A stretch of 39,314 nucleotides of DNA, taken from contig JAFVAL010000036.1 of the NCBI GenBank assembly GCA_017480565.1, positions 1 through 39,314 of the forward strand, written 5' to 3'. A program made the position numbers and the translations under genes. The notes beneath the pieces were generated by a model that had not been told where the DNA came from, searched no databases, and saw only the letters and a program-made list of their open reading frames with translations. Shown here in pieces: positions 1-39,314 of this stretch; the stretch's first letter is position 1, and the number at the start of each line of letters is the position of its first letter. The DNA is from Lachnospiraceae bacterium. Its GTDB lineage: Bacteria; Bacillota; Clostridia; Lachnospirales; Lachnospiraceae.

Positions 1-162
1 CGAGGTCAAGAGCGGAGCCAGAGGGAACTCTTGAGCTCGCTGAGTGTCGTTGGTAAAATAAAAAGAGCAGGAAGAGGATCTGGTAAAGAGCAAGGAAAAG
101 TGGTAAGATAAAGCAACTACAAAGGTAAAAACAAATCTACCCAAACAGAGGGGAAATTCTGA

Positions 163-963
163 TCTGTCATTTCCGAAGGTAAGTTAACGCTATCCAATGA
201 AGGCGATGAGGGTGTTATATCTGGCGGAATGGCTTATAATGCAATTACCGTTGGTAATATTGATGATAATAGGACTTTGACTTATTCAGACGATATTCTA
301 AGGTATACTTCGTCATACTACAAGTATAATACTTGGGCAAAAAAACCAGACTTATGCGCTCCAGGCACTGGTTTAAACACAAGTTTTTCGCCTTCTTTTA
401 CGGGAACTAGCGCGGCTGCACCACAAGTTACAGGAACAGTTGCTATTATATGTCAGCAAAAACCGGCATTGCTTCTCAAGCAAAGTGTTATGAAAGCTTT
501 GCTGGCTGCTTCAGTCAACTTTACATCTACATTGCGATATGTGCCTGCCAACAGCAATTTCAAGAAATATGGGGCAGGACTATTGGATACATTAGGGGCT
601 AGTTGGGTAGCAGCACATACTCGGTACCTTTCATCTAGTATTACAACTTCTACAACTTCAAAATCACATTATTTTACTGTTACGAGTTCAGATACAAGAA
701 TTCGAGTCGCGCTGTCCATAATTAAACATTCAAGTTTTAGTTCGTCTTCAGGACATGCCACTGGAACTCCAATATCAGTCGGTCTCTCAAATCTGGATTT
801 GAAAATTTACGCTCCTGGAAGTTCGACTCCAATACAAACCTCATCAACGAACAATAGCGTGGAAATTGTATACTTTGTACCCACTGTAGCAGGAACATAT
901 CGAATCGAAGTAATTAATACTTCTTCTGCAGAAACAACCTATTATGCGCTCGCTTGGAGGTAA
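163..963 (+). pseudogene. C-terminal remnant of a subtilisin-like (S8) serine protease
   Basis: The frame is open from the codon after a TGA at 160-162 and ends at a TAA at 961-963. From about 205 it reads like the end of an S8 peptidase catalytic domain: an AYNAITVGN segment, then GTSAAAPQVTG, which carries the nucleophile serine. A beta-rich C-terminal domain of about 120 residues follows, with many Ser and Thr. The Asp and His catalytic blocks and any signal peptide are missing. None of the frames I read in 1-162 supplies them, and the first ATG (229) lies inside the conserved domain. I therefore read it as a 5'-deleted gene and not one cut by the window edge. A short secreted product from ATG 229 is possible but would be inactive. 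The AT-rich, Ser/Thr-heavy sequence differs from the housekeeping genes further on. Confidence 0.7.
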
Positions 964-967
964 AAAA

Positions 968-1780
968 TTGGAAGGTATCGATAGACTTGAGAAGAAAGTG
1001 AATCACCTGATCATTTTATCCGTTTTTTCCTTGATATTGATGGCGTTATGTTTTGCCCTTCTGTTAGGTAGAAGGAGTGAGCAGGAGGCAGCTGTAGATC
1101 TGCCAGCCAATTCAACCACAGACCAAAGAGCTGACGATGGAGGCTACGCCTCAGAACAGGAAGAATCTGAAGAAACGCAGGATTATTCGGATGCTCTTTA
1201 TCGAGACTCCAGACTACTTGAAAATGCAACCGAGGCAACTGTAAACCCTGAAGAAATAATGATTGGGGACGACTTGGATTACGAACTGCGCAATCCTGAA
1301 ACGAATGGCTCCAAAATGTTGGCAATCGCTTTTTATTTTACTTCTTATGAAAGCGAGGAGTATTTAGAAGGTAAAAGTGAAGATCCCTTCATGAAATTGC
1401 TTCATGTCCCTTTGGATTATCAACCGGAGGTAATGGAGGAGAAGTATTACAAAAATATCCGTGAAAGGTTAGAGAAACAGCTCGGGATCACGATTGAGAA
1501 GAAAACATTTTTTTTCTACAGGATTGCAAATGAAGACGAGGTCGACCCCTATGATCTTACATCTGATGAGGCGAACTTATTTAAAGATATGGATACAAGA
1601 GATAAAGTGATTACACATAGCGAAATCTGGTATATTGCATATCTGACCAAAGATGAAGTGCTGCAAATTATTAAATCAAATATATATTTAAATGGTGATG
1701 GATTCCGAATGGACCTTGCGCCTGACTTTATGGGGTGGGGGACAGAACTGATTGATGAAAGTCAGATATATGATCCCTGA
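968..1780 (+). CDS. membrane-anchored protein of unknown function
   Basis: Not recognised. I start it at TTG 968 because GGAGG at 956-960 sits 7 nt upstream, inside the last codons of the subtilase remnant. An ATG at 944 is in frame but has no such site. The product is about 270 residues: a short charged N-terminus, one hydrophobic segment (roughly residues 15-35), a linker rich in Glu, Asp, Ser and Gln typical of a disordered stalk, and a globular acidic domain of about 170 residues with many Tyr, Phe and Glu. Topology suggests a type II membrane protein with an extracytoplasmic domain. The shared ribosome-binding overlap suggests it was once co-translated with the intact protease, so it may be an accessory or inhibitor. 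That role is inference only. Confidence 0.65.
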   Translation: MEGIDRLEKKVNHLIILSVFSLILMALCFALLLGRRSEQEAAVDLPANSTTDQRADDGGYASEQEESEETQDYSDALYRDSRLLENATEATVNPEEIMIGDDLDYELRNPETNGSKMLAIAFYFTSYESEEYLEGKSEDPFMKLLHVPLDYQPEVMEEKYYKNIRERLEKQLGITIEKKTFFFYRIANEDEVDPYDLTSDEANLFKDMDTRDKVITHSEIWYIAYLTKDEVLQIIKSNIYLNGDGFRMDLAPDFMGWGTELIDESQIYDP

Positions 1781-1799
1781 GGGGATTTCTTCTTTGAGT

Positions 1800-1827
1800 G
1801 GTCCATTTTAGAAGGACCTGCTTTCTT
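1800..1827 (+). terminator. weak intrinsic terminator after the anchored protein
   Basis: GGTCC (1800-1804) pairs with GGACC (1814-1818) across a 9-nt loop and is followed by a T-rich run. The stem is short, so efficiency is uncertain. Confidence 0.35.
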
Positions 1828-1854
1828 GCGTCGACGTGGATCCTATGGTAAGAT
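1826..1854 (+). promoter_or_regulatory. sigma-A promoter for the first rhamnosidase
   Basis: TTGCGT (1826-1831), a 17-nt spacer and TAAGAT (1849-1854). A TG one base upstream of the -10 makes it an extended -10. Predicted start near 1861 gives a leader of about 34 nt to the ATG at 1895. Confidence 0.6.
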
Positions 1855-1894
1855 AAGTAATCATTTGTGGTGACATGACAAGGAGAGTGTACGT

Positions 1895-4297
1895 ATGGAT
1901 ATCAGTATATTCTTGACCAACTGGATTTGGACACCGGATTGGACCGTAGAGGACGACGCCGATGTGAGGATCGTCTGTTTTCGTAAAGAATTCACTGTGG
2001 AGCCGGATAAGATGCCAGAGCGAAAGACAATCCGGATCTCTGCGGACTCCCGTTACAAGCTATATATGAACGGAGCTTTTGTGCAGGAGGGTCCCCAGAA
2101 GGCGTTGAGCCTAAAAGAGTGGTACGTGGACACGGCGGAGCTTGCACCTTATTTACAGCAAGGTGTCAATGTTGCTGCGGTAGAGGTTTTGCGCTATCCT
2201 GCATCGAATTTTTCAAATTCAGATGCGAAAACGAATGACTCCCTTTTACGCACAGAGATCCCGAATCTTTACATTGAGGATCTGACGGAGGATGCAGGGC
2301 AGCTCTCCGGGAAAACTGGCTGGAAGTGCAAGATCAACCGCGAGATTCGTGTATACGGCGAAGATGAAAGACCAGCCCCGATTCATGTCCAGGAGGATGT
2401 GCATGCTACGGATGCATTTGCAGGCTGGAAAAAGGCTGGATACGATGATTCAGATTGGTCTGATGCGACGCCGAGAATGTTTTTTGACATCTCCATGTCG
2501 GACGCGCCTGGTTGCTTGATTCCAAGGACGATCCCCGCCCAACACCATGAGGAAAAGCAGTTTTTAGAAGCGGTTTGTCTCAGAGATCCAGCAATGCAGG
2601 AGATGGAAATCATACCGCTCTTGGAGCAAGCTGAGACGGAGCTTTACGCTTGGAATGAGCTGGTACAGGATAAGCGTGCAGTGACTATCCCTGCGGGTAC
2701 TACGGTGATTGTCGAGTTGAGCGCTGGAGAACTGGTGTGTGGCTATCTGGAATACGCTCTGCGAGGCGGCAGAGGTGCTAATATCGCTACGCTTTGCTCG
2801 GAGTGTTATGCCACTCCCGGCAAGCCTGACCCTTCAGCAGGGTTCATGGGAATGCAGCCAAAGCCTGTCAAGGGCGACCGGACGGATTATCGCAAGGGAA
2901 AGCTGTTTGGCCATGTCTCGCATTATACTGTTGCAGGATACGGTTCGGAAGCGCAGCCGGAGGAGTACGAGCCTTATTGGTTCCGCACATTCCGATATGT
3001 GCAGCTTCGCATTGAGACGGCCGACGAGCCACTGGAGATTCTGCGCTTTTCCTATCGCGCGACCGGCTATCCGCTAGAAGTAAAGACAAATGTTTCCGCT
3101 TCCGATCCTGATTTCGCCGGCATTTGGGACATCAGTGTGCGCACGCTGCGGCGCTGCATGCACGAGACTTACATGGACTGCCCTTTCTATGAACAGCTCC
3201 AGTACGCGATGGACGGACGCAGCGAGATCCTCTACACCTATGCCATCAGCGCTGACGACCGATTATCAAGACAGGCCATGGAGGCCTTTCGCTTGAGCCA
3301 GCGCCCGGACGGCCTTGTCAACTGCGACGCGCCTACCGTGAAGAGCAACGTGATTCCAGGCTTCTCCATCTACTATCTGCTGATGGTACACGACCACATG
3401 ATGTACTTTGGCGATCGGGAGTTGGTGAAGGAGCACCTGCCCGCCATTGATCGCATCCTGGCCTTTTTTGACGGTCACATAAATGAGCTTGGTATGGTAG
3501 GGAAAATTGGTGGACCGATCATGCGTGACAAGTACTGGTCCTTTATTGACTGGTCTACGCTTTGGGGCGCTACAGGCGGTGTTCCCACTGCCTGCCAGAA
3601 AGGCTGCGGATCCATCACGATAGAGAGCCTTTTGTATTTGTATGGTTTACAGCATGCCTCCGAGCTGGCGGCATTTGTTGGCAGGGCAGGTCTTGCCGAG
3701 GAATATCGAGAGAGGGCAGGCTTGCTGCGGACAGCGATTCAGAAGAATTGTCTTGGCTCATATAAAGGCCAGCCCATGATTCAGGATGGCCCTGGCGTGG
3801 ACGAGTACTCGGTGCACACACAAGTCTTTGCGATCCTCACCGGCACGGTCACGCCGGAAGAAGGCAAGGCGATGCTGCAGGCGACCGTGGGGAACGCGGA
3901 ACTTCCTCAGGCTTCGGTAGCCTTTGCGTTCTATCTTTTCCGAGCTTTGGAGAAATGTAGCTGGTATGAGAAGACGGATGAACTCTGGAATCTCTGGCGG
4001 CAGATGCTGCGGGATCAGATGACCACCTGTGTGGAAAATGATACCGATGCCCGTTCGGATTGTCATGCCTGGGCGTCGCTCATGTGCTACGAGCTGCCAG
4101 CAGTCATTTTGGGTGTACGCCCGACATCGCCAGGCTTTGCCACGGTTTCCCTTGCACCTCAGATGGGTGCATTGACCCAGGCATGTGCCGAAGTGATTAC
4201 GCCCAAAGGCATGATACAGGTAGAATGGAAAAAGGAGGCAGATGGAAACTGCCAGCTGCACTACACGCTTCCGGAAGGAATCCGTAAAAGCGAGTAA
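1895..4297 (+). CDS. GH78-family alpha-L-rhamnosidase-like glycosidase (intracellular)
   Basis: 800 residues without a signal peptide, so probably cytoplasmic. Expected role: removal of terminal alpha-L-rhamnose from imported plant oligosaccharides or glycosides. An N-terminal beta-sandwich region (about 1-400, with the ADSRYKLYMNG segment typical of GH78 lectin-like domains) leads into an (alpha/alpha)6 barrel. The barrel begins around residue 426 with YMDCPFYEQLQYAMDGRSE, the variant of the GH78 catalytic block with Tyr-Glu-Gln in place of Arg-Asp-Glu-Arg. A short C-terminal beta domain follows. ATG 1895 has AAGGAGAG about 10 nt upstream. It stands alone with its own promoter. A second GH78 protein at 13892 carries the more canonical block, so the two probably differ in substrate. 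Substrate is not predictable from sequence alone. Confidence 0.82.
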   Translation: MDISIFLTNWIWTPDWTVEDDADVRIVCFRKEFTVEPDKMPERKTIRISADSRYKLYMNGAFVQEGPQKALSLKEWYVDTAELAPYLQQGVNVAAVEVLRYPASNFSNSDAKTNDSLLRTEIPNLYIEDLTEDAGQLSGKTGWKCKINREIRVYGEDERPAPIHVQEDVHATDAFAGWKKAGYDDSDWSDATPRMFFDISMSDAPGCLIPRTIPAQHHEEKQFLEAVCLRDPAMQEMEIIPLLEQAETELYAWNELVQDKRAVTIPAGTTVIVELSAGELVCGYLEYALRGGRGANIATLCSECYATPGKPDPSAGFMGMQPKPVKGDRTDYRKGKLFGHVSHYTVAGYGSEAQPEEYEPYWFRTFRYVQLRIETADEPLEILRFSYRATGYPLEVKTNVSASDPDFAGIWDISVRTLRRCMHETYMDCPFYEQLQYAMDGRSEILYTYAISADDRLSRQAMEAFRLSQRPDGLVNCDAPTVKSNVIPGFSIYYLLMVHDHMMYFGDRELVKEHLPAIDRILAFFDGHINELGMVGKIGGPIMRDKYWSFIDWSTLWGATGGVPTACQKGCGSITIESLLYLYGLQHASELAAFVGRAGLAEEYRERAGLLRTAIQKNCLGSYKGQPMIQDGPGVDEYSVHTQVFAILTGTVTPEEGKAMLQATVGNAELPQASVAFAFYLFRALEKCSWYEKTDELWNLWRQMLRDQMTTCVENDTDARSDCHAWASLMCYELPAVILGVRPTSPGFATVSLAPQMGALTQACAEVITPKGMIQVEWKKEADGNCQLHYTLPEGIRKSE

Positions 4298-4358
4298 ACG
4301 CTTAAAAGAGGCAAAAGGAAGATAAACCAATAAGAAACAAAAAGATGTGAAGATTCTC

Positions 4359-4387
4359 TTGCATTTGTCGGAGACTGATGATAAGAT
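4359..4387 (+). promoter_or_regulatory. sigma-A promoter of the valS leader
   Basis: TTGCAT (4359-4364), 17-nt spacer, TAAGAT (4382-4387). Predicted start about 4394, giving a leader of nearly 300 nt. Confidence 0.6.
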
Positions 4388-4393
4388 AAATGC

Positions 4394-4675
4394 CAGTTAA
4401 CCGGCACGGAGCGAAGCGAAGTGCGCGGTGGATAAGATAAATGTAAAGCGAAAGAGAGAAGTAGGCATACACGCTTGGCTTCAGAGAGGATCCGGTTGGT
4501 GCGAGGATCTGCAGGTGGGTGCGCGAAAGTGGCTTTCAAACAGATTTGCTGAAGCAAGTAAGCAAGTCCGGGATGTCCCGTTATAGACAAAGAGGTGCAG
4601 CGTAAGCTGCGCGAACTAAGGTGGTACCACGGGGTTTCTCGTCCTTTCGGATGAGGAACCCCTAAGTTTTTTTAA
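4394..4675 (+). promoter_or_regulatory. T-box riboswitch leader of valS
   Basis: The leader contains the T-box core AAGGTGGTACCACGGG at 4617-4632. Upstream are stem I signatures: AGTA near 4468, AGAGAGG followed by GGTTGGTGCGA (the distal loop consensus). A base stem is formed by GAAAG near 4448 and CTTTC at 4534-4538. Within the predicted specifier loop GAAAGTGGC (4525-4533) the only valine codon is GTG at 4529-4531, fitting the downstream gene. In the known mechanism uncharged tRNA pairs its anticodon with the specifier and its CCA end with the T-box bulge. This favours the antiterminator. Specifier placement was made by eye. Confidence 0.9.
4631..4673 (+). terminator. T-box-controlled intrinsic terminator
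   Basis: GGGGTTTCTCGTCC pairs with GATGAGGAACCCC around a short loop (4631-4662), followed by a T run ending at 4673. The 5' arm overlaps the T-box sequence, as required for a mutually exclusive antiterminator. Confidence 0.88.
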
Positions 4676-4688
4676 GGAGAGAGAACAG

Positions 4689-7337
4689 ATGATGGAGAAG
4701 ACCTACAACCCTCAGTCAATTGAGGGGAAGATTTATGACAGATGGCTGGAGAAGAAGTATTTCCATGCGGAAGTGGATCGCTCAAGAAAGCCGTTTACGA
4801 TTGTGATGCCGCCGCCGAACATTACCGGCCAGCTTCACATGGGACATGCGCTTGATAATACGATGCAGGACATCCTGATTCGTTTTAAGAGGATGCAGGG
4901 CTACAATGCGCTGTGGCAGCCGGGCACCGATCACGCCGCGATTGCGACGGAGGTCAAGGTCATCGATTCGTTAAAGGCGAAGGGAATTGACAAAGAAGAT
5001 CTGGGTCGTGACGGATTCCTGGAGAAGTGCTGGGAGTGGAGAGCAGAGTATGGTTCTCGCATCATCAACCAGTTAAAGAAACTGGGTTCTTCCGCAGACT
5101 GGGACCGTGAGCGATTCACGATGGATGAGGGCTGCTCGAATGCGGTTTTGGAAGTGTTCATTAAGTTGTATGAAAAGGGATGGATCTACAAGGGTTCCCG
5201 CATCATCAACTGGTGCCCGCTGTGCCAGACATCGATCTCTGATGCAGAGGTGGAATATGTGGAGCAGGAAGGACATTTCTGGCATATCAATTATCCGATC
5301 GTCGGAGAAGAGGGAAGATATGTGCAGATCGCGACGACGCGTCCGGAGACCTTGCTTGGTGATACTGCGGTTGCTGTCAATCCCGAAGATGAGCGTTACC
5401 AGAATCTGGTCGGCAAGATGCTTGTCCTGCCTTTAACCGGCAGAGAAATCCCGGTCATCGCGGATGACTATGTCGATAAAGAGTTTGGTACCGGCTGCGT
5501 GAAGATCACGCCTGCCCATGACCCCAACGACTTCATGGTTGGCCAGCGGCATCATTTGCCGGAAATCAATATCATGCATGATGATGCGACGATCGATCTG
5601 CCGGGCAGCAAGTACGATGGCATGGATCGTTACGAAGCGCGTGATGCGATCGTGAAGGATCTGGAAGACCTGGGATTGCTTGTGAAGGTCGAGAAGCATG
5701 TGCACAACGTCGGCACGCATGACCGCTGCAAGACCACCGTCGAGCCGCTTGTGAAGCAGCAGTGGTTCGTTAAGATGGATGAAATGATCAAGCCCGCGGT
5801 CGAGGGCGTGAAGGATGGTTCGATTCAGCTGCTGCCAAAGCGCATGGAGAAGACCTACTTTAACTGGACCGACAACATCCGCGACTGGTGCATTTCCAGA
5901 CAGCTCTGGTGGGGGCACCGGATCCCGGCGTATTACTGCCAGGACTGCGGCGAGATGATCGTCTCGAAGGAAGCGCCTTGTAAGTGCCCGAAGTGCGGTG
6001 GCACGAACTTAAAGCAGGATGAGGATACGTTAGATACCTGGTTCTCCTCTGCATTGTGGCCGTTTAGCACGCTTGGCTGGCCGGAGAAGACCGAGGATCT
6101 CGACTACTTCTACCCGAACGACGTGCTCGTGACCGGTTACGACATCATTTTCTTCTGGGTCATCCGTATGATTTTCTCGGGTTATGAGCAGATGGGCAAA
6201 GAGCCATTTAAGACCGTGCTCTTCCACGGCCTGGTGCGCGATTCGCAGGGCCGCAAGATGAGCAAGTCTCTGGGCAACGGTATCGATCCGCTGGAGGTCA
6301 TCGACAAGTACGGCGCGGATGCGCTGCGTCTGACTTTGATTACAGGAAATGCACCCGGCAACGATATGCGTTTCTACTGGGAGAGAGTTGAGGCGAGCCG
6401 CAACTTTGCCAATAAGATCTGGAATGCGTCGAGATTTATTCTGATGAATCTGGAGCAGGCTGGTGAGGATCTGGCAAATGCTGACGTGAAGCTTTCGGAT
6501 CTGCAGCAGGCGGATAAGTGGATTCTTTCCAAGTGCAACGATGTGATCCGTGAAGTTACCGACAACATGGAGAGCTTCGAGCTCGGTATCGCGGTGCAGA
6601 AGGTCTATGACTTTATCTGGGATGAGTTCTGCGACTGGTACATCGAGATGGTGAAGCCTCGCCTTTACAATGAGGCGGACGAGACGAAGGCTGCCGCGCT
6701 TTGGACGTTAAAGCATGTCCTGATCCAGGCGTTAAAGCTCCTGCATCCCTATATGCCGTTCATCACCGAGGAGATCTTCACAACGATCCAGTCCGAGGAA
6801 GAGTCGATCATGATCTCTGATTGGCCGACCTACAATGAGGTATATGCATTTGCAGATGATGAGACAGCTGTAGAATTGGTAAAAGAAGCGGTCAAGGGAA
6901 TCCGTAACGTCAGAGTTACCATGAATGTGGCACCTAGCCATAAGGCTTCTGTGGTGGTTGTCTCTGCAGATGAAAAGGTCAGAAAGATCTTTGAGGACAA
7001 CACGACATTCTTTAAGACCCTGGGCAGCGCAAGCGAAGTGACCGTGCAGGCGGATGCGGCAGGCATCGGTGAGGATGCAGCGCAGACTGTGATCAACGGT
7101 GCGGTGATTTATCTGCCTCTCGCAGACCTGATCGACATCGAAAAAGAGATTGAGCGTCTGGAGAAGGAGCAAAAGCGGCTGACCGGTGAGCTTGCCCGCG
7201 TAAACGGGATGTTAAACAATGAGCGCTTCATGAGTAAAGCGCCAGAGGCGAAGATTGCTGAGGAGAAGGCGAAACTTGCAAAGTATGAAAATATGATGGC
7301 GCAAGTGGTGGAAAGTCTTGCAAAGCTGAAAAAGTAA
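4689..7337 (+). CDS. valS: valyl-tRNA synthetase
   Basis: Charges tRNA-Val with valine in the cytoplasm. The protein is 882 residues, normal for bacterial ValRS. It has the class I signatures: [14 protein letters not shown] with the HIGH-type motif at residues 50-53, and KMSKS at 523-527. Between them lie the editing (CP1) domain and a Cys4 zinc motif (CQDCGEM followed by CPKCGG). An anticodon-binding domain follows, then a C-terminal coiled coil (about 810-880, rich in Glu, Lys and Leu). Two ATG codons are adjacent (4689, 4692); AAGGAGA at 4674-4680 supports either. Expression is governed by the T-box leader, so it should rise on valine starvation. A strong bidirectional terminator follows. 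Confidence 0.97.
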
Positions 7338-7352
7338 AGCATATGGATCCAT

Positions 7353-7391
7353 AAAAGAAATGACAAGGGGTTAACCCTTGTCATTTCTTTT
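7353..7391. terminator. bidirectional terminator between valS and the Cys-tail gene
   Basis: A perfect 17-bp stem (7353-7369 with 7375-7391) around a 5-nt loop, with A runs on one side and T runs on the other, serves both convergent genes. The minus-strand CDS ends inside it: its TAA stop lies in the loop and its last residues KRNDKG are encoded by one arm. Confidence 0.88.
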
Positions 7392-8705
7392 ACTCTCAAT
7401 TTTTACCCTGCCTTCGTGAATGCTCTCTTTAAAGAAGTCCTTCACGGAGCACCCGGCTCTTCCAGACGATGCACAGGCACACGCGCAAGCGCAAGAAGAA
7501 GCACATGCGCAGGAAGAAGCGCAGGCACAGGAGGATGCGCAGGAAGAATGGTGCGAGCCACCGCCGGAGCGATGGGAACCGCCACCGGATCTGTGAGAAG
7601 GCCCGGAACCGCCGCGAGGACGACTGACAGGCACATTTACCACATTGACATGGATGTAGGTGTTCGGGGAATTGCCGTAGCGGTAAGTGCCGTTCTTCGT
7701 GTATTTTTCCGGTTTCTCGATCTGGCTTTCTTCGACAACTTCTTTGCTCTTGATCATGCTTCGTCCGCAGTATTCACAGTTGTCTTTGCCTTCGACGCGG
7801 GCAGCGCCGCAGCTTGGGCAGTTCTCATAATACTCAATCTTGGTGCGGGTGATCTTCTTTTCGGTTGTCTTTGTCTGATCAGAGCCGAAGCCTTCACCCG
7901 TGGTGATCCAGCGGAGGAACTTCATGATGAGGACGATTGGTACGATGAAGACGCCAAGGATGAAGATCATACCGATGATGGTTCCGATCGTTTCTGCAAT
8001 CTGGTCGGAGCGGCTTGGCTGATACGGCTCGTAGTCCCAGTCTTCTTCCCAGTCATCGTTATAGTCATCTGAACCGGCCTGCCGATCCACAGAAAATCCA
8101 AATGTGTCATTCGGATAGACTACGCTCATCGTGTAGCGTTCTCCCGGGGAGAGGCTGGTTTCAAAGACCAGATAGCCATTTTCCTGGAAGCAGTCAGGCT
8201 GCCAGGCTCCCGCTTCTTCTGCGTTCCAGCGGATTACCAGGTTATCGACATCAAAGTCATCAAACCACGCCGGCGTAAGGGTGTAGACCGTCTCGCCTTC
8301 GACCCATTTGTCGATCTGGTACATGTGATCCTGTGTCATGGAAAACTCGAAGCTAACGACTTCATTTTTCCCATAACCGCGGTCCAGATAAATGTGCAGC
8401 TCACTGCCATCATCGTCGATGTAGTCGATCGTGTCGGAGAGAGGCGTGATATTGTCGTGATAACTGTTCGGAACGCCTAAGTTCACCCATTCTAGTTTCT
8501 CGGAGCCACCACCGTCATAGAGCACCAGCCAGTCGATGTGGTAGATCATCTCTAAGGAGGCATCTTCGTTGACATCGACGGTGATTATGAAATTCTGGAT
8601 CTCATCGGTCGCAGACGCACGCACAGGCGTCCCGCTAAAAAGCAGGGTGAGGACGAGAACCGATAGAAGAAGTAAGCTTATTGGCTTAGAAACTGCTTTT
8701 CTCAT
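7371..8705 (-). CDS. secreted/membrane protein with zinc ribbon and Cys-Ala/Ser-Ser repeat tail; candidate radical SAM substrate
   Basis: 444 residues from ATG 8705. Order of parts: signal peptide (hydrophobic 9-23, likely cut after ASA at 30-32); a beta-rich acidic ectodomain (33-230) resembling DUF2207-type domains; one membrane segment (240-262); a cytosolic zinc ribbon with Cys 296, 299, 310 and 313; a Gly/Ser/His/Arg linker with GGGSH repeats (365-388). Last comes a tail with Cys at 389, 393, 395, 399, 401, 405, 407, 409, 411 and 419, spaced by Ala or Ala-Ser-Ser, ending GRAGCSVKDFF and a basic end. The ATG overlaps the stop of the radical SAM gene (TGATG), with AAGGAGGT inside that gene's last codons, so translation is coupled. 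By topology the Cys tail faces the cytosol, where the enzyme would act. That the tail is its substrate is inference; a metal-binding tail is the alternative. Confidence 0.8.
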   Translation of the reverse strand: MRKAVSKPISLLLLSVLVLTLLFSGTPVRASATDEIQNFIITVDVNEDASLEMIYHIDWLVLYDGGGSEKLEWVNLGVPNSYHDNITPLSDTIDYIDDDGSELHIYLDRGYGKNEVVSFEFSMTQDHMYQIDKWVEGETVYTLTPAWFDDFDVDNLVIRWNAEEAGAWQPDCFQENGYLVFETSLSPGERYTMSVVYPNDTFGFSVDRQAGSDDYNDDWEEDWDYEPYQPSRSDQIAETIGTIIGMIFILGVFIVPIVLIMKFLRWITTGEGFGSDQTKTTEKKITRTKIEYYENCPSCGAARVEGKDNCEYCGRSMIKSKEVVEESQIEKPEKYTKNGTYRYGNSPNTYIHVNVVNVPVSRPRGGSGPSHRSGGGSHRSGGGSHHSSCASSCACASSCACASSCACACACASSGRAGCSVKDFFKESIHEGRVKIESKRNDKG

Positions 8706-10102
8706 CAGCAATACCTCCTTAACGGACACTCGCCTGTCATCTCGGACGAGAAGTTTCTGCATTCGGTGCAAGCCGGACTCTCCCAGATGGAGATCCAGTC
8801 GTCGGTTAACATGTTGCCCAGAGGCTCATCGGAGAGCCAGCTCTGACACGGTACCACATTGCCGCCGGGGGTGATGGCCATGTTGGAGAGGCAGGCGCCA
8901 CAGGAGGGCGAAGGGATGTTGAGTTCATCGAAGACCTCCTGCGCGATCCAGCCAGGCGAGGTAAATGCAATCTCCATCCCATTGGCGTGGCAGTAGGCGA
9001 CGGCCTCGCGCAGGATCCCTTCCAATTCTTCGCTGGAAAGCTGGAGTTTTTCAGAGGCTTCTTCCAGCGCATTTCCGGTCGTGATCATCCCGGAGCAGGT
9101 GACGTAGATGACACCTTTTTCGTGTAGGAACTCCAAGGTCTTTACATAATCGCGGTTTAAGCTGCAAAGAGGCGTGTTGATGCTCACAGAAAGCCCCTCT
9201 GCGAGCGCATTTTCAATGCCTCTTACGGTGTTCTCATACTGCGCGGCGCCGACGAGTTGATTGTGTACCGCGGCATCTTCTGAGTAAAATGTGATCTGTA
9301 CGCTGTCAAGCTCGGCTTCGTGCAGCTTCTTGCAGTAGTCCTCGGTCAGCTTGATTCCATTCGTGTTGAGTCTGGAAATGAACCAGCGTGCGTAGGAAAT
9401 GAGTTCAAAAAGATCCTCGCGCATCGTCGGCTCGCCACCGGTGAAGGTGATCTGTGGGATGCCGACCTCGCGGCATTTGTCCAGAATCTTCTTCCAATCG
9501 TCGGTCGAAAGCTCTTCTTCGTCAGAATGCACCTGGCCTGCCGCGTAGCAGTGCACACACTTCTGGTTGCAGTGCCATTTGCCCTGCCGCGTCATCGCGC
9601 TGACCAACACGTCCATGCGGTGCGGCGCGTTCATGTAGTCCGCATACTCGCCAAGGCTCATGTAGTGAATCTCCGTCGTGACCTCCTCGCGGTACGCGAT
9701 CTGGCGCATCGTGGTATAGATCTCCTCGATGTTCTTCTGGATGCGCTTTTTCGAAAGCGCAGGGATGATCTGCTTGACATTCTGCGCAGTCTGTTCAAGG
9801 ATGTGCGCGATGTCCTTCTCGCTGATTTCCTTGCCGTCGTAGTGGTTCGTCTCACGGATCATTTCCGCTAAAATCACCGCAAAGACAAAGTTCACGGGGA
9901 TGATATCCGTACCATTGATGATAGCTATGCTCGGACTGAATGCATTTTCCTGCTTCTTCGGTGGAATTAGGTGGATGCGGATCGCGCCCGGGCCGTCCGG
10001 ATTAAGCGTCGTGTGCAGGACTTCGTCAAAAGTTGTGTCCATGTAGGATGTGATCCCGCGCACGGTTTTGGTGTTTCGAAATAGTTTTGGTATCGTGATC
10101 AT
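8705..10102 (-). CDS. radical SAM/SPASM protein, probable peptide-modifying maturase
   Basis: 465 residues. An N-terminal region of about 170 residues without clear motif (possibly substrate recognition) precedes the radical SAM core. CNQKCVHC (Cys 178, 182, 185) is the CxxxCxxC site for the S-adenosylmethionine-binding [4Fe-4S] cluster, and TFTGGEPTMRED is the GGEP motif. The C-terminal region has seven cysteines. The first part fits the SPASM pattern (CX9GX4C from CLSNMAITPG onward, then CTEC); the later spacings are looser. SPASM proteins often carry auxiliary clusters and modify ribosomal peptides. ATG 10102 overlaps the hydrolase stop (ATGA), with GGGAGG just upstream. The downstream gene encodes a Cys-rich tail protein, so thioether or related crosslinking of that tail is the working hypothesis. 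Heme- or cofactor-type functions cannot be excluded. Confidence 0.88.
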   Translation of the reverse strand: MITIPKLFRNTKTVRGITSYMDTTFDEVLHTTLNPDGPGAIRIHLIPPKKQENAFSPSIAIINGTDIIPVNFVFAVILAEMIRETNHYDGKEISEKDIAHILEQTAQNVKQIIPALSKKRIQKNIEEIYTTMRQIAYREEVTTEIHYMSLGEYADYMNAPHRMDVLVSAMTRQGKWHCNQKCVHCYAAGQVHSDEEELSTDDWKKILDKCREVGIPQITFTGGEPTMREDLFELISYARWFISRLNTNGIKLTEDYCKKLHEAELDSVQITFYSEDAAVHNQLVGAAQYENTVRGIENALAEGLSVSINTPLCSLNRDYVKTLEFLHEKGVIYVTCSGMITTGNALEEASEKLQLSSEELEGILREAVAYCHANGMEIAFTSPGWIAQEVFDELNIPSPSCGACLSNMAITPGGNVVPCQSWLSDEPLGNMLTDDWISIWESPACTECRNFSSEMTGECPLRRYC

Positions 10103-10848
10103 GGGTTTCCTCCCTTGATAAGATTCGTGATTGCGTCAGTAGTTTGATTTACTTGTTCTTCCGGGGAAATGCCTGGCGTTCCGTCACCCTTTTGCGGCCC
10201 GTAGGAGCCAAAGTAGGCGTGACAGCCACCCACGATGGTAACTTCTGTGGCAGTTGCGGGAAGATTTGCCTTTGCTTCTTCGTACTTCTTCCAGCCTAGC
10301 ACCTGGTCTTCGGAACCGACAACAGATAGAAATCCAAGATCGGAATCACGGAAATCCACTGTGGAATACGAAGCCAGGAAAATGATGCCATCAAATGCTT
10401 CCTCATGCTTTGCCAGGTACGAGGCCGCCATCACACCGCCGAGAGAATGTCCGGCGAGGTACCAGTCAGAGACCTCCGGGAAGAGCTCCCGCACGCCTTC
10501 CGCGGCATTCATGTCAAATACCGCCAGCCGGAAAGGCACTTCTAAGAGGACGCAGAGGATGTCTTCTTCGGCACACGAAGCCATCAAAGGCGCATAGGCT
10601 TCCGCTTCGACCTTACCTCCGGGATAGAAAACCAGGCCTGCCTCCGGATGCTCCGGTGCAAAGACATAACCAGTTCCATCAATGTGCTCGATGCTCACGC
10701 CTTCCGGCGGACTTGCAAAAACCGACAAAGCCGCCTCATCCGCATGATAATAGGTTTCCAGATAAAGGAGGCTCGCGGTAAGCACAATAGCCAGAAGAGC
10801 GAGAATAACGATAAGTGTCCTTTTTTTACGTACAGCCTGATTTTTCAT
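10099..10848 (-). CDS. membrane-anchored alpha/beta hydrolase
   Basis: 249 residues. One N-terminal membrane segment (11-30) after a basic start suggests an enzyme anchored with its catalytic domain outside the membrane. The nucleophile elbow is GHSLGG with Ser 135. Likely Asp is 181 (GSEDQV) and His is 210 (GGCHAYFGSYG). Length and motifs fit the compact alpha/beta hydrolase_5-type families, whose substrates are mostly unknown. It is the first gene of a three-gene operon with 4-nt and 1-nt overlaps to its followers. This implies a joint role with the radical SAM protein and the Cys-tail protein, perhaps release or trimming of an envelope product. That is inference. The stop TGA is shared with the next ATG. 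Confidence 0.85.
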   Translation of the reverse strand: MKNQAVRKKRTLIVILALLAIVLTASLLYLETYYHADEAALSVFASPPEGVSIEHIDGTGYVFAPEHPEAGLVFYPGGKVEAEAYAPLMASCAEEDILCVLLEVPFRLAVFDMNAAEGVRELFPEVSDWYLAGHSLGGVMAASYLAKHEEAFDGIIFLASYSTVDFRDSDLGFLSVVGSEDQVLGWKKYEEAKANLPATATEVTIVGGCHAYFGSYGPQKGDGTPGISPEEQVNQTTDAITNLIKGGNP

Positions 10849-10902
10849 GTTCCTTTACAAACGTCTTTCTTCTCTCGAAAACTATACGTTTTCTTTCTTT
10901 CG

Positions 10903-10911
10903 TGTTATAAT
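10903..10911 (+). promoter_or_regulatory. extended -10 promoter of the divergent membrane gene
   Basis: TGTTATAAT with no good -35 at 16-18 nt. It directly abuts the minus-strand -10. Confidence 0.45.
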
Positions 10912-10912
10912 G

Positions 10913-10941
10913 ATCATACACGAAATGAATCGAGAATTCAA
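10913..10941 (-). promoter_or_regulatory. promoter of the hydrolase-rSAM-Cys tail operon
   Basis: Read on the minus strand: TTGAAT (10941-10936), exactly 17 nt, TATGAT (10918-10913). It is back to back with a plus-strand -10 at 10906-10911, so the two divergent units probably compete for polymerase. Confidence 0.6.
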
Positions 10942-10971
10942 TTCATTTGCAATTTGGGAGGGAAACGAGAG

Positions 10972-11649
10972 ATGAGAGATGTGTTAATTGGATCGATGCC
11001 GGTGATGCTTTGGGTACTGACGGTGTTAAATGGCTTGTTTTTGGGTTTGCTGCTTTCGATGTATCGGAAGAATCCTGAGAAGAAGCTGTCGCTCATTATG
11101 GCACTTGTCGTGTTTGGTCTGTTTTATGATTCTTTGATGCTTGCGCTGGGAACCGTGCTGCCTGCGGGCGGACTGCTTAAGTCACTGAGCTTGTTCCGAT
11201 TTGTGTTTCACTGTGCACTCATTCCGCTTACATTTGTGATCTGCGCGGATGCGCTTGGCTTCGGGGCGAAAGCAAAAAAGGTTGTCTGGATCCTCACAGG
11301 CATTGTGATTGTGATCGGGATCGCTGCGGGATTCGCAACCGTGCTTTCACCTGCACAAGTGGGAAATGTCGTGCGCTACGCGTCCGATAAAACACTGACC
11401 CCCGGCTGGTCGGAGGGCATTCAAAACGGACTGTCTTACGGGCCGGTCGTGATCATGATGATCTGCGGTATCATTGCGTGGGTCAAGAGGAAGAATCCAC
11501 ATCTGTTCCTTGCAGGGCTTTTGATGTTTGTGTTTGCAGCGCTAGGGCCGGCAACCGGGAACTTTGATCTCATTTTCTATATCAGTATGTTTGGTGAATT
11601 GTTTATGACGTTGTTCTTCTGGCTGTATGCGAAGAAGGAAGAGAAGTAA
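10972..11649 (+). CDS. polytopic membrane protein, unknown
   Basis: Not recognised. 225 residues from ATG 10972, chosen because GGGAGGG lies about 10 nt upstream. The open frame continues far upstream only by chance, through the promoter region. About seven hydrophobic segments are visible (for example VMLWVLTVLNGLFLGLLL near the start), with short positively charged loops. The last residues are KKEEK. There is no motif for transport or catalysis. It is transcribed divergently from the radical SAM operon from overlapping promoters, which hints at shared regulation. It lies 16 nt before the next gene. Confidence 0.7.
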   Translation: MRDVLIGSMPVMLWVLTVLNGLFLGLLLSMYRKNPEKKLSLIMALVVFGLFYDSLMLALGTVLPAGGLLKSLSLFRFVFHCALIPLTFVICADALGFGAKAKKVVWILTGIVIVIGIAAGFATVLSPAQVGNVVRYASDKTLTPGWSEGIQNGLSYGPVVIMMICGIIAWVKRKNPHLFLAGLLMFVFAALGPATGNFDLIFYISMFGELFMTLFFWLYAKKEEK

Positions 11650-11665
11650 AAGGAAGGATTTATTT

Positions 11666-12553
11666 ATGGCATTCGTAGTGGATGGTTATCCGTATCAAAC
11701 ATTCAAGGAACGGTTAACATCAATTCCCCTTCCAAAGGTGTATTGGACCGATAAAGAGTGGCGAAGCGAAGTTATATCTGAACTGCGGCCTTACTTCATT
11801 CTGCCGAAAGCAGACTATGCAACATTTTTAAGGTGGATGAATGATGAATTTGCAATTCGAGAAGTGACTTCCGCCGATCTAAAAGCGGAAGACTTAAAAC
11901 ATGAGATCCAGACATATCGAAAAGGTCCTTCAGATCCGTTTTGGCTGCTTGAGAAAAACGAAGCCAGCAGAATATTCTATGAAACTGCATTTCGTGCAGG
12001 GGAGTGGACAAGCGAAGAGTACTACGATGATGCAATGATTGTGATCGGGTACAATGAAGAGATTGATGAATTCTACAGTAATTCTAACTTCTTGGAGCAT
12101 GTTCTCGCATATTTCCGCGGGATCAATGAGGAAGACCTGCGAAACGATACGCCATCTCTGTATCCGATTCGAACAGCACTGGCTTATGCCAGCAATTTGC
12201 ATGCTGTCCTTGAAGAGTATTCCGGTTATCGCGGAATCCAAATGATCCTTCGAGCGTTGCATACAGATACACTGGTTGTTTCAGGTCTGAATGGACGAAA
12301 AGCGACTGTCTCCGGTGAAGTATTTTTGCCTGTCTTCCGGCAGATATTTGCATCAGATGATATTCATATGGATACGCATTATCCAGAACCGGAGGATGGT
12401 GAAAAGTATCAGCTTGCCTTCACAGAGGCGGATGGGAAGACGATTTCGTTGACATTTGCAGGGGGAAGATTGTACTTCGAAGAGCGGGGACGTTTTGAAC
12501 TTGAGGAAGAAAAACAACAATTGTCAAATTGGATTCTAGAGATCCTCAGCTGA
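11666..12553 (+). CDS. cytoplasmic protein of unknown function
   Basis: Not recognised. 295 residues from ATG 11666, preceded by AAGGAAGGA at a suitable distance; an earlier in-frame start at 11627 would overlap the previous gene and lacks a site. The protein is soluble and acidic, with many aromatic residues and no signal peptide, membrane segment or obvious catalytic motif. The C-terminal third looks like an alternating beta region ending in a helix. It probably shares a transcript with 10972-11649 (16-nt gap). Confidence 0.65.
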   Translation: MAFVVDGYPYQTFKERLTSIPLPKVYWTDKEWRSEVISELRPYFILPKADYATFLRWMNDEFAIREVTSADLKAEDLKHEIQTYRKGPSDPFWLLEKNEASRIFYETAFRAGEWTSEEYYDDAMIVIGYNEEIDEFYSNSNFLEHVLAYFRGINEEDLRNDTPSLYPIRTALAYASNLHAVLEEYSGYRGIQMILRALHTDTLVVSGLNGRKATVSGEVFLPVFRQIFASDDIHMDTHYPEPEDGEKYQLAFTEADGKTISLTFAGGRLYFEERGRFELEEEKQQLSNWILEILS

Positions 12554-12640
12554 TAAAAAATCATGCAACCTTAAGAAGCCTTTGCGGGTGTTTAGAGTAG
12601 AAGCGATGTTTTTATTTTTCTAAAGAAGGAGATTACTCAC

Positions 12641-13468
12641 ATGAAAAGAACGTTGATTTTACTGGGCATCTTTGCGGGGCTCCTCCTCCTTGTTTCTTGT
12701 AAGAAAGAGGTGAAGGAAGAGGAGAAGTGGGTCGTTGAGGGCATCTATATGAAGACTGCCGGGACGGACATGATTTACATTGAAAATGAAGGTCCTTGCC
12801 TGATGGAGAATCTGAGCGAGGAGCAGAAGCAAATGTTGGCAGAGCATAAAACCGGGGATCGCATTTCTGTGGAGATTGATATCATTCAGGAGACCTATCC
12901 AGGGCATTGTTATCCGAAGGAAGTGGCATTTCTGGAAGAGGGAGATGTATCTTCACTGAATGTGGAGGAACTAATGAATCTGCGTAACATGGGCTACCTT
13001 GTGATCACGGACGATCATCCTGATGGCTTGCCAAAGTTTGAGTTTTCGTTGACTTGGGGTGTCTACGGGATCAGTTCGTATGACAGCGTGAGCGGAAAGC
13101 TTGTTAAGACCAAGGATGCGACGCATCCCGAGGAGTACGTGACGACGCATATGCTGACGACGGAGGAGAGAACGAAGGTCTGGCAGAGCCTGATGTCGAT
13201 GAGTTATGAGTCACTGCCGAAGGACTATGATCCATGTGAGGGGCTAAAATCTGAGCCAAGCGAGACAATTCTTCTTCACGTGGAAGTGGAGGGGAAAACG
13301 TACGATGTACAGTGTAAGAACATCGCGCTCATGACGCAGGATGAGTTAAAGAACGTGTCATCCAATGCAGGACGAGATTTCTTTCGGGGAATCTGGCAGA
13401 TTTGCTCGCTACTGCAGCAGACAGAGGAGTGGCAGGCGCTGCCGGAGTATGAGTTTTTGTATGATTGA
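12641..13468 (+). CDS. lipoprotein of unknown function
   Basis: 275 residues. A type II signal peptide is clear: MKRT, a hydrophobic core, and the lipobox LVSC with Cys 20 as the lipidation site. KKEVKEEEK follows the cysteine. The mature domain is acidic with mixed alpha/beta character. The start has AAGAAGGAG about 10 nt upstream. It is preceded by an 87-nt gap with no clear terminator, so it could belong to the transcript of the two genes before it. No family was recognised, and a role at the outer face of the membrane is all that can be said. Confidence 0.75.
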   Translation: MKRTLILLGIFAGLLLLVSCKKEVKEEEKWVVEGIYMKTAGTDMIYIENEGPCLMENLSEEQKQMLAEHKTGDRISVEIDIIQETYPGHCYPKEVAFLEEGDVSSLNVEELMNLRNMGYLVITDDHPDGLPKFEFSLTWGVYGISSYDSVSGKLVKTKDATHPEEYVTTHMLTTEERTKVWQSLMSMSYESLPKDYDPCEGLKSEPSETILLHVEVEGKTYDVQCKNIALMTQDELKNVSSNAGRDFFRGIWQICSLLQQTEEWQALPEYEFLYD

Positions 13469-13508
13469 AGAAACCATCTTGCTGTTATAACCACTCAACA
13501 TTATGGTA

Positions 13509-13537
13509 TTGATATTATGATGGATCCTGCTTATACT
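13509..13537 (+). promoter_or_regulatory. strong sigma-A promoter in a gene-free interval
   Basis: TTGATA (13509-13514), 17-nt spacer, TATACT (13532-13537). It lies 41 nt after the lipoprotein stop, and the next start codon is about 355 nt downstream. Confidence 0.55.
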
Positions 13538-13543
13538 ATATGT

Positions 13544-13662
13544 GAGCAGTGAACCCTACTGTGAGTGGGAACGATAAAAGCGGTGAATCCTACCGTAAAG
13601 TGGAAACGATCTGAGGCTGCACACCATCAGTAAGTGTAGCCTCATTTGCTTTGATCGTTTTA
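13544..13662 (+). ncRNA. candidate small RNA or structured leader with a 34-nt direct repeat
   Basis: Begins just after the promoter at 13509-13537. Two imperfect copies of a 34-nt unit (13546 and 13580, with the cores CCTACTGTGAGTGG and CCTACCGTAAAGTGG) can each form a small hairpin. Then AAACGATC (13604-13611) pairs with GATCGTTT (13653-13660), enclosing a second stem of GAGGCTGCACAC (13613-13624) with GTGTAGCCTC (13634-13643). The nested stem ends in TTTTA, so it could terminate. No known riboswitch class was recognised. It may be an independent small RNA or the 5' part of a long leader for the rhamnosidase. Confidence 0.35.
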
Positions 13663-13667
13663 CTTAT

Positions 13668-13697
13668 GTATAGATTAGTAAAGTATAGATTAGTAAA
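13668..13697 (+). repeat. two perfect tandem copies of a 15-bp unit
   Basis: GTATAGATTAGTAAA occurs at 13668-13682 and 13683-13697. The rest of the interval up to 13840 shows no other structure I can name. Confidence 0.7.
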
Positions 13698-13840
13698 GTC
13701 AAGTGAGAAACCGAACATCAAAGGACGATCGTGAGAAATATATACTCTTGAAGAATGCATAAGGCAGAGTACTTTTATCGCAAATTTGGAATAAAAAAGC
13801 CAAATTAGGGATACTGCATTTGCCAGAGTTCATGTACAAT

Positions 13841-13876
13841 AGGATTATACAGAGCAAACTGTGTAATCCTTTTTTT
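13841..13876 (+). terminator. intrinsic terminator or attenuator just before the second rhamnosidase
   Basis: AGGATTATACAG (13841-13852) pairs with CTGTGTAATCCT (13859-13870) over a 6-nt loop; one pair is G-U. Seven or eight T residues follow. It ends only about 15 nt before the start codon at 13892, so any RNA from upstream must read through it to express the gene. Confidence 0.72.
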
Positions 13877-13891
13877 AATGGAGTAATTGAG

Positions 13892-16594
13892 ATGAGAATC
13901 GAGCAATGTAAGTGTAATCACATGATCAACCCTGTCGGCTATACATTTTCACACACGGTCTTTTCCTGGAGCGTGAAAGAGGCGAAGGGGACCGAGGCGG
14001 AGGCTTCCCGCATCGTGGTCAAGGAGGGAGAGAACGTCATCTGTGATACTGGTTGGAGCCAGTTGGATGATCTGGCTTGCGACCTTCCTTTGACGCTGAA
14101 GGCGCGTACCAGATATATCTGGACCGTGGCAGTGAGAAGCAACGCCGGGGAAGAGGCAGTGAGTGACGAGAACTATTTTGAGACTTCGAAAATGGAGGAG
14201 CCTTGGGCGGCTTCCTGGATTGGGTGTGAAGCGTCCGAAGGGAGACATCCGATCTTTTCAAAGAAGATTGCCTGCAAAGGAGATGTGGCTTCAGCAAGAC
14301 TTTACATCAGCGGCCTGGGTTTATATGAGGCGCGGATTGACGGTGTGAAGGTGGGGGAAGAGTACCTGACACCTTTTTATAATGATTACCGCAACTGGGT
14401 GCAGTATGTGACGTATGATGTCACGGAGATGGTAAATAACGACGCAGAGCTTGCAGTGGAGCTTGGCAATGGCTGGTGCAAGGGAAGATTAGGATTCTCG
14501 CAGGATCCGAGACCAGCTTTTGATGGTACCTGGCGGCTGATCGCAGAGCTTCGCCTGACCTATGCAGATGGCAGCGAGGATGTGATCGGAACGGATGAAA
14601 GCTGGGATGTCTGCCTCGGGACGACGACATTTTCCAATATCTATGATGGAGAGCACCGTGACGATACGCTGGGCGTGACGCCGGCTGGCAAGGCGATTTT
14701 GATCGATGCGCCACAGGGTGAGCTGATGGCCAGAAAAAGCGTAAGATTGCTGGCGCAGAAGACATTTGCGGTCAAGGAAGTGATCCAGACACCGGCGGGT
14801 GAGACCGTGCTTAACATCGGTCAGAACATCTCCGGTATCTTCCGCCTGCACGTAAATGAAGAGGCCGGAACCGTGATTCATCTGCAGTTTGGCGAGATCC
14901 TGCAGGGCGGCAACTTCTACAATGACAACTTGCGGTCTGCGAAGGCGGAATACTATTACACCAGCGATGGCACCGAGAAGGTGATCGAGCCGAAGTTTAC
15001 CTTCTTTGGCTATCAGTTTGTCAAGATCGAAGGCGCGAAAAACTTCAAACCGGAAGATTTTACCGCAGTGGCAATCTATTCGGAGATTCCGGATGTCGGT
15101 TTTGTGACGACGGGACATGAGCTGGTCAACAAGGTGATCGAGAATACTCGCTGGGGCATGAGAGATAATTTCGTCGACACACCGACCGACTGCCCGCAGA
15201 GAGACGAGCGTCTTGGCTGGACGGGTGATGCACAGGTCTTCTCAGGTACTGCGCTTTACCTTGCGGATACGTATGCATTTTACAATAAGTTCCTCTACGA
15301 TATGCACACCGAGCAGAAGGTCAATGATGGCATGGTGCCGGATTTTGTGCCTTACCCGGGTGAAAGCGTCAGTTGTGCGACGGCTTGGGGCGACGCGGCG
15401 ACGATCATTCCGTGGAACATGTATCTGTACACAGGCGATGACACGATTTTGAAAGATCGTTACGAGGACATGAAGGCCTGGGTGGATTACATCACAAAGC
15501 TGGATGGAAATGATCACGCATGGCGCAGACATTTCCACTACGGAGACTGGCTGGCGTTAGATAGCTTGTATGAGACCGTAGACGCGGTGTATGGTGCGAC
15601 AGATGAAGGGTTCATTGCGGACGTGTTCTACCGCAAGAGTGCGCTGATTGTGGCAAAGGCCGCAAGACACCTGGGCAAGGAAGAGGAAGCGAAGAAATAC
15701 GAAGCGCTGGCAGAAAAGATTCTCTCTGGTATCGTGGAAGAATACTATTCGCCGACTGGACGTTGCTGCCTGCCGACGATGACCGCAAGCCTGCTTACGA
15801 TCACGGAAGATCTGAATGACAAAGAACGCGCCGCAAAGAAGCTGGCAGAGCTTCTGGAGTACTCGAATGGCAAGTTAAAGACTGGCTTTATCGGCACACC
15901 GCTGCTTTGCAAGACCTTGTCTGACATCGGCATGAGAGACCGTGCCTTTGGCCTTCTGTTAAATGAAGAGTATCCGGGCTGGCTATATGAGGTGAAAATG
16001 GGTGCGACCACGATCTGGGAGCGCTGGAACAGCGTCAACCCGGACGGAAGCATTTCCTCCACGGGCATGAATAGTTTGAACCACTATTCCTACGGCGCGG
16101 TTGTGGAATGGATCTTCTCGCATGTGGCGGGTATCCGTCGGTTTGAGGAAGTGCCAGGATTTAAGCACGTGGTGATCGCACCGGAGCTGAACAGGAAGCT
16201 TGGGAAGGTGTCCTGCGACTACCGTGGTTATCATGTGGCGTGGGAGATTCTCGATGTGAACCACGTGAAAGTGAACGTGACGGTTCCATTTGGACGTCTG
16301 GCAAATGTGATTCTTCCGGCTTCCGACGGGGCGGAGAAGGCGCTTGCGGCGGGAAGCTATGAGTTTACTTATGAGACAGCTGCTCCGCTCTGGGGAGGAT
16401 ATTCCACGAACTCAACGATCAAAGAACTGATGGCAGACCCTGACGTGAAAGCGTTTTTACTCAGTGAATATCCGCAGATCACACAGGTGCCGCCGTCCAT
16501 GGGGCAAATGAGTCTGCGGGCGCTCGCTTCGTTGGGGGGAGAAGTGCCGGAAGAGCAGATGAAGCAGTTAGACGCGGCGTTAGCGGCGCTGTAA
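13892..16594 (+). CDS. GH78 alpha-L-rhamnosidase
   Basis: 900 residues from ATG 13892 (TGGAG 8 nt upstream). No signal peptide, so cytoplasmic cleavage of terminal alpha-L-rhamnose is likely. Order: N-terminal fibronectin-like and lectin-like beta domains (1-330); the catalytic (alpha/alpha)6 barrel from about 400; the hallmark TDCPQRDERLGWTGD within the block at residues 425-446, containing the acidic catalytic residues; then a C-terminal beta domain. An extra tail of about 70 residues (ending DAALAAL) resembles a small helical appendage. The strongest regulatory clue is the terminator right before the ribosome-binding site. Together with the divergent GH78 at 1895 it shows capacity for rhamnose-containing glycans. 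No rhamnose isomerase or kinase is in the window. Confidence 0.92.
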   Translation: MRIEQCKCNHMINPVGYTFSHTVFSWSVKEAKGTEAEASRIVVKEGENVICDTGWSQLDDLACDLPLTLKARTRYIWTVAVRSNAGEEAVSDENYFETSKMEEPWAASWIGCEASEGRHPIFSKKIACKGDVASARLYISGLGLYEARIDGVKVGEEYLTPFYNDYRNWVQYVTYDVTEMVNNDAELAVELGNGWCKGRLGFSQDPRPAFDGTWRLIAELRLTYADGSEDVIGTDESWDVCLGTTTFSNIYDGEHRDDTLGVTPAGKAILIDAPQGELMARKSVRLLAQKTFAVKEVIQTPAGETVLNIGQNISGIFRLHVNEEAGTVIHLQFGEILQGGNFYNDNLRSAKAEYYYTSDGTEKVIEPKFTFFGYQFVKIEGAKNFKPEDFTAVAIYSEIPDVGFVTTGHELVNKVIENTRWGMRDNFVDTPTDCPQRDERLGWTGDAQVFSGTALYLADTYAFYNKFLYDMHTEQKVNDGMVPDFVPYPGESVSCATAWGDAATIIPWNMYLYTGDDTILKDRYEDMKAWVDYITKLDGNDHAWRRHFHYGDWLALDSLYETVDAVYGATDEGFIADVFYRKSALIVAKAARHLGKEEEAKKYEALAEKILSGIVEEYYSPTGRCCLPTMTASLLTITEDLNDKERAAKKLAELLEYSNGKLKTGFIGTPLLCKTLSDIGMRDRAFGLLLNEEYPGWLYEVKMGATTIWERWNSVNPDGSISSTGMNSLNHYSYGAVVEWIFSHVAGIRRFEEVPGFKHVVIAPELNRKLGKVSCDYRGYHVAWEILDVNHVKVNVTVPFGRLANVILPASDGAEKALAAGSYEFTYETAAPLWGGYSTNSTIKELMADPDVKAFLLSEYPQITQVPPSMGQMSLRALASLGGEVPEEQMKQLDAALAAL

Positions 16595-16612
16595 GTGGCA
16601 TGAGAGAAAAAG

Positions 16613-16638
16613 CAAGGCAGCCTTAGGGCTGCCTTGTT
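16613..16638 (+). terminator. terminator hairpin after the second rhamnosidase
   Basis: CAAGGCAGCC (16613-16622) pairs perfectly with GGCTGCCTTG (16627-16636) over the loop TTAG. The T tail is short. Confidence 0.55.
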
Positions 16639-16669
16639 CCGAGTTTCTGTGACTCATGCTGAGAATTGC

Positions 16670-16993
16670 GACCCTGTGGAAGATTTGTTGCTCACAGGAT
16701 CAACGTGCTTTTTCGTCATATTTGAAAATGAGACCCTGTGAGAAAAAATATCTTCACAGGGCCAGACTTTTTTTAGATGAATTTGGAATGTGTAGATCCT
16801 GATAGGCCATCCATATTCTCAGGGTACAAAAGCGAAGACCCTATGACAAGTTTTTGCCTACAGGGTCGCAATAATTGTCTGTCCATGCTTTTACCTTGTA
16901 CCCTGACAAGACAATTTGCCCCACAGGATCTCCACGCAAGACTGTCCTCTTTAATACCCATTGCCCTCAGAGATAGATTTGCTTCACAGGGTC
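16670..16993. repeat. array A: six dyad elements of 31-33 nt at about 62-63 nt spacing
   Basis: Elements at 16670-16701, 16732-16763, 16795-16827, 16837-16867, 16898-16930 and 16961-16993. Ends follow GACCCTGTG and CACAGGGTC; the centres are degenerate and often contain ATTTGC. The third and fifth begin or end with GTACCCTG/CAGGGTAC variants, and the third matches the reverse complement of the fifth. Gaps are 30, 31, 9, 30 and 30 nt; the 9-nt gap looks like a 21-nt deletion. The array fills the space between two convergent genes. No cas genes are nearby. Confidence 0.75.
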
Positions 16994-17014
16994 ACAAGGT
17001 AAACTTGAAAACAA

Positions 17015-17707
17015 TCATCCGATCACATCGTAGGGTGTGACCATGGCAAGCAGTTTTCCAGACTCTTCCCCATTGTCGGTGAGGAAAATAGCGGAGACAC
17101 GCTTGCCTCTTTGCTTTTTCTCAAGTGCTTCTCTGGCTTCCAAGACCGTGAGATCCCTCCCTGCAAAACCAAACTGTTCAATCCGGTGCTTGGAAAAGGA
17201 AAGATAGGGCACGAGATCGCCAACTGTCTTGGTCATATCTAACGTCTCTTCCGGGTTGGCAAGCTGCCATGCGAAGATCGTGGAGACGCTGAAGACGCCT
17301 GTTACGCGGCCGCTTTTGACAACCGGTATGTGAGAAAAACCTCGCTTATCCATGATCTGCATCAGATCGTAGACATTGCGTGTCTCGTCTGTGATCAGAA
17401 GGCGATCTACCATGGTGGATGCGTCGATGGCAAGCGGCGGATGGTTGACATAGTTGATGACTTCTTTCAAATCTTCGAGAAGGCCCGCAGCAGGCTCAAC
17501 GACCGACTGCCCGTCCACGTCTGCATGGTGGGATAAAAGGTTTCTGATCTCGCGGCAGACATCCAAAGTCTCTTTGTAGACTTGGCCCTCTTTGCTGTTC
17601 ATATAGTCGTAGATGGGGCTCTGGGAGCGACGCCCCTTTGCTTCAAAATAACGGTCGAGATCTTCTTCCAGCTCTTTGTATAGATTTAAAAATTCCTGTG
17701 CACTCAT
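17015..17707 (-). CDS. CBS-domain protein with HEPN-like N-terminal region
   Basis: 230 residues from ATG 17707, with AGGAGG just upstream. Residues 1-85 are helical and contain CREIRNLLSHH, in which Arg 55-Asn 56 to His 60 fits the RNxxxH (Rx4-6H) motif of HEPN ribonuclease-like domains. Residues about 90-150 form one CBS repeat (LLITDETRNVYDLMQIMDKRGFSHIPVV), and about 155-230 a second, weaker one ending VTPYDVIG. CBS pairs usually bind adenine nucleotides and regulate a linked domain. No signal peptide or membrane segment is present, so the protein is cytosolic. The CBS assignment is firm; the HEPN reading is a motif match only. The gene faces array A tail to tail and appears monocistronic. 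Confidence 0.78.
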   Translation of the reverse strand: MSAQEFLNLYKELEEDLDRYFEAKGRRSQSPIYDYMNSKEGQVYKETLDVCREIRNLLSHHADVDGQSVVEPAAGLLEDLKEVINYVNHPPLAIDASTMVDRLLITDETRNVYDLMQIMDKRGFSHIPVVKSGRVTGVFSVSTIFAWQLANPEETLDMTKTVGDLVPYLSFSKHRIEQFGFAGRDLTVLEAREALEKKQRGKRVSAIFLTDNGEESGKLLAMVTPYDVIG

Positions 17708-17771
17708 GATACGATCCTCCTGTGGGGATAAAAAAATATAACTGATATTACCTTTGCAGTCTTTTATCGGC

Positions 17772-18179
17772 TTATCCTGCCTCAGAATTCTTGCCAGGAA
17801 GCAATGCCAGTTGCTCTGTGCTGATTCTGGTAAGGGTCTGCATCTGCCTTAGGGCAAGTTCTTTTGACACAATCCCCTTTGCATCTACTGCATTAATCCA
17901 TTTCGACGGTGACATGGTGAACGCATGTAGACCAGCTTCGTGTCTAAACCCCTCGAATTCGAGGGGTTTAAACTCTGGATTATGCAGACTTTCCCATAAC
18001 CCTAAAAACTCCAGTGTTTCTCTATTACGCATCCAGTTACAAATTGTCGCATTGGGATCATCGCTCTTATATTTTGCAATATCAGTCAGAGAAATGAATT
18101 CATTTTCAAAATCAGTTGTATAGATACTGATATCAAATCCCTTAGCGTGGATTGTTTCTGTTACAGGCTTCTTCGCCAT
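17772..18179 (-). CDS. truncated KilA-N domain protein
   Basis: 135 residues from ATG 18179; GAGGAGG lies 7 nt upstream, which excludes the TTG at 18185. The sequence ISLTDIAKY...ICNWMRNRETLEFLGLWESLHNP...FTMSPSKWINAVDAKGIVSK matches the first half of the KilA-N DNA-binding domain of phage and mobile-element proteins. The following half, normally running to the FASWISPEF region, is absent. The chain jumps to LALRQMQTLTRISTEQLALL, which resembles the far C-terminus of such proteins, suggesting an internal deletion. Its TTG-ATT-ATG start overlaps the stop of the upstream HTH gene by sequence, so the two form an operon. Activity is doubtful. A 26-bp perfect palindrome lies inside the gene. Confidence 0.7.
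   Translation of the reverse strand: MAKKPVTETIHAKGFDISIYTTDFENEFISLTDIAKYKSDDPNATICNWMRNRETLEFLGLWESLHNPEFKPLEFEGFRHEAGLHAFTMSPSKWINAVDAKGIVSKELALRQMQTLTRISTEQLALLPGKNSEAG
17945..17970. repeat. 26-bp perfect palindrome within the KilA-N gene
   Basis: The two 13-nt halves, centred on GAATTC at 17955-17960, are exact reverse complements. It codes for KPLEFEGF on the minus strand. Confidence 0.85.
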
Positions 18180-18181
18180 AA

Positions 18182-18382
18182 TCAATCCTCCTCGTTCTTC
18201 GTCGTAGCCCCCTCCATGCGTATATAATACTCCAACAATCTGAGCACATATTCTGGGGCATGACGAGTGTCTCTTTCCCAGTCTGTCATCGTTCGGTAAG
18301 GAATCTGAAAGAACTCGCAGAACTCTTTCCGATTCATTCCGGTACTTTCTCTTATCGCTTTTATTCTATCACTGTATTTCAT
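18182..18382 (-). CDS. small XRE-type helix-turn-helix repressor
   Basis: 66 residues. MNRKEFCEFFQIPYRTMTDWE is a helix-turn-helix of the lambda-repressor (XRE) type with its recognition helix at about 26-36, and the length suits a one-domain antitoxin-like or phage-type regulator. There is only a weak AGGA 11 nt before ATG 18382. Its promoter (18427-18455) carries two copies of a 13-bp dyad, fitting autorepression. The downstream partner is the truncated KilA-N gene. A toxin-antitoxin or phage immunity origin is plausible but not shown. Confidence 0.78.
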   Translation of the reverse strand: MKYSDRIKAIRESTGMNRKEFCEFFQIPYRTMTDWERDTRHAPEYVLRLLEYYIRMEGATTKNEED

Positions 18383-18410
18383 ATTGGGTCGATTCCTAAT
18401 CTTGTTATTA

Positions 18411-18461
18411 CGCGTTGCGTATACATTATACTATACTTTGATTGGATACGCAATGCGTAAT
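18411..18461 (-). promoter_or_regulatory. promoter with paired dyad operators for the HTH/KilA-N operon
   Basis: On the minus strand: TTGCGT (18455-18450), 17 nt, TATAAT (18432-18427). Operator 1 at 18411-18423 (TACGCGTTGCGTA on the plus strand, one mismatch to perfect dyad) sits around the start site. Operator 2 at 18449-18461 (TACGCAATGCGTA, perfect) covers the -35. Their centres are 38 bp apart. Confidence 0.78.
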
Positions 18462-18531
18462 TTAGAACAAATGTGATACAAAACCTTTATACAGATATTT
18501 ACAATTCTCTCTTCCTTTTGTTATGTTCACA

Positions 18532-18540
18532 TGTTATAAT
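18532..18540 (+). promoter_or_regulatory. extended -10 promoter for the small membrane protein cluster
   Basis: TGTTATAAT, with no convincing -35. It is the only good -10 between the HTH promoter and the first small gene at 18633. Confidence 0.5.
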
Positions 18541-18632
18541 GAGTCTACCAACAAACAATCAGTACATGTTGATCGGATTTTCCTGATTGTCACAATTCAA
18601 TTGGTTCTCTATGAAAAGAAAGAGAGGGTTAT

Positions 18633-18749
18633 ATGAAACATTTCCGCAAACTGCTTGCTGCAGTTTTAGTTGTTATGGTGATATCTTCAGCAAAATCAGC
18701 AATATATCAGGTTGGATTGTCAAAAGGAATAAAGGCGGCGCTTAGATGA
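18633..18749 (+). CDS. 38-residue hydrophobic small protein
   Basis: ATG 18633 follows GAGAGGG by a few bases. The product MKHFRKLLAAVLVVMVISSA... is a basic N-terminus plus one hydrophobic helix (about residues 7-20), then a short basic tail ending KAALR. It may be a single-span membrane peptide, or a signal-peptide-like leader. Its TGA (18747-18749) overlaps the next ATG (18746) as ATGA, which strongly supports translation and coupling. No family was recognised. It is below the usual length cutoff for gene callers. Confidence 0.6.
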   Translation: MKHFRKLLAAVLVVMVISSAKSAIYQVGLSKGIKAALR

Positions 18750-19120
18750 TTATTCTGATTGTTTCTCTGTATCTTGGTATCATTGTTTTTTGCATTTATA
18801 ATATCCATGCTTTAAGAAACCATCCTGAAAGATATGATTTCCGTTTATATGAAAGAAGATTTTATAGCTCTTGCTGGAATGTTAAAGTAACACATCAGAA
18901 TTATTTAAGCAACTCTAATCCGGTAGTACAATCGATACGGTTTTGGGATATCTTATATTCTTTAACCATTATCTGGTCATTCTGGGCATCTGCGGTGGCA
19001 TATTATGTGCAGATGCCATGGCGGCAGAATGCGATTAGTTTTATTGGTTATGGCCTAGGGACAATTGTCTGCCATATATTGCATTTTTTTATGGGCTTAT
19101 TACTTCATTATGTATCTTAA
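18746..19120 (+). CDS. small membrane protein, unknown
   Basis: 124 residues. One membrane helix lies at the N-terminus (residues 1-22), followed by a basic aromatic loop with RYDFRLYERRFYSSCW, and two further hydrophobic segments near 70-90 and 97-120. Translation is coupled to the 38-residue gene by a 4-nt overlap. The AT-rich composition resembles the next two genes and not the housekeeping genes around, suggesting a laterally acquired block. No function can be assigned. Confidence 0.6.
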   Translation: MIILIVSLYLGIIVFCIYNIHALRNHPERYDFRLYERRFYSSCWNVKVTHQNYLSNSNPVVQSIRFWDILYSLTIIWSFWASAVAYYVQMPWRQNAISFIGYGLGTIVCHILHFFMGLLLHYVS

Positions 19121-19137
19121 CTTTTTCGCACAGCCCA

Positions 19138-19515
19138 ATGGGTATATGTTGTTTTAAGAGGTGGTTTAATAGAACTCCTAGAATTGTAGCAACAAAAAGG
19201 GTGCTGATCACTTTGCTTGTGAGCACAATCATTATCTGTCCTCTTCGTGTGTTCAGTTTGTCGAATTGGGGTGTGGCTGATGAGTCAAAACTAGTTTATC
19301 GTCCTCTTGGTTCGCTTGTTAAGCAGATATATCCTTATGACTCTGTTGAAGTTGAGACGGAATCCATAGATGGAAACCTGCATTATATATTGATTAATTC
19401 CGCAGGCGAAGAATTTGATTTAAATGCTCACTATAAGCAAGTTTATGAGAGTGAACATTCATTAGACTCTTATGTTCTTAATCAATTAGAAAAGGCGAGA
19501 GCTTTAAAACCGTAA
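19138..19515 (+). CDS. small anchored protein, unknown
   Basis: 125 residues: basic N-terminus, one membrane segment (about 22-40), then an extracytoplasmic domain of about 85 residues with a beta-like part (YDSVEVETESIDGNLHYILI) and a helical end. The ATG lacks a Shine-Dalgarno site and lies 17 nt after the previous stop, so reinitiation is likely. The frame is open upstream to 19039 without another ATG. Unknown family. Confidence 0.55.
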   Translation: MGICCFKRWFNRTPRIVATKRVLITLLVSTIIICPLRVFSLSNWGVADESKLVYRPLGSLVKQIYPYDSVEVETESIDGNLHYILINSAGEEFDLNAHYKQVYESEHSLDSYVLNQLEKARALKP

Positions 19516-19519
19516 TTAA

Positions 19520-20005
19520 ATGGCTAAAAAGAGAAAGAAAAAAAGAAAAGGAAAACAAGGGCAAGTTGGCGTTTCCAGCAATGTAATAGTCAGAGGGTCC
19601 TCTAAAGAAATTTCTTTTGTGAAAGGCTTACTATATTGCTCTATTTCACTCAATCTTTATGTGACATTTGCTGCAATAATAATGAGAAAAGGCTTGGGCT
19701 ATCTTGCGGTCGTCAAGCAATTACCTCTTTTAGTACCGCCAATTATCGTTACGCTCATAATAGTTAGTGCTATATGTGTTGTTCAAGGGGAGTTGCATTT
19801 TAGATTCAGGCGGCCTGTGATGCATTTAAAAATGGAGTTTGCCGGGATTTGCCTCTTGCTGTTGTTGTCAATCCTTATTGTAGGTTTTGTCGTATCAGTG
19901 TATATAGCGGCCTTAATGAGTGCGATTGAAATCGCGGTGGTCGTTATCGTCAGACATAGAATGAAACGAGCAGATCAAGGCGAAATCGTCGACAAAACTG
20001 ATTGA
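19520..20005 (+). CDS. polytopic membrane protein with Lys-rich N-terminus, unknown
   Basis: 161 residues. The first 14 residues are nearly all Lys, Arg and Gly (MAKKRKKKRKGK), then a polar stretch, then three or four membrane helices (about 38-56, 66-86, 107-145). The start is 5 nt after the previous stop, again without a ribosome-binding site, so the four genes 18633-20005 probably depend on coupled translation. It is not recognised as any transporter or immunity family. Confidence 0.58.
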   Translation: MAKKRKKKRKGKQGQVGVSSNVIVRGSSKEISFVKGLLYCSISLNLYVTFAAIIMRKGLGYLAVVKQLPLLVPPIIVTLIIVSAICVVQGELHFRFRRPVMHLKMEFAGICLLLLLSILIVGFVVSVYIAALMSAIEIAVVVIVRHRMKRADQGEIVDKTD

Positions 20006-20049
20006 AAAAACACCCAAAACACAAAACAAGTAAAAACCCAAAAGGAAAT

Positions 20050-20114
20050 CTCCCCCTCTTTGCGAATTGTTCTAGTAGAGGCAATTGAGCAGCTTGAAAA
20101 AGAAAGAGGGGGAG
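20050..20114 (+). promoter_or_regulatory. 12-bp inverted repeat that can hide the ribosome-binding site of the next gene
   Basis: CTCCCCCTCTTT (20050-20061) is the exact reverse complement of AAAGAGGGGGAG (20103-20114). The latter is the Shine-Dalgarno region of the TTG start at 20119. The loop is 41 nt. Confidence 0.5.
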
Positions 20115-20118
20115 TCAT

Positions 20119-20841
20119 TTGGAAAAAGGAAAGAAGCACAGATCTTGGATTGTGCTTTTTCTTGTTGTCTGCGTACTTACAGTGCTCGTGCTTTGGGGGA
20201 TGAAGGCATTTCATTCGCAGGCGAAGGCAGAAGTTGCCGTGGGAGATACCTTGGTTTTCGGGCACTTTGAGCAGGATGAAAATGCCGGGAATGGGCCGGA
20301 GGAGATTGTCTGGCGGGTTCTTGCAAAGTCAGAGGACGGAGAGCGGGCGTTAGTGATTAGTGAACAGGCGCTGGAGCGCAGGGTTTACCAGGAAGGCTAC
20401 ATTGCGGCAAACTGGGAAGATTGTACGCTGCGTATGTGGCTGAATGAGGCGTTCTATGCGGATGCATTTACGGAGAAGGAGCGCGAAGCGATTGCCGCGA
20501 CAAAGATCGAACCGGAGGCGATTGAGGGAACAGATGTGGATCCCGGAAATGCAACGGAAGATCATGTGTTTTTGCTAAGCATCGCGGAGGCAGATGTTTA
20601 TTTCTCCTCGGCGGAGGATCGGATCTGCACACCGACTGCGCATGCGCTCGCACAAGGAGCATACAGCTACAAGGGCAGTAATGCTTGCTGGTGGTGGCTT
20701 CGCACGCCTGGCAGTGACTGCAATGTGGCCGCGCGCGTGGTGGGTGATGGCTCGATTATCGCGTCGGGCTGCGTGAATGAAGAATTGTATTGTGTTCGGC
20801 CGGCGATGTGGATTTCACTGGAAGCGGTCGGTGCAAAGTAA
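20119..20841 (+). CDS. membrane-anchored DUF6273-like protein
   Basis: 240 residues from TTG 20119; GAGGGGGAG precedes it closely and no ATG fits. A membrane segment at about 10-28 anchors an extracytoplasmic domain. The C-terminal part has the features of DUF6273/formylglycine-enzyme-like lectin folds: WRVL early, CTLRMWLN, then WWWLRTPGSDCNVAARVV, G.I...G and VRPAMWI. Such domains are common in Lachnospiraceae surface proteins; their biochemical role is not established. Codon usage and GC match the following housekeeping genes, not the AT-rich block before it. The inverted repeat over the ribosome-binding site may control translation. Confidence 0.72.
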   Translation: MEKGKKHRSWIVLFLVVCVLTVLVLWGMKAFHSQAKAEVAVGDTLVFGHFEQDENAGNGPEEIVWRVLAKSEDGERALVISEQALERRVYQEGYIAANWEDCTLRMWLNEAFYADAFTEKEREAIAATKIEPEAIEGTDVDPGNATEDHVFLLSIAEADVYFSSAEDRICTPTAHALAQGAYSYKGSNACWWWLRTPGSDCNVAARVVGDGSIIASGCVNEELYCVRPAMWISLEAVGAK

Positions 20842-20898
20842 GTGGAATGGTTTTAGAAAGACATAAAATTGCAATAGAGATCGGGAGGATGCCTACAT

Positions 20899-21906
20899 TT
20901 GAGTACGATCAGAGAAGAATTAGAGAAGAGGGAGCACTTGATCTTAAGCCCTTCGGCCTCATTTTCGGATGAGTCGAGGGGGCGTGAGAGGGCGGAAGAG
21001 CCTTGCGATATCCGGCCTTGCTTTCAGAGGGACAGAGACCGGATTATCCACTGTAAGGCGTTTCGCCGCCTGAAGGATAAGACGCAGGTGTTTTTGGCGC
21101 CGGAGGGGGATCACTACCGGACGCGGCTGACGCACACGCTTGAGGTGTCGCAGATTTCGCGGACGGTGGCGAAGTGCCTTCTGTTAAATGAAGACCTGAC
21201 TGAGGCGATTGCGCTGGGGCATGATCTGGGGCACACGCCATTCGGGCATGCCGGGGAGCGCGTGTTAAATAAGGTGTGCCAGGGCGGATTTGAGCACTGC
21301 GCGCAAAGCGTACGTGTGGTGGAGAAGCTTGAGAAGCACGGCCAGGGGTTGAATCTGACCTGGGAAGTGCGCGACGGCATTTTAAATCACAAGACAAAGG
21401 GGCATCCTGCCACGATGGAAGGCAAGGTGGTGCGTCTGTGCGATAAGATTGCCTACGTCAACCATGACATCGACGATGCGATCCGCGGACAGATATTAAC
21501 GGAAGAACAGATCCCAGAGGAGTTTGCCAGAGTGCTGGGGCATTCGGTGAAGGAGCGGCTGAACACCTTGATTCATGACCTGGTCGAAAATAGTACGCCG
21601 GATGACATCCGGATGTCGGCGGAAGTGGAAGCCGCGATGTTTGGGTTGCGTAAGTTTATGTTCGACCATGTGTATACGAACCCGGTCGCAAAGGGTGAGG
21701 AGTACAAGGCAGAGGCGATGGTGATGTTTTTGTACGATTACTATTCGGCGAGACCAGAGTTAATGTCGGAGGAGTATCTGCAAATGATTGACGCGGGGGA
21801 GACCGTGGACCGGGTGGTGTGTGATTACATCGCAGGCATGACGGACCGATTTGCGACAACGAAGTTTAAGGAGTATACGATTCCGGAGTTTTGGGGAGTT
21901 TATTAG
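20899..21906 (+). CDS. dgt: deoxyguanosinetriphosphate triphosphohydrolase-like protein
   Basis: 335 residues, the length of the short Dgt-like family. HD-domain metal ligands are visible: THTLEV with His 79, ALGHDLGHTPFGH with His 108-Asp 109 and His 112, and a later DKIAYVNHDIDDA. Family role: hydrolysis of dNTP to deoxynucleoside and triphosphate, adjusting dNTP pools. The start is TTG 20899 with GGGAGGA 9 nt upstream; the ATG at 20889 is out of frame. It heads the dgt-dnaG-rpoD cluster typical of Clostridia. dGTP preference over other dNTPs cannot be read from sequence. Confidence 0.92.
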   Translation: MSTIREELEKREHLILSPSASFSDESRGRERAEEPCDIRPCFQRDRDRIIHCKAFRRLKDKTQVFLAPEGDHYRTRLTHTLEVSQISRTVAKCLLLNEDLTEAIALGHDLGHTPFGHAGERVLNKVCQGGFEHCAQSVRVVEKLEKHGQGLNLTWEVRDGILNHKTKGHPATMEGKVVRLCDKIAYVNHDIDDAIRGQILTEEQIPEEFARVLGHSVKERLNTLIHDLVENSTPDDIRMSAEVEAAMFGLRKFMFDHVYTNPVAKGEEYKAEAMVMFLYDYYSARPELMSEEYLQMIDAGETVDRVVCDYIAGMTDRFATTKFKEYTIPEFWGVY

Positions 21907-21939
21907 TGCTTTTCATGAGCATTTTCATGGAGGAGTTGG

Positions 21940-23748
21940 ATGTATTATCCTGAGGAGATTGTGGAGGAAGTGCGTTCGAGAAATGATATCGTGGACGTGA
22001 TTGCTCCTTATGTGAAATTGACGAAGCGGGGCAGCAGCTATATGGGACTGTGCCCGTTTCACGGAGAGAAGACGCCTTCCTTCTCGGTGAGCAAGAGCCG
22101 ACAGACCTATCATTGTTTTGGCTGTGGCAAGGGAGGCAATGTCTATACCTTTCTGATGGAGTATGAGAATGTCACCTTCCCGGAGGCACTAAAAGAGCTT
22201 GCCGGGCGGGCGGGGGTGCGGCTGCCGGAGGAGGATGAATCGCCTGAGGCGAAGCGTCGGTCGGATAAGCGGACGAGGCTGCTCTCGATGTATAAAGACA
22301 CCGCGACCTATTATTTCCATCAGCTGGGGAAGGAGTCCGGGGCGCTCGCTTATCAGTATTTTCGGGGGCGTGGCCTTTCGGATGAGACGATCAGAAAGTT
22401 TGGTCTTGGTTATTCCGGCAAGGGTGGAAAAGAGCTTTACGGGATGCTCAGAGAAAAGGGCTATTCTGACGAGCTGCTCAGAGAATCCGGGCTAGTAACG
22501 TTCGATGAAAAACGCGGTGTGTTTGATAAGTTCTGGAACCGGGCAATGTTCCCGATCATGGACGCAAATGGTAAGGTGATCGGTTTTGGAGGGCGCGTCT
22601 TGGGCGATGGAATGCCAAAGTATCTGAACTCTCCGGAGACAATGATATTCGACAAGAGTAGAACTCTGTATGGGCTGCATTTGGCAAAGCATGCAAGAAA
22701 GAATTATCTGATCCTTTGCGAAGGATATATGGATGTGATTGCGATGCACCAGGCAGGGTTCGATATGGCGGTCGCGACGCTGGGAACAGCGATGACGGAG
22801 AGGCATGCAAGCCTCATCAAGCGCTACACGGACCAGGTGATTCTTTGCTATGACTCGGACGGCGCGGGAGTGAAAGCCGCGATGCGTGCGATTCCGATGC
22901 TGCGGGATGTCGGGATCCGGGCGAAGGTGCTCAACTTAGAGCCTTACAAGGATCCGGATGAATTCATCAAAGCCCTTGGCGGGGAAGAGTTTGAGAAGCG
23001 CATCGAGGAAGCGGAGAACAGTTTTTACTTTGAAGTGCGGGTGTTGCAAAGAGATTTTGATCTGCGGGATCCGGAGGAAAAGACGCGGTTTTTCCGAGCC
23101 GTGGCAAGGCGCTTACTCATTTTTACCGATGATTTGGAGCGCAACAATTATATTGAAGCGATTGCAGCAAGATATCAGATTCGTTCTGCGGACTTGCGGC
23201 GCATGGTCAATGCCCAGGGCGTCAGTTCGGAGACCGTAAAGAGGGAACAGGAGGCGGCTTACCGCGAAGAGGAGCAAGGCCCTCCGGTGCTTCGGACACA
23301 GACGCGAAGGAACGCGAAGGAAGATGGATTTGCTGCGGCGCAGAAAATGTTGCTCACCTGGTTTTCTACGGAGCCGTCGGTGATCGGAAAGCTCAAAGGC
23401 AAGATTGGTGTCGAGGATTTTACAGAGCCGCTTTATAAACAGGTTGCGGCACTTCTGACCGAGGAATATGATCGGGAAGGCACCGTGCTTTCGGCAAAGA
23501 TTATCAGTCGGTTTGACGACAAGGATGAACAGAGTGAGGTCGCAGACATTTTATCCTGGGATATCCCGGAGACCTTCGGCAAGGTGGAGCGCGAGCGGGC
23601 ATTTAACGAAACCGTGAAGCGCATGCTCCGCCACAGGATTGATGGGCAATTGCAGACAGAGACTGATTTTGCAAAGATTCGCGCGCTTGCTGCAGAAAAG
23701 AAGGCGTGCGAGAGTTTATGGATTCCTCTGGATGAGGATGAGAATTGA
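21940..23748 (+). CDS. dnaG: DNA primase
   Basis: 602 residues, full length. The N-terminal CHC2 zinc finger has Cys 38, His 41, Cys 59 and Cys 62 ([11 protein letters not shown] ... [10 protein letters not shown]). The TOPRIM catalytic domain has Glu 261 in [16 protein letters not shown] and Asp 305/Asp 307 in [10 protein letters not shown]. The C-terminal helicase-binding region runs from about 440 to the end. It synthesises RNA primers at the replication fork with the DnaB-type helicase. ATG 21940 has GGAGGAG at good distance. It lies 33 nt after dgt and 14 nt before rpoD, so it is co-transcribed. Confidence 0.96.
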
Positions 23749-23762
23749 CGGGGAGAAAACGT

Positions 23763-24914
23763 ATGGAAGAGAATGCTACCGTATTTGCGAAACAGATGGC
23801 TGACCTGATGGAGATGGCGCACAAGAAGAAAAATGTGCTCGAAGTCGGGGAGATCACGGAGTTTTTCGGTGACCGCGAGCTGACCAATGAGCAGCTGGAA
23901 CAGATCATCGATTATCTCGAGAATAACGAAGTGGATGTGCTGCAGATCCCTGAGGGAGAGGATATCGACGCGACGGAGAATCTTGACGATCTGGAGGATC
24001 TGGAGAACTTAGACGAGCCGGATCTGGCGGTGCTGGAAGCCGAGGAGGAGAACTTAGATCTTGACGTTTCGGTGCCGGACGGTGTCAGCTTGGAAGACCC
24101 GGTGCGCATGTATTTAAAGGAGATCGGCAAGGTTCCGCTGCTTTCCGCGGAGGAGGAGATCGAGCTTGCACAGAAGATGGAAGATGGCGATGAAGCCGCG
24201 AAGAAAAAGCTGGCCGAGGCAAACCTTCGTCTGGTGGTCAGTATCGCGAAGCGTTATGTTGGCCGTGGCATGTTGTTCCTGGATCTGATCCAGGAAGGCA
24301 ACTTAGGCCTGATTAAGGCGGTCGAGAAGTTTGATTACCGCAAGGGTTACAAGTTCAGTACCTACGCAACCTGGTGGATCCGTCAGGCAATCACGAGAGC
24401 GATCGCGGATCAGGCGAGGACGATCAGGATTCCGGTGCACATGGTTGAGACGATCAACAAGCTGATCCGCGTACAGAGACAGCTTCTGCAGGAACTGGGA
24501 AGAGAGCCGTCTGCGGAGGAAATCTCTGAAGAGCTTGGTATCCCGGTCGACCGCGTGCGTGAGATCCAGAAGATCTCGCAGGAGCCGGTGTCGTTGGAGA
24601 CCCCGATCGGTGAAGAGGAAGACAGCCATCTGGGCGATTTCATCCAGGATGAGAGCGTGCCGGTACCGGCGGAGGCAGCTTCCTTTACCTTGCTTAGGGA
24701 ACAGCTCGATGAGGTGCTAGGAACTCTGACAGAGCGTGAGCAGAAGGTGCTGCGACTTCGTTTCGGCCTTGACGATGGAAGAGCGAGAACGCTTGAGGAA
24801 GTCGGCAAGGAGTTTAACGTCACCCGTGAGCGTATCCGCCAGATCGAGGCGAAAGCGCTCCGCAAGCTGCGTCACCCGAGCCGCAGCCGCAAGTTAAGAG
24901 ATTATCTCGATTAA
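23763..24914 (+). CDS. rpoD: primary sigma factor (sigma-A/RpoD)
   Basis: 383 residues from ATG 23763 (GGGGAG 5-6 nt upstream). Region 1.1 is acidic (about 1-100). Region 1.2 carries [21 protein letters not shown]. Regions 2.1-2.4 contain [19 protein letters not shown] and [20 protein letters not shown]. Region 3 includes [12 protein letters not shown]. Region 4.2 has the helix-turn-helix [20 protein letters not shown], and the C-terminus is SRKLRDYLD. It directs core polymerase to TTGACA/TATAAT promoters, consistent with the promoters found across this window. Last gene of the dgt-dnaG-rpoD cluster; a terminator follows. Confidence 0.97.
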
Positions 24915-24942
24915 GTCTTCAAATCTTGAAAAAATATTTTTT

Positions 24943-24979
24943 AGTCAAAATCTGGAAACGGATTTTGGCTTTATTTTTT
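24943..24979 (+). terminator. terminator after rpoD
   Basis: AGTCAAAATC (24943-24952) pairs with GATTTTGGCT (24961-24970), followed by TTATTTTTT. Confidence 0.75.
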
Positions 24980-25023
24980 GCGGCTTGCAGCCCGTTCTGT
25001 CATTATAGTATATAAAATAATGG

Positions 25024-25052
25024 TTGCAAAGAGCGAAAAAAACATGTATAAT
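25024..25052 (+). promoter_or_regulatory. sigma-A promoter without a following gene
   Basis: TTGCAA (25024-25029), 17 nt, TATAAT (25047-25052). Confidence 0.7.
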
Positions 25053-25058
25053 GACAAC

Positions 25059-25222
25059 CATCACCTCTCAACTTCTTGCCAAGAGATTGCATTTTCGATG
25101 GCAGAAGCACCTCTATTTGACATATCTGCATTGCATTTCTGAATCCTCCGTTTTCGTGGATGAAAGTTTTATGGGTGATTGGACAGAACAAAGAGGGGAG
25201 AAGGCGACTTCTCCCCTCTTTT
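25059..25222 (+). ncRNA. candidate small RNA of about 165 nt, possibly 6S-like
   Basis: It is bounded by a strong promoter and a strong terminator and has no convincing ORF. By eye the ends can pair: CCATCACC near 25059 with GGTGATTGG near 25174. AACTTC can pair with GAAAGTT, and two inner hairpins are possible: CTTCTTGCCA with TGGCAGAAG, and ATCC with GGAT around TTTTCG. A long closed rod with inner bulges and length of 160-190 nt is what 6S RNA looks like, but I could not match its conserved central bubble. An unrelated regulatory RNA is equally possible. Confidence 0.5.
25191..25222 (+). terminator. strong terminator of the small RNA unit
   Basis: AAGAGGGGAGAAG (25191-25203) pairs perfectly with CTTCTCCCCTCTT (25208-25220) over GCGA, then TTT. 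Confidence 0.85.
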
Positions 25223-25303
25223 GTGCAAAATGATCATGAAATCACCAAAAGTTAGCCAAGATTTGTTCAAATTAACAAATTTTATGTTTTTTTCAAAAAA
25301 CAC

Positions 25304-25331
25304 TTTTCAAAACTTCTGAATGTGTTACAAT
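25304..25331 (+). promoter_or_regulatory. promoter of the aldolase gene
   Basis: Extended -10 TGTTACAAT (25323-25331) with a weak TTTTCA 16 nt upstream. Leader of about 45 nt. The preceding 80 bases are very AT-rich. Confidence 0.5.
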
Positions 25332-25382
25332 GGTAGAGGTTCAAAAGTTTTTCATTACAGATCTATTTGGAGGTATGTAACA

Positions 25383-26294
25383 ATGTTAGTTTCTTTAGCA
25401 AATATGTTGGCAGATGCCAATGAGAGAAATTATGCGGTAATCGCAGCAAACTGCTATAACTATGATTCTGCAAGAGCACTTGTCAAGGCAGCTGAGGCGA
25501 AGAGATCCCCTTTGATTATCAACATCGCTGAGGGTCATATGAAGAGATGGATCAAGAGAGATACCCTTGCTCTTGAGATCGGACCGATGTGTGATGCAGC
25601 AGATGTTCCGGTTTGCATCAACCTGGATCATGGATTTACTTGGGATGTGATCGTTTCTTGTGTTGCGAACGGATTTACTTCTGTTATGGCTGACTCTTCT
25701 TCTTATCCTTATGAGGAGAACATTGCAAGAACCAAGAAGGTTGTAGAAGTTGCTCACGCTCGTGGCGTTTCCGTTGAGGCTGAGCTTGGCCATGTAGGTC
25801 AGGGAACCAATGCAATTGAAGATACCGTCAGCAACTTAACTGATCCTTCTCAGGCAGCAGATTTCGTTGAGAGAACTGGTGTTGACGCTCTGGCAGTTGC
25901 CGTTGGTACCGCTCACGGCGAGTATCCGGCAGATTTCGTTCCGCATCTTGATTTTGATCGTATCAAAGAGATCAAGGCTGCTTGCCCGATCCCGCTTGTT
26001 CTTCACGGCGGTTCCGGTTCTGGTGATGAGAATCTTGCGCATGCAGCAAGAATCGGTATCAACAAGATCAACATCTTCACCGACAACCAGGCGAATGCTC
26101 GTAAGCTGATCTATGCAGCGATGGAAGAGAACAAGAAGATGTATCCGCTTGATATGTTCGAGATCATTTACGATGGCATCACCGAGAAGACTTGCTACTT
26201 CATGGATCTGTTCGGGTCAACCGGCAAGGCAGACGACGGCAAGTTTGAGAAGTTTGTTCCGAAGAAGCCTCTTCCGATGTTTGGAGATCTGTAA
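25383..26294 (+). CDS. class II ketose-bisphosphate aldolase
   Basis: 303 residues from ATG 25383 (GGAGG 8 nt upstream). Zinc-dependent aldol cleavage of a ketose (bis)phosphate to dihydroxyacetone phosphate and an aldehyde. Motifs: CINLDHG with catalytic Asp 82 and zinc ligand His 83, GTAHGEYP with a second zinc His, LHGGSG with the third, and IFTDNQAN in the phosphate site. It fits the FbaA/GatY/KbaY group; members cleave fructose-1,6-, tagatose-1,6- or related sugars, and sequence alone does not tell which. The position before PfkB kinases and a reductase argues for a catabolic aldolase of a special sugar. It could also be the housekeeping Fba, since no other is visible here. AT-richer, optimal-looking codons suggest strong expression. 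Confidence 0.88.
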   Translation: MLVSLANMLADANERNYAVIAANCYNYDSARALVKAAEAKRSPLIINIAEGHMKRWIKRDTLALEIGPMCDAADVPVCINLDHGFTWDVIVSCVANGFTSVMADSSSYPYEENIARTKKVVEVAHARGVSVEAELGHVGQGTNAIEDTVSNLTDPSQAADFVERTGVDALAVAVGTAHGEYPADFVPHLDFDRIKEIKAACPIPLVLHGGSGSGDENLAHAARIGINKINIFTDNQANARKLIYAAMEENKKMYPLDMFEIIYDGITEKTCYFMDLFGSTGKADDGKFEKFVPKKPLPMFGDL

Positions 26295-26312
26295 TTTCGA
26301 TAGAGAATGTGA

Positions 26313-26341
26313 GTGACTCTGTTTGCTTACTGTGGTAAAAT
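26313..26341 (+). promoter_or_regulatory. extended -10 promoter before the first PfkB kinase
   Basis: GTGACT (26313-26318), 17 nt, TAAAAT (26336-26341) in the context CTGTGGTAAAATGAAC. Nearly the same 15-mer recurs before the second kinase at 31010-31025. Confidence 0.5.
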
Positions 26342-26353
26342 GAACAACAGGAG

Positions 26354-26380
26354 GCCCTGCGTTTAGGCGCAGGGCTTTTC
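26354..26380 (+). terminator. hairpin terminator between aldolase and kinase
   Basis: GCCCTGCG (26354-26361) pairs with CGCAGGGC (26368-26375), then TTTTCTT. It lies only about 6 nt after the predicted start of the preceding promoter, so it may end aldolase transcripts or act as an attenuator. Confidence 0.65.
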
Positions 26381-26410
26381 TTGAAAAGACAAGAAGGGAA
26401 GTTTAAGAAG

Positions 26411-27361
26411 ATGAAGGATTTGGATGTATTGTGTGTCGGCGGTATTGTCTGTGATTTGCTGCTTTCCCCGGTCGGCAAGTTTATCTTTGACCAGGATAAG
26501 ACAGAGCTTGAGCTTTTAGAGCAGAAGCTTGGCGGCGACGCGGCAAATGAAGCGATTATTTTCGGCCGTTACGGCATGAAGGTTGGCCTTGCGGGCGAGA
26601 TGGGCGATGACATGACTGGCAGAGGTCTCATGAACTATATGCATGAGAGCGGTGTGGATACGTCCAACATCATTCTGCGCGGCAAGACACGCACCAGTGT
26701 GGTGATGATTCATGAGAACGGTGACCGAAACTTCCTGACCTACGGGAGAAACACCCAGCTCATCAACATCCATGATATGTCGATGGAACAGCTTAAGCAC
26801 ACGCGTATGGTCTCGATCGGCAGCGTACACATTTTACCGACCCTGGATCCGGATCTGCCGGAGTACTTAGAGAAGGCACAAGCCGCAGGATGCATCACGG
26901 CAGCAGACATGATGAAGCGAGATCCGAGAGTGCCGGAGGTGGACATTCCTGCGATTGTGGCCCACTGTGATTACTTCCTGCCTAGCTATATCGAGGCAAA
27001 GGAGCTCACGGGCAAGGACATTCCTGAGGAGCAGGCAGATGAGTTCCTGGCTTGGGGCGCGAAGAACGTTGTAATCAAGCTTGGAGAAGAGGGCTGCCTT
27101 GTGAGAAATGCGCAGGAATCCTTCCGTACACCGATCTATAAGACCAATGCAGTTGTGGATACGACGGGTGCCGGCGATAATTTCGTGGCAAGCTTTTTAA
27201 CCGGTGTATTAAAGGGCTGGAGTCATAAGAGATGCGCAGAGTTTGCTTCCGCAGCAGGCAGCATCTGTGTGGAGAAGGTCGGTGCGACCGCAGCGATCGA
27301 GAGCCTTGCGCAGGTCGAGGCGAGAATGAAAGAGCAGGGAAGATTTTCACAATTCGAGTGA
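26411..27361 (+). CDS. PfkB-family carbohydrate kinase (copy 1)
   Basis: 316 residues from ATG 26411. ATP-dependent phosphorylation of a sugar or nucleoside hydroxyl. PfkB signatures: LDVLCVGGIVCDL at the N-terminus, GGDAANEA (substrate-binding motif 1), an anion-hole and base motif DTTGAGDNFVASFLTG with the catalytic Asp, and VVIKLGEEGCLV before it. No signal peptide. It is one of three paralogues in 7 kb; this copy lies 16 nt before the aldo/keto reductase, so they share a transcript. Substrate unknown; ribokinase, fructokinase and 5-dehydro-2-deoxygluconokinase are all in this superfamily. Confidence 0.9.
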   Translation: MKDLDVLCVGGIVCDLLLSPVGKFIFDQDKTELELLEQKLGGDAANEAIIFGRYGMKVGLAGEMGDDMTGRGLMNYMHESGVDTSNIILRGKTRTSVVMIHENGDRNFLTYGRNTQLINIHDMSMEQLKHTRMVSIGSVHILPTLDPDLPEYLEKAQAAGCITAADMMKRDPRVPEVDIPAIVAHCDYFLPSYIEAKELTGKDIPEEQADEFLAWGAKNVVIKLGEEGCLVRNAQESFRTPIYKTNAVVDTTGAGDNFVASFLTGVLKGWSHKRCAEFASAAGSICVEKVGATAAIESLAQVEARMKEQGRFSQFE

Positions 27362-27377
27362 TGAAAGGAGAAAAGAA

Positions 27378-28502
27378 ATGGGTTATCTAGGCGAAGGAAC
27401 CAAGAAACTGGGATTTGGCCTGATGCGTCTTCCGAAGAACGATGGTGTGATCGACGTCGAGCAGGTGAAGGTGATGGTTGATCGCTTCTTAGAGGCGGGA
27501 TTTACGTACTTTGACACTGCATGGGCGTACGGCGGCAGTGAGGAAGCGATGAAGGAAGCGCTGATCGATCGCTATCCGAGAGAGAGCTACACGGTGGCAA
27601 CGAAGCTGGCAGCCTGGATCGGATGCAAGAGCAAGGAAGATGCGATGGCGCAGTTTGATGATTCGCTGAAAAGAAGCGGTGCCGGATATTTTGATTATTA
27701 TCTGCTGCACAATCTGGGTGAACACAGAACGCAGTTTTTTGAGGATCTTGATGTCTGGTCTTTTGCGAGAGAACTGAAGGAGCAGGGCAAGATCAAGCAT
27801 CTAGGATTCTCCTTCCACGCGTCCGCAGAAGAGCTGGAAGAGATCCTCATCGCACATCCGGAGGCGGAGTTTGTCCAGCTTCAGATCAACTACGCAGACT
27901 GGGAGGACAATGCGCTGCAGTCCCGTAAGCTCTATGAGATGGCAAGAAAGTATGACAAGCCGATCGTCATCATGGAGCCGTTAAAGGGTGGTCTGCTTGC
28001 CAATCCGCCGAAGCCGGTCGCAGACATTTTCAGAGAAGCCAATCCGGACGCGCCGCTGCCGTCCTGGGGTATTCGTTTCTCGGCGAGCCTGCCTGGCGTG
28101 ATCACGGTGCTCTCTGGCATGGGCAGTGTCGCACAGATGGAGGAGAACATCTCCTACATGAAGGATTTCGTGCCGATGACCGAGGAAGAACGTGCGGTTG
28201 TGATGAAGGCGAGAGAGACACTCGTATCGATGCCGATGATCCCTTGCACGAACTGCAATTACTGCGCAAAAGTCTGTCCGATGAACATCGGTATCTCGGG
28301 AACCTTTACTGCGTCGAACCTGTATTATGTCTATGACGACCGCGACAAAGCGATCAGCCGTCACAGATGGCTGGTGGATCAGCACGATAAGGCGCGTGCG
28401 ACCGAGTGTATCCACTGCTATGCCTGTACGGAAGTCTGTCCGCAGCACATTGAGATTCCTGATAGGCTCGAAGAGTGCGTGGAAGTGCTTCAGCTGGCAT
28501 AA
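27378..28502 (+). CDS. aldo/keto reductase with C-terminal 4Fe-4S ferredoxin domain
   Basis: 374 residues. The TIM-barrel AKR tetrad is complete: Asp 46 and Tyr 51 (YFDTAWAYGGSE), Lys 76 (VATKL), His 111 (LLHNLG). The C-terminal part has two CxxCxxCxxxCP motifs (CTNCNYCAKVCPMNI and CIHCYACTEVCPQHI), each for one [4Fe-4S] cluster. This subfamily is common in anaerobic Firmicutes and may couple carbonyl reduction or alcohol oxidation to ferredoxin rather than only NAD(P)H. ATG 27378 has AAAGGAG upstream and the gene follows kinase 1 by 16 nt. It would interconvert the sugar and polyol forms feeding the kinases and aldolase. That pathway is inference. Confidence 0.92.
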   Translation: MGYLGEGTKKLGFGLMRLPKNDGVIDVEQVKVMVDRFLEAGFTYFDTAWAYGGSEEAMKEALIDRYPRESYTVATKLAAWIGCKSKEDAMAQFDDSLKRSGAGYFDYYLLHNLGEHRTQFFEDLDVWSFARELKEQGKIKHLGFSFHASAEELEEILIAHPEAEFVQLQINYADWEDNALQSRKLYEMARKYDKPIVIMEPLKGGLLANPPKPVADIFREANPDAPLPSWGIRFSASLPGVITVLSGMGSVAQMEENISYMKDFVPMTEEERAVVMKARETLVSMPMIPCTNCNYCAKVCPMNIGISGTFTASNLYYVYDDRDKAISRHRWLVDQHDKARATECIHCYACTEVCPQHIEIPDRLEECVEVLQLA

Positions 28503-28537
28503 GTTCATAAGCAAAAAACAGAACAGAATGAAATGAG

Positions 28538-28576
28538 CTGACTGCGAATCCATTTGCGATTCACAGTCAGTTTTTT
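28538..28576. terminator. bidirectional terminator between the reductase and the regulator
   Basis: CTGACTGCGAATC (28538-28550) pairs with GATTCACAGTCAG (28558-28570), followed by TTTTTT. The convergent regulator gene ends right beside it. Confidence 0.8.
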
Positions 28577-30369
28577 CATTCTTTTAGCATTCTCCAGAGT
28601 GTGGTTCGGCTGATTTTAAGCCTCCTCGCAGCCGCCCGCTGATTGCCGCCGCATTCATCTAACACCTGCATGACGATGTTTCTTGTGATTTCCTCCAAAG
28701 AGCCGGACAGATCGATGGAAGGCTTTCCGGTGCTTCCAGGTGAGGTGAGAGCAGTCTTTCCGGTATCTTCCAGGATCTTTTCTTCCTGTAAAATGGTCTC
28801 GGTCGCCTGCAGGGTGATCCGCCCGTTAACGGAGGAATCATAGAGACGATCCAGAACACGTTCGAGCTGTTTGTAGTTATAAGGCCAGTGGTAGGCGCGA
28901 AAGGCAAGACGAGCTTCAGGCTCGATCTCGATGACCTGGGTCCCTTTCGCTTGATTTTTCCGGTTCAGATAGACGCTTAAGTAGGTATCCAGCTTGGCGA
29001 GCCGATCCCTGAGCGGAGGAACTTCAAAGACCTGACAATAGGTCTTTTGCGCCAGCTGTGAGATATAGGTGATTAGCGCCGGATCGTCGGTTCTTGTGTG
29101 GACAAAGAGGACGCGGTTCCGTTTGCAAAACAGGTTTGCCTGAATGTAATTGAGAAATCCCATGCGCTTGGTCTCATCGAGCGCGGCAAGATTCTTGATC
29201 AGAACCGTGCAGTCACTCTCACTTAGCGGAGAGTGATCATTTGTCATCAAAAACTGCCAGCCGGTGACGTCCAAAGCCGCACAGTCAATCAAAATGAGCG
29301 GGCGTGCTTTCAGGGGACCGGTCAGATAGAGATATTTGGCGACAACACTTTTATAACAATTGGGTTCTCCAGTGATCAGGACCGGGTAGTCAGAATGGCA
29401 TAAGGCGTTTAAATTGGCGAGATCCGATTCATTTAACAGTGTCAAGAGGCTGACCTGGGCAAGATCCGCGCGGATGGCGGTCGGACCTGCGTAGCTGATC
29501 CCGTGGCGATCGATCTTCACGGGAATCTTCGTGCGGGTAAACATTAGGACGAAGCATGGCTTGCCGTTAAATGTTTCCTGCTCGCAGTTTACGGAGTACT
29601 GCGTCTCTTCAAGCACCTTGTAGAAAGAACATTTCCCATACTTTTTCGCAAGACTGAGTTCCTTTTTGGATTTCTCACACAGTTCTTCCGAAAGTGGGTA
29701 GGACTCGGTGGTAAAGAGAATCTGTCCGTCTTCTCCCAGAATCATGGTTTGCTGGTCGTGGGAACGGAGAATATTTTTATAAAAATAAAGTTTCTCGTGC
29801 ATCTTCTGATAATACCCGGCAAGCAACACGGCCTGGTCAAATGCCTGCACGATGCAGTCTCTTCCGGATGTGATCAAGATTGAGGGAAGTCCCAGAAGCA
29901 GGGCGTGTTCGTAGGTGACCGCACTGCAAAGAACCATGCCATAATTCTCTGATTTGAGCTCCTCTAATACAGTGACAGTCTCTTCTTCGGAAGAGACACA
30001 GTAGACCGGGAATTCTTCTTTCGTCAGCTCTTTTAATTTCTGAAAATCAGCCGCAATGGCCGGGAAGACAACTGCGGCAAATTTCGCGCCGGAGGCACGT
30101 GCCAGAGAAACCGCCGCGATCAGGTCAAAAGCGGAGACCGGGATTTCAATCACGGGGATATAATGAATCCGTCTTGCAAGCTCTGTGGCGGTACCGCCGC
30201 GGGAGAGGATCACTTCGTAGTTGTGATTCAGATTTTCTTCGAGAATACGGATGCAGTCCCGGTAATCGCCCACCGAGACATCCAGCTCGATATCGTCCCG
30301 GGTGGAAGCGACTGAGAGCATCAGCTCCTTCATCTCCGGGTAAGGAACAATGCCTAGCACCTTTGTCAT
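28576..30369 (-). CDS. PrpR-type regulator with degenerate AAA+ domain and Fis HTH
   Basis: 597 residues. Residues 1-190 look like the PrpR_N sensor domain (KVLGIVPYPEMKELM, VILSRGGTATEL, IPVIEIPVSAFDLI). Next come a PAS-like segment (about 195-290) and an AAA+ region. The C-terminal Fis-type helix-turn-helix is GGNQRAAARRLKISRTTLWR. The AAA+ part is degenerate: the Walker A position reads GEPNCYKSVVA, the Walker B region reads CTVLIKNLAALD instead of TLFLDEI, and no GAFTGA loop exists. A true sigma-54 activator needs GAFTGA and ATP hydrolysis, so this protein more likely controls sigma-A promoters, as TyrR does. Natural targets are the surrounding aldolase, kinase and reductase genes (inference). 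Confidence 0.85.
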   Translation of the reverse strand: MTKVLGIVPYPEMKELMLSVASTRDDIELDVSVGDYRDCIRILEENLNHNYEVILSRGGTATELARRIHYIPVIEIPVSAFDLIAAVSLARASGAKFAAVVFPAIAADFQKLKELTKEEFPVYCVSSEEETVTVLEELKSENYGMVLCSAVTYEHALLLGLPSILITSGRDCIVQAFDQAVLLAGYYQKMHEKLYFYKNILRSHDQQTMILGEDGQILFTTESYPLSEELCEKSKKELSLAKKYGKCSFYKVLEETQYSVNCEQETFNGKPCFVLMFTRTKIPVKIDRHGISYAGPTAIRADLAQVSLLTLLNESDLANLNALCHSDYPVLITGEPNCYKSVVAKYLYLTGPLKARPLILIDCAALDVTGWQFLMTNDHSPLSESDCTVLIKNLAALDETKRMGFLNYIQANLFCKRNRVLFVHTRTDDPALITYISQLAQKTYCQVFEVPPLRDRLAKLDTYLSVYLNRKNQAKGTQVIEIEPEARLAFRAYHWPYNYKQLERVLDRLYDSSVNGRITLQATETILQEEKILEDTGKTALTSPGSTGKPSIDLSGSLEEITRNIVMQVLDECGGNQRAAARRLKISRTTLWRMLKE

Positions 30370-30412
30370 GGATCATCGGACTCCTTTCGACTTCATTTTC
30401 CTCGTTTTCTTG

Positions 30413-30421
30413 ATTATAACA
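30413..30421 (-). promoter_or_regulatory. extended -10 promoter of the PrpR-type regulator
   Basis: TGTTATAAT on the minus strand, about 45 nt from the start codon at 30369. The -35 is weak. Confidence 0.45.
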
Positions 30422-30559
30422 AAAATGGTTCATAATTGAAACCTTTGCGAGGTTATTTCTCAAATAAACTTTGCCATAATGCAAGTGTAAAGAAGAAAAA
30501 GGGTTTCAGATGGAAACACTGAGACCGTGAATGTGCATAGAAAAAGGAGAATGAAAAAA

Positions 30560-30877
30560 ATGAAGAAGGCAATGTTATTTCTGCTTACAGCAGGTATCGT
30601 TACAGCAATCCTGATGATGATCGGGGGAGGATCTTTTGGGACAACAGCGAAGTCTAACGCAGCGACTAAGGAGACTTATGTGGCGTTACAGAAAGAGGTT
30701 CCGGCAGAACTTTTGGCTGCTTATGATTCTGCTGAGGCAGAAGAAAACCTCGAAGAAGTAAAAGAGATGTTTGGCGAAAAGGATTGGTACCTTGCAATGC
30801 CAGAGGCAGAGCAAGAGGTTTTAAATCAGGCTGCCGTTGAGGCTTGGGACTATTATCAGGAGCTTGGAATTCACTGA
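30560..30877 (+). CDS. small exported protein, unknown
   Basis: 105 residues from ATG 30560, 9 nt after AAAGGAGA. The in-frame ATG at 30551 is too close to that site. An N-terminal signal or anchor (MKKAMLFLLTAGIVTAILMM) is followed by a Gly/Ser/Thr stretch and SNAATKET, a possible cleavage zone, then an acidic helical domain of about 65 residues rich in Glu and Ala. It is transcribed divergently from the PrpR-type regulator, the arrangement expected for a regulated gene. No family recognised. Confidence 0.65.
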   Translation: MKKAMLFLLTAGIVTAILMMIGGGSFGTTAKSNAATKETYVALQKEVPAELLAAYDSAEAEENLEEVKEMFGEKDWYLAMPEAEQEVLNQAAVEAWDYYQELGIH

Positions 30878-30920
30878 GCCTCCGGTCACGGTGCAAAATT
30901 TGATAAAAAATGATCTGTTG

Positions 30921-30946
30921 GGAGCTTCTTCGGAAGCTCCTGTTTT
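30921..30946 (+). terminator. terminator after the small exported protein
   Basis: GGAGCTTC and GAAGCTCC around a TTCG tetraloop, then TGTTTTT. Confidence 0.85.
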
Positions 30947-30969
30947 TGTGCGGTTTTTACTGGGAGTGC

Positions 30970-31021
30970 GGGCAAATGTAGGCTCGCTTCTCTTGTACAT
31001 TTGCCCCTGCTGTGGTAAAAT
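30970..31021 (+). promoter_or_regulatory. operator-like inverted repeat overlapping the promoter of kinases 2-3
   Basis: GGGCAAATGTA (30970-30980) and TACATTTGCCC (30996-31006) form a perfect 11-bp inverted repeat with a 15-nt gap. The right arm overlaps a weak -35 TTGTAC (30993-30998) placed 17 nt before the extended -10 TGGTAAAAT (31013-31021). No T run follows, so an operator is more likely than a terminator. Confidence 0.55.
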
Positions 31022-31086
31022 AAACTTCAAATGAGCTCAGCTTTTGAGTGTGCCTATCCTGGCAAAAAGCAGAATGGAGAGTTGGT

Positions 31087-32040
31087 ATGGAAAGAGATCT
31101 GGATGTCTTATGTGTCGGCGGTTTGGTCTGTGATTTCATGATTCGTCCGGTGGATGCAGGCGTATTTACCAGAGAAGTTAGTTACATGGAAGCTGCGGAA
31201 AGTAATGTCGGAGGCGATGCTGCCAATGAGTCGATCGTCATGGGCAAGCTTGCCAACAAGGTGGCGATTTCTGCAGAGATCGGCGATGACGGTACGGCCA
31301 ATGAGCTGAAGGCTGTCTTTGCCAAAAGTGGCGTAAACACGGATCATTTGATCGTGAGAAAGAATAAGAAGACCCGCACCAATATCGTGCTGATCCGCCC
31401 GGACGGAGAACGCCATTTTGTGATCTTTCCGAATGGATACGATGAGTTTTGCGGGAAGGATTTGGACTATGAGGTGCTTTCTCGTACCAAAGTGCTCTCG
31501 ATCGGAAGTATTCATCATCTGCCGCTTTTAGACCCGGCACTCCCGGCATATTTAAAGGCAGGCAAGGAGGCCGGCTGCATTACAAGTGCGGATATGTGTC
31601 CGAACCTTGGCGACACGCCAAATGAGATCGTAGTGGAGTGCTGCAAGTATCTGGATTATCTGATTCCGAGTGAGGGAGAGATGCGGGATCTCTTTGGCGA
31701 GGACTGGACACCGCAAGAGGCAGCGAGGACGCTTCGCAACTGGGGCGTGAAACATGTGGTCATCAAGCTTGGCGCAGAAGGATGCTACATTCAAGACGAT
31801 GTCTATGACGAGTTCGTGCCTTCCTTCCGTGTCAAGGCCATCGATACAACGGGCGCGGGCGATAGCTTTGCGGGCGGTTTCTTGACAGGCGTGTTAAAAG
31901 GCTGGGATTTAAAGAAATGTGCGATCTTCGGTGCAGCGACCGGATGCATTGCGGTGCAGTCGATCGGTGCGAATACCGGCGTGAAGAGCTATGAGCAGGT
32001 GCTTGCGGTCGCAAAGACGAGCCCTGACTGGAAAGAGTGA
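31087..32040 (+). CDS. PfkB-family carbohydrate kinase (copy 2)
   Basis: 317 residues from ATG 31087 (GGAGAG 7 nt upstream). It has the same architecture as copy 1: LDVLCVGGLVCDFM, VGGDAANESIVMGK, HVVIKLGAEGCY, and DTTGAGDSFAGGFLTGVLKGW with the catalytic Asp. Compared with copy 1 the Asn after GAGD is Ser, and the region that usually forms the sugar lid differs clearly, so another substrate is likely. It begins a probable operon with copy 3, the HAD phosphatase and perhaps the peptidase. It is preceded by the operator-like repeat. Confidence 0.9.
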   Translation: MERDLDVLCVGGLVCDFMIRPVDAGVFTREVSYMEAAESNVGGDAANESIVMGKLANKVAISAEIGDDGTANELKAVFAKSGVNTDHLIVRKNKKTRTNIVLIRPDGERHFVIFPNGYDEFCGKDLDYEVLSRTKVLSIGSIHHLPLLDPALPAYLKAGKEAGCITSADMCPNLGDTPNEIVVECCKYLDYLIPSEGEMRDLFGEDWTPQEAARTLRNWGVKHVVIKLGAEGCYIQDDVYDEFVPSFRVKAIDTTGAGDSFAGGFLTGVLKGWDLKKCAIFGAATGCIAVQSIGANTGVKSYEQVLAVAKTSPDWKE

Positions 32041-32126
32041 ATGCGCGGCTACATTTGGCTGCGGTGGAGCATGGTTTGATCTGCGTAAGGCAGTGAGGAT
32101 AGAGGAGAATAAAAGGAGATTGTGGA

Positions 32127-33080
32127 ATGAGCAAGAAGTACGATATTTTATGCGTTGGCGGACTGATTCAGGACTTTTTGGTACAGCCGATCCCGACGGA
32201 TTTATTTGACAAAGACGCGGTGCACGTGGACAGTATGAAGTTCAACGTCGGCGGCGATGCCGCAAATGAGTCCACCATCATGGCGAAGCTTGGCGCGAAG
32301 GTCATCCTGGGCACCGAGGCAGGCGATGATGAGACCGGCCGTGGACTGATCCGTTACATGGAGAGCCAGGGCGTGGACTGCGGCAACGTGGTTTACCGCG
32401 GCCAGCAGAGAACCAACATCGTGATGATTCAGGAGGACGGGCAGAGAACCTTCGTCGTTCTGAAACATAAGAGCAGAGGCTTTGGCGAGAAGACCGATTT
32501 CGATTATGACTTGCTCGACAACATCCGTTACATCAGCGTCGGCAGCATCCACATCGCAGAAGCGCTGGATGAGAACCTCGCGGAGTATTTTAAGGCAGCT
32601 CAGGAAAAGGGCGTCGTCACCGTAGCCGACATGGTTTCCAATCACGGCAGACAGTCTCTGGAAGATTTTAAGGAGATCATGAAGTATACGGATTATCTGA
32701 TTCCTTCCGAGTTAGAAGCGCAGGAACTGACCGGCGAGACCGATCCGGAAAAGATGGCTGATATCATTATGAGCTGGGGTCCGAAGGGTGTGATCATCAA
32801 GCTTGGCGGCGAAGGAAGCTTCATCAAAGATGCTGATGGCGGCGTCCATGTAAAGCCTTTCCCGGTACATCCGATCGATACCACCGGTGCGGGTGATAAT
32901 TTCGCAGCAGGTTTTGTCACGGCTCTCAGCAAGGGATTTACCTTCCGTCAGGCGGCAGAATTTGCTTCCGCTGTCGGCTCACTTTCCACCGAAAAAGTAG
33001 GTTCCACGACGGCGGTTGAGAGTTATGATCAGGTGATCACATTTATGAAGAAATGTGGTCGCGATCCGATGGCTTTATGA
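32127..33080 (+). CDS. PfkB-family carbohydrate kinase (copy 3)
   Basis: 317 residues, ATG 32127 with AAAAGGAG upstream. It opens with YDILCVGGLIQDFLV, then NVGGDAANESTIMAK, GVIIKLGGEGSF and DTTGAGDNFAAGFV. It starts 86 nt after copy 2. The last base overlap (ATGA, 33077-33080) couples it to the YqeG-type phosphatase. Three divergent paralogues side by side indicate old tandem duplication followed by specialisation, perhaps for different sugar stereoisomers. A nucleoside kinase role is also possible. Confidence 0.9.
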   Translation: MSKKYDILCVGGLIQDFLVQPIPTDLFDKDAVHVDSMKFNVGGDAANESTIMAKLGAKVILGTEAGDDETGRGLIRYMESQGVDCGNVVYRGQQRTNIVMIQEDGQRTFVVLKHKSRGFGEKTDFDYDLLDNIRYISVGSIHIAEALDENLAEYFKAAQEKGVVTVADMVSNHGRQSLEDFKEIMKYTDYLIPSELEAQELTGETDPEKMADIIMSWGPKGVIIKLGGEGSFIKDADGGVHVKPFPVHPIDTTGAGDNFAAGFVTALSKGFTFRQAAEFASAVGSLSTEKVGSTTAVESYDQVITFMKKCGRDPMAL

Positions 33081-33589
33081 GTCTGTTATCGTATTTTTAC
33101 CCGGATGAGCGGCAGTCCTCAGCGTATGTGATCGATTACGAAGATTTCTATGCACAGGGCTATCGCGGCATCATTTTTGACATTGACAATACCCTGGTAC
33201 CGCACGACGCGGACGCGGACGAGCGTTCGATTGCCCTGATGGCACGCCTGCGGGAGATCGGGTTTGATCTTTGCTTTGTCTCGAACAATCAGAAAGAACG
33301 CGTTGAGCGTTTCAACCGCGAGATCGGTGCGCATGTGGTGATCAATGCGCACAAGCCCATGAAGGGCGGGTATCTGCGCGGCATGGCGCTCATGGGGACA
33401 CATTTGAAAAACACGCTCTATGTGGGGGATCAGATCTATACGGATGTCTGGGGGGCGAAGCGCCTCGGCATGAGAAATGTACTCACAGATCCGATTGATC
33501 CTAAGGAGGAGATTCAGATTGTGTTCAAGCGCCTCCTTGAAAAGCCGGTGCTGCGGTCTTTTGAGAAAGCAAAGAAAAAAGAAGTTTAA
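33077..33589 (+). CDS. yqeG: YqeG-family HAD phosphatase (subclass IIIA)
   Basis: 170 residues from ATG 33077, which overlaps the stop of kinase 3 by 4 nt. HAD motif I is FDIDNTLVPHD with both aspartates, motif II is FVSNNQ, and motif III/IV is VGDQIYTDVWGAKRLGM. The family is conserved in Firmicutes and near mitochondrial PTPMT1-independent phosphatidylglycerophosphate phosphatases; its physiological substrate in bacteria is not settled. In Bacilli yqeG lies with ribosome-assembly genes; here it sits between sugar kinases and efp-region genes. Confidence 0.88.
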   Translation: MSLLSYFYPDERQSSAYVIDYEDFYAQGYRGIIFDIDNTLVPHDADADERSIALMARLREIGFDLCFVSNNQKERVERFNREIGAHVVINAHKPMKGGYLRGMALMGTHLKNTLYVGDQIYTDVWGAKRLGMRNVLTDPIDPKEEIQIVFKRLLEKPVLRSFEKAKKKEV

Positions 33590-33637
33590 TGGGGTTTGTG
33601 TCGAAAGAATCTGCACAAACCAGAAAGGGAACCATAT

Positions 33638-34690
33638 ATGAATCAGAAAATTGCTCAGTTACTGAAAGAGAATAATCTTGACGCCCTGCTTGTTTCGGGT
33701 GCCGCAAATATGCGTTATTTTGGCGGGTTTACCGGCGAGGGATATGTGGTGTTTACGAAGAAGGGTCAGTATGTGCTGACGGACTCCCGCTACACTGTTG
33801 CGGCCGAGGAAGAGTCACCGGACTTTACCGTCATTGAAGTGCATAAACCTTATCCGGAAGAACTCGCTGTTTTATTTGCAGAAGGGGATAAGGTCGGATT
33901 CGAGAGTGAGAAGACGTTATTTGCAGATTATGCAAAGAACCGCGATGGGATCCCCGGCATTGAGTTCATCCCGATCGAAGGCGAGCTTGACGTGCTCAGA
34001 AGAATCAAGGAGCAGTGGGAGATTGACCGGATCGCAAAAGCCGAGGAGATCGGCGATCTCGCTTTCAATGAAGTGCTTGGCTTCTTAAAGCCGGGGCTTA
34101 CCGAGCTTCAGGTGGCGGCCTTCTTGGAGTACCAGATGAAGAACTTTGGCGCAGAGGACTTAAGCTTTAACACGATTGCTGCGGCAGGTCTGAATTCTGC
34201 GAAGCCTCACGCGGTGCCTGGCGAGTACCGGCTGAAGGAAGGCGATTTCCTGACCATGGATTACGGTGCGCTCTATAAAGGATATCACTCTGACATGACC
34301 CGTACGGTCGTGATCGGCAAGGCGTCCGAAGAGCAGAAGAAAATCTACAACATCGTCTTAGAGGCACAGCTTGCTGGCGTGGATGCACTGCGCGCGGGAC
34401 TGCGTGGGTGCGATGTCGATGCGATCTCTCGTGGAATCATCACAAAAGCCGGCTACGGTGACAACTTCGGCCACGGCCTTGGCCACTGCGTAGGCCTTGA
34501 GATCCACGAATCGCCTAGGCTCTCCCCGAAGGATGAGACCATCTTGCTTCCGAACATGGTGATCACGGTCGAACCCGGTATCTACATCAAGGGATTCGGC
34601 GGCGTACGCATCGAGGATACGCTGGTCGTGAAGGAAAATGGAAGCGTCAATCTCGCACACTCACCGAAGGAGCTCATTGAGATCGGGTGA
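33638..34690 (+). CDS. M24-family aminopeptidase P (Xaa-Pro aminopeptidase)
   Basis: 350 residues from ATG 33638 (AGAAAGGGA upstream). A creatinase-type N-terminal domain (1-125) precedes the pita-bread catalytic domain. Dinuclear metal ligands are all present: Asp 208 and Asp 219 (MDYGALYKGYHSDM), His 283 (GHGLGH), Glu 312 (VEPGIY) and Glu 326 (RIEDT). It removes an N-terminal residue preceding proline in cytoplasmic peptides. The neighbour efp encodes the factor that helps translate proline stretches; the same pairing (yqhT-efp) is known in Bacillus. Array B separates the two genes here. Confidence 0.92.
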   Translation: MNQKIAQLLKENNLDALLVSGAANMRYFGGFTGEGYVVFTKKGQYVLTDSRYTVAAEEESPDFTVIEVHKPYPEELAVLFAEGDKVGFESEKTLFADYAKNRDGIPGIEFIPIEGELDVLRRIKEQWEIDRIAKAEEIGDLAFNEVLGFLKPGLTELQVAAFLEYQMKNFGAEDLSFNTIAAAGLNSAKPHAVPGEYRLKEGDFLTMDYGALYKGYHSDMTRTVVIGKASEEQKKIYNIVLEAQLAGVDALRAGLRGCDVDAISRGIITKAGYGDNFGHGLGHCVGLEIHESPRLSPKDETILLPNMVITVEPGIYIKGFGGVRIEDTLVVKENGSVNLAHSPKELIEIG

Positions 34691-34723
34691 GGATGGGTGT
34701 GAGAGTTGAAGGACTTGTCTGAA

Positions 34724-35009
34724 GACCCTGCGGGGGCGAATTGACTTGTCATGGTCTGAAGCTCTGGGTTGGAGGACTTGCTTGGAGACCCTGCGGGGCA
34801 AGAATGACTTGTCGTGGTCTGAGATTTCGGGTTGAAGGAGCATGCCTGGAGACCCTGCGGGGCAAGAATGACTTGTCGTGGTCTGAGATTTCGAGTTGAA
34901 GGACTTGCCTGAAGACCCTGCGGGGGCGAATTGACTTGTCATGGTCTGAAGTTCCGGGTTGAAGGAGCATGCCGAAGATCCTGAAGCAACAAAATGACTT
35001 GAGAGAGTC
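34724..35009. repeat. array B: five 33-nt dyad elements with 30-31 nt spacers
   Basis: Elements at 34724-34756, 34787-34819, 34851-34883, 34914-34946 and 34977-35009, each exactly 33 nt. Spacers are 30, 31, 30 and 30 nt. Elements 1 and 4 are identical, 2 and 3 are identical, and 5 is degenerate. Each begins GACCCTG and ends GGTC (AGTC in the last); elements 2 and 3 also have an inner CAAG/CTTG pair. The spacers are also related: 1 and 3 share GGACTTGC, 2 and 4 share GTTGAAGGAGCATGCC. It fills the space between the peptidase and the efp promoter. Confidence 0.85.
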
Positions 35010-35068
35010 TTGCATCGAGGTCTGCTCGACAAACAACACAGAATAGAGCCCAATCCTTCATAAAACTG

Positions 35069-35097
35069 TTGAAAAAAGGCGTAAAATAAGATAAACT
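35069..35097 (+). promoter_or_regulatory. sigma-A promoter of efp
   Basis: TTGAAA (35069-35074), 17 nt, TAAACT (35092-35097). Leader of about 40 nt with AGGAGG before the ATG. Confidence 0.6.
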
Positions 35098-35142
35098 AGC
35101 TTAAGAAATGAATACCGAAGAAGTATTTAGGAGGATATATTT

Positions 35143-35700
35143 ATGATTTCTGCTGGTGAATTTAGAAATGGCATGACGGTTGAATACAACAACGGCATCT
35201 ATCAGGTAATCGAGTTTCAGCATGTAAAACCCGGTAAAGGTGCTGCTTTCGTCAGAACAAAACTGAAAAACATCGAGACTGGCGGCGTTGTCGAGACCAG
35301 TTTCCGTCCGACCGAGAAGTTCCCGCCTGCAGTCATCGACAGAAGAAACATGCAGTATTCTTACTCTGTAGATGATATGTACTATTTCATGGACACCGAG
35401 ACCTACGATCAGGAGATGCTGACAAAGGATCAGCTCGGCGATGCACTGAAGTTCGTCAAAGAGAACGAGATGGTTAAGCTTCTGTATCACAACGGAAGAG
35501 TCTTCTCCATTGAGCCGCCGATGTTCGTAGAACTCGCAGTCACAGAGACTGAGCCTGGATTTAAGGGCAACACCGCAACAGGCGCAACCAAGCCTGCATA
35601 CGTAGAAACCGGCGCAATGGTACTGGTACCGCTCTTCGTAGAAATCGGAGATGTCATCCAGATCGACACCCGCTCCGGAGAATACATGAAGAGAGTCTGA
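35143..35700 (+). CDS. efp: elongation factor P
   Basis: 185 residues, standard length. Three beta-barrel domains: KOW-like N-domain (1-64) with the loop [11 protein letters not shown], whose tip is Lys 32; the middle OB domain; and the C-terminal OB domain with [23 protein letters not shown] and the ending [15 protein letters not shown] binds ribosomes stalled on consecutive prolines. Lys 32 is the site that some bacteria modify. No epmA/B or ymfI-type modification gene is visible in the window, so modification state is unknown. A very long perfect hairpin follows the gene. Confidence 0.97.
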
Positions 35701-35714
35701 GCACGGGGAAAGCC

Positions 35715-35776
35715 GACAGATAAAATCAAAAAAGAACGCGTGCTTGCACGAACGTTCTTTTTTGATTTTATCTGTC
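35715..35776. terminator. perfect 24-bp hairpin after efp
   Basis: Arms 35715-35738 and 35753-35776 are exact reverse complements. The 14-nt centre contains CGTGC/GCACG. Both strands give an A run and a T run, so it can terminate in both directions. The same design, with GAACGCG near the tip, recurs at 39043-39102. Confidence 0.85.
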
Positions 35777-35778
35777 AA

Positions 35779-35952
35779 GGCTGTACTTGGCGAAGCAAAG
35801 TACAGCCGGACGGCCGTGGCGAAGACACGGACGGCGGCTTGAAGTGGAAAAAGAAAGCTGCTAAGAGCTTGCTCTTGAAGCAGCTTTTCTTATTCTCATC
35901 TCAAGGCGAGCAACGCGAGCCGGACGCTTGCGAAGCAAGCGGCGGCCCGGCA
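35779..35952. repeat. cluster of hairpins with GCGAAGC-type loops
   Basis: GGCTGTACTT/AAGTACAGCC (35779-35807) closes over a loop containing GCGAAGC. CCGTG/CACGG (35814-35830) closes over GCGAAGA. A long terminator-like stem AAGAAAGCTGCT/AGCAGCTTTTCTT lies at 35851-35891. GCTTGCGAAGCAAGC is at about 35926-35940. No coding potential is evident; this fills the space up to array C. Confidence 0.7.
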
Positions 35953-35982
35953 TCACGCCGAGAGGCGACAACCTTGCTAAGA

Positions 35983-36272
35983 GACTCAGCGTGTGAGAAA
36001 AAGCGAGTTTTGAGTCCAAACTTCCGGGGCGACAGCCTCGCCAAAAGACTCAGCGGGCAGAAAAAAGCAAGTCTTGAGTCCAAGTCTCTGGGGCGACAGC
36101 CTCGCTGGGAGACTCAGCGGGCAGAAAAAAAGCAAGTCTTGAGTCCAAACCCCCGAGGCGACAGCCTTGCTGGGAGACTCAGCGGGCAGAAAAAAGCAAG
36201 TCTTGAGTCTAAACTTCCGGGGCGACAGCCTCGCTGGGAGACTCGAGGTGTCAAAAAAGTGTAACTCGCGTC
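35983..36272. repeat. array C: dyad elements of 33-35 nt with spacers of exactly 30 nt
   Basis: Elements at 35983-36016, 36047-36080, 36111-36145 and 36176-36209, plus a divergent fifth at 36240-36272. Ends are GACTCAGCG and TTGAGTC (GACTCGAGG and CTCGCGTC in the fifth). All four spacers are 30 nt and each carries a GGCGACAGCCT-like core; a matching spacer-like segment precedes the first element (35953-35982). The last element abuts the -10 box of aroK. Confidence 0.85.
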
Positions 36273-36278
36273 TACAAT
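36273..36278 (+). promoter_or_regulatory. -10 box close to the aroK start
   Basis: TACAAT, 10 nt before the ATG at 36289. The implied start leaves a leader of only a few bases, and no Shine-Dalgarno site is seen, so the mRNA may be nearly leaderless. Confidence 0.35.
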
Positions 36279-36288
36279 TACAAGAACA

Positions 36289-36795
36289 ATGAAGAATTTA
36301 TATTTAATTGGCTTTATGGGGGCTGGCAAGTCCACGGTGGCAGCGCTCCTTTCAGAGATGACAGGTCTTCCATCTGTCGAGATGGATGAGATGATTGTCG
36401 AGAGAGAGGGCTGTTCGATTGCGGATACATTTGCCCAGAAAGGCGAACCTTACTTTCGTGAGGTGGAGACCGCGGTTTTAAAAGAACTAGCGGAGAGAGA
36501 TGGTTTGATCATCTCGTGTGGGGGCGGTACAGTGCTTCGTGAGGAGAACCGCGCCATCATGCACTCGTCCGGGACGGTCATCTGGCTAACGGCTACAGTG
36601 GAGACGATCTACGAGCGTGTGCGAGGGACGACCGATCGGCCTGTGATTAACGGGAATATTCGGCCCGATTATATTGAAGATTTGATGAAAAGAAGGCAGA
36701 ACGCTTATGAGGCGGCTGCCGATGACTGTGTTGCCACCGACGGCAAGGAGATTGATGAGATCTGTCAGGGGATCCTGAGAATCTGGAAACCATAA
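36289..36795 (+). CDS. aroK: shikimate kinase
   Basis: 168 residues, usual length. Phosphorylates shikimate with ATP in chorismate biosynthesis. The P-loop is GFMGAGKST (residues 8-16), the shikimate-binding residues are Asp 33 (VEMDEMI), Arg 57 (YFREVE) and the CGGGT motif at Gly 78-80, and the lid contains DRPV with its Arg. No other aro gene is adjacent. The start has no ribosome-binding site, unusual among its neighbours. Confidence 0.95.
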   Translation: MKNLYLIGFMGAGKSTVAALLSEMTGLPSVEMDEMIVEREGCSIADTFAQKGEPYFREVETAVLKELAERDGLIISCGGGTVLREENRAIMHSSGTVIWLTATVETIYERVRGTTDRPVINGNIRPDYIEDLMKRRQNAYEAAADDCVATDGKEIDEICQGILRIWKP

Positions 36796-36831
36796 GAATT
36801 TAACTGCCGGTAGGTAGTTTATGAGGTTGTC

Positions 36832-38442
36832 ATGGAACGATCAAGAGATGAAGTGATTCGCGATGCGATCAAGGCGCAGAGAGGAAAGGATATTTCGAAG
36901 GGCAGAAAGAGTATCTTCTACGTACTTTTTAGCCGGATGTTCCTGATCCTTGCCCTTGTGCTTTTACAATTATTCTTCCTGTTCGCCTGGTTTTACTGGA
37001 TGAGCCAGCTGAGCGCCTATATCTATGGCGGTATCTTGATCCTGGAACTGATTCTGGCGATTGCGCTTGCCAATTCGGACGCGAATCCGGAGATGCGGAT
37101 TGCCTGGATGATTCCGATCATGATTGTGCCGATTTTTGGCGTGCCATTTTATCTGTTTGTCAAGTCTCAGGTTGGCAACCGTCTGATGGGGCGCAAGTTA
37201 AAGGCAGAGCAGGTCAGTTCGAAGCCGCTGCTTCCGCAAAATAATGAGCTGCAAGAACATTTGCGAGATGAAAATGCACAGACGGCAGGTTTGACGGATT
37301 ATCTGTATACCTACGGTAATTTTCCGGTCTATGAAGGGTGTTCTTACAAATATTATGCCTGCGGGGAGGAGTTCTTCCCGGATCTGTGCGAGGTGTTGGA
37401 AGGCGCAAAGCATTTCATCTTCATGGAGTATTTTATCGTGGAGCGGGGCCTGATGTGGGATACCGTTCTCGAGATCCTGAAGAAGAAGGTCGCAGAGGGC
37501 GTCGAAGTGCGTTTTCTCTATGATGGGACGTGCTCGCTGTTTCATTTGCCCATGCATTATTACAAGAAAATGAGAGAGCTCGGGATCGATTGTCGTGTCT
37601 TTAAGCAGGTGCAGCCGGTCTTTACGACCGTGCAGAATAACCGGGATCACCGTAAGATTCTGGTGGTGGACGGGGAGATCGCTTTCACCGGCGGCATCAA
37701 TCTGTCGGATGAGTATATCAATGCGAAGGAGCGATTCGGGTACTGGAAGGACACTAAGATCGCGGTGCGCGGGGAGAGTGTTCGAACCATGCTCATTTTG
37801 TTTTTGCAAATGTGGAACATGGCGGGCAAGGAGAGTGAGAGATCTTCCTATCTTCCCTATCTGAAGTTCATTAAGCCGGAGGAAGAGAAGACCCCGGGCT
37901 ATGTGCTTCCATTCGGCGAAAATCCGCTGGATAAAGAGCAGATGGGCGAGCGCGTGTATTCACATATTCTGTATACTGCGAAGCGCTACGTGCATATCAT
38001 GACCCCTTACCTTTTGCTGGATTCAGACATCCGGCAGGCACTTACATTTGCAGCAAAAAGAGGCGTGGATGTGCATATTATCTTGCCCCACATTCCGGAT
38101 AAATGGTATACAATGGCCATCGGAAGGACGTATTTTAAAGAACTTTTGGACGCAGGCGTGAAGCTCTCGGAGTACATGCCTGGCTTCGTCCACGCAAAAC
38201 AATTTGTCGCGGACGATGAGCAGACCGTGGTCGGAACGATCAACCTGGATTATCGGAGTCTGTATCTGCACTACGAAGACGCGATTTACTTCTATCAAAG
38301 TCCGGTCGCAGAGATGATTGAAAATGACTTCCAGGAGACACTTTCCCTGTGCGAACCGATCACGTATGACGCTTATGAAAATGAAAGCGTGTGGTGGAAA
38401 CTCTTCGGATTTCTCTTCCGATTTGTTGCTCCGCTTCTGTGA
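36832..38442 (+). CDS. cls: cardiolipin synthase
   Basis: 536 residues. N-terminal hydrophobic hairpin (about 25-110, with LFLILALVLLQLFFLFAWFYW), then the phospholipase D-type catalytic halves. The HKD motifs are HRKILVVD (His 273, Lys 275, Asp 280) followed by GGINLSDEY, and HAKQFVADD (His 454, Lys 456, Asp 461) followed by GTINLDYRS. It condenses two phosphatidylglycerols to cardiolipin at the membrane. GAGG precedes ATG 36832 by 6 nt. It follows aroK by 36 nt and may share its transcript. Confidence 0.95.
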   Translation: MERSRDEVIRDAIKAQRGKDISKGRKSIFYVLFSRMFLILALVLLQLFFLFAWFYWMSQLSAYIYGGILILELILAIALANSDANPEMRIAWMIPIMIVPIFGVPFYLFVKSQVGNRLMGRKLKAEQVSSKPLLPQNNELQEHLRDENAQTAGLTDYLYTYGNFPVYEGCSYKYYACGEEFFPDLCEVLEGAKHFIFMEYFIVERGLMWDTVLEILKKKVAEGVEVRFLYDGTCSLFHLPMHYYKKMRELGIDCRVFKQVQPVFTTVQNNRDHRKILVVDGEIAFTGGINLSDEYINAKERFGYWKDTKIAVRGESVRTMLILFLQMWNMAGKESERSSYLPYLKFIKPEEEKTPGYVLPFGENPLDKEQMGERVYSHILYTAKRYVHIMTPYLLLDSDIRQALTFAAKRGVDVHIILPHIPDKWYTMAIGRTYFKELLDAGVKLSEYMPGFVHAKQFVADDEQTVVGTINLDYRSLYLHYEDAIYFYQSPVAEMIENDFQETLSLCEPITYDAYENESVWWKLFGFLFRFVAPLL

Positions 38443-38454
38443 AAAAAGCTTTAC

Positions 38455-38483
38455 TTGAGCATCGTTAGGAAATGTTGTAGAAT
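38455..38483 (+). promoter_or_regulatory. promoter of the small membrane protein after cls
   Basis: TTGAGC (38455-38460), 17 nt, TAGAAT (38478-38483). Confidence 0.5.
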
Positions 38484-38512
38484 GTGTCCAGAATCTGTTT
38501 GTGCGATGGTGA

Positions 38513-39031
38513 ATGGTGATGAGTAAGAAAGCAAAAAAGATTTTAAAAATCATTTTGGTGACGCTGATATGCATCTGCTATCTGGTACTGACTGTGATGG
38601 CAGGGGCTTATGTATCAAAGAGAATAACGCCGCAAATCTACAACTACTCCCCGGAACAGGTGGAGAAAGAGATCTCCGAAGACCCACAGGTGCTCAAGTC
38701 CTTCGAAGGCGATGGCTACACGGTCTACCTGTGCGAAGATCAGACAATCAAAGTTACCGGGATGAGCCCTTATAACACCGCAAAACGCCTCTACCTGGAA
38801 GCCCAGGGAGAAAAGGCATATGTACACACGCAAAAGCCTTTGATCTACGATGTGATCGAAGTAAATTACGAGGAACAAAGCGTGGTGCTGGAGAGCGGAA
38901 AAGTTGGACTCTTCCACGATGTCACCTGGGGCGATGCAGCCTTCTTCTTGATGCTGATCGTCGGCGTCGGATTGTTTAATAATCTGGTCCTGGTCGACAG
39001 AGTTCGCCAAGAAAAAGGGGAATTTGAATAA
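38513..39031 (+). CDS. membrane protein with two spans, unknown
   Basis: 172 residues. Basic start, first membrane helix at about 10-33, an outside domain of about 100 residues (YSPEQVEKEISEDPQVLKSFEG..., mixed alpha/beta), second helix at about 143-160, and a charged end. Start may be ATG 38513 or 38519; neither has a strong ribosome-binding site. No family recognised. A very long hairpin follows 11 nt after the stop. Confidence 0.65.
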   Translation: MVMSKKAKKILKIILVTLICICYLVLTVMAGAYVSKRITPQIYNYSPEQVEKEISEDPQVLKSFEGDGYTVYLCEDQTIKVTGMSPYNTAKRLYLEAQGEKAYVHTQKPLIYDVIEVNYEEQSVVLESGKVGLFHDVTWGDAAFFLMLIVGVGLFNNLVLVDRVRQEKGEFE

Positions 39032-39042
39032 CAGTGTCCTGC

Positions 39043-39102
39043 GTAGAAATCAAAAGACGAACGCGCATGCTCGCATGCAGGCGTTCGTCTTTTGATTTCT
39101 AC
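39043..39102. terminator. perfect 22-bp hairpin with palindromic tip
   Basis: Arms 39043-39064 and 39081-39102 are exact complements. The 16-nt centre is GCATGC-TC-GCATGC plus two bases, so the stem continues to the tip. The arms contain AAATCAAAAGACGAACG, close to the AAATCAAAAAAGAACG of the hairpin after efp. Confidence 0.85.
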
Positions 39103-39126
39103 GGCAGAACCGCCCCCACAGCCAGC

Positions 39127-39314
39127 GGCAGCTGCGAAGCAGCGGTAAAGCCATCGCAGATGGCGGGCCGGTGGCCTGAGGCGGTTCTGAGGCCAGGACA
39201 CGTGCGTCGGCAGCTGCGAAGCAGCGGTAAAGCCATCGCAGATGGCGGGCCGGTGGCCTGAGGCTGTTCTGAGGCCAGGACACGTGCGTCGGCAGCTGCG
39301 AAGCAGCGGTAAAG
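39127..39314. repeat. array D: 82-bp near-identical tandem repeats, cut by the window end
   Basis: GGCAGCTGCGAAGCAGCGG starts copies at 39127, 39209 and 39291; the third is incomplete at the window end. The two full copies differ at one visible base (AGGCGGTTCT versus AGGCTGTTCT). Each holds several small perfect hairpins: GCTGC-GAA-GCAGC, GCCATC-GCA-GATGGC and GGCC-GGT-GGCC. Confidence 0.88.

Follow-up and report, generated by a model that had tools for sequence, protein, structure and literature searches.

A conserved gene pair suggests that a full-size membrane protein has its tail stitched chemically, like a small peptide antibiotic

The peptides on which radical SAM chemistry is known to act are mainly short ones that are secreted or form cofactors. 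In the 39,314-nucleotide stretch of Lachnospiraceae DNA analyzed here (contig JAFVAL010000036.1 of GCA_017480565.1; hereafter the window), a radical SAM/SPASM gene overlaps the gene of a membrane protein with a cysteine-rich tail, which raises the question of whether the enzyme modifies that tail. Our analysis favors this reading, and the two genes likely encode a maturation system in which the radical SAM/SPASM enzyme acts on the Cys-Ala tail of its membrane partner.

The three minus-strand genes described in an earlier note were all found by open reading frame (ORF) analysis, in the order hydrolase, radical SAM and tail protein (Table 1). The hydrolase and radical SAM genes overlap by 4 nt (ATGA), the radical SAM and tail-protein genes by 1 nt (TGATG), and a ribosome-binding site (AAGGAGG) lies 8 nt upstream of the tail-protein ATG, within the 3' end of the radical SAM gene. 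The ORFs and the AlphaFold model confirmed this anatomy, including the 444-residue Cys-tail protein. Five inverted repeats were counted in the region versus 3.9 expected from shuffling, which is not above chance.

Table 1. Positions of the genes and features of the locus within the window.
Feature	Positions	Strand	Description
Tail protein, 444 residues	7371..8705	-	Signal/anchor at the N-terminus, ectodomain of beta type, single membrane span, zinc ribbon (optional), Gly/Ser/His linker and Cys-Ala tail
Cys-Ala tail, residues 389-425, CASSCACASSCACASSCACACACASSGRAGCSVKDFF	7431..7541	-	Part of tail protein
Radical SAM protein, 465 residues	8705..10102	-	RRE-like N-terminal domain, radical SAM motif, twitch/SPASM C-terminus
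Abhydrolase_5 alpha/beta hydrolase	10099..10848	-	PF12695, E = 4.4e-48; outside the conserved unit
Small inverted repeat	7366..7379	+	Terminator-like on the plus strand, between the convergent tail gene and a valS-like gene

The tail protein and the radical SAM enzyme are encoded as a unit of two genes. The radical SAM gene had the partner gene as its neighbor in all positive genomes of the family draw (16/16) and of the order draw (10/10), in 14/14 distant relatives and in 79 of 80 named loci, with the tail itself present in 72 and the gene running off the contig in 7; at the single exception the contig ends. When the tail alone was searched for, a radical SAM gene was adjacent in 8 of 12 genomes, and the other matches lay at contig ends (3) or arose by chance (1). 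The tail match in genome G767 (E = 3.2e-4) was rejected as a chance match that contains a stop and has no relatives nearby, and a sequence from G073, matched by its zinc-ribbon stretch only, was left out. One genome encodes the ectodomain without the tail, and it also lacks the radical SAM enzyme. Co-occurrence had been set beforehand as the refuting test of the substrate idea, and a predominance of tails without a radical SAM neighbor was not observed. Comparison of 27 loci, covering ORFs of at least 90 aa, showed that the radical SAM enzyme and the tail protein are the only widely shared genes, antisense frames aside.

The tail protein begins with MRKAVSKPISLLLLSV, and its AlphaFold model comprises a helix (residues 9-23), a beta ectodomain (34-198, pLDDT mostly >90), a single helix (232-268), a zinc-ribbon region (approximately 281-342) and a low-confidence stretch (363-421). 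Ten cysteines fall within residues 389-419, and topology prediction places this tail in the cytosol, on the same side of the membrane as the enzyme, as had been proposed. In complete members, this membrane partner exceeds 300 residues in length. The zinc ribbon noted earlier was found in the window protein, but it is optional: sequence reading revealed no counterpart in L053-L057, L164-L167, L185 and L186, all of which keep the tail, and it was therefore rejected as an essential part. The Pfam search of the protein gave no match and the NCBIfam search only rows far below cut-off. The predicted fold of the protein resembles the luminal domain of Ribophorin I/Ost1 and the N-terminal domain of M1 aminopeptidases at about 10% identity, but the tail protein has no catalytic domain and the shared fold shows no function.

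The tail is no chance product, because codon differences in its core are overwhelmingly synonymous among relatives that had been selected through the ectodomain, independently of the tail, with duplicates removed. Among 45 distinct near relatives, the 23-residue tail core showed 632 synonymous and 20 nonsynonymous differences in 1035 codons, whereas the ectodomain had 2531 and 2299 in 7657 codons; the amino acid was thus changed in 2% of tail-core codons versus 30% of ectodomain codons, at similar DNA divergence. The near loci picked by the ectodomain contained a full-length gene in 48 of 53 cases (46 of these distinct) and one running off the contig in 5, and no full-length gene among them was tail-less. 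That the Cys-Ala repeat arose from a DNA microsatellite was rejected on account of its mixed codons (GCC 282, GCA 118, GCG 73 and GCT 58; TGT 276 and TGC 255) and of the many DNA versions per protein version, with 46 distinct DNA versions encoding 5 protein versions in 48 tail cores; these cores came from genes picked by the tail motif itself, and the count was repeated with ectodomain-picked genes. Residues 397-424 accounted for 15/30 invariant columns among 16 divergent homologues. The invariant core CACACACA has strict alanines and is followed, in the window's group, by invariant G-R-A-G-C. The counted tail stretches contain 5-14 cysteines; the 113 tails were gathered with a pattern of at least three CA units and a G after at most three further residues, which all of them therefore contain by construction.

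The identity of the enzyme as a radical SAM-SPASM protein was borne out by Pfam, since both Radical_SAM (PF04055, E = 7.7e-21) and SPASM (PF13186) scored above cut-off in the window protein; SPASM was matched in 45/45 members at E up to 1. The motif CNQKCVHC occupies residues 178-185, and C178, C182 and C185 are kept in all 45 near relatives, as are the C-terminal Cys 401, 404, 419, 445 and 459. C448 is present in only 1 of the 45, so the C-terminal domain of the window's group looks twitch-like from its sequence; the distant L207 and L217 retain the full Cx2Cx5Cx3C. In the model, a putative RRE-like N-terminal domain (approximately 28-136) has the predicted order of strands followed by three helices. 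Searches of PDB and Pfam by sequence gave no match for this domain, a profile search of PDB at E up to 1 included. The predicted structure resembles the RiPP maturases SuiB and SkfB, apparently also in the RRE-like domain, and the structural alignments with them start at model residues 31 and 41, respectively. Folds of anSME and viperin-like type were likewise close in the structure comparison, in which VIA-align re-examined the Foldseek matches and was thus confined to the folds that Foldseek gave. Scores against the 25 listed NCBIfam radical SAM families (NirJ2, AhbD, MoaA, PqqE, mycofactocin maturase, SkfB and others) were all far below cut-off, the best for the window protein being NirJ2 with 111 versus a 500-bit cut-off.

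SuiB and SkfB, each with an N-terminal RRE, share 16% and 21% identity with the enzyme, respectively. In contrast to their systems, no protease, exporter or short precursor peptide accompanied the pair among the ORFs of at least 90 aa, and the partner is a 444-residue membrane protein. No classical RiPP cluster gene for a peptide, protease or transporter/exporter was shared among the 27 loci at the ORF size covered, and a classical RiPP cluster was rejected given the partner's size and the lack of a shared protease or exporter. QhpD, the radical SAM maturase for the gamma subunit of quinohemoprotein amine dehydrogenase, has a soluble enzyme subunit as substrate. It works in a way that resembles the scheme proposed here, in that its target keeps its full size after radical SAM modification. 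Quinohemoprotein amine dehydrogenase is described as having a protein-derived cofactor (PMC7876137). The related CteB aligned with model residues 157-465 only, and the sulfatase maturase anSME with 158-465 only, leaving the N-terminal domain unaligned. The motif of the anSME type (C/S-x-P/A-x-R) is absent from the Cys-Ala tail.

We infer the following scheme. The tail protein would sit in the membrane, exposing its beta ectodomain to the outside and its tail to the cytosol, where the enzyme would bind the tail, probably via the RRE-like domain and the stretch beyond the final tail cysteine, which differs by clade. The 5'-deoxyadenosyl radical would then be used to modify the repeated Cys-Ala units, most likely yielding intramolecular thioethers from cysteine sulfur to neighboring alanine carbons, the alpha carbon being favored. 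Such bonds would give the otherwise disordered tail the form of a rigid knot that remains attached permanently, and the tail is probably not cut off, because no protease or exporter is common to the loci beside the pair.

Linkage and tail conservation could look alike if the tail were a mere docking handle that brings the enzyme to the membrane to modify another substrate (a lipid, small molecule or protein), and the closeness of the anSME and viperin-like folds would suit that. We regard docking as improbable: no third gene is widely common to the pair in the 27 loci, and the Cys-Ala core is constant across groups while the residues after the last cysteine and the N-terminal enzyme domain vary strongly, a pattern one would expect with chemistry taking place at the core and recognition left to the other parts. 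The cysteines at every second residue, their number, the CxC repeats found in metallothioneins and the zinc ribbon adjoining the tail in many members would also fit a cytosolic metal-binding or Fe-S/redox segment, whose metal site the enzyme loads, senses or uses without crosslinking. However, strict alanines and G-R-A-G-C exceed the needs of thiol spacing, the model aligns with SuiB and SkfB beyond the radical SAM core, and radical SAM enzymes are not known to act as metal loaders, which makes a metal site quite unlikely. The three-gene system of the earlier note, with the extracytoplasmic alpha/beta hydrolase processing the modified protein or making use of it, has the 4-nt overlap with the radical SAM gene in this genome in its favor. 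It is nevertheless largely refuted and very improbable: at E up to 1e-3, phmmer found no hydrolase relative in 95 other radical SAM loci, two of which repeat contigs in the set, although at least 900 nt of sequence lay upstream of the radical SAM gene in 87 of 94 measured loci.

The pair is thus best read as a variant of radical SAM maturation that would act on a full-size membrane protein. If so, this conserved two-gene system would move radical SAM peptide chemistry into cell-envelope biology and give a substrate for a radical SAM group. The pair falls under no Pfam or NCBIfam family, and literature searches found nothing on it in titles and abstract beginnings, with subscription papers and preprints outside the scope; two papers do contain a tail-like letter string, and a prior description is possible. 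The layout of signal, ectodomain, span and low-complexity tail recalls DUF2207 (PF09972), which had no match in the window protein, 10 tail-protein homologues or the window genome; in two of these relatives' genomes, three genuine DUF2207 proteins have Gly-rich ends without cysteine, unlike the tail protein. A wider reading, to which we give an even chance, is that widespread envelope proteins carry a permanent RiPP-like knotted tail, made as a multi-thioether by a dedicated radical SAM enzyme from cytosolic (Cys-Ala)n and serving as a structural or signaling element, in one group with LemA/TPM. Because genes for TPM and LemA envelope proteins follow the pair in that distant group, the modified protein probably works with them there, and the pair would offer a first handle on these neighbors in the cell envelope.

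The overlaps of 4 nt (hydrolase and radical SAM/SPASM protein, rSAM) and 1 nt (rSAM and membrane protein, hereafter tail protein) between three minus-strand genes, reported in the earlier note, were borne out by the coordinates in the table, as were the ten Cys of the C-terminal tail. An AAGGAGG site is located 8 nt ahead of the tail-protein gene. Among the best 80 of at least 505 named relatives, those closest to the window were Lachnospiraceae and other Clostridia-type MAGs, with a rumen source for many.

Coordinates of features in the window and in loci of relatives (L numbers, fetched contig stretches; G numbers, genomes)
Feature	Position	Strand	Remark
Hydrolase	window 10848-10099	minus	PF12695, E 4.4e-48
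rSAM, 465 residues	window 10102-8705	minus	radical SAM protein
Membrane (tail) protein, 444 residues	window 8705-7371	minus	last gene of three
T-box leader	window 4437-4649	plus	RF00230, 120.5 bits; ordinary; just upstream of 882-aa gene
882-aa gene	window 4689-7337		presumably valyl-tRNA-synthetase-like, named from sequence
Ectodomain-and-span protein	L058:8502-9347	plus	G082; 282-residue open frame, 91 bits
Tail protein 1	L115:35-1300	minus	two diverged copies, one rSAM
Tail protein 2	L115:2907-4154	plus	
Tail protein 1	L186:7766-8707		two diverged copies, one rSAM
Tail protein 2	L186:8758-9705		
Region of the split tail gene	L191:9527-11266		G853; transposase-like frames (by eye) between two pieces; intact rSAM frame adjoining
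rSAM frame	L124:7962-9350		one in-frame stop, MAG contig; possibly sequencing error or decaying copy
rSAM with repeats in its N-terminal domain	L057:9518-11323	minus	about seven near-identical VSGGRKEAREG-type repeats in a run
Cys-Ala tail protein and TPM-like domain in a single open frame	L209:5366-7498		second hydrophobic stretch between the two parts
Same	L210:5445-7388		
Same	L214:876-2735		

The proposed co-occurrence of rSAM and the Cys-tail protein was confirmed in several, partly overlapping draws. In the family draw (200 genomes; E up to 1e-40), rSAM was present in 16 genomes and directly adjoined by the tail protein in all 16. The membrane protein was matched in these 16 and two more: G073, where the match was limited to the zinc-ribbon stretch, and G082, a natural control whose ectodomain protein carried no Cys tail and whose genome yielded no rSAM at E up to 1e-40. 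In the order draw (392 genomes, four of its positives also in the family draw), both genes were found in the identical 10 genomes at adjacent coordinates. Among the best 80 of at least 505 relatives found by contig search, a complete tail gene lay beside rSAM in 72, including L133 with a variant residue in the rSAM search motif and an intact frame; the partner gene ran off the contig in 7, and the L116 contig stopped 324 nt past rSAM. Because three contigs occur in duplicate (L044/L078, L045/L132, L113/L169), the 109 rSAM loci amount to 106 distinct rSAM sequences.

The earlier note would have been contradicted by tails occurring mostly away from rSAM. Searching 391 genomes of the class by tail alone gave 13 matches in 12 genomes, with rSAM adjoining in eight (G000, which holds the window, G327, G672, G780, G834, G845, G853 with a split tail gene, and G893, whose contig holds only the last 131 residues of rSAM). 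The tail gene lay at a contig end, where the presence of the enzyme cannot be judged, in three (G737, G774 and G910), and the G767 match was a weak chance match; a tail clearly without rSAM was seen in none of the 12.

The linkage extended to distant relatives. rSAM was found in 15 of 398 phylum genomes (E up to 1e-50), namely the window itself plus 14 genomes of four further families. A gene matching the tail-protein profile adjoined it in 14/14, with E-values between 7.7e-43 and 2.2e-4 and the weakest matches in L217-L220. Of these loci, 12 have a complete Cys-Ala tail; L216 shows part of it, and the one in L212 is cut off. Gene order differed: L186 has two tail genes in tandem ahead of rSAM, and in L217-L220 the tail gene comes first. 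The end of the tail depended on the group: in the window's group it was mostly GRAGC[ST]xKDF[FY], in L190/L191 GRVGCSERGY, in one distant group GG[RG]GAGC[AT][QR]KF, and in L217-L220 a bare C-terminal SSGGCT or GGGGCT. Common to the groups were the Cys-Ala core and a Cys after it.

Clustering of 27 loci (ORFs of at least 90 aa) placed rSAM in 27 and the tail gene in 25, the two missed (L190, L191) being recovered by HMM, and no other gene was widely shared; the clusters ranking third and fourth, from 16 and 7 loci, appear antisense to rSAM. The hydrolase, which the earlier note had included in the system, was dropped from it, as it had no match in 95 other rSAM loci, with upstream space of at least 900 nt in 87 of 94 measured. 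Five loci (L053, L057, L164, L165, L166) have, just upstream of rSAM, a membrane protein of unassigned family and roughly 300 aa. TPM-like frames followed the tail gene or were fused to it in 8/14 distant loci, with no such frame in any other locus searched; TPM was over the Pfam cut-off in L209 and L211 and below it in L208, and LemA was over it in 3/3 tested.

In a codon comparison of 45 near relatives (genes picked by ectodomain, duplicates removed), codons of the 23-codon tail core were identical in 383 cases, differed synonymously in 632 and nonsynonymously in 20. The nonsynonymous share was 2% in the core, 30% in the ectodomain and 16% in the zinc ribbon, and 23% in rSAM (50 loci). Residues 397-424 held 15 of the 30 columns invariant in 16 divergent homologues. 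Same-locus paralogues kept the tail while the preceding part fell to 57% (L115) and 45% (L186) identity; one L186 copy carried a single Cys-to-Tyr change in the tail repeat.

The enzyme carries CNQKCVHC and TGGEP motifs and a SPASM match over cut-off. Ten Cys (C178, C182, C185, C313, C336, C401, C404, C419, C445, C459) were invariant in 45 near relatives; since these Cys are kept but C448 is Cys in only 1/45, the C-terminal domain of the window's group looks like a reduced, twitch-type one; a twitch domain is present in SkfB according to an excerpt of PMC8326336. Of the 15 rows of the more divergent A1 alignment, two have Ala in place of C404, and C445 varies; L207 and L217 retained Cx2Cx5Cx3C. 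The AlphaFold model (mean pLDDT 82.4, pTM 0.84, with low confidence near the radical SAM cluster loop) matched SuiB, anSME and SkfB at scores no more than about one Z unit apart; viperins, CteB and MoaA scored little lower. Aligned length set SuiB and SkfB apart: their alignments start at model residues 31 and 41, respectively, so that the N-terminal domain is predicted to be RRE-like. RREs usually sit at the N-terminus and contact the leader peptide (PMC8326336, excerpt). N-terminal profile scores fell from 172 bits in the window to 77-81 in L190/L191, 28-54 in L207-L216 and under 5 in L217-L220, and the core score over the same groups from 593 to 191. The N-terminal domain thus diverges faster than the core and in step with the end of the tail. 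A recognition part would be expected to behave in this way; the correlation spans only a few groups, and general divergence contributes to it.

The Cys-Ala tail is probably the substrate of rSAM, because the linkage survives reordering and duplication, tail and enzyme are both absent in one genome, extreme conservation falls exactly on the Cys-Ala core, and the enzyme model matches peptide crosslinkers, N-terminal domain included. The product is assigned more tentatively: thioethers may be formed, with Ala as the favoured site by analogy, given that Cys is the donor for sactisynthases and that Ala can serve SkfB as acceptor, with alpha-H abstraction (both from the excerpt of PMC8326336); epimerisation or another change of the tail is possible. 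The pair, named by none of the curated families and found in no description by a literature search that left subscription papers and preprints outside, would work like a RiPP maturation system but differs from a RiPP cluster in that no short precursor, protease or exporter was found at the 27 loci clustered.
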